From Tolypothrix brevis GSE-NOS-MK-07-07A (GTDB lineage: Bacteria; Cyanobacteriota; Cyanobacteriia; Cyanobacteriales; Nostocaceae): a stretch of 48,125 nt of DNA. A model generated the notes under the pieces. It saw only the letters and a program-made list of their open reading frames with translations. It was not told the DNA's origin and searched no databases. The stretch is taken from assembly GCA_019358985.1 (NCBI GenBank), contig JAHHIJ010000045.1:1-48125 (forward strand), in the 5' to 3' direction. Both the position numbers and the translations under genes were made by a program. Position 1 is the stretch's first letter; every line of letters starts with the position of its first letter. Positions 1 through 48,125 of this stretch are shown in pieces.

Positions 1-2
1 TA

Positions 3-74
3 AAATCCGTACAAAACTGGCAAGAACGGCTAAGAGAAGCTGTTGATAATCTGATTGAAAGTATAGGAGAATAG
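3..74 (+). CDS. C-terminal end of an unidentified protein (partial)
   Basis: An open frame enters from the left edge and gives 23 residues ending in IESIGE before a TAG at 72-74. The composition (Gln, Glu, Arg, Leu) fits a helical tail. Too little is present to assign a family. It would converge on pebB. It could be a chance open frame. Confidence 0.3.
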   Translation, partial: KSVQNWQERLREAVDNLIESIGE

Positions 75-120
75 TTGTCAACAATAGTCTAGACTTGTCT
101 ATGTTATTGATGGCTTAGGA

Positions 121-903
121 CTAACTCTTGTTTTTACTTTGCGTTTCATAGTCTCGACTGATCGGGGATGCCAGCTTTCTTTCGAGATCGAATAAAAAGC
201 CGTGGATATATTCTTCTGTCCATTCAGCACCGTAAAAACGGGTGAACATTCCTCGTGCTGGGTCTTTTTCAGCCCGGTAGTGGAGATAGCGCAGTTGAGC
301 TTGCTCAATATCCGCTTTTTGCCGGGAGTCCGTTATCGGTTCTGCCTGGTCAACAAAATCCAGGTATGCCTGAAGATATTCCTTGAAGGCAGCAAAAACA
401 TGGGTTTCCACAACCTCAGTTTGCTGTGGTCGCGTCCAGAGAAACGCGGGGGAGAAAAAGGGTCGGGCTTCTTCGGGAAAGTCACCTCCCCAGGGCAGAT
501 GCTGCTGATATGCCTCAAAAATTGGCAAGATGGGCTGGGTATACTTCGCCTGATAGACTGGATCATCCCGAAATAGGGGTTGCATATCCAGGGCAATCAA
601 GTGTCCTCCCGGCAAAGTGACTAAATCTGCTCCAAAGAAAGGCAGGTCGTAGTTCAGGTGTGGGAAAATCACAAAATTTAACACCTGAAGTGAGTTACCC
701 CCCTGGACATGAGCGGCTCGAATTTGTCGTAGCTTGGGAGCTTGATAGCCATAGCTGGTTGTTAAAACTTCGTCCTGATGTTTGCCTTTGCCCACCGTTG
801 CTTGCTTCGACTCAAACCCTGCGGGAATCGGATAAGGTTGCAAATTCAAGCGTTTCTGCAAACAGGCGATCGCGTAATCTAAAAATGGCTGATAGAGAGT
901 CAT
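121..903 (-). CDS. pebB: Phycoerythrobilin:ferredoxin oxidoreductase PebB
   Basis: Ferredoxin-dependent bilin reductase that converts 15,16-dihydrobiliverdin to phycoerythrobilin, the PE chromophore. The 260-residue product has the usual family length. It shows the family's N-terminal PIPAGFE segment and a central IALDMQPLF motif with the conserved Asp (residue ~106). The C-terminal part has [12 protein letters not shown] followed by a [12 protein letters not shown] stretch typical of PebB/PcyA-type reductases. It starts 12 bp after the pebA stop, so the two are almost certainly one operon, in the order in which PebA hands dihydrobiliverdin to PebB. The ATG at 903 is used. No damage is visible. 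The PebA/PebB split rests on recognised sequence similarity. Confidence 0.93.
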
Positions 904-915
904 GGTAAATTCAAA

Positions 916-1650
916 TCACTTTTTGGCTACTCTAGTCGCTAACGGCACAGCGTCCTCAAACAAAAATTCATGCAAAAACCGCTCTGACCATTCATGTCCA
1001 AAATAGCTACTGAATAAACCAGACGCTGGGTCACGGTCGGCACTGTATTGATCGTAATCCTTTTGGGCTTTGACAATCCGTTGAATGTCTGACGGATCAC
1101 TCAGGGGTTTGGCTTCCTTGAGCATCTGCCAGTACAGATTCAAATAATCTTTGAATGCCTCAAACACCTGGGTTTTCACAGTTTCTGCATCGGTTTTCGC
1201 GAACAACAGATATTTTGAGAAGTACTGATTAGCGTCGTAAAATTTCATTTCCAGGTCTTGCACTAGGTCTGGATACTTCTTATGCAATGCCTGTAAAGGG
1301 TGGATGTACTTATTCAGGTAAGCTTCATCCTGAAATAAAGGCTGGAAATCCATGACAATCAGGTTTTTGACCTGACCGAAAGACAGAAAGTCAATGCCGA
1401 GTAAGGGCAACTCGTAGTAGTGACTGGGATAAATCACACTATTAAGAATCTGGGCACTTGCGCCTGCATCAATGTAAGTATAGCGAATTTTCCGATACTC
1501 AGGACATTGATAGCACCAACTCTGAATTGTGGCAGGATTTCTACCGCGATCGCTCACCTGATACTCTAGTCCTGGTGGAATTGGGCGACTTTGCAATGTA
1601 AACCGTTGAAACAGCGATTGTTCCAGATACTCAAGGAAGCACTTATACAT
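916..1650 (-). CDS. pebA: 15,16-dihydrobiliverdin:ferredoxin oxidoreductase PebA
   Basis: Ferredoxin-dependent bilin reductase that performs the first two-electron reduction of biliverdin IXalpha, giving 15,16-dihydrobiliverdin for PebB. The 244-residue product matches the usual PebA length. Recognisable segments are RPIPPGLEY near the N terminus, LIVMDFQPLFQD in the middle with the conserved Asp, and DPASGLFSSYFGHEW plus FLHEFLFED at the C-terminal end. It is the first gene of the pebAB operon. The ATG at 1650 has no strong ribosome-binding site. Upstream lies a decayed DUF4351 gene and then a tnpB element, so the native promoter must sit in about 1651-1790. No clear CcaR-type repeat was seen there. 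Confidence 0.93.
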   Translation of the reverse strand: MYKCFLEYLEQSLFQRFTLQSRPIPPGLEYQVSDRGRNPATIQSWCYQCPEYRKIRYTYIDAGASAQILNSVIYPSHYYELPLLGIDFLSFGQVKNLIVMDFQPLFQDEAYLNKYIHPLQALHKKYPDLVQDLEMKFYDANQYFSKYLLFAKTDAETVKTQVFEAFKDYLNLYWQMLKEAKPLSDPSDIQRIVKAQKDYDQYSADRDPASGLFSSYFGHEWSERFLHEFLFEDAVPLATRVAKK

Positions 1651-1791
1651 AAAAATTTATAGACTCATCTGCCTTAATTTCTGAGAGTACGGGATTCCTC
1701 CACCCGCCGTCTCAAATATGTTAAACAAAGTAACGATCCTTAACGTGATTAATGGATTTGAGATTTTAGTTTGCGATCGCCCTGTGGTCGA

Positions 1792-2094
1792 TTACCCTTC
1801 TTGTTCCAGCCAAGCTGCGAGTGAAGCTAGCGATGAAAAATCCAGCAGAGCCAATGCTAACGCTTCCAGTCGTTCCAAACTCAAGGCAGAAATGCGATCG
1901 CGCATCTGTGGGGATAATTGTCCCACCTGTTGCTCTAAGAGGAGAAGGACGAGCGATCGCCCTTGTTCTTGACGCCCTAGCCGTTCTCCTTCTTGCCGTC
2001 CTAGCCGTTCTCCTTCTTGACGTCCTTCTTCTAAAATTTCTTGGTAAATTACCGACTCGCGCATCATACCCTCCCGAAATATCCGACGAATCAA
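1792..2094 (-). pseudogene. C-terminal remnant of an Rpn/DUF2887-type nuclease (DUF4351 domain)
   Basis: The frame encodes a charged linker with two copies of RQEGERLG, then a DUF4351-like tail (GRSLVLLLLEQQVGQLSPQ, then a Leu/Ala-rich segment ending in AWLEQEG). In cyanobacteria this tail normally follows an N-terminal Rpn/PD-(D/E)XK nuclease part of over 150 residues, which is missing. The frame stays open to about 2136, where an in-frame TAG stops it. The tnpB element begins just beyond. The simplest reading is a gene beheaded by the insertion or by decay. The repeated GERLGRQE codons are a local 24-bp tandem duplication. Confidence 0.6.
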
Positions 2095-2136
2095 ATCCTT
2101 CTTAAATTTTAACCGCTCGTTAAAATCTGTACAAAG

Positions 2137-3440
2137 CTACCCAGAGATAGCCAATACTAGACAATAACGTTTGTAATCTTAGTCCAAATTGCTAAGACTG
2201 CTGGGATAAACGGCAATCCCACTATCCCCTCAAATGCTTCGGGGATTACTTTACGAACTATATTTATACTTCCATTAGTATCGGCGTTAATTATCCTACC
2301 ATTGGAAGTTTTATATAAACCGCGTTCAATTCGCTTCCCGCTAAATGCTGGCTTGTGTTCTTTTTTATCACCATATTTCGGTAACTCATCACTATCCAAT
2401 GCACTAGCTTTCGACGTATAACTTTCTTCGGTAAGAGTTACTTTGATGCCTGCTAATTGTGCTTTATAGATTAACTTGTTAATTAATTTGGCGTGTGGAA
2501 TCTTAGTAAACTCTTGGTTATTCTTTTTTCCAATGTTTATGTTTTGTTTCCACAAAGAATTATTACCAATTATTAGATGCCCGATATTGTTTATCTGACA
2601 CCAATCAATAACTCTGCGGGTACTAGTATGCAGATAATTATCTATACGTCTGTCACGTTTACCGTTTAATATTTTAATTTGGCAGTAAGCTTTGATTGAC
2701 TGTGAATAAGCTACTCGTTTATTAAAAAATTGGTTAATACTTTTCAATGGTCTACCGTTAATCAGCAACGGTCTTACACCGGACTGATTGGAGGTTATAG
2801 CCATTAAATTGTTTAAACCAAGGTCAACACCTGCAACGTATTCACCATTATTTTTAACGGCATCGTCAACGGTGTAAACTACTTCAATAACGTAGTGGTC
2901 AAGCTTTGGTACAATACGTACCTGATCGACATTTGCAGCATGAGTGGGAAATTCAATATTAGTCTGAGACAGCTTAACAATACCTTTGAGTAAAGCAGGT
3001 TTTGATATCGCATCTATCGGATAAATTACAACATTTCTACCACGCTCCTTATGTTTGTACCCAGGTATTTTTGGTTTCCCTAAATACTTGTCAGGATGCT
3101 TTGACCAATCTTTAAGTGTAGCTAACCAACATGACCAAGCTTCTGAAACTTTACGAACTATCTGTTTACTAACTTTAGTTGGCAGATAACGATAAGCTTC
3201 TAATGTTTTAGTCTGGTGGTAGATATCGATTGAGTTGTAATATTTGCGTGTCTCAAAGTAGTATTGACGTTGCACATAATTTGCAGAGTTATACAAATGT
3301 TTTGACTGTAACGCCAAGTTATCGCAATATGACCAGAACTTATGCTGACGACTAATAACGTGTTTCTCTACTAGCTGCATTGTTTCGACCTCACAACGTG
3401 GTTATGATATCTATCGAAGGACATAGTTTGACAGTTTGTT
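2137..3440 (-). mobile_element. IS200/IS605-type element carrying only tnpB
   Basis: A solitary tnpB (2157-3380) sits between a truncated DUF4351 gene and a CpeS-family lyase gene. No tnpA is present, so it would need a transposase in trans. The right end should lie just past the tnpB stop (about 2100-2156), where the minus strand has a short GCTA/TAGC hairpin. The left end should lie in about 3385-3460. Exact ends cannot be fixed by eye. Confidence 0.55.
2157..3380 (-). CDS. tnpB: TnpB, RNA-guided nuclease of an IS605/IS1341-type element
   Basis: The 407-residue protein has the TnpB layout: an N-terminal helical/OrfB region, then a RuvC fold. RuvC-I is visible as AGVDLGLNNL (catalytic Asp ~191) and RuvC-III as INADTNGSINI (Asp ~372). 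The usual RuvC-II Glu (IVVEDL in canonical TnpB) is replaced by Gly in HLIIGNNSLWKQ. The zinc-ribbon cysteines after TSK are absent (TSKASALDSD). Both traits are shared by a known TnpB subfamily, which keeps a Glu in LTEESYTSK instead. Activity therefore cannot be excluded from this substitution alone. Full length and no frameshift suggest a fairly recent insertion. The ATG is at 3380. Confidence 0.85.
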   Translation of the reverse strand: MQLVEKHVISRQHKFWSYCDNLALQSKHLYNSANYVQRQYYFETRKYYNSIDIYHQTKTLEAYRYLPTKVSKQIVRKVSEAWSCWLATLKDWSKHPDKYLGKPKIPGYKHKERGRNVVIYPIDAISKPALLKGIVKLSQTNIEFPTHAANVDQVRIVPKLDHYVIEVVYTVDDAVKNNGEYVAGVDLGLNNLMAITSNQSGVRPLLINGRPLKSINQFFNKRVAYSQSIKAYCQIKILNGKRDRRIDNYLHTSTRRVIDWCQINNIGHLIIGNNSLWKQNINIGKKNNQEFTKIPHAKLINKLIYKAQLAGIKVTLTEESYTSKASALDSDELPKYGDKKEHKPAFSGKRIERGLYKTSNGRIINADTNGSINIVRKVIPEAFEGIVGLPFIPAVLAIWTKITNVIV

Positions 3441-3461
3441 TTTCCCCATTCTCAAACTAGG

Positions 3462-4049
3462 TCATGAGGATGCCCTAGACAAGTTGTGTTGCACCATTTG
3501 TGCTAAAGCCGCTTCAGTTAAACAGCGGCGTTCAGAGCAATAAGTCATCAAATACACACCATTCATCATCCGCACTGTACTGACGCGCACCCGGAAATCA
3601 TCCGTCATGAACCAGCAGCGCTCCTGCCCCTGGTTGCTGTCATATTCGGTATCAATGGTTAAAATGCCGTCTTTGCCGAACCAATAGCGGCTAACCACGG
3701 GAATCTTTTCCACATAGCCCTGGTTGCGTAACAATTTGCCCGATCGCCCCGTCTCATCATCCGGTACATCAATCAGCACAGCAGCTTGCTCCGGATTGGG
3801 TTCTTGGTCATCATCGTGTGCTTGCCACATAAAGCTGGCTCCTCCCTTGGCACTGACTGGATCGATGCCTTGCATCTCACAGATTGCTTTGATTCGTGGG
3901 TCATCCAGTGTAATCACACCCACATAGAGCTTTGATTCTCCAGACTCATCCGCCACCGTATCAAAGTGATGCACCGTGCGCTGGGTAAGCCAGACCCCTT
4001 CACTTTTACAGAAAAAGTCCATCATCGTCATCGGCGTGAGAAACGGCAT
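3462..4049 (-). CDS. CpeS/CpcS-family phycobiliprotein lyase
   Basis: Lipocalin-fold chromophore lyase that attaches a bilin to a phycobiliprotein cysteine. The 195-residue product begins with MDFFCKSEGVWLTQRTVHHF, the family's N-terminal signature, and ends with the conserved FRVRVSTVRMMNGVYLMTYC block. The motif GRSGKLLRNQGYVE is also typical. It differs clearly from the second CpeS-type gene at 14026-14556, so the cluster carries two lyases of this family with presumably different subunit targets. CpeU or a CpcS-type enzyme is the best guess. A GAGG ribosome-binding site precedes the ATG at 4049. The tnpB element is inserted immediately downstream, leaving its stop intact. Confidence 0.85.
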   Translation of the reverse strand: MPFLTPMTMMDFFCKSEGVWLTQRTVHHFDTVADESGESKLYVGVITLDDPRIKAICEMQGIDPVSAKGGASFMWQAHDDDQEPNPEQAAVLIDVPDDETGRSGKLLRNQGYVEKIPVVSRYWFGKDGILTIDTEYDSNQGQERCWFMTDDFRVRVSTVRMMNGVYLMTYCSERRCLTEAALAQMVQHNLSRASS

Positions 4050-4150
4050 AGGTTATCCTCAAACAAAATAAGAGTTTAAAAACGCCCAACCCTAATGATT
4101 GTAGATAGGTCGCGGTACAATACCCCTAAATAATCTCACGATTTCAACCC

Positions 4151-4969
4151 ATGATCACCAGGGAGACTCAGAAAACACCCCAAGACGTTTTGGCTGTCCT
4201 CAAAGGGGGACTTCCTCTCAGTCAGGAAGATTTATACCAATTCAACCTCAGCGGTTTTGATCTGCAAACAGCTAATTTAAATAAAGCTACTTTGATTCGA
4301 GCCGATCTCAGCAAAGCCAATCTCAGTGCAGCGGATCTCAGTGGTGCCGATTTACGGGGAGCCGATCTCAGCCAAGCCATTTTTAGGGATGCTAATTTAC
4401 GGGCAGCTTGTTTGTACCGAGTCGATCTGAGTGGCGCAGATTTACGGGGAGCTATTTTGACGGACGCCAAGCTGCTAGGGGCAAGATATGATAGCCAGAC
4501 CCTTTTTCCAGAAGGCTTTGCCTACAAATCCTCTGGAGCGATCGGTCCCAATGCAAATTTGAACGGTGCCCAGCTAAATACAGCCAATTTGCGAAATGCC
4601 GATTTGCAGGGTGCAAGCTTGTTAGGGGCATATTTGGGGGGTGCTGATTTGACTCTTGCTAATCTTCAAGGTGCGCGGCTAAGTCAGGCAGACTTGCGGA
4701 CAGCCTGGTTGCCGGGGGCTTATTTGCGTAATGCTCGGTTGAATGGAGCTAACTTAGCAGGGACAGATTTGCGGGCAGCAGACATGACTGACGTTGAGTT
4801 CGAGCATCTTGAAAGCATTGCCGGAGCAGATTTCACCCACGTTCAGGGGTTGAGTGAAGAAATGCGATCGCGCCTCCTCAGCCAGCCCCCTCAAGAGCTA
4901 GATACACCTCATGCTTTAACCCGTCGCACCACACGCGCTAGCCTAGAAATCAAAGCAATCAGGATTTAG
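4151..4969 (+). CDS. Pentapeptide-repeat protein
   Basis: The 272-residue product consists largely of A(D/N)LXX pentapeptides, from about residue 30 to 225. These should fold as a right-handed quadrilateral beta-helix. The repeat run is broken once at about residues 110-135 (LLGARYDSQTLFPEGFAYKS), an interruption common in cyanobacterial members. No signal peptide or membrane segment is seen, so it is probably cytoplasmic. It is divergent from the lyase gene at 3462-4049, with about 100 bp between the two starts, and its 3' end overlaps the convergent small gene at 4959 by 11 bp. Function is unknown. A phycobilisome role is suggested only by position. Confidence 0.85.
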   Translation: MITRETQKTPQDVLAVLKGGLPLSQEDLYQFNLSGFDLQTANLNKATLIRADLSKANLSAADLSGADLRGADLSQAIFRDANLRAACLYRVDLSGADLRGAILTDAKLLGARYDSQTLFPEGFAYKSSGAIGPNANLNGAQLNTANLRNADLQGASLLGAYLGGADLTLANLQGARLSQADLRTAWLPGAYLRNARLNGANLAGTDLRAADMTDVEFEHLESIAGADFTHVQGLSEEMRSRLLSQPPQELDTPHALTRRTTRASLEIKAIRI

Positions 4970-5165
4970 TTGCTGTCCAATCTTTCTTCAACAATGCCAG
5001 AAAGGTGGCAATCCCTTTAGAAAATCCTTGGGGATCGGGCAGAAAATACTGCGGAAACTCTTCATAGGGAAGCCACGGCTCCGACGAATTATGCCGCAAA
5101 TACAAGACCCGTTCCTCCCCTTCCAATTTCCAGAGCATTTGACCGCCGGTTGGTATCTCAGTCAT
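4959..5165 (-). CDS. Small conserved-looking protein of unknown function (68 aa)
   Basis: A 68-residue acidic and aromatic-rich protein (LWKLEGEERVLYLRHN, then PWLPYEEFPQYFLPDPQGF). A good GGAGA ribosome-binding site precedes the ATG at 5165. It lies 34 bp after the HEAT-repeat gene in the same direction, so the two are probably co-transcribed. No known family is recognised. Its place among PE genes suggests a small assembly or regulatory factor, but this is inference only. Confidence 0.6.
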   Translation of the reverse strand: MTEIPTGGQMLWKLEGEERVLYLRHNSSEPWLPYEEFPQYFLPDPQGFSKGIATFLALLKKDWTATKS

Positions 5166-5199
5166 GACTTTCTCCTATTGTCCAAACAAAAATGCTAAA

Positions 5200-5859
5200 T
5201 TAACTGATTAAATCTTCCATTGCCGCCCCCACTACACGGTGATCGTTATCCTGTCTCAATTGTGCTAGCACTTCCTTGGCTTCGGGGGCATCAAAATGTT
5301 TCAGGGCATAGGCAACCCGTACCCGGATATATTCAGCCTCCGAATTTTTTAGGGTCAGGAGTTGAGACAGAGCCGCTCCAGAGTGACGGGAACTCGCCAA
5401 GGCTCCCAGGGCATCGACGGAGGCTTCCTGCACAGCTGCATCGTCTCCTTCTAACCCCAGACCACACACCTCCAGAACTTCTTCCGGGCACTCCAGTTCT
5501 ACCAGAGCCGCCAGGATGCTGCGACGTACCAACCAATGGTCATCTTGAAAAAATGTCTGTACCAAGTGCGAAGCGGAGACTCTACCGAACAAAGAGAGGG
5601 AATTTGCAGCTTCTGCCCTGACATTGGGGGTATTGTCTAATTTCATGATCTGGAGCAAAGCGGCAAAGGATTCGGAGGTTTTTTGCCTGCCTAATTCTCT
5701 GGCAACAAAAGTTCGCACCAGAAACTCTGGGTCTTGGATGTGTTGAGTCAGGATAGGAACTGCAACATCGGACGGATAATCTTTGAGGGTAGCGATCGCT
5801 TTCAAGCGATATTGAAAATCAGAGTTTTGCAGATTGGTTCTGATTTGATTGAGATCCAT
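5200..5859 (-). CDS. HEAT-repeat protein, phycobilin lyase/isomerase type
   Basis: The product of about 219 residues is made of repeated HEAT helical pairs, for example DYPSDVAVPILTQHIQDPE, VRTFVARELGRQ, VRAEAANSLSLFG and VRRSILAALVEL. This architecture is shared by E/F-type bilin lyases (CpcE/CpcF, PecF, CpeY/CpeZ) and by IaiH/NblB-like proteins. Its size is closest to the single-domain CpeZ-like partners. A longer frame begins with TTG at 5898, but the ATG at 5859 (MDLNQIRTN) is the likelier start. It is followed 34 bp later by the small gene at 4959-5165. The IS607 element lies directly upstream, so its native promoter may have been lost or moved. Confidence 0.75.
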   Translation of the reverse strand: MDLNQIRTNLQNSDFQYRLKAIATLKDYPSDVAVPILTQHIQDPEFLVRTFVARELGRQKTSESFAALLQIMKLDNTPNVRAEAANSLSLFGRVSASHLVQTFFQDDHWLVRRSILAALVELECPEEVLEVCGLGLEGDDAAVQEASVDALGALASSRHSGAALSQLLTLKNSEAEYIRVRVAYALKHFDAPEAKEVLAQLRQDNDHRVVGAAMEDLIS

Positions 5860-5946
5860 AGAAATAAACAGTAGAGGTTTCTCCACTTTAGTTCTCAATA
5901 GATTCTAACGAAAGCAGAAGTGCAACTTTTAAGCTAATCAAAGCGA

Positions 5947-7152
5947 TTAAACCTGACTAACTATGACATCCGTCAATTCCGACGAATCGGAAAGCACAAT
6001 AGAATCGTGCGTCGCGGTAAAGGCAGTTGCTTGCAAAGCACGTAACATAATGTTCCGTGCGCCATTTACATCACGAGAGATTTTAAGGGAGCAATGTGGG
6101 CATTTAAAAACTTTAGAACCACCAAGTCTATGGTGAATATGACCGCAATTGCCACAAGTTTTAGAAGTGTAAGACTCGTTACAAAGAACGACTATTACGT
6201 TTCTTTTTAATGCAGCTTGTTTAAGATGTTGCTCGAATCTATAGTGAGAAAGAGTTAACATTTGACGTACTGATTTATTATTAATTCTACGTTTCTTGCT
6301 CTTCCTAGTTTTGATAACCATTTGACTGGTATCAAAACTAGGAATAAAAATTACTTTGTAAGAATTAACTAACAATTTGACGGCTTTGTTATGCAACTCT
6401 TTAATCAGATTTTGAATCCTTTCTCTGATTCTATTTGCAGCAATTCGCATCTTTCTACGTTGACGGCACTTAACTCTGGTGGATTGGCTTATTAGCTTGT
6501 CAAGGTGCTGACACAATCTTTGTATGCGTCCGATGTCTCCCTTTCCAATCTCTAAGATGTTCTCTCCATCAAAACCGGTTAAAAAAGTGCGATTACCAGG
6601 GTCGAGCGCAATTACTCTATCGCTTCTTTGCGGTGATATTTCTCGATATTGCGGGAAACAACCAAACCATTTACCACGACGGTATACAAGCTCTGTTCCA
6701 TACTCGCATTGCTGCGGAACGTCACAACCAAAAGTATTAAACTTTAAACCTTTGGTTGTATTGCAATACCATGTGCCATTCTTATAATTGCCTACCTTAA
6801 ATTGTATTGCTTGACTAGTAGCTTTTACAGATTTAAATTTAGCTGCACCACCATCTTTTTTAGCTCGATTAAACGCATCGTATGCTTCAAAACAAGCTTC
6901 TTGACGTTGATGACCAGGTATTGATGTTACCCAATCAGGAGTATTTTCTAGTCGTTGCAAGTACTTGTCTAAGGACTCGGCGCTTAATTTTTCTACACCA
7001 TCATAACAACGTAGTAAACTAATAGTTTCGTTGTAATAATAGCGATATTGAGCTAGCCAGCGCTTCCAAACTGAGTACAGTTCCTTGCTAGGATATAGCC
7101 TGATTTTGAGTACACTGTTCGGTCGAGGCTTTATCGATTTCGTGTGTCTCAC
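5947..7152 (-). CDS. tnpB: TnpB of the IS607 element (zinc-ribbon RuvC nuclease)
   Basis: An RNA-guided RuvC-like nuclease carried by the IS. RuvC-I reads RVIALDPGNRTF and RuvC-III reads ISRDVNGARNIMLR. Between them a zinc ribbon, CGNCGHIHHRLGGSKVFKCP, follows SYTSKT. The RuvC-II segment reads VIFIPSFDTSQMV: the canonical Glu position is Pro, with an acidic residue three positions later (Asp here, often Glu in relatives). That is a shifted active-site arrangement. The open frame runs up to 7722, but the N-terminal ~190 residues are a shadow of tnpA. The probable start is the GTG at 7152 (VRHTKSIKPRPN), giving 401 residues and a 65-bp overlap with tnpA. Intact. Confidence 0.85.
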   Translation of the reverse strand: MRHTKSIKPRPNSVLKIRLYPSKELYSVWKRWLAQYRYYYNETISLLRCYDGVEKLSAESLDKYLQRLENTPDWVTSIPGHQRQEACFEAYDAFNRAKKDGGAAKFKSVKATSQAIQFKVGNYKNGTWYCNTTKGLKFNTFGCDVPQQCEYGTELVYRRGKWFGCFPQYREISPQRSDRVIALDPGNRTFLTGFDGENILEIGKGDIGRIQRLCQHLDKLISQSTRVKCRQRRKMRIAANRIRERIQNLIKELHNKAVKLLVNSYKVIFIPSFDTSQMVIKTRKSKKRRINNKSVRQMLTLSHYRFEQHLKQAALKRNVIVVLCNESYTSKTCGNCGHIHHRLGGSKVFKCPHCSLKISRDVNGARNIMLRALQATAFTATHDSIVLSDSSELTDVIVSQV

Positions 7153-7729
7153 CTTCTTTTTGTAGGTCTTCTTTGAACTTGGATTTATATTTTCTAAGCC
7201 CGTATAACCTGCTAGAGAAGCAGTGGACGATGGACAGCATATCTTGAATGAGTTCGGTTTCTGGACTGAGCTTGCGGTCATTGAGAACCACGAGTTCACA
7301 CTCAAATTTTTCGCATAACCACTTAACCAATTCATATCCAAATCTAACGAGTCGGTCAGGGTGGGCAACGACAAGACGTTGGATATCGCCGTCAATGATT
7401 CGTTCCAAAATAGAGAGGAATTTTTTCCGTTTAAAATTGAGTCCGCTTCCAGTTTCTGAAATGACTTCGCAATAGGGGTATTGTTCGCGTAAAAACGCAA
7501 GTTGTCGCTGCAAATCGTCTTGTTGGGAATGAGTTGAAACCCTAGAGTAGCAAACAGTTCTAACTGTCCCGGCGATACCTGCGGTTTTTTCAACCTCTTC
7601 GAGGATGAACCTTCTTTGCCCTCCTGGTGTCCTGATTGCTTTGAGCTTTCCTTCGTTTTCCCATCTCCTGAGACTGGAAACGTGGACACCAAGGATTTTA
7701 GCAGCTTCCTTGGGGGTGACATGTTGCAT
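7088..7729 (-). CDS. tnpA: IS607-family serine recombinase TnpA
   Basis: The product of about 213 residues has an N-terminal MerR-like helix-turn-helix (TPKEAAKILGVHVSSLRRWE, residues ~5-24). A small serine-recombinase domain follows, starting at VCYSRVSTHSQQDDL, with the catalytic Ser in YSRVS. The C-terminal segment contains HPDRLVRFGYELVKW and SIVHCFSSRLYGLRKY, both typical of IS607 transposases. The ATG at 7729 is preferred over the TTG one codon earlier. It overlaps tnpB by 65 bp. No frameshift is seen, so the element may still be mobile. Confidence 0.9.
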   Translation of the reverse strand: MQHVTPKEAAKILGVHVSSLRRWENEGKLKAIRTPGGQRRFILEEVEKTAGIAGTVRTVCYSRVSTHSQQDDLQRQLAFLREQYPYCEVISETGSGLNFKRKKFLSILERIIDGDIQRLVVAHPDRLVRFGYELVKWLCEKFECELVVLNDRKLSPETELIQDMLSIVHCFSSRLYGLRKYKSKFKEDLQKEGETHEIDKASTEQCTQNQAIS

Positions 7730-7820
7730 CAATACCTACTTAACTCAACTATAAATAGTTTAGCATGATTTAAGCAAGTTTAAGCGTTTTAATCATAAAT
7801 ATCTTGACTATTTACACGTC

Positions 7821-10463
7821 TCACAATGGGAGTTTCACCAAGCAAGTCGTACCAATTCCCACTTCACTGATGATGCGAATAGTGCCTTGATGTAAGTCCA
7901 CACATTTTTTAACCACGACTAATCCCAATCCTGTACCGGGAATAGTTCGGACATTTTTGCCCCGATGAAACGGTTCAAACAACTGTTTTTGATCCTCCAG
8001 TCGCATCCCAATTCCATGATCTTGAACTGTAAGGATCATACTATCCGCCTGAAACTCCAAGCTGAGATGAACAATTCCGCCTCCTGGGGAATACTTAATA
8101 GCATTCGATAGCAAATTAGATAACATGGAGCGCAATAACTTTTCATCCATACAGACAAGAATGGATCTTCCCTGACAAGTAAAGGTGAGGGTGTGCTGAC
8201 TACTTACGCTTTCGCGTATTTCCTCGATAAAATCACGACAATACAGTTCCAAATCCAGGGATTTAGGATTAAATGCCAGTTTTCCAGTTTCGGCTCGATT
8301 TATGGTTAAAATATCGTCAAGCAACTGCACCATATGTTTCACCGAGTCTTGAATCCGGTGCAGGTTTCTCAGTCTTTTTTCGGAAGCATCCCATTCATCT
8401 TGACAATTTTCCAGGACTTGTGCTGCTGCTAAGGCAGTGCTAAGGGGAGTGCGAAACTCATGGGATGCCATTGAGAAGAAACGGGTCTTTAGGGCACTGA
8501 GTTCTTTCTCTCTTTCCAGTGCCAAGCGAATTTCGTCGAGTCGCTTCCGTTCTGTGATGTCGCGAGCGTTAACCATAATCCGGAGGGTGGCGGCGCTGTC
8601 CACAAATGGCTGACTGATTGCTTCTAAGATTCGCCAGGAACCATCGTGATGGCGATAGCGGAACTCGATGGGACACGTCAATTCTGGACTTTGGGTTGTA
8701 TTGGTGAGGCGATCGCAACTCATGATCAAATCATCCTGGTGAACTAGTTCCATCACGTTCTTACCCACCAAATCTACGATGGAATAACCTAAGATTTTTG
8801 CCGCCGAAGGACTAACATAGCCAATGCTACCATCCGGATCGAGAATCATAATGATATCTAAGGCATTTTCGATTAGCGATCGCCACCGTTCTTCGCTTTG
8901 ACGAAGTGCCTGTTCGACTTGTTTACGTCCGGTTGTCTCTCGTTGCACAGCGATCCAGTGCGTATACCAACCCTGACCATCGGCTACGGGGACAATGCTA
9001 AATTCATTCCAAAATTCTGTGCCATCTTTGCGATAGTTGATCACCTCAACCGTAACAGGTTCCCAGCGTTCAAGAGCCAAGCGAATTTTCTGCAATTCTG
9101 CCCGATCAGTCTTGTCCCCGTGCAAAATCCGGGGGGTTTTGCCCAACACTTCATGGGGTTGATAGCCGGTGATGCGGGTAAAAGCTTCATTCACATAAAG
9201 AATGCGCGGACCTGGTTCATCAATGGTTTCGGCTTCTGTAATCAAGATTGCATCGTTGGTGTTAACCACGACAGATTGCAGCAGACGTACCTGCTCCGCT
9301 TGTTGCTTTTGTTCTGTAATGTCGGCAATCACCGCCACAATACCGCTGATCTGTCCATCAGTATCCAGCAAGGGAGCCGCAGAGAAAATGATGTCAATGG
9401 GAGTGCCATCTTTTTTCTGTTGCCGAAATTCTAAACGGGAATAGGTTGTGCCTTGCAAGATGCTGGTTTGCAACGTGGGATAATCTTGTAAACTAATAGG
9501 ATTTGGGCGATTCAGCACCTCGGCTTCAGTCCAGCCAAACATTTGCTCTGCCGCTGGATTCCAGATTTTGACCTTTTCTTCTCGATCCAGCATGATAATA
9601 GCACGGGGGGAAGCCTTGACCAAAGCTTGCAGGGTGTCATTGGTGTGACGCAAGGCTGCTTCCGTCCGCTGACGTTCGGCAATTTCTGCCCTCAGAGAAG
9701 TGTTGGCGATCGCTAATTCACCGGTGCGTTGTTGCACCCGCAGTTCTAGTTGGGTGTTAAGTTGTTGGAGTTGATTGTACAGTTGGGATTGTTGAATGGC
9801 GATCGCTACTTGGGTTGCTAGTTGCTTCATCAACTCAACTTCCCAGGTTTCCCACTGACGAGGATGACTGCACTGATGAGCAATCAATAATCCCCAAAGA
9901 TAGCTAACAGAAGGCAGATCACTATGCCGATTTTCTTGGATAATCGGTACCACCAATTTCGCCTGCACGCCAAACTGCTTTACAAAGTCTACCAGACAAG
10001 GCTGGATATCTGCCTGTTCAACGTTGTTAATTGTCAGGGTTTTCCCTAAGGAGTAGGCTTGATGATACTCTTTAGGGAACACCTCTTCTGGAAACGTTTG
10101 CCCTAAAACCCTGGGATAAGGCGGTAAAACCGTTTCGTGAATGGCGCTGCCTGTTCCATTATTCCAAAGACGATAGATGAGGACGCGATCTGCTTGTAAA
10201 AAGCGTTGGACTTCCTCCACCGTTGCCCTGAGCACTTCATCAAGATCCAGAGATTGCCGAATCTGCTGGGCGATTTGAGTCACCAACCGTTCGCGATCGC
10301 TTTGCTGTCGCAACAAAATCTCTGCCCGACGACGCTGCACAATTTGTTGTTGCAACACATAGTAGATGCCCAAGAGCAACAAAATAGTCAGTCCAATTCC
10401 TATGCCATAACGGCTCAGAACGCTGGAAATACGGCTAACATCAAACTGCTTCAGGGATAGCAT
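7821..10463 (-). CDS. ccaS: CcaS-type green/red cyanobacteriochrome histidine kinase
   Basis: The 880-residue sensor kinase has a membrane helix (residues ~20-38), a GAF domain (~60-230), three PAS domains (~275-390, 395-515, 525-640), a HisKA box with MASHEFRTPLS (His668) and a HATPase (NLLSNAIKYSP, DHGIGM, GTGLGLVV). The GAF is of cyanobacteriochrome type: Cys156 in QPCLVDF is at the bilin-attachment position, and Leu157 replaces the usual His. Lys169 lies 13 residues on and Glu126 30 residues before. That Glu/Leu/Lys set is the protochromic triad known from RcaE and CcaS green/red sensors. CcaS is expected to phosphorylate CcaR under green light. It lies downstream of cpcL in the same direction, with ccaR divergent beyond. 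The three PAS domains are one more than I recall for Synechocystis CcaS. Confidence 0.85.
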   Translation of the reverse strand: MLSLKQFDVSRISSVLSRYGIGIGLTILLLLGIYYVLQQQIVQRRRAEILLRQQSDRERLVTQIAQQIRQSLDLDEVLRATVEEVQRFLQADRVLIYRLWNNGTGSAIHETVLPPYPRVLGQTFPEEVFPKEYHQAYSLGKTLTINNVEQADIQPCLVDFVKQFGVQAKLVVPIIQENRHSDLPSVSYLWGLLIAHQCSHPRQWETWEVELMKQLATQVAIAIQQSQLYNQLQQLNTQLELRVQQRTGELAIANTSLRAEIAERQRTEAALRHTNDTLQALVKASPRAIIMLDREEKVKIWNPAAEQMFGWTEAEVLNRPNPISLQDYPTLQTSILQGTTYSRLEFRQQKKDGTPIDIIFSAAPLLDTDGQISGIVAVIADITEQKQQAEQVRLLQSVVVNTNDAILITEAETIDEPGPRILYVNEAFTRITGYQPHEVLGKTPRILHGDKTDRAELQKIRLALERWEPVTVEVINYRKDGTEFWNEFSIVPVADGQGWYTHWIAVQRETTGRKQVEQALRQSEERWRSLIENALDIIMILDPDGSIGYVSPSAAKILGYSIVDLVGKNVMELVHQDDLIMSCDRLTNTTQSPELTCPIEFRYRHHDGSWRILEAISQPFVDSAATLRIMVNARDITERKRLDEIRLALEREKELSALKTRFFSMASHEFRTPLSTALAAAQVLENCQDEWDASEKRLRNLHRIQDSVKHMVQLLDDILTINRAETGKLAFNPKSLDLELYCRDFIEEIRESVSSQHTLTFTCQGRSILVCMDEKLLRSMLSNLLSNAIKYSPGGGIVHLSLEFQADSMILTVQDHGIGMRLEDQKQLFEPFHRGKNVRTIPGTGLGLVVVKKCVDLHQGTIRIISEVGIGTTCLVKLPL

Positions 10464-10546
10464 TGTGGCGCAAGACTCATAGTGGCTGCCTTTATATTAT
10501 TTCAGTAGTTCTGAGTCCTGAGTGTAACCAGCAAACAACCCCAAAA

Positions 10547-10579
10547 CCGTAAGGGTTTAGCATTGCTAAACCCTTACGG
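10547..10579. repeat. Perfect 16-bp-arm hairpin between cpcL and ccaS
   Basis: Arms CCGTAAGGGTTTAGCA and TGCTAAACCCTTACGG are separated by one base. The hairpin lies 18 bp after the cpcL stop. It could end or attenuate cpcL transcription before ccaS, though it has no T-run. It also resembles a palindrome dispersed in cyanobacterial genomes. Confidence 0.8.
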
Positions 10580-10596
10580 GGACTGAACTCTCCAAA

Positions 10597-11343
10597 TTAA
10601 CCGCCTATCAAGTTGTTGGCTTGTGAAAACAAGATGAGGAGGAGAGCTAGTCCCATGAGAAAACCTATCAGACTGAAGCTGGTAGTCCAGTCAGCACGGT
10701 TGATGAAAGTTTGGAAACTAAACCACTCAAATTCGTCAAAAATCCCAGTGGGAATCCGACGGGAGGGACGAGGGAGTTTGTCTCGATAATCTTCACCATA
10801 ACGCGCCATGCGGGCAAAGGGTAGTTCACCTTGAGCGCGTTGAGGTAAGATCCGGCGGCGTTGATAAGGAACGGTATCATACCCAAAGTTACTCAGATAT
10901 TCTTCAGTGTTGAGTAGATCATTGATAAAGCCTTGTAATCCTTTAGTCGCCAGCACAATCGACCAAGAAAATTTTTCGCGATCGCTATAAACATTACGAC
11001 CCAGAAGCCGCTGAATGCAAATTTCTACAAACCGATAGTTATTATTACTATCGTAGGTGAGTCGCCGAAACGAATCGGATATTGCCAGTCCCCCCATGAA
11101 GTCTTTAACTGTGATTTGACCTGCCCGTAACTGAGACTCCAAAAATCGCTGACGATGGCTATCTAGCATCTGTTGCTCGTTATAAACCTGGCGATAGGCT
11201 GCCATGATCAACATATCCATTTGGGAGCCGGCAAGGAGGTTGTCGGTTGTGTAAATTCTGGGCTGCTCATCGCCCGGAACCTCAAATCCCTTGACTCGAT
11301 GATTTTGAGATAAGGGTGAGTATTCTAACAGAGGAATTGACAT
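10597..11343 (-). CDS. cpcL: Membrane-anchored rod linker CpcL (CpcG2)
   Basis: Phycobilisome linker for the rod-only, PSI-associated phycobilisome (CpcL type). The 248-residue product starts MSIPLLEYSPLSQNHRVKGF and continues with VPGDEQPRIYTTDNLL, as in CpcG proteins. The PBS linker domain fills residues ~20-185 (AAYRQVYNEQQML, FVEICIQRLLGR). The C terminus is a hydrophobic helix (FSLIGFLMGLALLLILF, ~225-241), the membrane anchor that separates CpcL from core-binding CpcG. The frame extends upstream, but the ATG at 11343 has a GGAG site at good spacing and matches the family start. A CcaR-type direct repeat lies about 150-175 bp upstream. It shares direction with ccaS. Confidence 0.9.
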   Translation of the reverse strand: MSIPLLEYSPLSQNHRVKGFEVPGDEQPRIYTTDNLLAGSQMDMLIMAAYRQVYNEQQMLDSHRQRFLESQLRAGQITVKDFMGGLAISDSFRRLTYDSNNNYRFVEICIQRLLGRNVYSDREKFSWSIVLATKGLQGFINDLLNTEEYLSNFGYDTVPYQRRRILPQRAQGELPFARMARYGEDYRDKLPRPSRRIPTGIFDEFEWFSFQTFINRADWTTSFSLIGFLMGLALLLILFSQANNLIGG

Positions 11344-11495
11344 CAGGGTTCTCCAATCAAATTTGTTGATTAAATGTCGTCCGATTCCGTATTTAATCCA
11401 ATTCAGACAAATAATAAAGCCGATGGGAGGCATCTTAATTCCAAATGCCTCTGACACTTGATGATCACATACCAGCAGTAAGGAAACTGGTCAGA

Positions 11496-11517
11496 AAACG
11501 GTAAAGAAATCGGAAAG
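11496..11517 (-). promoter_or_regulatory. CcaR-type binding site (G-box-like direct repeat) upstream of cpcL
   Basis: On the minus strand two adjacent 11-mers, CTTTCCGATTT and CTTTACCGTTT, form a direct repeat. The first fits the CTTTNCNATTT consensus I recall for CcaR sites exactly. The second differs at one base. The site is 153-174 bp before the cpcL start codon, in the cpcL-ccaR intergenic region, so it could control either gene. Confidence 0.7.
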
Positions 11518-11699
11518 AATCAGCAAAATCAATAAATCTTGAGATTTTGTCATATTTATTTGAAAAAATTAGGCTCAAAATGTGATATTTAAAATGTTTT
11601 TGAATCAAAAATGAACGGAATTTGCTAAGGATTTGAGGGACAATCTCTGGTAAAATTTTGAAGGGAATCTAAGGTCGAGAGACACAGAGTTGTCAAACA

Positions 11700-12100
11700 T
11701 ATTCCAATTTTTATGTCAGGAACCCTAGCCTAAAGGCATAGGGCTTGAAAGAGAAATCTAACAAGCCATTCTGACCCGACCACCTAGTAATAGGTAAACG
11801 TTATTTGAGTCACGACACCTTGGGATACGCAGCCAGTCCCCCGCTCTGTCGCTTGTGATTAAACAGTTCTAAGGTCACTGGAACAGTGTTGCAAGCTCAA
11901 CAAGCTCTTATAACAGGTCAAGGCTAACTTTACCCCGCACGGGAGGGACGTAAGTCCAAACATTATGCGTACAGGATTGGGAGACTTGAAACGGTAATTG
12001 TCCCGTTGAAAGTGCATCACAAAAGCACACCGAACTAACCAATCCCCGTGTAATGGAGCAAATATAAAGCCGTCCTTACAGGACGGGGTTTCAGACCCAA
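11700..12100 (+). mobile_element. Orphan right end / omega-RNA-like segment of an IS605-type tnpB element
   Basis: No ORF is present. The stretch is highly structured. A hairpin at 11723-11743 pairs CCCTAGCC with GGCATAGGG. Near the 3' end are CCGTCCT/AGGACGG (12070-12086) and GGGT/ACCC (12086-12098). It resembles the structured 3' ends that follow tnpB genes in cyanobacterial IS elements, ending in a GGGTTTCAGACCC block. No tnpB coding remains upstream. The segment ends directly at the ccaR ribosome-binding site. A native structured leader of ccaR is the alternative. Confidence 0.5.
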
Positions 12101-12108
12101 GGAGTTTG

Positions 12109-12789
12109 ATGAGGATTCTCCTGGTTGAAGATGATGTGCGCCTTGCAGAAACCTTGGCAGAAGCCCTGACCGACCAGCTTTATGTAGTTGATGTTGTCCA
12201 TGACGGAGAAGCTGGGTGGTATCAAGCCAAAACCCTAAGTTATGATTTGCTGTTGTTGGATGTGATGTTACCAGAATTGGATGGAATAAGTCTTTGCCAT
12301 CGCTTGCGATCGCACCGTTATAATTTACCTATCCTCATCCTCACCGCCTGTGACACAATCAACGATGAAATTAACGGGCTGGATGTAGGAGCAGATGACT
12401 ATGTAGTTAAACCAGTTGATTTACAAAAACTATTTGCGCGGATTCGCGCCTTGCTACGTCGGGGATGTGCGACATCACCGCCGATCCTAGAATGGGGCGA
12501 CTTGCGTTTCAATCCCAGCACCTATGAAGTTAGCTATGGGCAAACCCCCATCCATCTGACACCAAAAGAGTACGCAATCTTAGAACTCTTGTTGCGGAAT
12601 GGTCGCCGGGTTCTCAGTCGCCGTGTCATGATTGAACATGTCTGGGAGCTAGAATCGCCTCCGGAGGAACATGTAGTCAAGGTTCATATCCGGGGTCTGC
12701 GCCAAAAACTCAAAGCTGCGGGAGCTACTGAAGACCTGATTGAGACAGTTCACAGCATGGGATATCGTCTCAATCAACATAATTACTAA
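12109..12789 (+). CDS. ccaR: OmpR-type response regulator CcaR
   Basis: The 226-residue protein has an N-terminal receiver domain (acidic pocket EDD at residues 7-9, phospho-acceptor Asp51 in LLLLDVMLPELDG, Lys in VVKPVD). It ends in a C-terminal winged-helix DNA-binding domain (HLTPKEYAILELLLRN, VKVHIRGLRQKL, IETVHSMGYRL). It is divergent from cpcL and ccaS and is their evident partner. Phosphorylated CcaR should bind the direct repeat upstream of cpcL. The ATG at 12109 has a GGAG site at 12101-12104. A TTG one codon upstream is less likely. The omega-RNA-like segment ends right at this ribosome-binding site, so the original promoter may have been displaced. Naming relies on domain type plus context. 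Confidence 0.82.
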   Translation: MRILLVEDDVRLAETLAEALTDQLYVVDVVHDGEAGWYQAKTLSYDLLLLDVMLPELDGISLCHRLRSHRYNLPILILTACDTINDEINGLDVGADDYVVKPVDLQKLFARIRALLRRGCATSPPILEWGDLRFNPSTYEVSYGQTPIHLTPKEYAILELLLRNGRRVLSRRVMIEHVWELESPPEEHVVKVHIRGLRQKLKAAGATEDLIETVHSMGYRLNQHNY

Positions 12790-12879
12790 ATTGAGTTCAG
12801 CTTCATCCCCCGCCATCTGCCTAATTTAACGCTATCCTGGAAAACCCTGTTCCACAGGTATTTTTACATAGGAATTACT

Positions 12880-13185
12880 TTACGCCTGTGGATAAAATCG
12901 GGTGCGAAAGCCACCGTATTTCACCCAATATTGTTTCAAATTGTGGCAGGGTGTATGCAAACTGGCTTTTGCCTGATATAGAATCACTTGACGATGATCG
13001 CCCATCCAAATTTTGTCAATTGGATCAACGGAAATAACAGTTCCTCCTAACGCTGCAACACACTGGGAAAAACGCTCAACCGCACTATAATCTACAGTTT
13101 CAAAAACAAAGAAATTACCTGAACAAATTAAATGCCGGCTACGAATCCAGCACTGCATTTTTTTCTGCGCTTCTGGTGGTAGCAT
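12880..13185 (-). CDS. cpeR: Phycoerythrin operon activator CpeR
   Basis: Small protein of about 101 residues needed for cpeBA and PE gene expression in chromatically acclimating cyanobacteria. Recognised segments are MLPPEAQKKMQCWIRSRHLI, SGNFFVFETVDYSAVERF, KIWMGDHRQVILYQAKASLH and LKQYWVKYGGFRTRF. The ATG at 13185 has an AAGG site five bases upstream. An in-frame ATG at 13233 would overlap the end of cpeT and add 16 residues. The gene follows cpeT directly and is probably co-transcribed. It has no classical helix-turn-helix. Confidence 0.8.
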   Translation of the reverse strand: MLPPEAQKKMQCWIRSRHLICSGNFFVFETVDYSAVERFSQCVAALGGTVISVDPIDKIWMGDHRQVILYQAKASLHTPCHNLKQYWVKYGGFRTRFYPQA

Positions 13186-13222
13186 ATTCGCCTTAATGGA
13201 TTCCAGATTAGGCAGAGAAATA

Positions 13223-13846
13223 TCATAGGACATTTGGGACTTCATGGGCGAAACTCTCCCGCTTTTCAAACCGCAATGGTCCAAAGGTAGATCCCCAAAC
13301 CTGCTCGTGTGTATTTACATCCATGCCCTTATCGAGACTAACCCAGGTCGTTTCTGTGATTTCCACATAACTATCTAGGTAAGTTTGGCAGCCTTGCTTT
13401 TCAATTAAGCACAGGTTTCCGGGTTCAACACCGCCTTGAAATCGATCCCCGTCTCGTTGAAAAATCATCGAGCAGTGATATCTACGCTCGATGCAGTCTG
13501 GGGTAATAGTTTTGAGGATATTTAAGTCACGCGCCGATCCGGCGTAGAACAGGGCATTTTTTAAACTGTAGTTTTCGATGTAAATTTGATCGCCCTGATT
13601 GATTAAACGATGCACTCCCTGTCGATAAGGTCTCCACAAATCATAGTCATAAACCTGTTCTGAATAAAGCCCAATTCCAGAGAAGAACTCAAACGGTAAT
13701 GGACGAAAAAAAACATGGATATGGGCATAATCTTTAGAATTTTCAAATGCCTGTTGATAATTGCTGAAATCCCCTGCCATCCAACGAGCCAAGGTGACTA
13801 AATTATTCAATTTTTTTGCTTCGATATCCGGTGATGAAGAAGTCAT
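13223..13846 (-). CDS. cpeT: CpeT/CpcT-family phycobiliprotein lyase
   Basis: Lyase of the CpcT/CpeT family, which attaches bilin to a beta-subunit cysteine (Cys153/165-type site). The 207-residue product carries the family blocks LARWMAGDFSNYQQAFE, HVFFRPLPFEFF, SEQVYDYDLWRPYRQGVHRL, TPDCIERRYHCSMIF, GGVEPGNLCLIEK, and EITETTWVSLDKGMDVNTHE with EQVWGSTFGPLRFEKRESF. Length and all blocks are complete. It precedes cpeR in the same direction, which points to PE rather than phycocyanin as the substrate. CpeT and CpcT cannot be told apart by eye with certainty. Confidence 0.87.
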   Translation of the reverse strand: MTSSSPDIEAKKLNNLVTLARWMAGDFSNYQQAFENSKDYAHIHVFFRPLPFEFFSGIGLYSEQVYDYDLWRPYRQGVHRLINQGDQIYIENYSLKNALFYAGSARDLNILKTITPDCIERRYHCSMIFQRDGDRFQGGVEPGNLCLIEKQGCQTYLDSYVEITETTWVSLDKGMDVNTHEQVWGSTFGPLRFEKRESFAHEVPNVL

Positions 13847-14025
13847 AATTAGATGATCATAAATAAAGTTTGTAATAAGCAGGCTTTGCGCTTAAAATCC
13901 TTATGGTAAGTAATAATGCATCAGTTGAAATTGTTTATTAACCAATGCACAAAGGAATATTAAGCGCGCATCATTCAAGTCGATAAAACTGAATCAATGG
14001 GCAAGTGAACTAAGGCAATTGCCTT

Positions 14026-14556
14026 TTAAAGCTGAACATTCTGACGAATTTCTGAAGAAAACGAAGCAGTTACAACTCCCGTACCGGCACTCGTTTTGAT
14101 TAGGGAAACCCGACAACGGACATTGGGGTTGACAAACCAGATTTTTTCTTCGGCGGCAGCGCGATCGTAGGCGGTAATTAGCACAAATGTGCCATCTTCG
14201 GTCAAGTAATAGTCGCCAGCTGCCGCGATGGTTTCGGCATAGCCTTGATCTCGTAGGAGTTTGCCGCGATTGGGATGGGTTGGATCGGGGATGGGAACTA
14301 GGACGCAACTGCCTTTGATTTCACTCTCATCCCAGTCTGATTGACCTTGCCAACTCATCCGAAAGGGGGAAGCCACTGCATGAGGATCAATGTTGTAGCT
14401 TTTACAAAGGTCAATTACTGTCTGGTCATCATCTGGGAGAGAAATGATATCTATCTCAGACTGTACAGCTTCAAAGTGACTGAACGCTAAATGATGGGCG
14501 CTGCGTTGCGATCGCCAACGCCCAATAGAATTTGCAAAAAACTCCGTAATATCCAT
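14026..14556 (-). CDS. cpeS: CpeS-type phycobiliprotein lyase
   Basis: Second CpeS/CpcS-family lipocalin-like lyase in the window, 176 residues. It starts MDITEFFANSIGRWRSQRSA with HHLAF following, the typical CpeS opening. It continues with RMSWQGQSDW, GKLLRDQGYAETIAAAGDYY, a Glu/Asp-rich strand and IWFVNPNVRCRVSLIK. The C-terminal segment GVVTASFSSEIRQ also fits. In PE-containing strains CpeS attaches phycoerythrobilin to Cys82-type sites of PE. It lies upstream of cpeT, 180 bp away, in the same direction. The ATG at 14556 is preferred over the TTG before it. The ribosome-binding site is weak. Confidence 0.85.
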   Translation of the reverse strand: MDITEFFANSIGRWRSQRSAHHLAFSHFEAVQSEIDIISLPDDDQTVIDLCKSYNIDPHAVASPFRMSWQGQSDWDESEIKGSCVLVPIPDPTHPNRGKLLRDQGYAETIAAAGDYYLTEDGTFVLITAYDRAAAEEKIWFVNPNVRCRVSLIKTSAGTGVVTASFSSEIRQNVQL

Positions 14557-14678
14557 CAATTCTTTGGTTTCCGTTTATAGCTATTTGCCTTTGGATAAAA
14601 TATAAAAATTTTGATTTTTGGGATTGGAAATTCCGAATTTATTAATGAGAAAAAATCATTCCAGCCCTAACTTATTAA

Positions 14679-15113
14679 TCACCACTCCTCTGTAAAGGTG
14701 TACTCTCCTGGGTTGAAAACTGTGATAGGTTGTTGTTCTTGCTTCGCTTTAGTTGGTTTTGTCTCCTGACGGATGTCCTCAGAGTTGTCCTGTTTCTGAG
14801 GCAGGGGCGATGAGGTGATAGATTCAGCTTGATTTGCTGAGGGTAAAACATCGCTTTCAGCTATTTTGGATAGTGGCTCAACGAACTCAATCTTTGATAC
14901 TTCAGTATGGGAAGGTGATAGGGTGATGTGGGTAATCTTACCACCGAGGCGATGAATACTCTGAATCGTTTGAGACAGAGAACTATAAGGAATTGTCTTT
15001 GTGTACTTTGCCACCCGCATCATCTTTGAATGACAGCCCCCGATCACTTCAATCGTGACTCGACGACTACTGTAGTCACTAAAATCGCCAGTAGCAATTA
15101 TTCTCGTTGCCAT
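14679..15113 (-). CDS. Stand-alone CpcD-domain linker with a disordered tail
   Basis: The 144-residue protein consists of a CpcD-type domain (residues ~10-67: RRVTIEVIGGCHSK, YSSLSQTIQSIHRLGGKITH) that matches the C-terminal CpcD domains of CpeC, CpeD and CpeE nearby. It is followed by about 75 residues rich in Ser, Pro, Glu, Gln and Lys that look disordered, ending in VFNPGEYTFTEEW. CpcD is a rod-terminating linker of about 80 residues. This version is longer and sits in the PE linker cluster, so it may cap PE rods. An AAGG site eight bases before the ATG at 15113 supports that start over the GTG three codons upstream. No standard name is known to me. Confidence 0.75.
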   Translation of the reverse strand: MATRIIATGDFSDYSSRRVTIEVIGGCHSKMMRVAKYTKTIPYSSLSQTIQSIHRLGGKITHITLSPSHTEVSKIEFVEPLSKIAESDVLPSANQAESITSSPLPQKQDNSEDIRQETKPTKAKQEQQPITVFNPGEYTFTEEW

Positions 15114-15289
15114 ACAAATCACCTTAATTTCGATGCTTTAAGCAACTTATCATCAACCTGAATCGATGGACAACCGAAGCGTTTACTAAATGAATCCCAG
15201 GCTGAGAACAAGTGGGCAGTAAAAGTTTTTACAAAAATCAATAATGAGTGCTGAGTTAAGAAAAATTACTCAATACTGATGTACTTGGT

Positions 15290-15314
15290 AAAAGCCCCGC
15301 CCACAAGCAGGGCT
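15290..15314 (-). terminator. Probable intrinsic terminator downstream of cpeCDE
   Basis: Read on the minus strand, AGCCC and GGGCT arms enclose a GC-rich loop and are followed by TTTT. It lies about 150 bp after the cpeE stop and before the CpcD-domain gene, so it probably ends the cpeCDE transcript. Confidence 0.6.
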
Positions 15315-15463
15315 GTTTCATTCCCTAAAAGGCGCTGATTTACAAGGGTTTCAAGCAAAAAATCAGATGCCTAAAAAATTGGATTGGACAAAAAAATGGC
15401 GATCGCACTTAAATTTATCCCTCTACAAAATGTTGGAGGTTGTAAAATTCTCACTCAGAACTG

Positions 15464-16222
15464 TTAAGCTACTTCAGTAATGCTGAGAATCTTACCGCCA
15501 GTTTTCTGGATGTTCTGAATTTTCTGGGAAAGCTGATTGTATCCCACTTCAAAGGTTGCCAAGCTTTTAGTCACCCGCAGACCAAAACTGGCTTTGGAGA
15601 CAGCGAGACGGAACCGCTTACCCGTATTGCTGGAGGCGCCAGAACCGCCAGATGGGGAAACAATCTTGGTCGGTAAGTTACCGCCAATGTCACTAATCAA
15701 TCTTGCCGATTTACCCACATCATTAGCAGCAAACCCTCGCATTAAGGCAAAGGTGCGGTTGAAACCGACATTCTTGACCCCCATTTGGGTACGATTTCCA
15801 CGGGCAGAGGGCACAACATTCTCGCCAAAACTCGTGACATATTCATCACTAGCAATGTAGGAGTTGATTTCAGCTTCGTAGCCGTGTGTGTTGTAAATTT
15901 GCACATGTTCTGAAATTTCAGTCTGATCCTGCGGAGCGCGACCGAGCAAATGTTTAAAATTCAATTCCACAAAGCGGTAGGGAGAGGAATTTTCAAAAAA
16001 CAGAGAACGGTATAGTTCAGATTGAGCCACGGCTCTGACGAAGCCAGCAACGGAGATGTCACCGTTGCGGAATTGAGACTCTGCACTGGTGAGCCGTTGG
16101 CTGTCAAATACATGAGCATTGCCTAGAACCTGCCGATACACTGCTCGGATTACGGCTTGTAAATCATCTTCGGTTGCGTTGGGGCGCAATTCAACGGATT
16201 CTGCTTCTATCCAAAGTGCCAT
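15464..16222 (-). CDS. cpeE: Phycoerythrin rod linker CpeE
   Basis: Rod linker of 252 residues that joins PE hexamers at the distal part of the rod. It has a PBS linker domain (residues ~20-150: AVIRAVYRQVLGNAHVFDSQ, YRFVELNFKHLLGRAPQD, YIASDEYVTSFGENVVPS) and a C-terminal CpcD-type domain (~200-252: KRFRLAVSKASFG, YNQLSQKIQNIQKTGGKILS). It starts MALWIEAESVELRPNATEDD, as in CpeE proteins. It is the third gene of cpeCDE, 102 bp after cpeD. The CpeD/CpeE assignment is by recalled N-terminal sequence and order. Confidence 0.85.
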   Translation of the reverse strand: MALWIEAESVELRPNATEDDLQAVIRAVYRQVLGNAHVFDSQRLTSAESQFRNGDISVAGFVRAVAQSELYRSLFFENSSPYRFVELNFKHLLGRAPQDQTEISEHVQIYNTHGYEAEINSYIASDEYVTSFGENVVPSARGNRTQMGVKNVGFNRTFALMRGFAANDVGKSARLISDIGGNLPTKIVSPSGGSGASSNTGKRFRLAVSKASFGLRVTKSLATFEVGYNQLSQKIQNIQKTGGKILSITEVA

Positions 16223-16324
16223 ATCAATGCCTCCTAAATCAAAATTTTTGTCCGATTTATTGAAAAATTGAAAATTAAAAAGATGATCGTGTTAGGTGGG
16301 CAACAATGCCCACCCTGTTAAACA

Positions 16325-17074
16325 TTACCCAATTTCGGTAATGCTAACGATTTTGCCAGAAGTGCGATTGATCCGCTGAATTTGCGGGGTCATTTTACTA
16401 GCTGGGACAATGTACTCAGTGCTACTGATGCGTCGGGGACCGTCAAATTTTGAACCTGTAACCACGATTTTGAACCGTTTTTCGGTGCCAGAACCAATAA
16501 CAGTTGCCGAAGAGGCTTTAATCGCATTGGTACTGTTGGTGGCAACTGCATAGACCAATTGGGCAGATTTAACTGAGCTGTCAATCTGGGCTGGACCGCG
16601 ATCGATGGCAAACATCCGGTTGTAGCCCACCTGCTTCATATTTGCCTCGCTGTTTCTACCGCGATAGTAGGGTACTACGTTTTCGCCAAAGGCTGCTTGA
16701 TATTCACTGCTATCGATGTAGGAGTCAATTTCAGCATCGTAGCCTTCGGCTACACAACGAACAATATGCTCGGAAACTTCTCTTTGATCTTGAGGTGCGC
16801 GACCAAGTATATGTAGGTAGTTGAGTTCTACAAAACGGTAGGGAGCGCAGGACTCGAAGTAGCGGGTACGATAAAACTCAGACTTGGCAACGACGCGGAC
16901 AAATTCTCGCACGCTGATGGAGCGATCGCACAATTGTGACTCTGCTGTCACCAACCGCTCACTCTCCATTACATGAGGGTTGCCTAATACTTGTTTGTAA
17001 ACTGCCCGAATGATAGTTTGAACTTCCTCTAAGCTACCATTAGGCCACATTTCAAGAATTGTTTCGGATGCCAT
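16325..17074 (-). CDS. cpeD: Phycoerythrin rod linker CpeD
   Basis: A 249-residue rod linker with the PBS linker domain (IIRAVYKQVLGNPHVMESER, YRFVELNYLHILGRAPQD, YIDSSEYQAAFGENVVPYYR) and a C-terminal CpcD domain (KRFKIVVTGSKFDGPRRISS, TPQIQRINRTSGKIVSITEI). It is shorter than CpeC and resembles CpeE in layout. It lies 40 bp after cpeC and is clearly in the same operon. Its role is to connect PE hexamers in the middle or outer rod. Confidence 0.85.
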   Translation of the reverse strand: MASETILEMWPNGSLEEVQTIIRAVYKQVLGNPHVMESERLVTAESQLCDRSISVREFVRVVAKSEFYRTRYFESCAPYRFVELNYLHILGRAPQDQREVSEHIVRCVAEGYDAEIDSYIDSSEYQAAFGENVVPYYRGRNSEANMKQVGYNRMFAIDRGPAQIDSSVKSAQLVYAVATNSTNAIKASSATVIGSGTEKRFKIVVTGSKFDGPRRISSTEYIVPASKMTPQIQRINRTSGKIVSITEIG

Positions 17075-17114
17075 TGAAATCTATCTCCTTAATTTTTGTA
17101 AGTTTTCAGATGAT

Positions 17115-17975
17115 TTATACAGCAGTGATACTGGCAATGACACCGCCCTGCTGGTGAATCCGCTGATACTCTTGAGAGAGTTTCTCGTATGGCACCAGAA
17201 ATACTTGGTTGGAACGACGGAACTTGGAAATGTTATTGAAGCTTTTTGCTCGATAACCTGTGACTTCAATGCGGTAAACTTTACCACTTGCACTGGCATC
17301 CACTCCATGACGAGTGCGGGAACCAGTGGGAGGTGTGGAGAATGTCGCCCCACCACTAGCGGGTGAAATCACTGCCACAGGTGTGCCTTGAATTACCAGG
17401 GCATTGAGTTTAGGAGTCTTGCCCGACAAGTCACCCTTCAAGCTGCTGCTAGAAGCACCCCGCACCAACTGGAAGGTGTGGGTAAATTGCACCATGCTGG
17501 TGCAGGCTTCTGTCTTGTAGCCCCGGATATAGGGAACGAAGTTTTCCCCGAAAGCATTTTGATACTCATCACTGTCGAGATAATAATCGATCTCGGCTTC
17601 AAAACCCTTGGTGTCAAGGATGGTGCTGTGTGTCCGCATTTCTTCCAAATCCAGTGGTGGGCGCCCCAACAGATGACGGAAGTTGAGTTCGATCGCTCGG
17701 TAGCGGGCACAACTGGTAAAAAAGCGAGAACAATAAAGGTCAGACTTTGCCACTGCTCGGACAAACTCGCGGACGCTCAATTGACCCCGTTTAAACTGAG
17801 ATTCGGGAACAACGAGCCGCTCACTTTCCATCACATAAGCATTGCCTAATACTTGCCGATAAACTGCAAGAATAATTGTTTCTGCTTCTTCTTGTGAGCG
17901 ACCGGGAACCCACTCAACGGGAGGGGTTTCATCAAACAGGCTAACTCCCAGGCGTGAAGCTGGTCCAAATGGCAT
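17115..17975 (-). CDS. cpeC: Phycoerythrin rod linker CpeC
   Basis: First and longest PE linker (286 residues), which joins the proximal PE hexamer to phycocyanin. It starts MPFGPASRLGVSLFDETPPV, the CpeC N terminus. The PBS linker domain spans ~30-160 (YRQVLGNAYVMESERLVVPE, YRAIELNFRHLLGRPPLD, YLDSDEYQNAFGENFVPY). A variable linker (~185-225) precedes the CpcD domain (YRIEVTGYRAKSFNNISKFR, LSQEYQRIHQQGGVIASITA). The ATG at 17975 has an AGGAG site; the frame upstream of it is the untranslated leader. That leader and promoter region holds several inverted repeats. cpeD and cpeE follow. Confidence 0.9.
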   Translation of the reverse strand: MPFGPASRLGVSLFDETPPVEWVPGRSQEEAETIILAVYRQVLGNAYVMESERLVVPESQFKRGQLSVREFVRAVAKSDLYCSRFFTSCARYRAIELNFRHLLGRPPLDLEEMRTHSTILDTKGFEAEIDYYLDSDEYQNAFGENFVPYIRGYKTEACTSMVQFTHTFQLVRGASSSSLKGDLSGKTPKLNALVIQGTPVAVISPASGGATFSTPPTGSRTRHGVDASASGKVYRIEVTGYRAKSFNNISKFRRSNQVFLVPYEKLSQEYQRIHQQGGVIASITAV

Positions 17976-18053
17976 TAATTGTATCTCCTGGTCAACGAAA
18001 GAATTTAAGAAAATTGTTTCAAGATGTAAATAAATCTCAGACTGCTCACCCAG

Positions 18054-18122
18054 GCAAATCAGATCGCCGGATTGATTTGCTTGAACCCCAAGCAGAGATT
18101 CCATCAGAATGGAAGTTCTGAT
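18054..18122 (-). promoter_or_regulatory. Two inverted repeats in the cpeC leader
   Basis: GCAAATCA/TGATTTGC (18054-18061 and 18073-18080) and ATCAGAA/TTCTGAT (18103-18109 and 18116-18122, six-base loop) lie 80-150 bp upstream of the cpeC start. They could form stem-loops in a long 5' leader or be protein-binding sites. GATTTGCT also occurs as a direct repeat here. Confidence 0.45.
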
Positions 18123-18200
18123 TTGCTGGATGCTCAAGCTTTTTAGGCGTTTATACGCTTTGTTATGATCAATTTTCTTATGAGCGTGTAACGGTGAACG

Positions 18201-18220
18201 TCAAGATTTATAAATCTTGA
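18201..18220. promoter_or_regulatory. 20-bp perfect palindrome upstream of cpeCDE
   Basis: TCAAGATTTATAAATCTTGA is its own reverse complement over all 20 bases. It lies 226 bp before the cpeC start and about 90 bp after the end of the upstream gene. It has no adjacent T-run, so an operator is more likely than a terminator. Confidence 0.5.
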
Positions 18221-18308
18221 TATAGTTAGAACATTTTGCACTAGTTCTGCACAAACGATTCCAAACTCACAAATTTTCGCTTCTGGTTCTTGCTTCTTCT
18301 TGCTTCTG

Positions 18309-18761
18309 TCAATCTCCCCTGACTTCAACTTTAAATACACTGTCTGCGGGTTTTTGGGCAACGGTAGAATCCCAGGCGATCGCCTGCAAAAATGCCTCTC
18401 CAGAGCGAGTTTCTACCACATCCACACCCCAGTCTCCTGGTTGTAGGGCATAGGGAGAATCACTAGTGGGGGGAGTCGTTTTGATACCCCCTAAAACCAG
18501 AATTTCTGGGATAGTATCTTTGCTCAATTGCTGTGTCCGCCGCTTGTCTGCTAGGGTGTGAAGACACAGTTCTCCGACTTGCTGGGCTGAAAATTCCTGG
18601 ACGGAAAACAGAATTTCCACAGTCCAATGGGGATGATTCACCAGTCTGCATTGCAGGTGTTCATAGGCACTCAACCCCGACTGAAACACTTCAGCAAATT
18701 CTTCTCGACTGAGGACTGGCACGACGTCACTAGAGACATCAAAATTGTGGGCAAGCAACAT
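18309..18761 (-). CDS. Unknown protein of the phycobilisome cluster, DUF2656-like
   Basis: About 150 residues: LLAHNFDVSSDVVPVLSREE near the start, then HLQCRLVNHPHWTVEILFSV, then ILVLGGIKTTPPTSDSPY and LQPGDWGVDVVETRSGEAFL at the end. The pattern resembles a cyanobacterial family I associate with DUF2656 and phycobilisome gene regions. No catalytic motif or membrane segment is visible. The ATG at 18761 is preferred. A TTG at 18794 would add 11 residues. It lies upstream of cpeC in the same direction, 333 bp away, with a regulatory-looking spacer, so it is probably a separate transcript. Confidence 0.6.
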   Translation of the reverse strand: MLLAHNFDVSSDVVPVLSREEFAEVFQSGLSAYEHLQCRLVNHPHWTVEILFSVQEFSAQQVGELCLHTLADKRRTQQLSKDTIPEILVLGGIKTTPPTSDSPYALQPGDWGVDVVETRSGEAFLQAIAWDSTVAQKPADSVFKVEVRGD

Positions 18762-18879
18762 CCGCCCTTGAATAACATTACTCAAAATCGTCAATTGTTT
18801 TAATAAAAGTTTGTAGTTTTAATCCTAGATTACCATTCGCGACGCACAAATACGGGTTCTGCTTCATATAGGAATGGGC

Positions 18880-20202
18880 TTACAAACTAAATTCTGCTGC
18901 ATCATCATCAACATCTGTATTTTTACCCACAACAGTTAACTTAAAATCTGAACCATGAATCAATTTACTAAAAGAAATTTCTGGATTTTGATACAGAATA
19001 TTCAATACACTAATAAAATCCCGGACAATTTCGCCCGGAGTCAACAATGCTTCTGCACCCAAACGATTGATAATTTCGTTTATAAAGTCCTTCAATTCGC
19101 GATTTGTTAAAGCCTTATCATAAGCAAAATTAAGAGCATGAATCTCAACCAAACCTTGCAAAAGCGTTAATATCTCATCTTCAGTCAACGGATTTAGCCG
19201 CATCACTGGTCCGGAATATTCTTGAATTCCCCCTTGAACAAAACGGCTTTCTTTAGTGCGTCTTCGCCAAGCTGGGTCAGCAAAAAGTCCGCGATTTGGG
19301 TCTTCTAAAAATTTTGTAGTTCCACCGATAACAATACCAAGATGTTCTGCTTTGCATTGCATGGTATCGTTAAACATTGCTAATAGTCTGTTATAGTTCT
19401 TTTCGCGAGTAACTGTAGTGGATATTTGGTATATATGCACAACTTCATCAAGCAAAACTAAAAGTCCTTTATAGCCAATCTCTGCCACAAATTTAGCGAT
19501 TAACTTGATATAGTCATACCAACTATCATCATCAATAATTACGCGCACTCCTAAAGCAGCTTTTGCCTCAGTTTTGGTGTTAAATTCGCCTCGTAACCAC
19601 CGCAATGCAGCATTTTTTAGTTCATCATCATCAAGCCTGTAACCGCGCCAATAAGCAATAATGACGGTACCAAAATCAAAGCCATGAACTAAGTCTTCAA
19701 TATATTGAACTACTTCTCTAATTTTCGTTTCTACTTTATCATCAAAACCTTCATCATTAGGACGCATTCCGCTATCTTTAGCTACTTCTTGTTGAATTTT
19801 ATTAATCCAACCTTCTAAAATTGAGACTAAAGCACCACCATCAGGACGAGTTTTTGTTGCCAGCCGGCTCATTAATTCTCGATAAGTTGCCAAACCTTCG
19901 TTGTTTGTTCCTGCAAGTCGGCGTTCTGAAGATAAATCAGCATCAGCTACTACAAAATTTTGCTCCATAGCACGGTTGCGAGTGATTTGTAGGATGAAAC
20001 TTTTACCTGAACCGTAGTTACCAATTATGAAGCGAAATGCGGCTACACCTTCTCCAATATCGTCGAGATTTTGTAATAGGCTTTTTAATTCTTTTTCTCG
20101 ACCTACTGCTATATGTTCCAGTCCAAATCTCGGTACTACTCCCGCACTCAAGGAGTTGATTAAAGCAGTAGATATTTTTTTCGATATTTTAAGCTTTGCC
20201 AT
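18880..20202 (-). CDS. BrxD/DUF2791-type P-loop ATPase
   Basis: The product of about 440 residues has a Walker A GNYGSGKS (residues ~61-68 from the ATG at 20202), a Walker B GLLVLLDEVVHIY (~245) and a late GGTTKFLED sensor-like segment. The fold and C-terminal part (LTPGEIVRDFISVLNIL) match the DUF2791/BrxC-BrxD ATP-binding family. Members occur in BREX type 2 loci and in TerB-linked stress loci with a helicase. Neither a BREX methylase/PglZ nor a helicase is in this window. The gene is co-oriented with the TerB-C-like coiled-coil protein upstream, a known partner domain. GAGG lies eight bases before the ATG. It looks intact. Role inferred, not shown. Confidence 0.75.
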   Translation of the reverse strand: MAKLKISKKISTALINSLSAGVVPRFGLEHIAVGREKELKSLLQNLDDIGEGVAAFRFIIGNYGSGKSFILQITRNRAMEQNFVVADADLSSERRLAGTNNEGLATYRELMSRLATKTRPDGGALVSILEGWINKIQQEVAKDSGMRPNDEGFDDKVETKIREVVQYIEDLVHGFDFGTVIIAYWRGYRLDDDELKNAALRWLRGEFNTKTEAKAALGVRVIIDDDSWYDYIKLIAKFVAEIGYKGLLVLLDEVVHIYQISTTVTREKNYNRLLAMFNDTMQCKAEHLGIVIGGTTKFLEDPNRGLFADPAWRRRTKESRFVQGGIQEYSGPVMRLNPLTEDEILTLLQGLVEIHALNFAYDKALTNRELKDFINEIINRLGAEALLTPGEIVRDFISVLNILYQNPEISFSKLIHGSDFKLTVVGKNTDVDDDAAEFSL

Positions 20203-20282
20203 GCACTTCACCTCACTTTATTTTCTAGCGGTTCTCAGCCGATTCGAGTACATATAGCAGATTCCATTATTATTAAATATAC

Positions 20283-20311
20283 GTAGAGACGTTCCGCCGG
20301 AATGTCTTTAC
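20283..20311. repeat. Dispersed GTAGAGACG palindrome
   Basis: A copy of the short palindrome GTAGAGACGTTCC...GGAAYGTCTTTAC, with two changed bases. It lies in the 246-bp gap between the DUF2791 and TerB-C-like genes. The rest of this gap shows no gene. Confidence 0.75.
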
Positions 20312-20448
20312 AGGGTTTTTTATGTACCTCATTTATCTGAAATCTGCTGTATATTTTTATCTGTAGTTCATTATTTTTGTGATGTATTGCACCCAATTTA
20401 AAACCGCTATAAACGTCAAAAATAAAATTGTGCGATGGCAAGAATAAC

Positions 20449-21723
20449 TTAATTTGATGAGGCTTGTCTAGTCGTCAATTCATAGGTTGCGATGATTTTT
20501 TTTACGTTTTTTATATGCTCTTGATAAATTTTTGGAGTTTCCAAGTTTGGGTCAATTATTAATTCCTCAATTGTATCATTAGCGTGTTCATTTATAGAAT
20601 CAATTAACAAATTTGGCATAGTAATATGTGTTTCGGCGATGTGTTTAATAGCAGCTTTGGGATTTTCTTGTTCTACTATTGCTTTTAACACTTGTATTTC
20701 ATAAGCTGGTAGCTGTTCTAATAATTTAGCCCATTCTTTGGGTAAATCAGATGTATTTTCCGATATTGAATCTAAATCTATTAAGTCAGAAAAAGGAAAT
20801 AAATCTACATCTTCTTCTCCTTCGTTTTCTGGAAAATCTTGCTGATTGTATGTTTCCGTTTGTTGGAGTAATTCCCAAACTTGATTTTGTAACAAATCGC
20901 GTTCTTGCTGCAATAATAAAACTTGCTCTTGTAAATGATTAAGTTCAGTTTTTTGTTCTGTTGTTTGGGTTTGTAATAAATTTAGACTAGCTTGTGTATT
21001 TTCTCTTTCAGATTTTTTATTTAAAATTAATTCATTGTGCTGAATTACCTGATTTTCTAGCTCTTGCAGTTCAACGCGCAATTCGTAAAGTCTTTCTTCT
21101 AATTGAGGTTTGAGCCTGTCTAGCAAAGTTAGATTGCTTTCAGCATCTTGTTTTTCTTGTTGGAGTTCACTAATTTGAGTTTGCAGTTTAGTTATTTCTG
21201 CTCGCGATACGTTGGAATTTAATTCTAGACGGCGTTTTTCTGCTGTCAGAGCCGAAAATGAATTATTTAGCTCGACTTTACTTTTATCCAGCTGATAAAG
21301 CTCTGTTTGAAGTAAGCTTATTTCTACTTCTAACTGTTTCTTTTGTCCGACAAAACTGCTTAATTCTCGATTTAAACTATCTCTTTGATTGCGACGTTCT
21401 GATACTTGATTTTGCAGCTGATTTGACTCTGTATATAATAAAACACGATGCTCTTCAATTTGGTTTATTTCTCTGACAAGACGAGACTTCAAACCCTCAA
21501 GCTCTTTTATTCGCTTGTAGAGGGAACCCAAAACGAGCATTTCGTGATTTCTGCGAATGTTATCGACAAATAATGCTGCGGAATAACTAGCTATTACAGT
21601 AATTGCAGCTGTGAGAAAGGCTTTACTAAAATCCCAAGTTGGGACGAGACTAAGACCAAAACTCACACTAAAGGCAACTATACCTAAAAGTACAAATCGA
21701 TTACTTACCATTGCGGATTGCAT
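20449..21723 (-). CDS. Membrane-anchored coiled-coil protein with a TerB-C-like domain
   Basis: The product of about 424 residues starts with two hydrophobic helices (~11-25 and ~31-52: FVLLGIVAFSVSFGLSL, FLTAAITVIASYSAALFV). A long coiled coil (~65-290) with dense Leu/Gln/Glu heptads follows, then an acidic linker (PENEGEEDVDLFPFSDLIDL). The C-terminal ~90 residues (LPKEWAKLLEQLPAYEIQVL, MPNLLIDSINEHANDTIEEL) resemble TerB-C, with the INE-A signature. TerB-C proteins are usual partners of DUF2791 ATPases, the next gene in the same direction. The upstream gene is a DUF815 ATPase 84 bp away. The ATG at 21723 is chosen; the TTG at 21747 is less likely. The combination of membrane anchor, coiled coil and TerB-C is unusual. 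Confidence 0.65.
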   Translation of the reverse strand: MQSAMVSNRFVLLGIVAFSVSFGLSLVPTWDFSKAFLTAAITVIASYSAALFVDNIRRNHEMLVLGSLYKRIKELEGLKSRLVREINQIEEHRVLLYTESNQLQNQVSERRNQRDSLNRELSSFVGQKKQLEVEISLLQTELYQLDKSKVELNNSFSALTAEKRRLELNSNVSRAEITKLQTQISELQQEKQDAESNLTLLDRLKPQLEERLYELRVELQELENQVIQHNELILNKKSERENTQASLNLLQTQTTEQKTELNHLQEQVLLLQQERDLLQNQVWELLQQTETYNQQDFPENEGEEDVDLFPFSDLIDLDSISENTSDLPKEWAKLLEQLPAYEIQVLKAIVEQENPKAAIKHIAETHITMPNLLIDSINEHANDTIEELIIDPNLETPKIYQEHIKNVKKIIATYELTTRQASSN

Positions 21724-21807
21724 ATTGCTTGTTTTTAGTTTAGTCAATTTTTAATTTATAGACTTCAGGCAAAAGGGGAAATTTTAATGCGTCCTACTTT
21801 ACGCGGT

Positions 21808-23142
21808 TTATGTTTGGTTATTTAAAGCCGAAAGTGTTAAATCTGCTTTCAAAAAATCAACAAACTGTCGTGCTGTTCTTCCAGATCGTCCGTTGTGACG
21901 AGTTGCCCATTGCAAAGCTTGATATTCTAAATTTTCTGAGTCAATGTTAATTCCCGCTTGTGTGGCTAAATGTCGGACAATGTTTAAATAAGTTTTTTGA
22001 TCGGCAGGCTCGAAGGTTAAAGTTAGACCAAAGCGATCGCTAAAGGAAAGCTTCTCCTGCATCGTATCCCAAGCATGGATTTCATCATTATCCTTGGGAG
22101 CAGGTCTATCGGCGAAAAACTCGCGAACTAAGTGCCGACGATTAGAAGTAGCATACACAACTACGTTTTGCGATCGCGCAGTTAAATTCCCCTCTAATAC
22201 TACTTTCAGCGCTTTAAAAGCGTCGTCATCTTCCTCAAAAGAAAGGTCATCGACAAAAATAATAAATTTCTGTGGCACAGAGCGCAACTGTTCCACAATT
22301 TGTGGTAAGTGTTTCAAATCTGATTTTGCTACTTCTAACAAGCGCAGATGACGCTTGCCGTACTCATTCAACAAAGCTTTTACCAAAGAAGATTTTCCCG
22401 AACCGCGACTACCATAAAGCAATACGTGCAGCGCTACCTCTCCTGCTAACAAAAATTCTGTATTTTTTAATAAAGCTTCTCGCTGAGATTCATAACCCAC
22501 TAATTCGCTTAACTTTACCGGATCGGCATGTGCAATGCCAATAAATTGTCCGTCACAATAACGCAAAGCACTATATTCTGCAAATAAACCCGTACCAAAT
22601 TGCCGATAATAAGCAGCTACATCTTCTACTGCATCAGCCCAATCTTCCAAATGGTGGAGTTTCGCTATTAGCAGGGATTCGTTCGTTTCTTCTAAAAGAG
22701 CAACTTGCTCGTCATACCACACTACTGGTGAAACAGCTAGATAAGCCACAGCTTGTACCCATTCGCTCAAAAATGCGCTACTACATTCATAAAGACTTTG
22801 CAACGCTTGTAAATCATGCTGAGTCGCGGCAATTAAAGCTGGAGGCAAATCCTCAAATTCTCGCTGTTGAGCAAGTCGAGAAAATGGATTCTCATCTCTC
22901 AGAATTTCCGTAATTAAATAGTCCTCCCAGTTTTCATTTCTGGCAGCCAAGCACTTAAAGTAGTTGCCGTAAGCTTGGAGACAACTGCGTGCATCCGCTT
23001 CTGGATATCGTATGGTTTGCAACAAATTCATAAATGCTATACTGACTTCGCCTTGGAGGACGGATTGGTAGATTAATAGAGACGCTGCTTGACGTTGGAG
23101 GAACTGAACCTTTATCTGTAATGAATTACTTGCCGTGGACAT
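21808..23142 (-). CDS. DUF815-family AAA+ ATPase
   Basis: The 444-residue product has a helical N-terminal half and an AAA+ domain from ~230. Visible motifs are Walker A GSRGSGKS (~247), Walker B FIIFVDDLSFEEDDDAF (~300), sensor-1 VVYATSNRRHLV and an arginine-rich late segment (HNGRSGRTARQFVDFLKADL). This matches DUF815 ATP-binding proteins, a widespread family of unknown function. It is the first gene of the co-oriented trio with the TerB-C-like and DUF2791 genes. Many cyanobacteria carry DUF815 genes, so its link to the other two is suggested only by spacing. Confidence 0.85.
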   Translation of the reverse strand: MSTASNSLQIKVQFLQRQAASLLIYQSVLQGEVSIAFMNLLQTIRYPEADARSCLQAYGNYFKCLAARNENWEDYLITEILRDENPFSRLAQQREFEDLPPALIAATQHDLQALQSLYECSSAFLSEWVQAVAYLAVSPVVWYDEQVALLEETNESLLIAKLHHLEDWADAVEDVAAYYRQFGTGLFAEYSALRYCDGQFIGIAHADPVKLSELVGYESQREALLKNTEFLLAGEVALHVLLYGSRGSGKSSLVKALLNEYGKRHLRLLEVAKSDLKHLPQIVEQLRSVPQKFIIFVDDLSFEEDDDAFKALKVVLEGNLTARSQNVVVYATSNRRHLVREFFADRPAPKDNDEIHAWDTMQEKLSFSDRFGLTLTFEPADQKTYLNIVRHLATQAGINIDSENLEYQALQWATRHNGRSGRTARQFVDFLKADLTLSALNNQT

Positions 23143-23245
23143 TGCTTAATTATCCATCAATTAACACGATGATATAGCTCTTGAGCTATGGTAAATTGTC
23201 TGCTGAGGTTTGCAGCACGCATCAAAATCTACATAGGTTTTAACA

Positions 23246-23572
23246 ATGAATTTAGGTATTATTGCTTCTCTTGGCTACGGGATTTTAGCAATGGTTGGTG
23301 GCATCACTGGTTACATTTTCTCTACTAGTAAAGTTTCGCTTTTTAGTGGCTGCATTAGTGGTGTATTACTAGTTTTTGCCGCTTACCTCCAATTTCAAGG
23401 TATAATATGGGGTTTGATTATAGCAGCTTTAGTCACTGCTATTTTAGTAGTTGTCTTTGCATTACGACTGGCTAAAACAGGCAAGTTTATGCCGGCGGGA
23501 TTGATGCTGTTTTTCGGTGTGCTGACGTTAGCGGTGATGGTGAATCAACTAATGGCATTAAGAATAAGGTAG
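23246..23572 (+). CDS. TMEM14-family small membrane protein
   Basis: A 108-residue protein with four hydrophobic helices (residues ~5-23, 30-48, 53-72, 84-102). It has the Gly-rich first helix LGYGILAMVGGITGYI and a KTGKFMPAGLM loop, as in the TMEM14/UPF0136 family. An inner-membrane or chloroplast-envelope-like transporter role is proposed for relatives. Here the function is unknown. It is divergent from the DUF815 gene, with 103 bp between starts. Complete. Confidence 0.8.
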   Translation: MNLGIIASLGYGILAMVGGITGYIFSTSKVSLFSGCISGVLLVFAAYLQFQGIIWGLIIAALVTAILVVVFALRLAKTGKFMPAGLMLFFGVLTLAVMVNQLMALRIR

Positions 23573-23748
23573 CAGATGATGCAAAGCTATTTTTTTCGCC
23601 TGCATGATTCTTTTAGTTAGTATACCTTTATTAGTACATTTATATTACCGAAGATGGGTAAAGGGGAAAGGAATGAAAATAAAGAATTATTTAAATATAC
23701 GTATTAGACATCGATCGCTATGCTTATTATGCGTTGCCCGAAACCCAT

Positions 23749-23921
23749 GTAGAGACGTTCCGGTGGAACGTCTCTCAATACGGTTCGGTTAAGGCAAGAG
23801 ACGCGATAAATCGCCGTCTTTACAATAAAAAGTCCTTTGTAGAGACGGCGATTTATCGCGTCTTTGTGATCTATAATTTTCATCAAAAAATCTTATCCGA
23901 ACCGTATTGGAACGTCTCTAC
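23749..23921. repeat. Nested palindromic element (palindrome inserted in palindrome)
   Basis: The outer inverted repeat pairs AATACGGTTCGG (23777-23788) with CCGAACCGTATT (23897-23908) and ends in GTAGAGACG and CGTCTCTAC. Inside it lies a second inverted repeat, about 23799-23863, in which GACGCGATAAATCGCCGTC pairs with GACGGCGATTTATCGCGTC. No gene is present between 23573 and 24392. The short open frames there are products of the repeats. Confidence 0.75.
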
Positions 23922-24392
23922 GTCTTTTTTGGAGATGTCTATTACATTTTCTTACCATTTACCCCTTTCCCTTTCCCCTTTCCCCCTCTTACTGTCAGTT
24001 GTGCAACTGCTGCCCTTGTAGCTATATACGTAAGTATTTCTAGATTACCGATTGGAAATGGGAGCATCCCAATCGGCTCTGCTCTATTTGACAGAATTAA
24101 AACTGATCGCTTGATTTATGTAGCGGATATATCTTATTGTAATTGAATATAAATGGCGGCATAATATCAATCAACATTTACCATGACTTAGTTTTTTTGC
24201 TTGTGATTCAGTTCATGAGCAAATGTTTGTTTTTTGGGAATTAGTTAAAAACCGTAGCTCAACCGTTATTTTGCGATGATGGTAAAAATGTGAATTAAAA
24301 AAATCATTTTCTTTGAAGATACTAATAATATTGCGAAATCATCTCAAAAACGGTTGACTTCGCACTTATTTTTATTGCGAAGTGAAAAATTA

Positions 24393-24696
24393 ATGCGTCA
24401 ATTTTTCTTGAACTCGCAGAAAGCCGGAAAGTCAACAACAGTAAACAACTTAACCACAAAACTAAATATCAATTCAAGCAAAAATACTTATTGTGCATAA
24501 ATAATTTACGATTTTTTTTCAAGGAATATTAAATACAGAATTGCCATTTTGGCAGGTTTTTCTTTTGGAGATCGGATATTAGTAGATTGTAATCATCGTG
24601 ATTAATATTCCCAGTGTTATTGCTGTCTACCACGAACTACAAAAGTTAAGCCAATCTGGATCTTGCGTGATTTACGAGAGCAACTTTAAGAATTAG
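24393..24696 (+). pseudogene. Decayed P-loop ATPase fragment (BY-kinase/ParA-like)
   Basis: One frame reads NSQKAGKSTTVNNLTTKL, resembling a Walker A and its helix. After an in-frame TAA at 24498 the same frame continues to GDRILVDCNHR. A shift of one base then gives INIPSVIAVYHELQKLSQSG. Together this mimics the GKSTT...RVLLVDADLRRPS order of bacterial tyrosine kinases or ParA-type ATPases, interrupted by a stop and a frameshift. The match is by eye and weak. The first 35-codon frame (24393-24500), ending NTYCA, could instead be a small peptide gene. Confidence 0.3.
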
Positions 24697-24706
24697 GAAA
24701 TAATAC

Positions 24707-25942
24707 ATGGTAGTTTCACTGTCTTCTCATAACGTTATCCAGTATCTGCAACAAGCAGGTCTGTGTAGCTCAGAAGATGGCGCATCTGGCGATTCTGAGT
24801 TACCTGAAAGTAAGAAAAACTTAAATTTACTGATTACTCTGGCAGATAATCGCAAACTGCTGGTTAAACAGGAACGTAGCATTGACCTTTCGGATGGAAA
24901 AGAGCAATTTTTCAATGAGTGGCTGTTTCACCAATTGCTTGAGCAATTTCCAGTGATTGGTAACATCGGGGCGATCGCCTCATCAGTGCTACACTTCGAT
25001 GAGGAAAACTCGATCCTGATCCGCAGCTACTTAAGTGAGTATCAGGAACTAGGGAATTATTATCAACAAAACGATATTTTCCCCCAAGCGATCGCCAGCA
25101 CCATTGGCGATACCTTAGGAGCGCTGCATCGTGCTACATTCAATCGTCGTGAGTATCGCGATTTTATGGCAACTGCTCCCGAAGGACAGTTTCGCTATCA
25201 CTTCAACAATCCAGCACAAGGAATCGATTCAATTGCACCTGAGATTTTTAGCGTGGTTCCCACTGATGCGCTGAAATTTTATGCATTCTATCAACGCCAC
25301 GACAACTTAGAATCAGCAATTGGAGACTTAGCAAACGATTGGCAACCTTGCTGCTTGACTCATAACGACCTGAAATTAGACAACATTTTGATCCATTCCA
25401 GGTGGGAACACTTAGATAATGCGATCGTCCGGCTGATTGACTGGGAAGCATGTGCTTGGGGAGATCCAGCTTTTGATTTAGGAACTTTACTGGCAAGCTA
25501 TTTAAAAATTTGGCTAGACAGTTTGGTGGTAGATCCTACCATTGAGTTAGAAGAATCTTTGGAATTGGCGGTGACACCTTTAGAAATTCTTCAACCTTCA
25601 ATGCTTGCCCTAACTCAAGCTTATCTCAAAGCTTTTCCCAACATTTTAGACTACCGTAATGATTTTTTATTGCGTGTTATTCAGTTTGCGGGTTTAGCAC
25701 TGATGCATCAAATTGAGGCAACGATTAAGTACCATAAATACTTTGATAATATCAGCATCTCAATGCTTCAAGTCGCCAAAAATCTACTCACCATGCCACA
25801 GCAAGCTGTGCTAACTGTTTTCGGTATTTCTGAATCGGAAATACTCAAACCCGTTGCCAAATTAGAAAACTTGCCTCAACCAGAAAGCAAGCAGAATTTG
25901 GTTCCTCTTTATTACCCAAAAACTCGTCTGCGTGGATGTTAA
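24707..25942 (+). CDS. APH-like kinase, possible lanthipeptide-type Ser/Thr kinase
   Basis: The 411-residue product has the aminoglycoside-phosphotransferase/choline-kinase fold. The catalytic loop is CLTHNDLKLDNIL (~221-233) and the Mg-binding segment is RLIDWEACAWGDPAFDLGTL (~246-266). The N-terminal ATP-lobe has LLVKQER (~51-57). An antibiotic-resistance role is unlikely from context, because it is followed 125 bp later by a HopA1-family gene. APH-like kinase plus HopA1-like lyase is the split enzyme pair of class V lanthipeptide biosynthesis (LxmK/LxmY type), in which the kinase phosphorylates Ser/Thr of a precursor. No clear precursor is found. AGGA precedes the ATG. The last ~12 codons are duplicated downstream. 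Confidence 0.75.
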   Translation: MVVSLSSHNVIQYLQQAGLCSSEDGASGDSELPESKKNLNLLITLADNRKLLVKQERSIDLSDGKEQFFNEWLFHQLLEQFPVIGNIGAIASSVLHFDEENSILIRSYLSEYQELGNYYQQNDIFPQAIASTIGDTLGALHRATFNRREYRDFMATAPEGQFRYHFNNPAQGIDSIAPEIFSVVPTDALKFYAFYQRHDNLESAIGDLANDWQPCCLTHNDLKLDNILIHSRWEHLDNAIVRLIDWEACAWGDPAFDLGTLLASYLKIWLDSLVVDPTIELEESLELAVTPLEILQPSMLALTQAYLKAFPNILDYRNDFLLRVIQFAGLALMHQIEATIKYHKYFDNISISMLQVAKNLLTMPQQAVLTVFGISESEILKPVAKLENLPQPESKQNLVPLYYPKTRLRGC

Positions 25943-26032
25943 CTTCGTAGCGAGGGGTTCACCGCTCATCTTTATTACCCAAAAACTCGTCTGCGTGGAT
26001 GTTAACTTTGTAGCGAGCGGTTCACCGCTCAT
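25907..26032 (+). repeat. Tandem duplication of the APH-like gene's 3' end plus a palindrome
   Basis: Two 63-bp units start at 25907 and 25970. Each contains the last ~12 codons of the upstream gene, its TAA, and the palindrome GAGCGGTTCACCGCTC (perfect in unit 2, imperfect in unit 1). A separate palindrome AAGCGCTGAAGCGCTT follows at 26039-26054. Confidence 0.9.
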
Positions 26033-26067
26033 TAATTAAAGCGCTGAAGCGCTTACTACATTTGAAA

Positions 26068-27135
26068 ATGCTATATACACCTACAAATCAACTCCTAGAT
26101 ACTCTATTTGACATTGCCAGCAATATTGAGATTGAATCCAACTTTTGCATTATTCATCCCAATTATCAACCTTTTGCCTTGTCAAAAAAAGTAGCAGACA
26201 GATTTCAACAAAATCTGCCAACATTGCAACGTAAATATCTGACTCTGCTACTGCGAAATTTTATTTACGGAATTTATTACAATGGTTCTTTGCGAAACAT
26301 TTTGGCACTAAATGCCAAACCAGCTAAGTTATTACCACACCAAACTTTAGAAAACAATTATATTTTCGATACTGATTGCGAATTTTACGGACAATTAGAT
26401 GCTAGTAATCACGGTGTCGGTTATCTTGATTCTGGTTGGCAAGTTTTGCGACAAGAACCTGATGGTACTTTGGTGGTAATTAAAGACGGTTTGACATTGC
26501 ATGTTGAGTATAACTCGCCTATGCAACCAAGTATGAAATCTGCCAAAATTGGTCAGTTGGTTGCAATTTTGATGCCAAAAAATCGACTACAAAATAATTA
26601 TTATTTAGCAGTGAGCAATAATCCAAATGTTGATTTGGATATGGGGCGAATTTATTTTAATTTAACTCCTCCTGGAGCGATCGCTCTCATGGATAGTCTC
26701 ACTCTACAATTAAACGCGGCTGAGATTTTCTTTAACTTTCAAGTTCTCTACAACCCTTGTGCATACCAACGTTACGACTCTGGGGTGCTGTATTTTCAAC
26801 GCAACGACTATCCAGCGGTGCGGAAAGTACTTCAAGCTGTTTATTGGGAGTATAAATCTTATTTTAAGCCAGAAATACCTTTATTTACCAAGTTTTTAGC
26901 CCCTGGCTTGAGTTTAGCTGAAGAACCAAGCCAAAAATTTGCTGCACAAGATAATTTTGGCATGAATCGTTGTCAAATTATCGCTTCTTCTTTGTTGTCA
27001 GTTTGGCAAAAAGGTGATAACAGTATTGAGGGGAAAATGAAAGCGATCGCTCAACACTTTACAGAGCTAAATATAGATTTACAGCGTCCCTACCTCAATC
27101 CCTACTCTAAAGATACTTATTACTTTTTAAATTGA
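26068..27135 (+). CDS. HopA1-family protein, possible lanthipeptide-type lyase
   Basis: The 355-residue product matches the HopA1 family (originally a type III effector) found in many cyanobacteria. Visible blocks are RNFIYGIYYNGSL near residue 70, FYGQLDASNHGVGYLDSGWQ (~110-129), FYNQ-like RIYFNLTPPGAIALMD (~196-211), KVLYN-like FQVLYNPCAYQRYDSGVLYF (~225-244) and APGLSLAEEPSQKF near 277. In class V lanthipeptide loci a HopA1 protein (LxmY) eliminates phosphate from phospho-Ser/Thr made by the APH-like partner, which is the gene just upstream here. Plant-pathogen effector function is not expected in a cyanobacterium. The ATG at 26068 is preferred over the TTG at 26062. Complete. Confidence 0.75.
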   Translation: MLYTPTNQLLDTLFDIASNIEIESNFCIIHPNYQPFALSKKVADRFQQNLPTLQRKYLTLLLRNFIYGIYYNGSLRNILALNAKPAKLLPHQTLENNYIFDTDCEFYGQLDASNHGVGYLDSGWQVLRQEPDGTLVVIKDGLTLHVEYNSPMQPSMKSAKIGQLVAILMPKNRLQNNYYLAVSNNPNVDLDMGRIYFNLTPPGAIALMDSLTLQLNAAEIFFNFQVLYNPCAYQRYDSGVLYFQRNDYPAVRKVLQAVYWEYKSYFKPEIPLFTKFLAPGLSLAEEPSQKFAAQDNFGMNRCQIIASSLLSVWQKGDNSIEGKMKAIAQHFTELNIDLQRPYLNPYSKDTYYFLN

Positions 27136-27167
27136 TAAGTAGATAAACATAAATAAACACTTCTTAA

Positions 27168-27300
27168 CGTAGTAACGGCTACCCTTCGGGAAAGCTCCGC
27201 TAACAGCCGTTAAAATCCTTGTTTTGAGCGGTAAACCGCTCACCCTCCGGGTTCGCCAGTCGCTCATGGGGGAGACCCCCAAGACCGCGCTGGCTCACTA
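27168..27300. repeat. Cluster of dispersed palindromic repeats
   Basis: The gap after the HopA1 gene holds several inverted repeats: AACGGCT...AGCCGTT (about 27172-27210), GAGCGGTAAACCGCTC (about 27226-27241), and a GC-rich segment with GGGGGAGACCCCC at about 27269. No open frame is convincing. These are typical Nostocales intergenic repeats. Confidence 0.65.
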
Positions 27301-27375
27301 CGAACCAGGAAAGCATTTTACATTTAATTTCGCCCACTTACTTAACTGTTGTCATTAGCGTAAAATCATTTTTGG

Positions 27376-27402
27376 TAGCAGATTATAAGTCTGCTATTTT
27401 TT
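27376..27402 (+). terminator. Intrinsic terminator-like hairpin before the thioesterase gene
   Basis: AGCAGA and TCTGCT arms (27377-27382, 27390-27395) are followed by ATTTTTT. It lies 16 bp before the downstream start codon, so it may end HopA1 transcription or act in the leader of the next gene. Confidence 0.6.
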
Positions 27403-27417
27403 CGCTAATTGTAAAAT

Positions 27418-27849
27418 ATGCCGTTTACTTATAACCGCACCGTTCGATTTTCAGATACTGATGCCGCTGGGGTAGTTTACTTTGCCAACGTTTTGTCTAT
27501 TTGTCATGAAGCTTATGAAGCATCTTTAGAAGCTTCAAGTATTAAGATAAAAGATTTTTTTAGCAATACATCTGTGGCTTTTCCCATTATTCACGCTGAT
27601 GTAGATTTTTTTCGTCCGATGTTTTGTGGGGATAAGTTAACTATTAGCTTGATTCCGCAAAAAGTCGGTGTTGAAAAGTTTGAAATAGCTTACGAAATTG
27701 TAGTTGATGATGTAATAGTTGCTAAGGCAATTACTCGACACGTTTGTATTGAGGCAAGTAGTAGAAGTAAAAGGGAGTTATCGGGTGAGATAATAAAATG
27801 GTTGGAAACAAACCGCAGAGAATGCGTAAATCCTAAAGTTGCTCTTTAG
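27418..27849 (+). CDS. 1,4-dihydroxy-2-naphthoyl-CoA hydrolase (hotdog thioesterase)
   Basis: A 143-residue hotdog-fold thioesterase that releases dihydroxynaphthoate from its CoA ester in phylloquinone synthesis. The N-terminal [20 protein letters not shown] contains the catalytic Asp16 motif of 4-hydroxybenzoyl-CoA thioesterase relatives. [18 protein letters not shown] is also typical. It resembles Synechocystis Slr0204. Its nearness to menE, menC, menA and menF supports the pathway assignment. Its 3' end overlaps the convergent DUF4288-like gene by 17 bp. Confidence 0.85.
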
Positions 27850-28195
27850 ACAAAAATGACTCAAATGAATGGTAAGCTTCATAATTGCGAAAATGTCGAG
27901 TATATAAATCTATAGCATCCTCAGCAGAATCAAAGTCATCATACAAAACTGAATTCACATCTACTACTTGCTGCAAAGACCAAGTAATAGTTTCTCCATT
28001 CTCATTTGTATAGCTGACACTTTCATTCTTGCCATGATTCAAAGCTTTTGCTTTTGCTTGTTCTAGAGAGTTAGCTTTGATTAAAACAAAGGTTTCTTGA
28101 TACAAAGGTTGATAATCAGATTTATCTGAAGATGATTTATAGAGAATTATCGCAATATAGAAAGATTCTGCTTTATCTACATTTTCAGCTTTCAT
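27833..28195 (-). CDS. DUF4288-like small protein
   Basis: About 120 residues from the ATG at 28195 ([20 protein letters not shown]). The pattern of a short strand, [20 protein letters not shown] and [20 protein letters not shown] resembles DUF4288 proteins, small and of unknown function. A frame reaches 28234, but that start would overlap the neighbouring gene. Its 3' end overlaps the thioesterase gene. Probably cytoplasmic. Confidence 0.6.
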
Positions 28196-28211
28196 ACCAA
28201 ATTCTCCACAT

Positions 28212-28559
28212 CTATTTTTTGAATCTACCATCATTTAAGAATTTCCAAGCTTTTTTACCAACAGCAGATTTGTTTTTCTTGATGTCTTCTAAATAATAAT
28301 TGAGAAACTCACTGGGAAACTCCCGCCTAATTGTTGCCTTTCGGCACACGCTAATAAAAGTATCAGCAAATAAACTTAAATTGTCATTTGCTTCACAATT
28401 ATCCCCTGGTCTAAATTGACTGATTAGTAAGAACTGCTGGGATAAACTTACATAGTTGTAATTATAGGCTAAAGTCTGGGAGTCAGCAGCAATGGGTTGT
28501 ACAAGCAATCCCATAGTTAAAAGACTAACCAGTGGTTTTGGTAGAAATTTTTGCAGCAT
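28212..28559 (-). CDS. Secreted or periplasmic protein of unknown function (115 aa)
   Basis: The N-terminal MLQKFLPKPLVSLLTMGLLV followed by QPIAADS is a probable signal peptide with cleavage near AADS. The mature part (~85 residues) has two cysteines (NCEAND, VCRKAT) that could form a disulfide, and a Lys-rich C terminus. No family is recognised. It lies 17 bp before the DUF4288-like start, so the two may be co-transcribed. Confidence 0.55.
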   Translation of the reverse strand: MLQKFLPKPLVSLLTMGLLVQPIAADSQTLAYNYNYVSLSQQFLLISQFRPGDNCEANDNLSLFADTFISVCRKATIRREFPSEFLNYYLEDIKKNKSAVGKKAWKFLNDGRFKK

Positions 28560-28608
28560 ATAGTCACAAGATAATCGATTTCTTCCATATTATGGAGAAT
28601 TGGTATTA

Positions 28609-29994
28609 TTATTTTAAGGAGATTTGAAGTACATTTTTTACTATTTCTTGTAACTGTTGCTGGTTGATTTTGCCTTGAGTGTTACGAGGTAATGTTGGAA
28701 CGGAAATCCAGTGTTTAGGAATTTTGAATTTACAAAGTTGCTCTTTGAGTATGTTTTTAATTTCTAAGCTAGATATTTCTGCTTTTTTGGGAATATAAAT
28801 GGCTGTTATTGCTTGTCCCCATTGTTCATCTGGGATGCCAATTACACAAACATCGTTTACCATTTGAGTTGCTCTAATGGCTGATTCAATTTCGATTGGA
28901 TAGACGTTTTCACCACCAGTAATGATTTTATTACTGCTGCGTCCAACAATATTTAAATGACCGTCGTTATCTAAAAAGCCTAAATCATCAACTTGTAAAT
29001 AATCCTGATTTTTCCAAATATCTGGATAGTAGCCAATGGCTAGAGATTGAGCTTTTATAATAATATTTCCTTTTTGGTTTGAATTCAAAACCTCGCCTTT
29101 TTCATTACAAATTGTTATTTTGGCATGAGGGAGGATTTCACCGCTGCTAATTTTCCCATTGAGGAAATCGTCAGGTTTGACTGTGGCAATTTGGGAAGCG
29201 GTTTCTGTCATCCCGTAAGTTGGTGCTAATCGAATGCGGTAAAATCTGGCTTTTTCTAAAAGCTCATTCCAAGCTGGGGCACCTCCTAAAAGTACAGTTT
29301 TAAATTGGGATAGCCACGTTGTTAAATCTAGATTTTGTAGAAGACGTTGTAATTGTGTTGGAACTAAAGATATAAAAAATTCCGATGGTTCAATATGATA
29401 TATTTGACTTGATTCTACTTGTTTAAAGGGGAAAATAGCGAGTTTGCCACCAGTGGTAAAGGAACGCATAAATTGCATTAAACCGCTGACGTGATATAAC
29501 GGTAATACACAAAATGAATTAACTTGATTTAACTCAAAATATTCGGTAAATCCTCTCACAGATGCCATGAGTGTGTCCCAAGTATGGATGGCAAATTTAA
29601 TCTTTCCCGATGAACCACCTGTGGGAATCATGATTGTATTGGAAATTGGTAATTGAGAAGAATGCATAGGTAATGGAGTATAAAGAATTCTGTTCCATCC
29701 TCCCGAATTGCCATCTCCTAAAATAAGGTTTGGTTGGACCAAATTAAATACTTCTTCCCATTCTTGTTTTCCCCAGTCTGGGTTACAAAGAAAAACCGGA
29801 CAATTAGCTGCACAAGCTGCTAGAAAGCCTGCTAAAAATCGTACAGGTTCGCGTTCAGCTAAAAGGACTTTCTGCGGTGTTTTATATGCTGATAGTTCTA
29901 AATACAAGGTTTCAAATAATTGCTGAAAATAAAAGCGATCGCTATCAATCAACCAATCATACTTTTGACCTTTGATATAATCTAAAATTTCCAT
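28609..29994 (-). CDS. menE: o-Succinylbenzoate-CoA ligase MenE
   Basis: ANL-superfamily adenylating enzyme that activates o-succinylbenzoate to its CoA ester in phylloquinone/menaquinone synthesis. The product of about 461 residues shows the P-loop-like MIPTGGSSGKIKFAIHT (~125-141), the A5-type APTYGMTETASQIA (~258-271), VDDLGFLDNDGHLNIVGRSS with the conserved Asp and Arg, and GKINQQQL with the late catalytic Lys. The ATG at 29994 overlaps the end of menC by 13 bp, so translation is probably coupled. A TTG at 30009 is a weaker alternative. Confidence 0.9.
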   Translation of the reverse strand: MEILDYIKGQKYDWLIDSDRFYFQQLFETLYLELSAYKTPQKVLLAEREPVRFLAGFLAACAANCPVFLCNPDWGKQEWEEVFNLVQPNLILGDGNSGGWNRILYTPLPMHSSQLPISNTIMIPTGGSSGKIKFAIHTWDTLMASVRGFTEYFELNQVNSFCVLPLYHVSGLMQFMRSFTTGGKLAIFPFKQVESSQIYHIEPSEFFISLVPTQLQRLLQNLDLTTWLSQFKTVLLGGAPAWNELLEKARFYRIRLAPTYGMTETASQIATVKPDDFLNGKISSGEILPHAKITICNEKGEVLNSNQKGNIIIKAQSLAIGYYPDIWKNQDYLQVDDLGFLDNDGHLNIVGRSSNKIITGGENVYPIEIESAIRATQMVNDVCVIGIPDEQWGQAITAIYIPKKAEISSLEIKNILKEQLCKFKIPKHWISVPTLPRNTQGKINQQQLQEIVKNVLQISLK

Positions 29995-30998
29995 AGATTT
30001 TGAAGCCAATTATCTTTCTCTTGTTCAAAAAAATGGTTAACACCAAACCCAACTGCGCGATGATATTGAGATAATTCCGCAGCTAAATTAAGTGCAGCTT
30101 GTCTGCCAATTTCAGTTTCAAATACCGATGAAAATACAAGATCAATTTTATGTTGTTGGCAAAATTGACGCAGACGAAATGGTGAACCAACTATCCCAGG
30201 TTTAATTACAAAAATGTCTCGCCAACCTTGTTGAAAGCAGCATTCAAGTTGTTTGAGTGTGGCGACAGATTCATCTAAAGCTATCTTTGTTTCATGGCAA
30301 CTATTTAATTCCCGCATTTCTTTAAATTGATCTACAGATAGCGGTTGTTCCATAAATTCAATTGACACTCGGTTTTTATTTGCCTGAATATTATCGCAAG
30401 TCCACAGCCATAATTTTGCATCTTCATAGCTGAGTCCCCCGTTTGCATCTAATCGCAGTTTTGCATCTAGTGGTAAAATTTGAGTGAGTAACTCAAAAAT
30501 TTTCAGTTCAGAAGCGATCGCATACACTCCAATTTTCCATTTAAACGTGCGATATCCCTCTTCCCATAACTTCTGCCATTGTTCCAAAGCAGCCTCTCCT
30601 GCTGGTAATAAAGCACTGTAGGTGAGGGATGAGGGAGACAAGGAGAGGGGGAGAAAGAATTGTCCCCTTGTCTCCTTGTCCCCTTGTCTCCTCGTCCCCC
30701 CCTCTCCCACTCCCCGAAGCGCAGACTCAAAGCCAAATTGACAAGCGGGTAACTCATCTGGAATCGAGAAAATCGTCTCCTCAGTAATTTCCGTTGGTAG
30801 CTGACGACAAAATGATAAAGCTTCTTCTATGGTTTCGGAACCAAACCAACTAATAGGGGCAATTTCCCCCCAGCCAATATTTGTTTCATCGCTAAGACGG
30901 AGAATAATAACCTCGCGGATATCCCAACTACCATGACTCGTAACGAGGGGACGTATGAATTTCCGCTGATAAGGACGAAACTCAAATTGATAGCGCAT
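29982..30998 (-). CDS. menC: o-Succinylbenzoate synthase MenC
   Basis: Enolase-superfamily enzyme that dehydrates SHCHC to o-succinylbenzoate. The catalytic lysine pair is in YRTFKWKIG. Metal ligands are in KLRLDANGG, FMEQPL and KIALDES. The second-half Lys is in FVIKPG. The ATG at 30998 (MRYQFEFRPYQRKFIRPL) is the likely start. Unusually, about 30 residues between SALRGV and YSALLPAGEA are low-complexity (GGTRRQGDKETRGQ, then a Leu/Ser/Pro run). They are encoded by a purine/pyrimidine repeat that stays in frame. The insertion falls at the junction between the capping N-terminal domain and the barrel. It overlaps menE. Confidence 0.9.
   Translation of the reverse strand: MRYQFEFRPYQRKFIRPLVTSHGSWDIREVIILRLSDETNIGWGEIAPISWFGSETIEEALSFCRQLPTEITEETIFSIPDELPACQFGFESALRGVGEGGTRRQGDKETRGQFFLPLSLSPSSLTYSALLPAGEAALEQWQKLWEEGYRTFKWKIGVYAIASELKIFELLTQILPLDAKLRLDANGGLSYEDAKLWLWTCDNIQANKNRVSIEFMEQPLSVDQFKEMRELNSCHETKIALDESVATLKQLECCFQQGWRDIFVIKPGIVGSPFRLRQFCQQHKIDLVFSSVFETEIGRQAALNLAAELSQYHRAVGFGVNHFFEQEKDNWLQNLWKF
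30625..30712. repeat. Low-complexity repeat inserted in frame within menC
   Basis: Repeated CCTTGTC/CCCTTGTCT units (GGAGACAAGG on the other strand) form an imperfect inverted repeat with a purine-rich left half. Similar units occur at the 3' end of the DUF2227 gene near 40625-40675, so it is a dispersed repeat family. Confidence 0.75.
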
Positions 30999-31156
30999 CA
31001 ATTTAGTACAGTTTTGCATAAGTACGAGCGCGTTTTTTAACGCAGAGGAGCGCGGAGGTAAGCGCAAAGTGACGCAGAGTTTTTGTTATAAATTTTCGTC
31101 ATGAACTTATGAAATGCTGTACTTAGTTGAGGTTTATCCACTATCCACTAATCATT

Positions 31157-31186
31157 GTAGAGACGCGATGTTCCTCGCGTCTCTAC
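31157..31186. repeat. Dispersed palindrome overlapping the menA stop codon
   Basis: GTAGAGACGCGA and TCGCGTCTCTAC (12-bp arms) are separated by six bases. The menA stop TAG (31183-31185) lies inside the right arm. Between it and the menC start are further repeats (GCGCGGAGGTAAGCGC near 31050) and no gene. Confidence 0.85.
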
Positions 31187-32082
31187 GACAACATAAAACC
31201 CAAACCGAAGAGCAAGCAACTCCAAAAATGCACGGCAACAGCGATGAACTTACAGTTGCTAACTTTCTCTGGTTCGTCATGATTTTGCAAAACGTGGTTG
31301 CATAATTTGAAGGCAAAGGGTAAACTCAGCCAACTCAGTAATGTCCACACTGGGAACATCCCCAACACTACAAACAGCAAGCTGAGGGGATAAATACTTG
31401 CCGTGAACCAGGTTAAAACCTTGGCACCTCTGGCAGTACCGAGACGGACAATAGGCGATCGCTTGCCGGCAGCTATGTCATCCTTAACTTGGTGAAAGTG
31501 TGAACAAAATAATATTAAACTCGTGGCAATCCCCACGAACACCGAAGCTGCTAAACTTGTCATGTTCCAGCTTTGGGTTTGACTGTAGTATGCTGCTGTC
31601 ACTGCTAATGGACCAAAGGCGAAAAAGCAAAGAATTTCCCCTAAGCCCTGGTATCCTAAACGAAAGGGAGGTCCTTGGTACATGTAGCCGAAGGCACAGC
31701 ACAATAAAATTATCCCTATCACAGTTAAGTCTTGCTGCCACCAAGCTATTGCTAGTATCCCCAGTAAACCTAATCCCAAACAAGAATTTCCTAACCAAAA
31801 TATTAATGTTTTATTTGCTGTTAAATTTACCAAAGAATGATGTTTGTTTTTATCAATTCCCGTCTCGGAATCAAAGACATCATTACTGATATTTTCCCAC
31901 GCCAAAATTAAAATTGCAGATGCTAAAAAAGTAGAAAAAACTGCTCCATGAAAGATATTGGTTTCGGCAAAAGCTACAGCAGTTCCTACCCAGATAGGCA
32001 TAATCGCAACGCTGTACATCGGCGGTTTAATTGCCGCCATCCATAATTTTTTTGGGGGATATGAAATCAGCTTTGTAGTCAT
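31183..32082 (-). CDS. menA: 1,4-Dihydroxy-2-naphthoate phytyltransferase MenA
   Basis: UbiA-family integral membrane prenyltransferase that attaches the phytyl chain to DHNA in phylloquinone synthesis. The 299-residue product has about eight or nine membrane helices. The first Asp-rich motif is NISNDVFDSETGIDKNKH (~65-82) and the second is SHFHQVKDDIAAGKRSP (~195-211). It starts MTTKLISYPPKKLWMAAIKP. Its stop lies in a dispersed palindrome. It is divergent from menF, with 247 bp between the starts; no other gene lies in that gap. Confidence 0.9.
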   Translation of the reverse strand: MTTKLISYPPKKLWMAAIKPPMYSVAIMPIWVGTAVAFAETNIFHGAVFSTFLASAILILAWENISNDVFDSETGIDKNKHHSLVNLTANKTLIFWLGNSCLGLGLLGILAIAWWQQDLTVIGIILLCCAFGYMYQGPPFRLGYQGLGEILCFFAFGPLAVTAAYYSQTQSWNMTSLAASVFVGIATSLILFCSHFHQVKDDIAAGKRSPIVRLGTARGAKVLTWFTASIYPLSLLFVVLGMFPVWTLLSWLSLPFAFKLCNHVLQNHDEPEKVSNCKFIAVAVHFWSCLLFGLGFMLS

Positions 32083-32329
32083 CTTGTGTTAGCAATTATG
32101 GTTTCGATCTTATACCAGAACAAAAGTCAGATGTGCAGCGATCGCTATTTTTTCTGTGACTGATTTGCCTTAAACTAGTCATGACGTGAAATGGGATTGC
32201 AACATCGTCATTTGCACTTAGCCACTACGCTGGTTAAACAGCGACTGAATATGTTACCTGTAAAAATACGACCACGAATTATTGCACTTTAGGAAGATAA
32301 CTTCAAAAAAGTTTACTAAATTTAGATCC

Positions 32330-33745
32330 ATGACAGTTTCACCATGTCGCACTAACTTCAAAGTATATAATAAAGACCTATACGAATTTCTGTTAGCGGT
32401 TCAGGAGAATTGCCGTCAAAATGATTGTCGGCAGATTGTCAGTATTTCCCTAGAGATTGACTATGTAGATCCTTTGATAGTACTTGAACAATTTAATCAA
32501 GCAAATGAAATAAATTTTTACTTTGAGAACAGAGGCAAAAAAGAAGCGATCGCTGCCATCGATGCTGTGGCAAAATTAGAAATCGCTGACAAAGACCGTT
32601 TTCTTATAGCTGAAAATTTTATCAGAGATTGTCTCAAAAATATAATTAATTTCGGTGGTACAAATCTACCTTTTTCTCGCGCTCACTTTTTTTGTTGCTT
32701 CAGTTTTTTTGATAAAAATGCCCAACTTGATTATCCATTTCCTGCGGCTACCATTTTTTTACCCCGTTGGCAAGTAGCTGCGAAAAATGGACGCTGTATA
32801 TTAGTTGCTAATACAATCATCAATGCCAGCGTCAATATTCAAAAAGTATTACACAACCTTTGTGAACAAGTAGATAAAATTCAATCTTTAGAAGCAAATG
32901 CGATAAATATTGATTATTCTCGACGTAAATACAGTAAAAAAACTCTACCCAACCCTGAGAAATTTAAACTTTCAGTTTTATCGGCATTGTCACAAATCCG
33001 CTCTAATCACTTGAGCAAAGTTGTTTTAGCAGATGTCCTAGATGTCAAATCAAGTCATAAATTTAATTTAGTTCAATCTTTAAACAATCTTCGACAATTA
33101 CATCCTAATTGTTATGTATTTTCTACAAGTAATGGTAAGGGACAAAACTTTATTGGTGCAAGTCCAGAAAGGTTAATTAGTATTCACAAACAACAGTTAA
33201 TTACTGATGCTTTGGCAGGTTCTGCACCTAGAGGTAAAACACCTGCTGAAGATGCAGCAAATGGCGATCGCTTGCTAAATAACGAAAAAGAAAGGCACGA
33301 ACATTCCCTAGTAATTGATTTTATCACACAACGCCTATCTGAACTAGGTTTATTACCGCAAATGTTATCACCGCGTCTGCGACAATTATCTAATATTCAG
33401 CATTTATGGACACCAATTAGCGCTATAGTTCCCACTAACGTACACCCGTTAAAAATAGTCGCACAATTGCATCCTACACCAGCTGTTGCCGGTGCAGCAA
33501 GAGATATTGCCTGTGCAGAAATTCTTCGTCACGAAAGCTTTGAGAGGGGTTTGTATGCGGCGCCACTGGGTTGGGTTGATTCTGACGGGAACTGTGAGTT
33601 TATTGTCGGGATTCGTTCAGCATTAATTGATGGCGATCGCGCTAGACTTTATGCAGGTGCAGGTATCGTCGCAGGTTCCGATCCCGACAAAGAACTAGCA
33701 GAAATTCAACTTAAATTACAGGCTTTATTAAAAGCATTAGTTTAA
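32330..33745 (+). CDS. menF: Isochorismate synthase MenF
   Basis: Chorismate-utilising enzyme of about 471 residues that makes isochorismate for phylloquinone. The C-terminal chorismate-binding domain shows LSKVVLADVLDVKSS, FIGASPERLIS, DALAGSAPRGKTP, KERHEHSLVIDFI, LHPTPAVAGAARDIA, ERGLYAAPLGWVDSDGNCEF and YAGAGIVAGSDPDKELAE. This is the full active-site set, including the Lys of the LSKVV motif that activates water. The ATG at 32330 is chosen over a TTG at 32282. Divergent from menA. Confidence 0.88.
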   Translation: MTVSPCRTNFKVYNKDLYEFLLAVQENCRQNDCRQIVSISLEIDYVDPLIVLEQFNQANEINFYFENRGKKEAIAAIDAVAKLEIADKDRFLIAENFIRDCLKNIINFGGTNLPFSRAHFFCCFSFFDKNAQLDYPFPAATIFLPRWQVAAKNGRCILVANTIINASVNIQKVLHNLCEQVDKIQSLEANAINIDYSRRKYSKKTLPNPEKFKLSVLSALSQIRSNHLSKVVLADVLDVKSSHKFNLVQSLNNLRQLHPNCYVFSTSNGKGQNFIGASPERLISIHKQQLITDALAGSAPRGKTPAEDAANGDRLLNNEKERHEHSLVIDFITQRLSELGLLPQMLSPRLRQLSNIQHLWTPISAIVPTNVHPLKIVAQLHPTPAVAGAARDIACAEILRHESFERGLYAAPLGWVDSDGNCEFIVGIRSALIDGDRARLYAGAGIVAGSDPDKELAEIQLKLQALLKALV

Positions 33746-33761
33746 ATAAAAACGCCACAAT

Positions 33762-34140
33762 CGTCGTAGAGACGTTCCGTCGGAACGTCTTTACAAGGAC
33801 ATGATACGTCGTAGAGACGTTCCGTCGGAACGTCTTTACAAGGACATGATATTACAGCAAATCTCTATGAATGAAAGATTTAGCATTCTTCCGTCGTAGA
33901 GACGTTCCGTCGGAACGTCTTTACAAGGACATGATATTACAGCAAATCTCTATGAATAAAAGATTTAGCATTCTTCCGTCGTAGAGACGTTCCGTCGGAA
34001 CGTCTTTACAAGGACATGATATTACAGCAAATCTCTATGAATAAAAGATTTAGCATTCTTCCGTCGTAGAGACGTTCCGTCGGAACGTCTTTACAAGGAC
34101 ATGATATTACAGCAAATCTCTATGAATAAAAGATTTAGCA
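33762..34140. repeat. 85-bp tandem array made from the proA 3' end plus a palindrome
   Basis: The palindrome GTAGAGACGTTCC/GGAACGTCTTTAC occurs at 33766, 33811, 33896, 33981 and 34066, with spacings 45, 85, 85 and 85. The 85-bp units also contain the last ~13 codons of proA and its stop, on the minus strand. One unit has a single-base variant (ATGAAAG for ATAAAAG at about 33871). The last unit is the real proA end. Confidence 0.92.
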
Positions 34141-35417
34141 TTCTTCCCAGTGTAAGTAGTTACAACATGACCATCGCCAATCATTTGATATTTGTATGTT
34201 ATCAAACCTTCTAAACCCACGGGACCGCGAGGTGGCATTTGTTGAGTACTAATTCCCACTTCTGCACCGAAACCATAGCGGAAACCATCAGCAAAGCGAG
34301 TAGAACAGTTGTGGTAAACTCCAGCTGCATTTACGATCGCTAAGAAACTTTCCGCTGCTTCTACATCTTCGGTAATAATCGCTTCCGTATGACGAGAACC
34401 ATAATCGTTAATATGTGCGATCGCATCTCCTAAAGAATCAACAATCTTAATTGACAAAATCAAATCACTGTATTCTGTTTCCCAGTCTTCTTCTGTTGCA
34501 GTTTCAATATTAGGCAAAATTTCCCGACTGCGTTCATCTCCTCTTAATTCCACATTAACTTTTTGTAAAGCATCAGCTACTTTTGGTAAAAATGTTGTCG
34601 CAATATCCGAGTGAATCAACAAAGTTTCAATCGCATTGCAAGCAGCCGGATATTGAATTTTAGAATCAACTGTAATCGTCACAGCTTTGGCAATATCGGC
34701 AGCTTTGTCTACATAAAGATGACAAATTCCATCCGCGTGACCTAACACAGGAATGCGGGTATTTTCCTGGACAAATCGCACAAAAGAATTAGAACCTCTA
34801 GGAATAATTAAATCTACATATTTATCTAACTTCAAAAGTTCTAAAGTTTCTTCTCTCGTTGTCAACAACTGCACCGCATCCGGGTTAACAGCAGTTTGAG
34901 ATAAACCTTGTTTAATTGCTTTAACTATCGCTTCGCAAGAACGAATCGCTTCTTTTCCACCTTTGAGAATAACACCATTACCTGATTTAATAGCAAGAGA
35001 AGCAATTTGAATTGCTGCTTCTGGACGCGCTTCAAAAATAACACCCAAAACGCCCAAAGGACAAGTGATTCGCTTGAGAATTAAATTAGTATCAATTTCG
35101 CGATGAATCTGCACTGCACCGACTGGATCGTCTAGTTTACCTACATCTCGTACCCCAGCGATCGCATCTCTTAACTTATGTTCATCTAACTGCAAGCGTT
35201 TATAAAGCGGTTTGGCAATCCCTTCAGTAGCTGCCGCTTCACAATCTGTAATATTCGCTTGTAAAATTTCATCCTTAGCCGATTCTAAAGCAATAGCGAT
35301 CGCTTCAATCGCTTGCTTTTTCAGTTCACTAGAGAGAATTGCTAACTTGCTGGCAGCAAGTCGGGTTTTTTGAGCAATGGAAATCAAATCAGAGTCAGTA
35401 GCTTGGTAAATAATCAT
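34107..35417 (-). CDS. proA: Gamma-glutamyl phosphate reductase ProA
   Basis: NADPH-dependent reductase of proline synthesis that converts gamma-glutamyl phosphate to the semialdehyde. The 436-residue product has the aldehyde-dehydrogenase fold: [16 protein letters not shown] (~118-133), [14 protein letters not shown] (~145-158), a catalytic Cys in [15 protein letters not shown] (~262) and [20 protein letters not shown] near the end. It is complete. Its last 13 codons and stop are copied several times downstream as a tandem array, so proA mRNA ends in a repeat-rich trailer. Confidence 0.93.
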
Positions 35418-35449
35418 AGTACATGCATACAGCAGTATAACAATCCCCC

Positions 35450-35510
35450 GGAGACGTGACCGTGGAACGTCTCTACATATTGTAGAGACGTAGCATTGCT
35501 ACGTCTTGTA
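35450..35510. repeat. Dispersed palindromes upstream of proA
   Basis: GAGACGTGACC...GGAACGTCTCTAC (about 35451-35476) is followed by AGACGTAGC/GCTACGTCT (35486-35494 and 35498-35506). The rest of the gap to 35800 holds no gene and must contain the promoter of the peptidoglycan-binding protein. Confidence 0.7.
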
Positions 35511-35800
35511 GGAATTCTGGGTAATAAATTAATTTCCACATCTATGTCTAATGGTCAAGGAAATTTATGAGTTTTGCCGCTAATAATAAGTGTGGCATAA
35601 ATTTAATTTTTCCTTACTGTCAGAGCGTTTCGCAATTATTGATTTCTAAATTAATCTTTTAATTGCATAATTTGACTTCGTTTACACCTATTAAAAATAT
35701 AGATCAAGGTTTCGGTATGAGCCTTGGTGAAACAGTACCTGATATGCTTTTCTAATTTTCGATTTTCCTCAAACATTTACTTTTTTTGGAGTTAATTACA

Positions 35801-36265
35801 ATGGAATCTACCAACGATGTCTCTGCTCAACTCAACAAACCTGTACTGAAAGAAGGTTCCACAGGTGATGCAGTCAAAGAACTGCAAGAACTTCTCAAAA
35901 AATACAATACTTACGCAGGTGCCATTGATGGTTTATTTGGTCCTCTGACGAAAAAAGGTGTCATAGCCTTTCAACATCGCGTATTTCTCGAAGAAGATGG
36001 TATTGTTGACGATAATGCTTGGAGAGCTTTGTTTAAAGGTGCGCCAGTCGATATGCCAATTTTGAAAAAAGGCAGTAAAGGCGACTTGGTGATAATTGTT
36101 CAGAATATTCTCAAGTCTACCAAAGATTATAACGGTGCGATCGACGGTGAATTTGCTTCTAAGCTAGAACGTGCAGTTAAGCACCTGCAAAAACGTACTG
36201 AGTTGCCTGATGATGGCATTGTTGAAGATCGCACTTGGTTCGAGTTAAGTAAAATTCCGCATTAA
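35801..36265 (+). CDS. Protein with two peptidoglycan-binding (PGB_1) domains
   Basis: The 154-residue product has two PGB_1 domains in tandem: KEGSTGDAVKELQELLKKYN...DGLFGPLTKKGVIAFQ (~16-65) and KKGSKGDLVIIVQNILKSTK...DGEFASKLERAVKHLQ (~87-140). Each is followed by the DDG-V segment typical of the family. There is no signal peptide, so export is unproven. Similar small proteins are common in filamentous cyanobacteria. A GGAG site lies nine bases before the ATG at 35801. A TTG at 35786 is in frame but less likely. Confidence 0.85.
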   Translation: MESTNDVSAQLNKPVLKEGSTGDAVKELQELLKKYNTYAGAIDGLFGPLTKKGVIAFQHRVFLEEDGIVDDNAWRALFKGAPVDMPILKKGSKGDLVIIVQNILKSTKDYNGAIDGEFASKLERAVKHLQKRTELPDDGIVEDRTWFELSKIPH

Positions 36266-36276
36266 ACCGTCACAAG

Positions 36277-36334
36277 AGACGTTTCAGCGAAACGTCTCTA
36301 CAATAAGACGTTTCAGCGAAACGTCTCTACAATA
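36277..36334. repeat. Two tandem copies of a GACGTTTC palindrome
   Basis: AGACGTTTCAGCGAAACGTC begins at 36277 and again at 36306 (29-bp spacing), each followed by CTACAATA. They lie 12 bp after the stop of the peptidoglycan-binding gene and could serve as its terminator. Confidence 0.85.
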
Positions 36335-36534
36335 TGTGATTTGTCGGACATGATATAAAAACACTCCCCTCCCCTACTTGCGCGATTCACTGATAAAAAT
36401 TAAAGAAACTTTATATAATTAGTGAAAACACATATGTAGATATGTGTCGAAAAACTTTTCCGTAATTGCGGTGGCGATCGCTGTATCTATTGAGTATTGA
36501 TAGATCAACACCACTCCTCCTAAAGGGAGATACT

Positions 36535-38520
36535 ATGTCACTGCAATCTGGTTTAGATGCCTTTCAAATCGGACGTTATCAAGAAGCGATCGAATTATTA
36601 GAAGAATTCAGTCGAAATTGTGTTGATGAAATTTCTCCAGACTATTTGAACGCGCAGATGTGGCTATTGAAAGCGTATCAAGCTACTGGAAAAATTGAAA
36701 AAGCTAGGGAACTGTGTCAGCAGTTAATGAGCAGCGATAATTTAGAGATACGCACTTGGGCAGAAAAAGCTTACCCTACTTTACCTGAGGCTTTAAAAAC
36801 GCCATCTCGCAGCGATCGCGCTCCTACAGCTAATGTCAACTTAGCGATGAAGGGTATCGGTGGTAGTTTAGCACTAGCATCTGGTGTCACCCTCACCTTG
36901 CTGTTTGGCATGGTGTTCGTTTTAGGTTTAGCCCTGGTATTCATTGTAAGCAGCGATGCACCTGTAAATGGACTAGCGATCGCTCTAGCGATCGCTGTTA
37001 TTTTCAACCTCGTTGCCTTCTTTCTCTCTCCCTTTTTGATGGACTTAACCCAAAGTTGGCTCTACCATACTCGTTGGGTAGACATAACAGAAGTTGAAAT
37101 TCTCAGTCCAGAAACAGCCAGAGTAATTCGTCGTGTTTGTCAGCAGAAAAAATTAAAAATTCCCCGTTTGGGAATCATTGACGACGAAAACCCCACGGCT
37201 TTTACTTACGGCTCATTACCTAATAGCGCCCGCTTAGTGGTCAGTCACGGACTTTTCACCTACCTAGATGATGATGAAATTGCTACCGTCTACGCCCACG
37301 AATTAGGACACATCGTCCACTGGGACTTTGCGGTAATGACAGTAGCTTCCACCCTAGTGCAGATTTGCTATTTGATTTATATCACAGCTAGAAACCTCGG
37401 ACGTGGCGGTGGTGATAGTAAAATCAAAGATGCGGCAGAAACTGCTGCTCTAGCTGCTTATGTGTTTTACTTTATCGGTACATATTTAGTACTGTACCTC
37501 TCCCGCACACGAGAATACTTTGCAGACCACTTTGCCGCAGAAACTACCGGCAACCCCAACGGACTTTCCCGCGCTTTAGTGAAAATAGCCTACGGCATTT
37601 TAGAAGAAGGTTCGCGATCAAAAGAACCCAGCCGTTTAATTGAAGGTACTCGTGCCTTGGGTATTTACGATCATAAAGCGGCAGCGTCTACCGGAACCGC
37701 CTACCGCATTGCTTCCGATCCGCAAAAAATCGGTCGCGTCTTTCTGTGGGATATGTTTAATCCGTGGGGTTGGTGGATGGAGTTAAATTCCACTCACCCC
37801 CTGACTGGAAAACGAGTCCGCGCTCTTAGCACCTATGCAGAACAGCTAGGTTTAGCAACCGAATTCGACATGGGACGAGTTATTGGTGAAGGCAAAACTC
37901 TGAATAAAAGTAAGCTTTACGGCAGCTTCTTCTTAGATGTTATCCTGTACGGTGCTGAAACCATTGGGTTTGTCGCAGGCTTAGTTCTTGGCGCTATTCT
38001 TTGGTCAACTTCACAAAACCCAGGTTTGATGATGGGTGTACCATTCATCGGCTTAGGTGTAGGAGTGGTAATCAAAGCCTTTATTATGTTCCCCAGCTAC
38101 AGCCAAGCGCCAGAAACTGACATTCTCACCTTGATGTCAGATCCTTATGCTAGTCCGTTGCGTGGAAGACCTGCGAAACTGGAAGGTACATTAATTGGTC
38201 GTGGAGATTCCGGTTATAAATTTGGTTCTGACTTGAAAATTCAAGATCGCAGTGGGATGCTTTATTTGCATTATGCTTCGCGCTTTGGTCCGATTGGTAA
38301 CTTCTTGTTTGGAATGAAACGAGTTGAAAGCTTGATTGGCGAATCAGTTGGTGCGGTAGGTTGGTTCCGTCGAGGTGTCGCACCGTGGATGGATTTAAGT
38401 CAACTTAACAGTGAAAGCGGCACCATTGTCAACAGTTACCATCGCTTTTGGTCATTCGTCTTGGGTGGCGGATCGATTATTTTAGGAGTGATCTTTGCGG
38501 TGTTTATGAAAGGTAGCTAA
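36535..38520 (+). CDS. M48-family membrane metalloprotease with a TPR-like N terminus
   Basis: The 661-residue product begins with a TPR-like helical region (residues ~1-80: LDAFQIGRYQEAIELLEEFS). Two membrane helices follow (~110-135, 143-170), then an M48 peptidase domain with zinc motif VYAHELGHIVHWD (HExxH, ~256) and a downstream Glu in TREYFADHFAAE. Two more hydrophobic helices lie near residues ~465-510 and another at the C terminus (~640-656). HtpX-like proteases of this type degrade misfolded membrane proteins. The N-terminal TPR part and long C-terminal extension are beyond HtpX length. The ATG at 36535 has a GGGAG site. Confidence 0.87.
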   Translation: MSLQSGLDAFQIGRYQEAIELLEEFSRNCVDEISPDYLNAQMWLLKAYQATGKIEKARELCQQLMSSDNLEIRTWAEKAYPTLPEALKTPSRSDRAPTANVNLAMKGIGGSLALASGVTLTLLFGMVFVLGLALVFIVSSDAPVNGLAIALAIAVIFNLVAFFLSPFLMDLTQSWLYHTRWVDITEVEILSPETARVIRRVCQQKKLKIPRLGIIDDENPTAFTYGSLPNSARLVVSHGLFTYLDDDEIATVYAHELGHIVHWDFAVMTVASTLVQICYLIYITARNLGRGGGDSKIKDAAETAALAAYVFYFIGTYLVLYLSRTREYFADHFAAETTGNPNGLSRALVKIAYGILEEGSRSKEPSRLIEGTRALGIYDHKAAASTGTAYRIASDPQKIGRVFLWDMFNPWGWWMELNSTHPLTGKRVRALSTYAEQLGLATEFDMGRVIGEGKTLNKSKLYGSFFLDVILYGAETIGFVAGLVLGAILWSTSQNPGLMMGVPFIGLGVGVVIKAFIMFPSYSQAPETDILTLMSDPYASPLRGRPAKLEGTLIGRGDSGYKFGSDLKIQDRSGMLYLHYASRFGPIGNFLFGMKRVESLIGESVGAVGWFRRGVAPWMDLSQLNSESGTIVNSYHRFWSFVLGGGSIILGVIFAVFMKGS

Positions 38521-38664
38521 TTGACTTTTTAGGGGCGGACAAGATGTCCACCCCACAAGCCTTTTTTAGACTCAAGTTCAGTAATTAATGCCACAACAAT
38601 ACTTTTTTTTAGACAAAATATATCTATAAGTTCTACAAAAAGATGATTGTTCAGAAAATCTTTA

Positions 38665-38859
38665 TTAACCATCAAAACTTCGTCTTAGTGCTTGAACAGC
38701 TGTAAAACCAAACATTCCAGCTACAAAAGACGCTACATTTCTAGCACCGCCAGGAGGAAAATTATTGATAGTAAAAATTAGTATAATACTTGCTGCTACA
38801 AGTACTACACCTGACATTACAGCGTTACCTTTATTTTCATTACTTTCCCGATATTTCAT
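38665..38859 (-). CDS. Small membrane protein of unknown function (64 aa)
   Basis: From the ATG at 38859 it encodes about 64 residues with hydrophobic segments (AVMSGVVLVAASIILIFTI and NVASFVAGMFGFTAVQAL). The N terminus is polar. It lies 33 bp after the coiled-coil membrane gene and is probably co-transcribed with it. Low-GC codon use differs from the phycobilisome genes. No family recognised. Confidence 0.5.
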   Translation of the reverse strand: MKYRESNENKGNAVMSGVVLVAASIILIFTINNFPPGGARNVASFVAGMFGFTAVQALRRSFDG

Positions 38860-38892
38860 AATTATTTCTCTTTTTCTATATTTTAACACTAT

Positions 38893-39498
38893 TTATGACT
38901 GTGATTCTGAATCATTTGCTTCAATTTGTTCTTGATTTGTATTTTGTTGTGGTTTAAACTCTTGATTTGTACTTTCAGGTAATTGGTACTTTTGTAAATT
39001 TTTAATATATTCATTTTCTGTTCTTAAAATCCCATTTTCTATCTCCAATTTTGCCACTTGTTTTTGGCTTTCTAGTTCTATTTTTAATCTATTTATTTCT
39101 ATTTTAGAATTATTTTTATCTTCTTCCGATTGCTTTTCTTTCTCTTGCAAAAAATCGATAAATTTTTCATAATATTCAATCAATTCTTCTTTTTTTTGTA
39201 GTTCCTCCAATTGACTATTTTGTTTATCTTCATCTTCCTGTTTACTAGTAGCTATGACAACTGCCGTTCCAATTGCAGCCATTCCTGGTTCTGGTTTATC
39301 ATTATATACAAGATATCCACCATAAACAAAAAGTCCTATAGTAAAGAAATTCGTAATAATTTTTTTAGCTACATTCCATGTTGATTTTCTTCGCAATTGT
39401 GACAAAGGTAGCGTTTGTTGCGTTAGAAGTCCTGGTTTATTTGGTTTTGTCGGCTTATTTGGTGTTGGTGATTGATCTGGAGGTATTATATTGGACAC
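38893..39498 (-). CDS. Membrane-linked coiled-coil protein of unknown function
   Basis: The 201-residue product has a Pro/Lys-rich N terminus (PTPNKPTKPNKPG), a hydrophobic stretch (residues ~50-85: FFTIGLFVYGGYLVYN, GMAAIGTAVVIATS), a long charged coiled coil (~90-165) and a Gln/Asn-rich tail. It is AT-rich with long A/T runs. No known domain is seen. It is paired with the small membrane protein downstream. The two resemble accessory genes acquired as a unit, but there is no proof. Confidence 0.5.
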   Translation of the reverse strand: MSNIIPPDQSPTPNKPTKPNKPGLLTQQTLPLSQLRRKSTWNVAKKIITNFFTIGLFVYGGYLVYNDKPEPGMAAIGTAVVIATSKQEDEDKQNSQLEELQKKEELIEYYEKFIDFLQEKEKQSEEDKNNSKIEINRLKIELESQKQVAKLEIENGILRTENEYIKNLQKYQLPESTNQEFKPQQNTNQEQIEANDSESQS

Positions 39499-39561
39499 TG
39501 AGCAATTTCCTTTCCTCGCAGAGGTGTTACCGGAATTGAATTATAATACAACACTGAGTAA

Positions 39562-39798
39562 GCGTTAAACCTAGCCTCCACATACGGCTTGGCAGCAGCT
39601 GTGTGGACAAAGGATATCACCAAAGCTCATACGATCGCTAACAAAGTTCGAGCAGGCACCGTTTGGGTAAATTGCTACGACGTATTCGACGCTGCTGCAC
39701 CCTTCGGTGGATTCAAACAGTCCGGAATGGGTCGCGAACTCGGCGAGTATGGCTTGCAGCAATACACTGAAGTTAAGACCGTCACAATCAAATTGTAA
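39562..39798 (+). pseudogene. C-terminal remnant of an aldehyde dehydrogenase
   Basis: The frame encodes [14 protein letters not shown], then [40 protein letters not shown] and [11 protein letters not shown], which is the last ~75 residues of a class 1/2 aldehyde dehydrogenase. The catalytic domain and cofactor site are missing and an in-frame stop (TAA at 39559) precedes it. The residual sequence is very well conserved, so the truncation is recent or the fragment was copied from an intact gene elsewhere. Confidence 0.85.
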
Positions 39799-39808
39799 AA
39801 ACGTCCGC

Positions 39809-40618
39809 TTAACGCTCTTGTGCAAGTTTGGCTTTAGCTTGTTGCCAAAGCGCTTCTAACTCATCCAAAGTGTAATCGGAAAGGGGGCGGTTAGCAAACG
39901 CCTCCATTTTTTGTAACCGCTGAATAAATCGCTGATTAGTTCCTTGCAAAGCTTCTGACGGGTCAAAATTATACCATCGCGCAAGTTGAATAATCGAAAA
40001 TAGTAAATCGCCTAATTCCGCTTGTTGTTCTGCTGGTGTTTCCTGTTCTAAAGCTTGTTCAAATTCCCCTAATTCCTCATGAAACTTTGCCCAGACACCA
40101 TCAATATTTTCCCACTCAAACCCAGCCGCTGCGGCTTTTTGAGAAATCTTCATTGCCGCTATCATGGGGGGAAGAGTTTTAGCGTAGCGACTGAGTTTAG
40201 AACTTAGCTTTTGGTTTTCTGGAGACGTTTCACCTTTTTCTTCAGCTTTGATTTGTTCCCAATTTTGCCGCACTTCATCAACGCTTTCCACCGATACATC
40301 AGCAAATACATGGGGATGACGGCGAATTAACTTTTGGGAAATGCCTTGAGCGATTTCTTTCAGGGAAAATTGTTGATATTCGCTAGCGATTTGCGCTTGC
40401 AGTACTACTTGTAATAGTAAATCTCCGAGTTCTTCAGCGATCGCATTCTTATCCCCACTTTTAATTGCGTCTACCACTTCATAAGCTTCTTCTATCACAT
40501 ATGGTGTCAACGTTTCGGGAGTTTGCGCCAAATCCCACGGACAACCACCATTTTTGCATCGCAACTTTGCCACCACATCAATTAACTCTTGTAACGCCGC
40601 CAAAGTATCATTTGTCAT
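39809..40618 (-). CDS. mazG: Nucleoside triphosphate pyrophosphohydrolase MazG
   Basis: House-cleaning NTP pyrophosphatase of 269 residues. The MazG domain pair is complete: CPWDLAQTPETLTPYVIEEA, EVVDAIKSGDKNAIAEELGD with the EExxE/ExxD metal motif, and a second EELGEFEQAL...QQAELGDLLFSIIQL set. The motif RRHPHVFAD is also typical. Its ATG overlaps the TGA of the upstream DUF2227 gene by four bases, giving translational coupling. Confidence 0.92.
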   Translation of the reverse strand: MTNDTLAALQELIDVVAKLRCKNGGCPWDLAQTPETLTPYVIEEAYEVVDAIKSGDKNAIAEELGDLLLQVVLQAQIASEYQQFSLKEIAQGISQKLIRRHPHVFADVSVESVDEVRQNWEQIKAEEKGETSPENQKLSSKLSRYAKTLPPMIAAMKISQKAAAAGFEWENIDGVWAKFHEELGEFEQALEQETPAEQQAELGDLLFSIIQLARWYNFDPSEALQGTNQRFIQRLQKMEAFANRPLSDYTLDELEALWQQAKAKLAQER

Positions 40619-41229
40619 TTTCCCCTTGTCTCCCTTGTCTTCCTTGTCCCCCCTGTCTTCCTCGTCCCCCGACTTGTCGGTTTACGTTTCTTCATTTTCG
40701 CACGGGGCAGCAAACCTTGAACCCCTTGCTTTTGGTAACGCTTGTAAGCCGAACCACCCCAATCGCTGAGAGAATGACTCATAGCACCGAGTTCTAGTCC
40801 AAAAAATAGTGCTAGGAATTCGCTAGAGTAATTCGTGAGCGATCGCCCGACATTTTCACTCATATCCTGCCAATTCAAAGTTATATTTCCCAGCTTTGCC
40901 CCAACCACCAAACCAAAAATTGACAAGATAAACAGCAAAGTCGTTAAATAAAGCACCCGCAGCGTTGTCCCAATTATCGGACCGTGAGAGAAAAAAGAAC
41001 GATGACGTAGACGTTTTTGATAGGGTAGCCAAATCCAACGCAACCAACCCCAGCGCTGAAATTGACGCGAGTAAATATCTAAATCGGGACCGAACATCAA
41101 CCCACCGAACATAAACCCACCAGCAAGCAATAAAGTCAAGTTGCCGTTGCGAGTTTGCCAGAAGGCGATCGCTACAACAATTGGTAAAGCCCATAAAGTA
41201 ATGCGATCGTGCGTCCGTCCAGAGGGCAT
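40615..41229 (-). CDS. DUF2227 metal-binding membrane protein
   Basis: The 204-residue product begins MPSGRTHDRITLWALPIVVA with a His/Asp pair. It continues with FGPDLDIYSRQFQRWGWLRW and RHRSFFSHGPIIGT, matching the DUF2227 putative metal-binding family. Three or four membrane helices are visible. The C terminus (PTSRGTRKTGGTRKTRETRG) is low-complexity and is encoded by the same CCTTGTC-type repeat seen inside menC, so the original stop was probably replaced. It overlaps mazG by four bases. Confidence 0.8.
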   Translation of the reverse strand: MPSGRTHDRITLWALPIVVAIAFWQTRNGNLTLLLAGGFMFGGLMFGPDLDIYSRQFQRWGWLRWIWLPYQKRLRHRSFFSHGPIIGTTLRVLYLTTLLFILSIFGLVVGAKLGNITLNWQDMSENVGRSLTNYSSEFLALFFGLELGAMSHSLSDWGGSAYKRYQKQGVQGLLPRAKMKKRKPTSRGTRKTGGTRKTRETRGK

Positions 41230-41330
41230 AGGGATTTTGGATTTGGGATAAGAAAATCTGCAAAATATTTCTCAAAAATAGTAGCGCGATTTGGAATAGT
41301 TTGCTATAGTATGTAAATGTGAGTGAAAAC

Positions 41331-41403
41331 GGGCGGTTAGCTCAGTTGGTAGAGCGCCTGCCTTACAAGCAGGACGTCATCAGTTCGAGTCTGGTACTGC
41401 CCA
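41331..41403 (+). tRNA. tRNA-Val (anticodon UAC)
   Basis: A cloverleaf fits: acceptor GGGCGGT/ACTGCCC with one G-U pair, D-arm GCTC...GAGC, anticodon stem CCTGC/GCAGG with loop CTTACAA (anticodon TAC) and T-arm ATCAG/CTGGT with loop TTCGAGT. CCA is not encoded. An integrase gene begins 137 bp downstream, so this tRNA is a likely integration site. Confidence 0.95.
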
Positions 41404-41410
41404 TTCACGA

Positions 41411-41435
41411 AAAGCCGCCAAATGGCGGCTTTTTT
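41411..41435 (+). terminator. Intrinsic terminator of tRNA-Val
   Basis: AAAGCCGCC and GGCGGCTTT arms with a four-base AAAT loop, followed by a T-run. It starts eight bases after the tRNA. Confidence 0.93.
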
Positions 41436-41485
41436 ATTGGAAACATAATCTTGTTGCTGCGATTTGGGATAATATTAATATCCTG

Positions 41486-41513
41486 AATCACCCTAAATCA
41501 CCCTAAATCACAC
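41486..41513. repeat. Short direct repeats before the integrase
   Basis: Nearly three copies of the 10-bp unit CCCTAAATCA lie 27 bp before the integrase start and 83 bp after the tRNA. Repeats like these can be integrase arm-binding sites, but this is only positional. Confidence 0.5.
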
Positions 41514-41539
41514 TGTAATTTTAGCTCAGATTTAGTGCA

Positions 41540-42610
41540 GTGAAATTGACAATTGAGATTATCAACGACAGGCTTAAGGCAGCGAAAATTGGGGTACGAG
41601 TTGAAGCTAGGGGCGATCGCTTATCCCTTCGAGCCACGCTACCACCCAAGCCGGGAAGCGCCAAAATTAAACCATATCAGCAATATCTTGCCTTGGGAAT
41701 TTACGCCAATCCTGCGGGACTGCAACGCGCAGAAGCAGAAGCCAAGATTGTTGGTGGATTGTTGGCACGGGGGGAGTTTGATTGGAGTCGGTATCTTGTT
41801 TCGGAGCAGGAAATGGGGAGTGGGGATTGGGGGCAGTGGATAGAAAAGCTACGTCAGAACTACTTTGCCCAAAAAGGTGACACACCCAACACGCAATTTA
41901 CTTGGAAGAACGACTACGAGGCAGCCTTTAAAAACTTAAAGGGAGAGGTTGCGATCACTCCATTAATCGCAGCTGCAATTTCCACCCCTGCCAATAGCCG
42001 CAGCCGGAAACGGACTTGCGAAAAGTTGCAGTTATTGGCTGAACTTGCTGGAATAAAAGTAGACCTCAAACCCTACATTGGCAATTACGGTAACTGGCAG
42101 ACGAAGCCGCGCCAGATACCTACTGACAATCAGATAATTGCAGCGCGATCGCTCTTTCTCAACTCCCCTCCTTGGCTCTGGGTATTTGGGGTGATGAGTA
42201 CGTATGGATTGCGCGATCATGAGGTGTTTTTTTGTGAAATCTCACCCACCCCACCCCACATCTGCCACGTAAAAGAAGGAAAAACAGGGGAACGAATTTG
42301 TTATCCCCTGCATCCTGATTGGGCAGTGGAATGGCGACTTTGGGAAATTAAAAAGCCAAACTGCACAGGAAAAATGTATCGGGATTATGGGCAGCGAGTC
42401 AGCCGAACTTTCGCTCGGAAAAACACCCCATTTTTACCATATGACCTCCGGCACGCTTATTGTATTAGGGGGAGCGTTCGGTACAAAGTGCCAGTAGCGA
42501 CAATGGCATCATGGGCGGGACACAGCCCCGTGGTTCACTACCAAACATATAACCGCTGGATTTCAGAAATTGAACACGCAAAGGTGTTTAATTCGCTCAA
42601 TCAATCCTAA
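41540..42610 (+). CDS. Tyrosine-recombinase integrase
   Basis: The 356-residue product has an N-terminal arm-binding-like region, a SAM-like core-binding domain (~95-180) and a catalytic domain. The first catalytic Arg is in STYGLRDHEVFF (~226). The second box is DLRHAYCIRG (~302), with GHS (~326) and the nucleophile Tyr in HYQTYNRWI (~335). The family's Lys is not obvious by eye. The start is the GTG at 41540. It lies next to tRNA-Val and points into the element. A large perfect inverted repeat follows its stop immediately. Confidence 0.85.
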   Translation: MKLTIEIINDRLKAAKIGVRVEARGDRLSLRATLPPKPGSAKIKPYQQYLALGIYANPAGLQRAEAEAKIVGGLLARGEFDWSRYLVSEQEMGSGDWGQWIEKLRQNYFAQKGDTPNTQFTWKNDYEAAFKNLKGEVAITPLIAAAISTPANSRSRKRTCEKLQLLAELAGIKVDLKPYIGNYGNWQTKPRQIPTDNQIIAARSLFLNSPPWLWVFGVMSTYGLRDHEVFFCEISPTPPHICHVKEGKTGERICYPLHPDWAVEWRLWEIKKPNCTGKMYRDYGQRVSRTFARKNTPFLPYDLRHAYCIRGSVRYKVPVATMASWAGHSPVVHYQTYNRWISEIEHAKVFNSLNQS

Positions 42611-42612
42611 AT

Positions 42613-42650
42613 GTCCCAAGCACGGATATATGTCTATCCGTGCTTGGGAC
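42613..42650. repeat. 38-bp inverted repeat with perfect 16-bp arms after the integrase
   Basis: Arms GTCCCAAGCACGGATA (42613-42628) and TATCCGTGCTTGGGAC (42635-42650) are separated by six bases. It begins two bases after the integrase stop. It may be a bidirectional terminator without a T-run, or a recombination or cruciform site. Confidence 0.85.
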
Positions 42651-42685
42651 GGAAAGCCTTTACAAATCTTGAACAGTAGACGAAC

Positions 42686-42769
42686 TGACACCAAGTACGC
42701 GCGTGCAAATTCACCTTGAGAGCGATCGCCCTTTGCCCGACTCACAATTTCCACCAAATCGCTCCCCAA
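42686..42769 (-). pseudogene. Fragment of an XRE-type repressor
   Basis: The frame LVEIVSRAKGDRSQGEFARA closely matches LAKIVNKAKGERSQSQFAMD of the intact XRE gene at 42801-43163, then loses similarity. It looks like a partial duplicate or the remnant of a second repressor gene. The frame running on into the integrase region is not credible coding. Confidence 0.5.
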
Positions 42770-42800
42770 ATTGATCGCTCATTATTTATTGCCACTTAGC

Positions 42801-43163
42801 TTAATTTAACAAATCATCAAACAACAGCCTGACTAATCTTGCTCGTTGCTCTTTATCTAATTTTTTCGCTATTTGCAAGACATCTTCTGCCACCTTTGGA
42901 GAATAAATCTTTTCTGATTCACCCCCACTGATCTCAGAAAATAATTCTTCTAAGCTCATTCCGGCTGCCGTAGCAATTTTTTCCAGATTTTTGGCAGAAG
43001 GCATACCTTGCCCTTTGAGCCAATTTTGCGCTGCACCAAGACTCACGCCCAAATCCATCGCAAACTGGCTCTGCGATCGCTCCCCTTTCGCTTTATTTAC
43101 TATTTTTGCAAGGCGTTCTCTAGATCCTTCTTCCATCAAAATTTGCCGAATTGCTAACCACAT
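42801..43163 (-). CDS. XRE-family helix-turn-helix repressor
   Basis: The product of about 120 residues has a helix-turn-helix (SQSQFAMDLGVSLGAAQNWL, followed by GQGMPSAKNLEKIATAAGMS). Its C-terminal helical tail (AEDVLQIAKKLDKEQRARLV) suggests dimerisation. It probably keeps the integrative element silent. It is divergent from the small genes starting at 43269. Starts at 43175 (GTG), 43163 and 43136 (ATG) are all possible. Confidence 0.8.
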   Translation of the reverse strand: MWLAIRQILMEEGSRERLAKIVNKAKGERSQSQFAMDLGVSLGAAQNWLKGQGMPSAKNLEKIATAAGMSLEELFSEISGGESEKIYSPKVAEDVLQIAKKLDKEQRARLVRLLFDDLLN

Positions 43164-43268
43164 ATCATAATGCACCCTCTTGAGGGCTGTTAAACTCCGG
43201 ACGACACTTTACAAAGCCCTTCAATAATATTATTATTAGTGAAATAGTAGTTACTAACCAATAAAGTA

Positions 43269-43469
43269 GTGGTAATATCTACGGCAGTAAAGCCAATAAA
43301 AAAGTCTTTCGATGCCTCGCCAGGCGTGGCAGACGAACTCGTAGCTGTAGCGCGTGAACTCGGCATTCCCCAATCGGCGGTGATTGTAGTTGCACTGGAA
43401 GCCTACTTCCTGGATTACTACCGGAGAAAAGGCGAAAAAAAGCAACACAAAGACCTTATAGCTGCATAA
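43269..43469 (+). CDS. Small ribbon-helix-helix-like protein
   Basis: The 66-residue product (KKSFDASPGVADELVAVARE, LGIPQSAVIVVALEAYFLDY) has the short strand plus two-helix layout of ribbon-helix-helix DNA-binding proteins. It starts with GTG and lies opposite the XRE repressor, as expected for an early element regulator such as a partitioning or excision factor. The family is not firmly identified. Confidence 0.55.
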   Translation: MVISTAVKPIKKSFDASPGVADELVAVARELGIPQSAVIVVALEAYFLDYYRRKGEKKQHKDLIAA

Positions 43470-43476
43470 ATGCTCT

Positions 43477-43863
43477 ATGGAGGAATCACCCAGCTACAAA
43501 TTACGGGAGAGATTTATCCCCGAATCCCAACTCAGGGATGCCATTAAAACAATCCTGGCAGAAATGCTTGGGGTAAATAATGTTATTCAGTCGAGCCGAC
43601 AGTGGTATGACACAGAACTTGCCTACTCTTTATTGGGGCTGAATTCGGTCAAGCAACTCAGGGAGATGGTGCGAAGTGGCACATTGCGAATTGGGCATGA
43701 GGTGCGCGATGTGCGATCGCCTGATTCCCTAGTGCCACGCTATCAGTTTCACATTGAAAAATGTGAACAGCAACTTGCTTTACCGCCCGAAAAGCGTGAA
43801 GCTCGCCGGACAGAAGTTTCTGGGAAAGAGCGAGCTTCACGGAAGTACGGAAAGATAGCTTAA
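43477..43863 (+). CDS. Element protein of unknown function, possible DNA-binding
   Basis: The 128-residue product contains WYDTELAYSLLGLNSVKQLR and EMVRSGTLRIGHEVRDVRSP. This looks like an excisionase or MerR-like winged helix in which a domain reads its position in a sequence-specific way. The C-terminal third is basic (PPEKREARRTEVSGKERASR). It lies seven bases after the preceding small gene and is probably co-transcribed. No family name can be given. Confidence 0.55.
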   Translation: MEESPSYKLRERFIPESQLRDAIKTILAEMLGVNNVIQSSRQWYDTELAYSLLGLNSVKQLREMVRSGTLRIGHEVRDVRSPDSLVPRYQFHIEKCEQQLALPPEKREARRTEVSGKERASRKYGKIA

Positions 43864-43945
43864 AACTTGGACAGTGTAAACAGATATCAAGCAATCAATG
43901 GAGCAACAGATGGCAATTAACAGCGAGTAGAACCCTAAAACAAAA

Positions 43946-43985
43946 CTAGGTTGCAAACTTCCAATTCGCAACCTAGAAAATTTTT
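43946..43985 (+). terminator. Terminator-like hairpin
   Basis: CTAGGTTGC and GCAACCTAG arms with a 13-base loop, followed by AAAATTTTT. It follows the two small genes by about 80 bp. Confidence 0.75.
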
Positions 43986-43998
43986 ATATACGCAAAGA

Positions 43999-44071
43999 AA
44001 AACCTAAACCCAAACCCTGCATAGCGATCGCTATGTGACAGGAGATTGTCGCCCAGGCTCTTTTAGGTTTT
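43999..44071. other. Structured intergenic stretch before the element operon
   Basis: AAAACCTAAA (43999-44008) pairs with TTTAGGTTTT (44062-44071) and encloses a 16-bp palindrome CATAGCGATCGCTATG (44020-44035) centred on a HIP1 octamer. It lies 70 bp before the next start and might be a leader RNA or an operator region. Confidence 0.45.
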
Positions 44072-44140
44072 CATTATGCCACAAAATTTCAAGTTTTGGC
44101 AACCGAGTACGTATCTACTTAAAAAAAGGGAAATTAAATC

Positions 44141-45043
44141 ATGTATGTATCTACCAATACAAAATTAGATGATGACGAACTGGATAAAAAGCAGCAACTA
44201 GAAGATTCCGTAAGGGAAGGAATTGAAGCCGGTAAACGCGGTTTTCAGCAGGCGGCGATCGCACTGCTGAGGATTGACGAACTTGCATTATGGCGGGATG
44301 AGGCGAATAGTTTCAACCAGTATCGCGAGAAGTTTAAATCGCTACTGGAGGATATGGACATTACCGACCGACATCTAAACAGACTTATCGCAACTCAGAA
44401 ATGTGTACAAATGTTAAGACCAATTGGTCTTAACATTACGCAACAAAAGGAAAGTCATTTTAGACCATTGACCCAATTAAAGGAGCCAAAACAAGTGCAA
44501 CAGGCTTACAAGCGAGCTATTGAAATAGCCGAAACTCAAGGAGAGGAGCCAAAAGCTAAACATTTTGAAGCAGCTGTGGCAGAAATCAAGCCACCCAAAG
44601 TGAAGCTCTCAAAACCACCCCGTATCCCAATTGGGGCAGTAGTGGAAGTGCGTAAGCATTTTCCAGATGAAGAAGTAGCGGGGACAGAAGGGATTGTTAC
44701 GCAGCATCCATCGGCTGACCGCTGCATTGTCCGGTTTGGGGATGAAAGCAGACTCATTCCTGACAACATGCTGGCGGCAGTTGAGGGGACAAAAGAATTT
44801 ACATCTACAAAACAGGAGGATACATATATGGCGCGATCGCTTGGACTGCGATGTCGAGGCGACAAGGCTTCGCCAACGCGGCTTCAGGTGCTGCCGGATA
44901 TTGCCCGGAATGAAGGGGTGATGAGCGAGTCAGAACAGTTGGAGATTGAGGTTGCGATCGCGGCTTTCTTACGAGTCCTGCCAAGGCTATCGCATCAGCA
45001 AAAAGGAATGGTGTATGAGCAATTAATGAAGGTAGCAGTATGA
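44141..45043 (+). CDS. Plasmid/phage-type protein of unknown function, ParB-like helical region
   Basis: The 300-residue product has a helical N-terminal half (VREGIEAGKRGFQQAAIALL, ITDRHLNRLIATQKCVQMLR) resembling DNA-binding proteins of cyanobacterial plasmids and prophages. A beta-rich segment in the second half (PIGAVVEVRKHFPDEEVAGT, RCIVRFGDES) could be a small KOW/SH3-like barrel. The stretch ARSLGLRCRGDKASPTRLQV comes from a dispersed repeat read in frame. It starts a tightly packed operon. AAGGGA precedes the ATG. The function is not known. Confidence 0.55.
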   Translation: MYVSTNTKLDDDELDKKQQLEDSVREGIEAGKRGFQQAAIALLRIDELALWRDEANSFNQYREKFKSLLEDMDITDRHLNRLIATQKCVQMLRPIGLNITQQKESHFRPLTQLKEPKQVQQAYKRAIEIAETQGEEPKAKHFEAAVAEIKPPKVKLSKPPRIPIGAVVEVRKHFPDEEVAGTEGIVTQHPSADRCIVRFGDESRLIPDNMLAAVEGTKEFTSTKQEDTYMARSLGLRCRGDKASPTRLQVLPDIARNEGVMSESEQLEIEVAIAAFLRVLPRLSHQQKGMVYEQLMKVAV

Positions 45044-45801
45044 GTCACACTCTTGAAGCGCAAATACAAGATAATAGTATAAGTAATGCCCCCACGTTGT
45101 TACAAGCAACCGGGAGCGTGGCAACCCTAAAGTTACTAGGAGATGCATTCATGATTTTAACTGAAGATGTTCTTCAGCGGTATCGTGCTAATCAAGGTTA
45201 CGTGTACTTGATTCACGCTGTTGGAACAGATAGATACAAGATTGGGCGTAGTGTAAACCCGCCAGCAAGGCTAGAAACCCTCAAAAAGCAATCACCATAC
45301 CCGCTACAAATAATTGAGTGTTTCTGGACACCGGATGCGATCGCGGATGAAAAATATTTTCATAATAGAGAGTATTTAGCTCCACATAGAAAGTTTGGTG
45401 AATGGTTTGAAGTCAGCAATGAAAGAGATGATACTCTATCTCTAAGCTCGTTTGACGTGCTTGAGCTTGAGTTTACTGGGCATCGCCCAACCTGTAGACA
45501 GTACTTAATGCAATCTTTTCAATCAGTTATTGCAGACTCTGGGCTACCTACTGACGGCAATTACTTTAATCAAGCTTATAGCCCTATCCGCCTTTTGTAT
45601 TTAGGCGTTACCAATATACCTGCACTTGAAAGAATTATCTTCTTTACCTTCAACAAGCTACCTTCAATAGTTGGTAATTGCAGAGACTCGCAAGAGCTTG
45701 AAAATACATGTTGGGCAGCTTGTGAAACTGCATCACAACTTATTTTAGGGCAAGAGCTTTTTGATATTGCAGAGTCACTAGTTCGTTACAAGGGCAAATA
45801 A
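45040..45801 (+). CDS. T5orf172/GIY-YIG-type nuclease-domain protein
   Basis: The 253-residue product has a GIY-YIG-like domain of the MUG113/T5orf172 type (residues ~53-128: GYVYLIHAVGTDRYKIGRSV, NPPARLETLKKQSPYPLQII, then HRKFGEWFEVS). The Y-V-Y-L and Y-K-I-G-R motifs carry the usual catalytic Tyr and Arg. The C-terminal half is unassigned. Its ATG overlaps the preceding TGA by four bases. Relatives occur in phages and mobile elements. Confidence 0.75.
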   Translation: MSHTLEAQIQDNSISNAPTLLQATGSVATLKLLGDAFMILTEDVLQRYRANQGYVYLIHAVGTDRYKIGRSVNPPARLETLKKQSPYPLQIIECFWTPDAIADEKYFHNREYLAPHRKFGEWFEVSNERDDTLSLSSFDVLELEFTGHRPTCRQYLMQSFQSVIADSGLPTDGNYFNQAYSPIRLLYLGVTNIPALERIIFFTFNKLPSIVGNCRDSQELENTCWAACETASQLILGQELFDIAESLVRYKGK

Positions 45802-45803
45802 AA

Positions 45804-47402
45804 ATGAATATTATTTTGCTCGAAAAGCTTTTGGCTAGACCAATCGCTTTTCATCGGATTTTTGCGACAGTAGCGGGTGGCGCTACCGAAGGACTATTTT
45901 TAAGTCAAGCTTATTATTGGTCGTTTCGTACCACTATTGATGGTGAATGGTTTTATAAGACTCAAGAAGAGTGGTATCAGGAGACTGTGCTTACTCGCAG
46001 AGAACAAGCAGCGGCAAGGAAGAAATTAATTGCGCTCCATATTCTTGAGGAAAAAAGAGAGGGTATGCCTAGCCAATTGTTTTATAAGGTTAACAAGGAA
46101 AAGCTTTATGAGATTATTCTTGGTGAAGACTCAAACCCGCATGGTTACAAGATTGTACAAAATGACAATCTTGTAGATTCAAGATTGTCAGATGTGGCAA
46201 ACAAGATTGTACAAAGTGACATTCAATCTATATATACAGAGATTACTTCAGAGACTACACCCCCCCTATCCCCCCAAGGGGAAGATGTGTGTAAAAGAAA
46301 ATTTGGATTTGAAATAAAAGAGAATTTGGAGCTAGTCCCACAACACTCTACTTCGTTGGATAAAAAGCCAGAGGTTACGCAACTAACGAGCGATATTGTC
46401 GTGGGGATAATTGTTCCGGCGCCGGCAGAAATACAAAAAACAAAGCCTCTGCCATCTGAGTCGGTTCATCCAATCGCAAAAATGGAATCAAGATTTAATT
46501 TAAAACAAACTGTTAGGCAGCAGAGGCGTGAATATTTAGACGCAGTAGCCCACCCATCGTTAGTTTTTTCAGAGAATACACCTTGGCTAGAGCCTAACAG
46601 CACTGCCGAAATGCCAATTTTTCATAGACCTTTTGTAGCCTGGGGTGCTGGGTGCATTATGAAATTTGCTTCCACGACACTTGAAAGGGCTAAAGGCAAT
46701 TTTGAAACTAAGTTAATTAACGATCCTCGAAAAATAGCAATTGAGTGGAGAGCTTACAGTGACGCTCTTGTTCATACGGCTGTAGTTGTTGCAGCCAGAG
46801 TTAACAACGGCATAAGTGTTGGTCAAGACGAACTGGACAACCTCGCTAAAAATCAACGCGCATTTACGCTCATCACAGCAGAGTCAACCGAAAGCATAGA
46901 CCCAAAAATCCTTGTGTCAGCACAGCAAGTCAGCCATGAACCACCGCAACTAGAATCAGCTGCCACCGTCTCAGATGACATTTGGGATACCATAGCTGCC
47001 AAAACGCTATGGGAGCAATCGCAGTTTAGCGTACCAATACCAGATGGCGCAGAGAACATTGCTGCATACACCAATACTGCAAAGTCTGAAGATTCTGATT
47101 ATTTCCGCGCTCTCCACGAAAAACATTTGACTTGCGGCATTCAACCCATAGCGCAGCCTATAAGCAGCTTAGAAGAGGCTAAAGCTCGAATAGATGCTTT
47201 GACCCCAAAGATGGGAATGCCATCTGTTAGTGCCGAAGACAAACAGCGCATGAGAGATGAAGAGCGACTAGGGAACAAGCTAGCTTACTGGACTGAATTA
47301 TTGCAATCGGGGATACCTTCTGTGATTGCAGATGTAACACGTCGAGCTAACGCGCAAGGTTACGAAATTATTGATGGTGAAATTTTTGAGGTTGATTTTT
47401 AA
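45804..47402 (+). CDS. Replication-initiator-like protein of the element
   Basis: The 532-residue product has an N-terminal winged-helix region (LARPIAFHRIFATVAGGATE, GLFLSQAYYWSFRTTIDGEW, TRREQAAARKKLIALHILEE) as found in phage replication protein O-like and plasmid Rep proteins. The rest is long, acidic and poorly conserved, with no visible helicase or primase motifs. It begins two bases after the GIY-YIG gene stop and ends three bases before the next start. Initiation of replication or excision-linked replication is the probable role. Confidence 0.6.
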   Translation: MNIILLEKLLARPIAFHRIFATVAGGATEGLFLSQAYYWSFRTTIDGEWFYKTQEEWYQETVLTRREQAAARKKLIALHILEEKREGMPSQLFYKVNKEKLYEIILGEDSNPHGYKIVQNDNLVDSRLSDVANKIVQSDIQSIYTEITSETTPPLSPQGEDVCKRKFGFEIKENLELVPQHSTSLDKKPEVTQLTSDIVVGIIVPAPAEIQKTKPLPSESVHPIAKMESRFNLKQTVRQQRREYLDAVAHPSLVFSENTPWLEPNSTAEMPIFHRPFVAWGAGCIMKFASTTLERAKGNFETKLINDPRKIAIEWRAYSDALVHTAVVVAARVNNGISVGQDELDNLAKNQRAFTLITAESTESIDPKILVSAQQVSHEPPQLESAATVSDDIWDTIAAKTLWEQSQFSVPIPDGAENIAAYTNTAKSEDSDYFRALHEKHLTCGIQPIAQPISSLEEAKARIDALTPKMGMPSVSAEDKQRMRDEERLGNKLAYWTELLQSGIPSVIADVTRRANAQGYEIIDGEIFEVDF

Positions 47403-47405
47403 ATC

Positions 47406-47609
47406 ATGAATCCACTCAGCGATCTTCAGATGGAAATGGCGTGGAGCATCGCTCAGTACGATGTCAAATCCGCTTCTAGATATTGTGTATACGCTATAGC
47501 TCTCAACGAGATGAAATGCCCAATTTGTGGCAGCGAATTAATTAAGCGCGGCAGTTTTGCGGATAATTTTCTCTGCCCAAATTCCCGCAGGAGGAAGCAT
47601 GGGAAATAA
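47406..47609 (+). CDS. Small zinc-ribbon-like protein
   Basis: The 67-residue product has a CPICGSELIKRG...FLCPN motif (two Cys pairs would need one more Cys; only three are visible). It overlaps the methyltransferase start by 11 bp and is part of the same operon. No family is recognised. Confidence 0.5.
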   Translation: MNPLSDLQMEMAWSIAQYDVKSASRYCVYAIALNEMKCPICGSELIKRGSFADNFLCPNSRRRKHGK

Positions 47610-48125
47610 GCCAGTAATAAGCGACAACGCACCCACTGCCGTAATCTTATTCGCCGGGGGTGGTGGAATTGAAGCCGGCATGGTTGAAGCGGGTATCCGC
47701 CCAGTTGTCGCAGTGGAATGCGATCGCGGAGCGACTCCTTCGGAGTATCGCACTCTTACAAAACTCAGCATTGCGATCGCAGACAATCACGATCGCAACT
47801 TCAGCGAATACGGCTGTAAATTAATAAGGCAAACAGTCCAAGAAGTAGCATCTGCGGGGTTCCCAGACTTTCCACACCAAAGAATAGACTACTTACATGC
47901 TTCCCCAGTTTGTAGTAACTTTAGTAACGCAAAGCGCGATCGCATAGAATCGCAGTGCGATCGCGATTGTGCGATCGCAGTGGGGAATGCGATCGCACAT
48001 CTACAACCCAAAAATTTCACATTAGAAAATGTCGTTGGGTATAAAAAGTCTGAAAGTTTCCACATAATATTGGACGTTTTGGAAACAGAGGGTTATCAAG
48101 TAGCCTGGGACATTGTAAACATGGC
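47599..48125 (+). CDS. Cytosine-5 DNA methyltransferase (5' part; truncated by the window edge)
   Basis: The frame is open to the right edge (~175 residues). Motif I is AVILFAGGGGIEAGMVEAG, motif IV is HASPVCSNFSNAKRD with the probable catalytic Cys, and motif VI is FTLENVVGYKKS. This is a Dcm-like enzyme of the type often found in phages and mobile elements (SPVC in place of PPCQ). AGGAGGAAGC precedes the ATG at 47599. The gene has an unusual density of GCGATCGC octamers, and short runs of the protein (CDRDCAIAVGNAIAH) are encoded by them. Confidence 0.85.
   Translation, partial: MGNKPVISDNAPTAVILFAGGGGIEAGMVEAGIRPVVAVECDRGATPSEYRTLTKLSIAIADNHDRNFSEYGCKLIRQTVQEVASAGFPDFPHQRIDYLHASPVCSNFSNAKRDRIESQCDRDCAIAVGNAIAHLQPKNFTLENVVGYKKSESFHIILDVLETEGYQVAWDIVNM

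What the first reader, a model, noticed from the sequence alone, without database searches (positions are those of the whole stretch)
24707..27135. APH-like kinase plus HopA1-like protein: a class V lanthipeptide-type pair without a visible precursor
Known: class V lanthipeptide synthesis uses an APH-like kinase (LxmK) and a HopA1-like lyase (LxmY). Here both are intact and adjacent in a cyanobacterium. I find no convincing precursor next to them. The peptide may be elsewhere in the genome, or the pair may modify a different protein.
Basis: partly seen in the sequence, partly recalled or inferred. Interest (0 to 1): 0.75.

Follow-up and report, generated by a model that had tools for sequence, protein, structure and literature searches.

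The report
Repurposed lanthipeptide-type kinase and pseudo-lyase
A two-gene enzyme pair related to those that build lanthipeptides appears, in one family of filamentous cyanobacteria, to have lost both its peptide and the key catalytic residue of one partner, yet nearly all sampled members keep it, which suggests another, still unknown job in the cell.

Summary
The pair is real: an APH-fold kinase (24707-25942) and a HopA1-family protein (26068-27135), relatives of the class V lanthipeptide dehydratase LanK/LanY. It does not look like an orphan cluster that lost its precursor. It belongs to a distinct group ("clade I"), assigned to about 185 of 192 sampled genomes of the window's family and not seen outside it. 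Clade I is nested among ordinary cyanobacterial RiPP pairs ("clade II"), which lie beside double-glycine precursors and often exporters. Clade I differs: no such precursor in its neighbourhood (0 of 127 loci against 61 of 62) nor in the window's genome; a mostly fixed chromosomal setting; the lyase's catalytic lysine (CaoY K219) replaced, by Gln in 120 of 127 (Lys in 0 of 127; Lys in 63 of 63 clade II); a kinase tail ending in KTRLRGC (107 of 125; in none of 65 kinases of Lys-type pairs); a conserved upstream DNA element. Kinase active-site residues and purifying selection on both genes are kept. Best reading: a domesticated kinase with a non-eliminating pseudo-lyase partner acting on a cellular target. 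Substrate unknown; no experiment.

The parts
24707..25942 (+). APH-fold (LanK-like) kinase, 411 aa; K54, H219, D221, N226, D245 of the kinase active site present
25919..25939 (+). codons of the clade I-specific C-terminal heptapeptide KTRLRGC
   Evidence: exact in 107 of 125 clade I kinases, terminal Cys in 122 of 125; in none of 65 kinases paired with Lys-type HopA1 proteins
26068..27135 (+). HopA1-family (LanY-like) protein, 355 aa, probable pseudo-lyase
26740..26742 (+). Gln225 codon (CAA) at the position of the catalytic lysine (CaoY K219)
26647..26649 (+). Arg194, position of CaoY R187 (kept in 107 of 127 clade I)
26770..26772 (+). Arg235, position of CaoY R229 (kept in 124 of 127 clade I)
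24541..24554 (+). upstream element TTGCCATTTTGGCA (inverted repeat TGCCA-TTT-TGGCA), about 165 bp before the kinase ATG; probable regulatory site (inference)
   Evidence: TGCC-N3-6-GGCA within 260 bp upstream of 102 of 125 clade I kinases, mostly near -163; the 14-mer TTGSCATTTTGGCA occurs once in this genome (the backward control also once)
27418..27849 (+). 4HBT hotdog thioesterase (DHNA-CoA thioesterase of phylloquinone synthesis by position and recall, not tested); frequent downstream neighbour, not shown to be functionally linked
   Evidence: 90 of 127 clade I loci

Best explanation
The pair is a class V-type RiPP dehydratase taken over for a cellular role in the window's cyanobacterial family. 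Shown by comparison: common descent with RiPP pairs; no precursor or export genes nearby; the lyase's catalytic lysine replaced; a conserved kinase tail and upstream element; wide retention under purifying selection. Inferred: kinase and HopA1-like protein still form a heterodimer as CaoK/CaoY and LxmK/LxmY do; the kinase phosphorylates Ser/Thr of a cellular protein; the HopA1-like subunit, without its base, does not eliminate the phosphate but serves as scaffold, stabiliser or phospho-residue binding subunit; the KTRLRGC tail is a docking or regulatory element of the complex. The substrate is unknown.
For: Catalytic position: Lys in 0 of 127 clade I (120 Q, 4 E, 2 H, 1 Y) against 63 of 63 clade II; at 90% non-redundancy 57 Q, 4 E, 2 H, 1 Y of 64 clade I. 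CaoY K219A gives phosphorylation without dehydration (PMC9486802). Clade I is one group, SH-aLRT 99, all 49 non-redundant rows non-Lys. Precursor model: 0 of 127 clade I loci, 61 of 62 clade II loci. Exporter, AKR or PPIase genes: 0 of 127 against 42 of 62; 4HBT, Tmem14, DUF815 or BrxC/D flank: 100 of 127 against 0 of 62. No precursor in own genome, with positive controls. Tail. Kinase residues kept: K54 124, H219 125, D221 123, N226 124, D245 118 of 125. dN/dS medians 0.11-0.22 for both genes. Clade I assigned in about 185 of 192 family genomes, 170 of them by score alone.
Against: No substrate, phenotype or expression datum. Loss of activity by Lys to Gln is inferred from another protein's Lys to Ala; another base could have taken over. 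Non-Lys HopA1 proteins also occur outside clade I, two of them beside PCAT exporter genes, so losing Lys does not prove leaving RiPP work. AlphaFold models are poor (mean pLDDT 56 and 51), so pocket and tail geometry are untested. R194 (20 of 127 changed) and Y242 (38 of 127 changed) vary in clade I, as expected of a dead site but weakening the phospho-reader idea. Precursors unlike the known cyanobacterial type would escape the search. In five genomes of 95-100% completeness (some drafts in hundreds of contigs) no clade I pair was found, so it may be dispensable in some lineages.
Confidence: 0.55

Rival explanations
1. A working RiPP dehydratase that acts in trans on a precursor encoded elsewhere, with a different residue doing the lysine's work.
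For: Descent from RiPP enzymes; the Lys-type sisters L072 and L251 have Cys-containing double-glycine peptides beside them; Gln is itself nearly invariant, so the position is under selection; Lys-less HopA1 genes stand beside PCAT genes in G467.
Against: No precursor of the family's type in own genome at E<=1 nor in 8 of 11 other genomes whose only HopA1 gene is clade I; the other 3 have 1, 3 and 1 matches, E 1e-8 to 0.004. No exporter or tailoring gene of the clade II kind at 35% identity or more in 127 loci. K219A abolishes elimination in CaoY (PMC9486802).
Confidence: 0.2
2. A small-molecule (APH-type) kinase with a structural partner, for instance in quinone or cofactor metabolism next to the men genes.
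For: Pfam APH fold; place beside the 4HBT thioesterase, MenE and MenC in many lineages.
Against: Closest kin lie in RiPP clusters; in many Nostoc and two Fischerella loci the pair persists without the men neighbours, so the link may be inherited gene order.
Confidence: 0.15
3. The kinase's own KTRLRGC tail is the substrate: Thr406 is phosphorylated and bound by the partner's pocket, or even dehydrated and closed onto Cys411.
For: Tail and base loss are both seen in clade I and in none of its three Lys-type sisters; Thr at that place in 118 of 125 and Ser in 1, terminal Cys in 122 of 125.
Against: 6 of 125 have P, A or N instead of Ser/Thr and 3 end in Phe instead of Cys; one branch is one event; the tail has pLDDT under 50 in a poor model.
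Confidence: 0.08
4. A decaying relic.
For: Lost catalytic lysine and varying R194 and Y242; not found in five genomes.
Against: dN/dS medians 0.11-0.22, retention in about 185 of 192 genomes, near-invariant tail and conserved upstream element.
Confidence: 0.02

Closest known systems
Class V lanthipeptide dehydratases LxmK/LxmY, CaoK/CaoY (and thioamitide TsaC/TsaD)
   Same: Adjacent APH-fold kinase and HopA1-family protein; kinase active site; residues at CaoY R187 and R229; LxmY (PDB 9DK1-3) is the best match by sequence and by fold
   Different: Catalytic Lys is Gln; no precursor, cyclase, decarboxylase, protease or exporter recognised beside it; extra conserved kinase tail; chromosomal and family-wide
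Cyanobacterial Family 1A HopA1/phosphotransferase clusters (PMC8153245; 'type-B LanA' of PMC9486802), which I equate with clade II here
   Same: Same phylum, HopA1 protein 44-56% identical to the window's, same gene order kinase-HopA1
   Different: Clade II keeps Lys, lies beside one to several double-glycine precursors and often PCAT/HlyD/AKR/PPIase genes, can be multi-copy and plasmid-borne, and lacks the KTRLRGC tail
Lys-type sister pairs L072, L075, L251
   Same: Branches next to clade I in the tree
   Different: Keep Lys, lack tail and upstream element; L072 and L251 have Cys-containing precursors beside them

Membership tests
Class V lanthipeptide LanK/LanY dehydratase | Adjacent PF01636 kinase and PF17914 protein | tested here: met
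Class V lanthipeptide LanK/LanY dehydratase | Catalytic lysine of the lyase (CaoY K219) | tested here: not met
   Gln225; 0 of 127 clade I have Lys
Class V lanthipeptide LanK/LanY dehydratase | Kinase catalytic residues | tested here: met
Class V lanthipeptide LanK/LanY dehydratase | Cognate precursor peptide encoded nearby or in the genome | tested here: not met
   limited to precursors of the known cyanobacterial type
Class V lanthipeptide LanK/LanY dehydratase | Tailoring and export genes in the cluster | tested here: not met
   for the clade II kinds of gene; actinobacterial LanX/LanD were not searched for
Class V lanthipeptide LanK/LanY dehydratase | NCBIfam LxmK equivalog cut-off (315 bits) | tested here: inconclusive
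   80 bits, but three cyanobacterial kinases beside precursors also score only 68, 86 and 81, while the actinobacterial one scores 452
Class V lanthipeptide LanK/LanY dehydratase | Phosphorylation then elimination in vitro; heterodimer formation | not testable with these tools
   needs protein work

The most novel reading that the evidence does not exclude
A RiPP phospho-Ser/Thr lyase has become a phospho-residue reader: with its base replaced by Gln but H30 and R235 kept, the HopA1 subunit binds rather than destroys the phosphate that its kinase installs, either on a cellular protein or on the kinase's own KTRLRGC tail, making a stable phospho-signalling module fixed in this cyanobacterial family.
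Probability: 0.2. Interest if true: 0.85.

Novelty: new variant of a known kind. Interest (0 to 1): 0.68.

Why it matters
[quoted passage not shown] This clade suggests that the pair alone need not mean a RiPP cluster: the residue at the catalytic lysine and the kinase tail tell the two apart in the sequences read here. It would also be a testable case of a natural-product enzyme turned into a conserved cellular component, in a family that includes genetically tractable laboratory strains (general knowledge).

Tried and rejected
Link to nitrogen fixation: the five genomes in which clade I was not found (G017, G059, G070, G111, G160) all have nifD; no support. Shared C-terminal motif as a general targeting signal: the DNA pattern for R-L-R-G-C-stop (TAA/TAG; it also admits Ser) has 29 matches in 14 genomes, the kinases included, against 59 for the backward control. 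Regulon of the 14-mer: 10 genomes have 1 to 6 sites each, control 0 to 2; it lies exactly before the pair in 4 of the 10 (G000, G002, G008, G023; elsewhere the element is a looser variant); of 30 of the 35 sites compared, only the kinases and one pair of small proteins share a downstream ORF; no convincing regulon. Conserved small ORFs around the pair: I read the upstream clusters as the conserved DNA element translated in several frames, not as a peptide. Rfam: four hits, all below the gathering score. Structure: models of A3 and A4 are too poor for pocket or tail conclusions; Foldseek puts LxmY first, E about 3e-9, but TM only 0.36-0.42. A guess, from recall, at locus tags in Anabaena PCC 7120 gave nothing useful. 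Literature on a role for this clade: none recognised in the listings; the library is partial, and the 15 papers listed do not contain the word HopA1.

Results against: non-Lys HopA1 proteins occur outside clade I (L255 N and L256 A beside PCAT genes; L257 G; L253 second copy Y; L073 second copy and L264 E).

Rows dropped: proteins under 250 aa from alignments; L035, L096 and L258 from the clade II counts and, with L259, from those; tree reduced at 85% identity to 115 of 199. Two clade I HopA1 genes (L148, L158) have no kinase in the fetched stretch, which begins just before them, hence 125 kinases. The 127 clade I and 62 clade II loci include genomes fetched twice (as unnamed G and as named record; L033 and L067 are one plasmid).

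Full report
OBSERVATION. The window is one whole contig (G000:C10) of a 6.52 Mb genome, 99.75% complete. Its closest named relatives at this locus are Hassallia byssoidea VB512170, Plectonema radiosum NIES-515 and Spirirestis rafaelensis (HopA1 protein 84-90% identical). The kinase ORF (24707-25942) and the HopA1-family ORF (26068-27135) are open and adjacent; the HopA1 gene is the genome's only one and the kinase finds only itself at E<=0.001 (ORFs). Upstream lie Tmem14, DUF815, TerB-C and BrxC/D-like genes; downstream a 4HBT thioesterase, MenE, MenC, a UbiA prenyltransferase (MenA by position, inference) and a chorismate-binding enzyme.

TWO CLADES. A search of 59 relatives found HopA1 homologues in 38, up to six per genome: in 34 of the 35 genomes of the window's family (the miss is 54% complete) and in 4 of 24 of other families. 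Two plasmid-borne relatives (Tolypothrix PCC 7910, Nostoc HK-01) lie in clusters with small double-glycine peptides, aldo/keto reductase, PPIases, HlyD and a peptidase-ABC exporter. I fetched 60 neighbourhoods, 80 named loci and 54 more stretches, at best 8 kb on each side and less at contig ends, and compared them. They fall mainly into two kinds. Clade II has precursors and often export genes. Clade I, with the window, has neither and mostly sits in the order BrxC/D-TerBC-DUF815-Tmem14-[kinase-HopA1]-4HBT-MenE-MenC. Over 127 clade I and 62 clade II loci: precursor model 0 against 61 (miss: L261); any exporter, AKR or PPIase at 35% identity or more 0 against 42; any of 4HBT, Tmem14, DUF815, BrxC/D 100 against 0. 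The precursor model was built from 18 clade II precursors plus 3 from Lys-type sisters, so part of the clade II count is by construction; the clade I zero is not. Some loci are one genome fetched twice.

CATALYTIC RESIDUE. CaoY needs K219 (K219A: phosphorylation only); R187A nearly abolishes and R229Q impairs elimination (PMC9486802: abstract, Results parts 1-2 of 3 and Discussion read). The clade II Lys aligns with a Lys of LxmY, PDB 9dk1_B, and with the Nonomuraea LanY. Clade I has Gln225 (numbering of the 355-aa form) in 120 of 127, Glu in 4, His in 2, Tyr in 1, Lys in none; clade II has Lys in 63 of 63. Clade II was gathered by this letter plus relatedness, so its 63 of 63 is partly by definition; the independent facts are that the split follows the tree and the gene neighbourhood. 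At 90% non-redundancy clade I is 57 Q, 4 E, 2 H, 1 Y of 64. H30 is kept in 127 of 127, R235 in 124, R194 in 107, Y242 in 89. Whether H30 corresponds to CaoY H57 is not settled (gap in L096).

KINASE. K54, H219, D221, N226, D245 are present in 124, 125, 123, 124 and 118 of 125 clade I kinases. The C-terminal end reads KTRLRGC in 107 of 125, ends in Cys in 122 and in Phe in 3; none of the 65 kinases paired with Lys-type HopA1 proteins has it. Residues around 157-172 are nearly invariant in clade I and different in clade II, compatible with a changed substrate or partner surface (inference).

UPSTREAM ELEMENT. TGCC-N3-6-GGCA occurs in the 260 bp before 102 of 125 clade I kinases, mostly near -163, within a longer conserved stretch (no chance control was run for this count). 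The three Lys-type sisters lack it. The exact 14-mer TTGSCATTTTGGCA precedes the pair in 4 of 10 genomes searched. No Rfam family at the gathering score. Probably a regulatory site (inference).

PHYLOGENY AND SELECTION. In a tree of 115 non-redundant HopA1 proteins (of 199) clade I is one group of 49, SH-aLRT 99, all non-Lys; its neighbours L072, L075, L251 keep Lys, and L072 and L251 have Cys-containing precursors beside them. The branches that join these neighbours have lower support (83, 84; the larger group 96), the search was quick and without bootstrap, and the outgroups have long branches. Six non-Lys proteins lie outside clade I, two of them beside PCAT genes, so Lys was lost more than once. 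dN/dS (NG86) medians in three clade I groups are 0.13-0.20 for the kinase and 0.11-0.22 for the HopA1 protein; six clade II pairs give 0.11-0.26.

DISTRIBUTION. Of 192 genomes of the family, 191 have a HopA1 match, among them 185 of 185 at least 90% complete and at most 5% contaminated. Clade I: 170 by score (best E 2.8e-167 or lower; an inference, since a Lys-type protein outside the family, L251, scores 8.5e-163) and 15 of 20 borderline genomes by sequence, about 185 of 192. Not found in G017, G059 (one of six places not read), G070 (only a fragment), G111, G160 (one of two places not read) and the incomplete G003; G112 (38% contamination) not classified. In a phylum sample of 386 genomes 13 matches lie outside the family; 12 genomes were read and none is clade I (G053 is a 44-residue fragment; one of three G467 places was not read). 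Three further outside genomes (G049, G054, G058) are not clade I either. Named clade I hosts include Nostoc, Anabaena, Fischerella, Chlorogloeopsis, Scytonema, Calothrix and Cylindrospermum; that these are heterocyst formers is general knowledge. nifD is present also in the five genomes without clade I, so no link to nitrogen fixation was found.

PRECURSOR IN TRANS. The precursor alignment A2 finds nothing in the window's genome at E<=1, finds 19, 12 and 4 matches in three control genomes with clade II, and in 11 genomes with a single HopA1 gene: none in 8; 1, 3 and 1 in G002, G015, G016.

STRUCTURE. Both AlphaFold models are poor (mean pLDDT 56 and 51). The HopA1 model still finds LxmY (9dk3, 9dk1, 9dk2) first, E about 3e-9, TM 0.36-0.42.

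READING. A RiPP dehydratase pair adopted for another function: kinase kept, elimination probably lost, tail and regulation gained. What it phosphorylates is open. Prior work describes kinase/HopA1 pairs as RiPP signatures, including 183 cyanobacterial Family 1A clusters (PMC8153245, passages; PMC7794033, passages; PMC12141560, one passage; PMC12291118, passages). I recognised no description of this clade in the listings.

Noticed in passing
window, about 25905-26035: The DNA coding the end of the kinase tail (RLRGC, stop) is tandemly repeated with a 63-bp period; G004 shows the same two matches 63 bp apart, G001 and G002 only one.
   Followed up: partly
window 18880-21747 (-): TerB-C and BrxC/D-like genes match the PADLOC models SngA (1.2e-18) and SngB (1.7e-176); BrxC/D stands beside 67 of 127 clade I loci, a setting unlike a mobile defence island.
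   Followed up: partly
window 5947-7722 (-): 591-aa protein with a Cas12f1-like TNB domain: TnpB or Cas12f relative.
   Followed up: no
L255, L256 (genome G467): HopA1 proteins with Asn or Ala at the catalytic lysine beside PCAT exporter genes: possible independent pseudo-lyases in RiPP-like clusters.
   Followed up: partly
L034:1240-2241; L033:9533-9781: The clade II plasmid precursors read are Ser/Thr-rich without Cys and sit with an aldo/keto reductase: dehydration followed by reduction to D-residues, without thioether rings, is a possibility (inference).
   Followed up: no
G000:C32:284457-285236 and G000:C54:53750-73343: nifD of the window's genome is found in pieces on two contigs, as expected of heterocyst-type excision elements (inference).
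   Followed up: no
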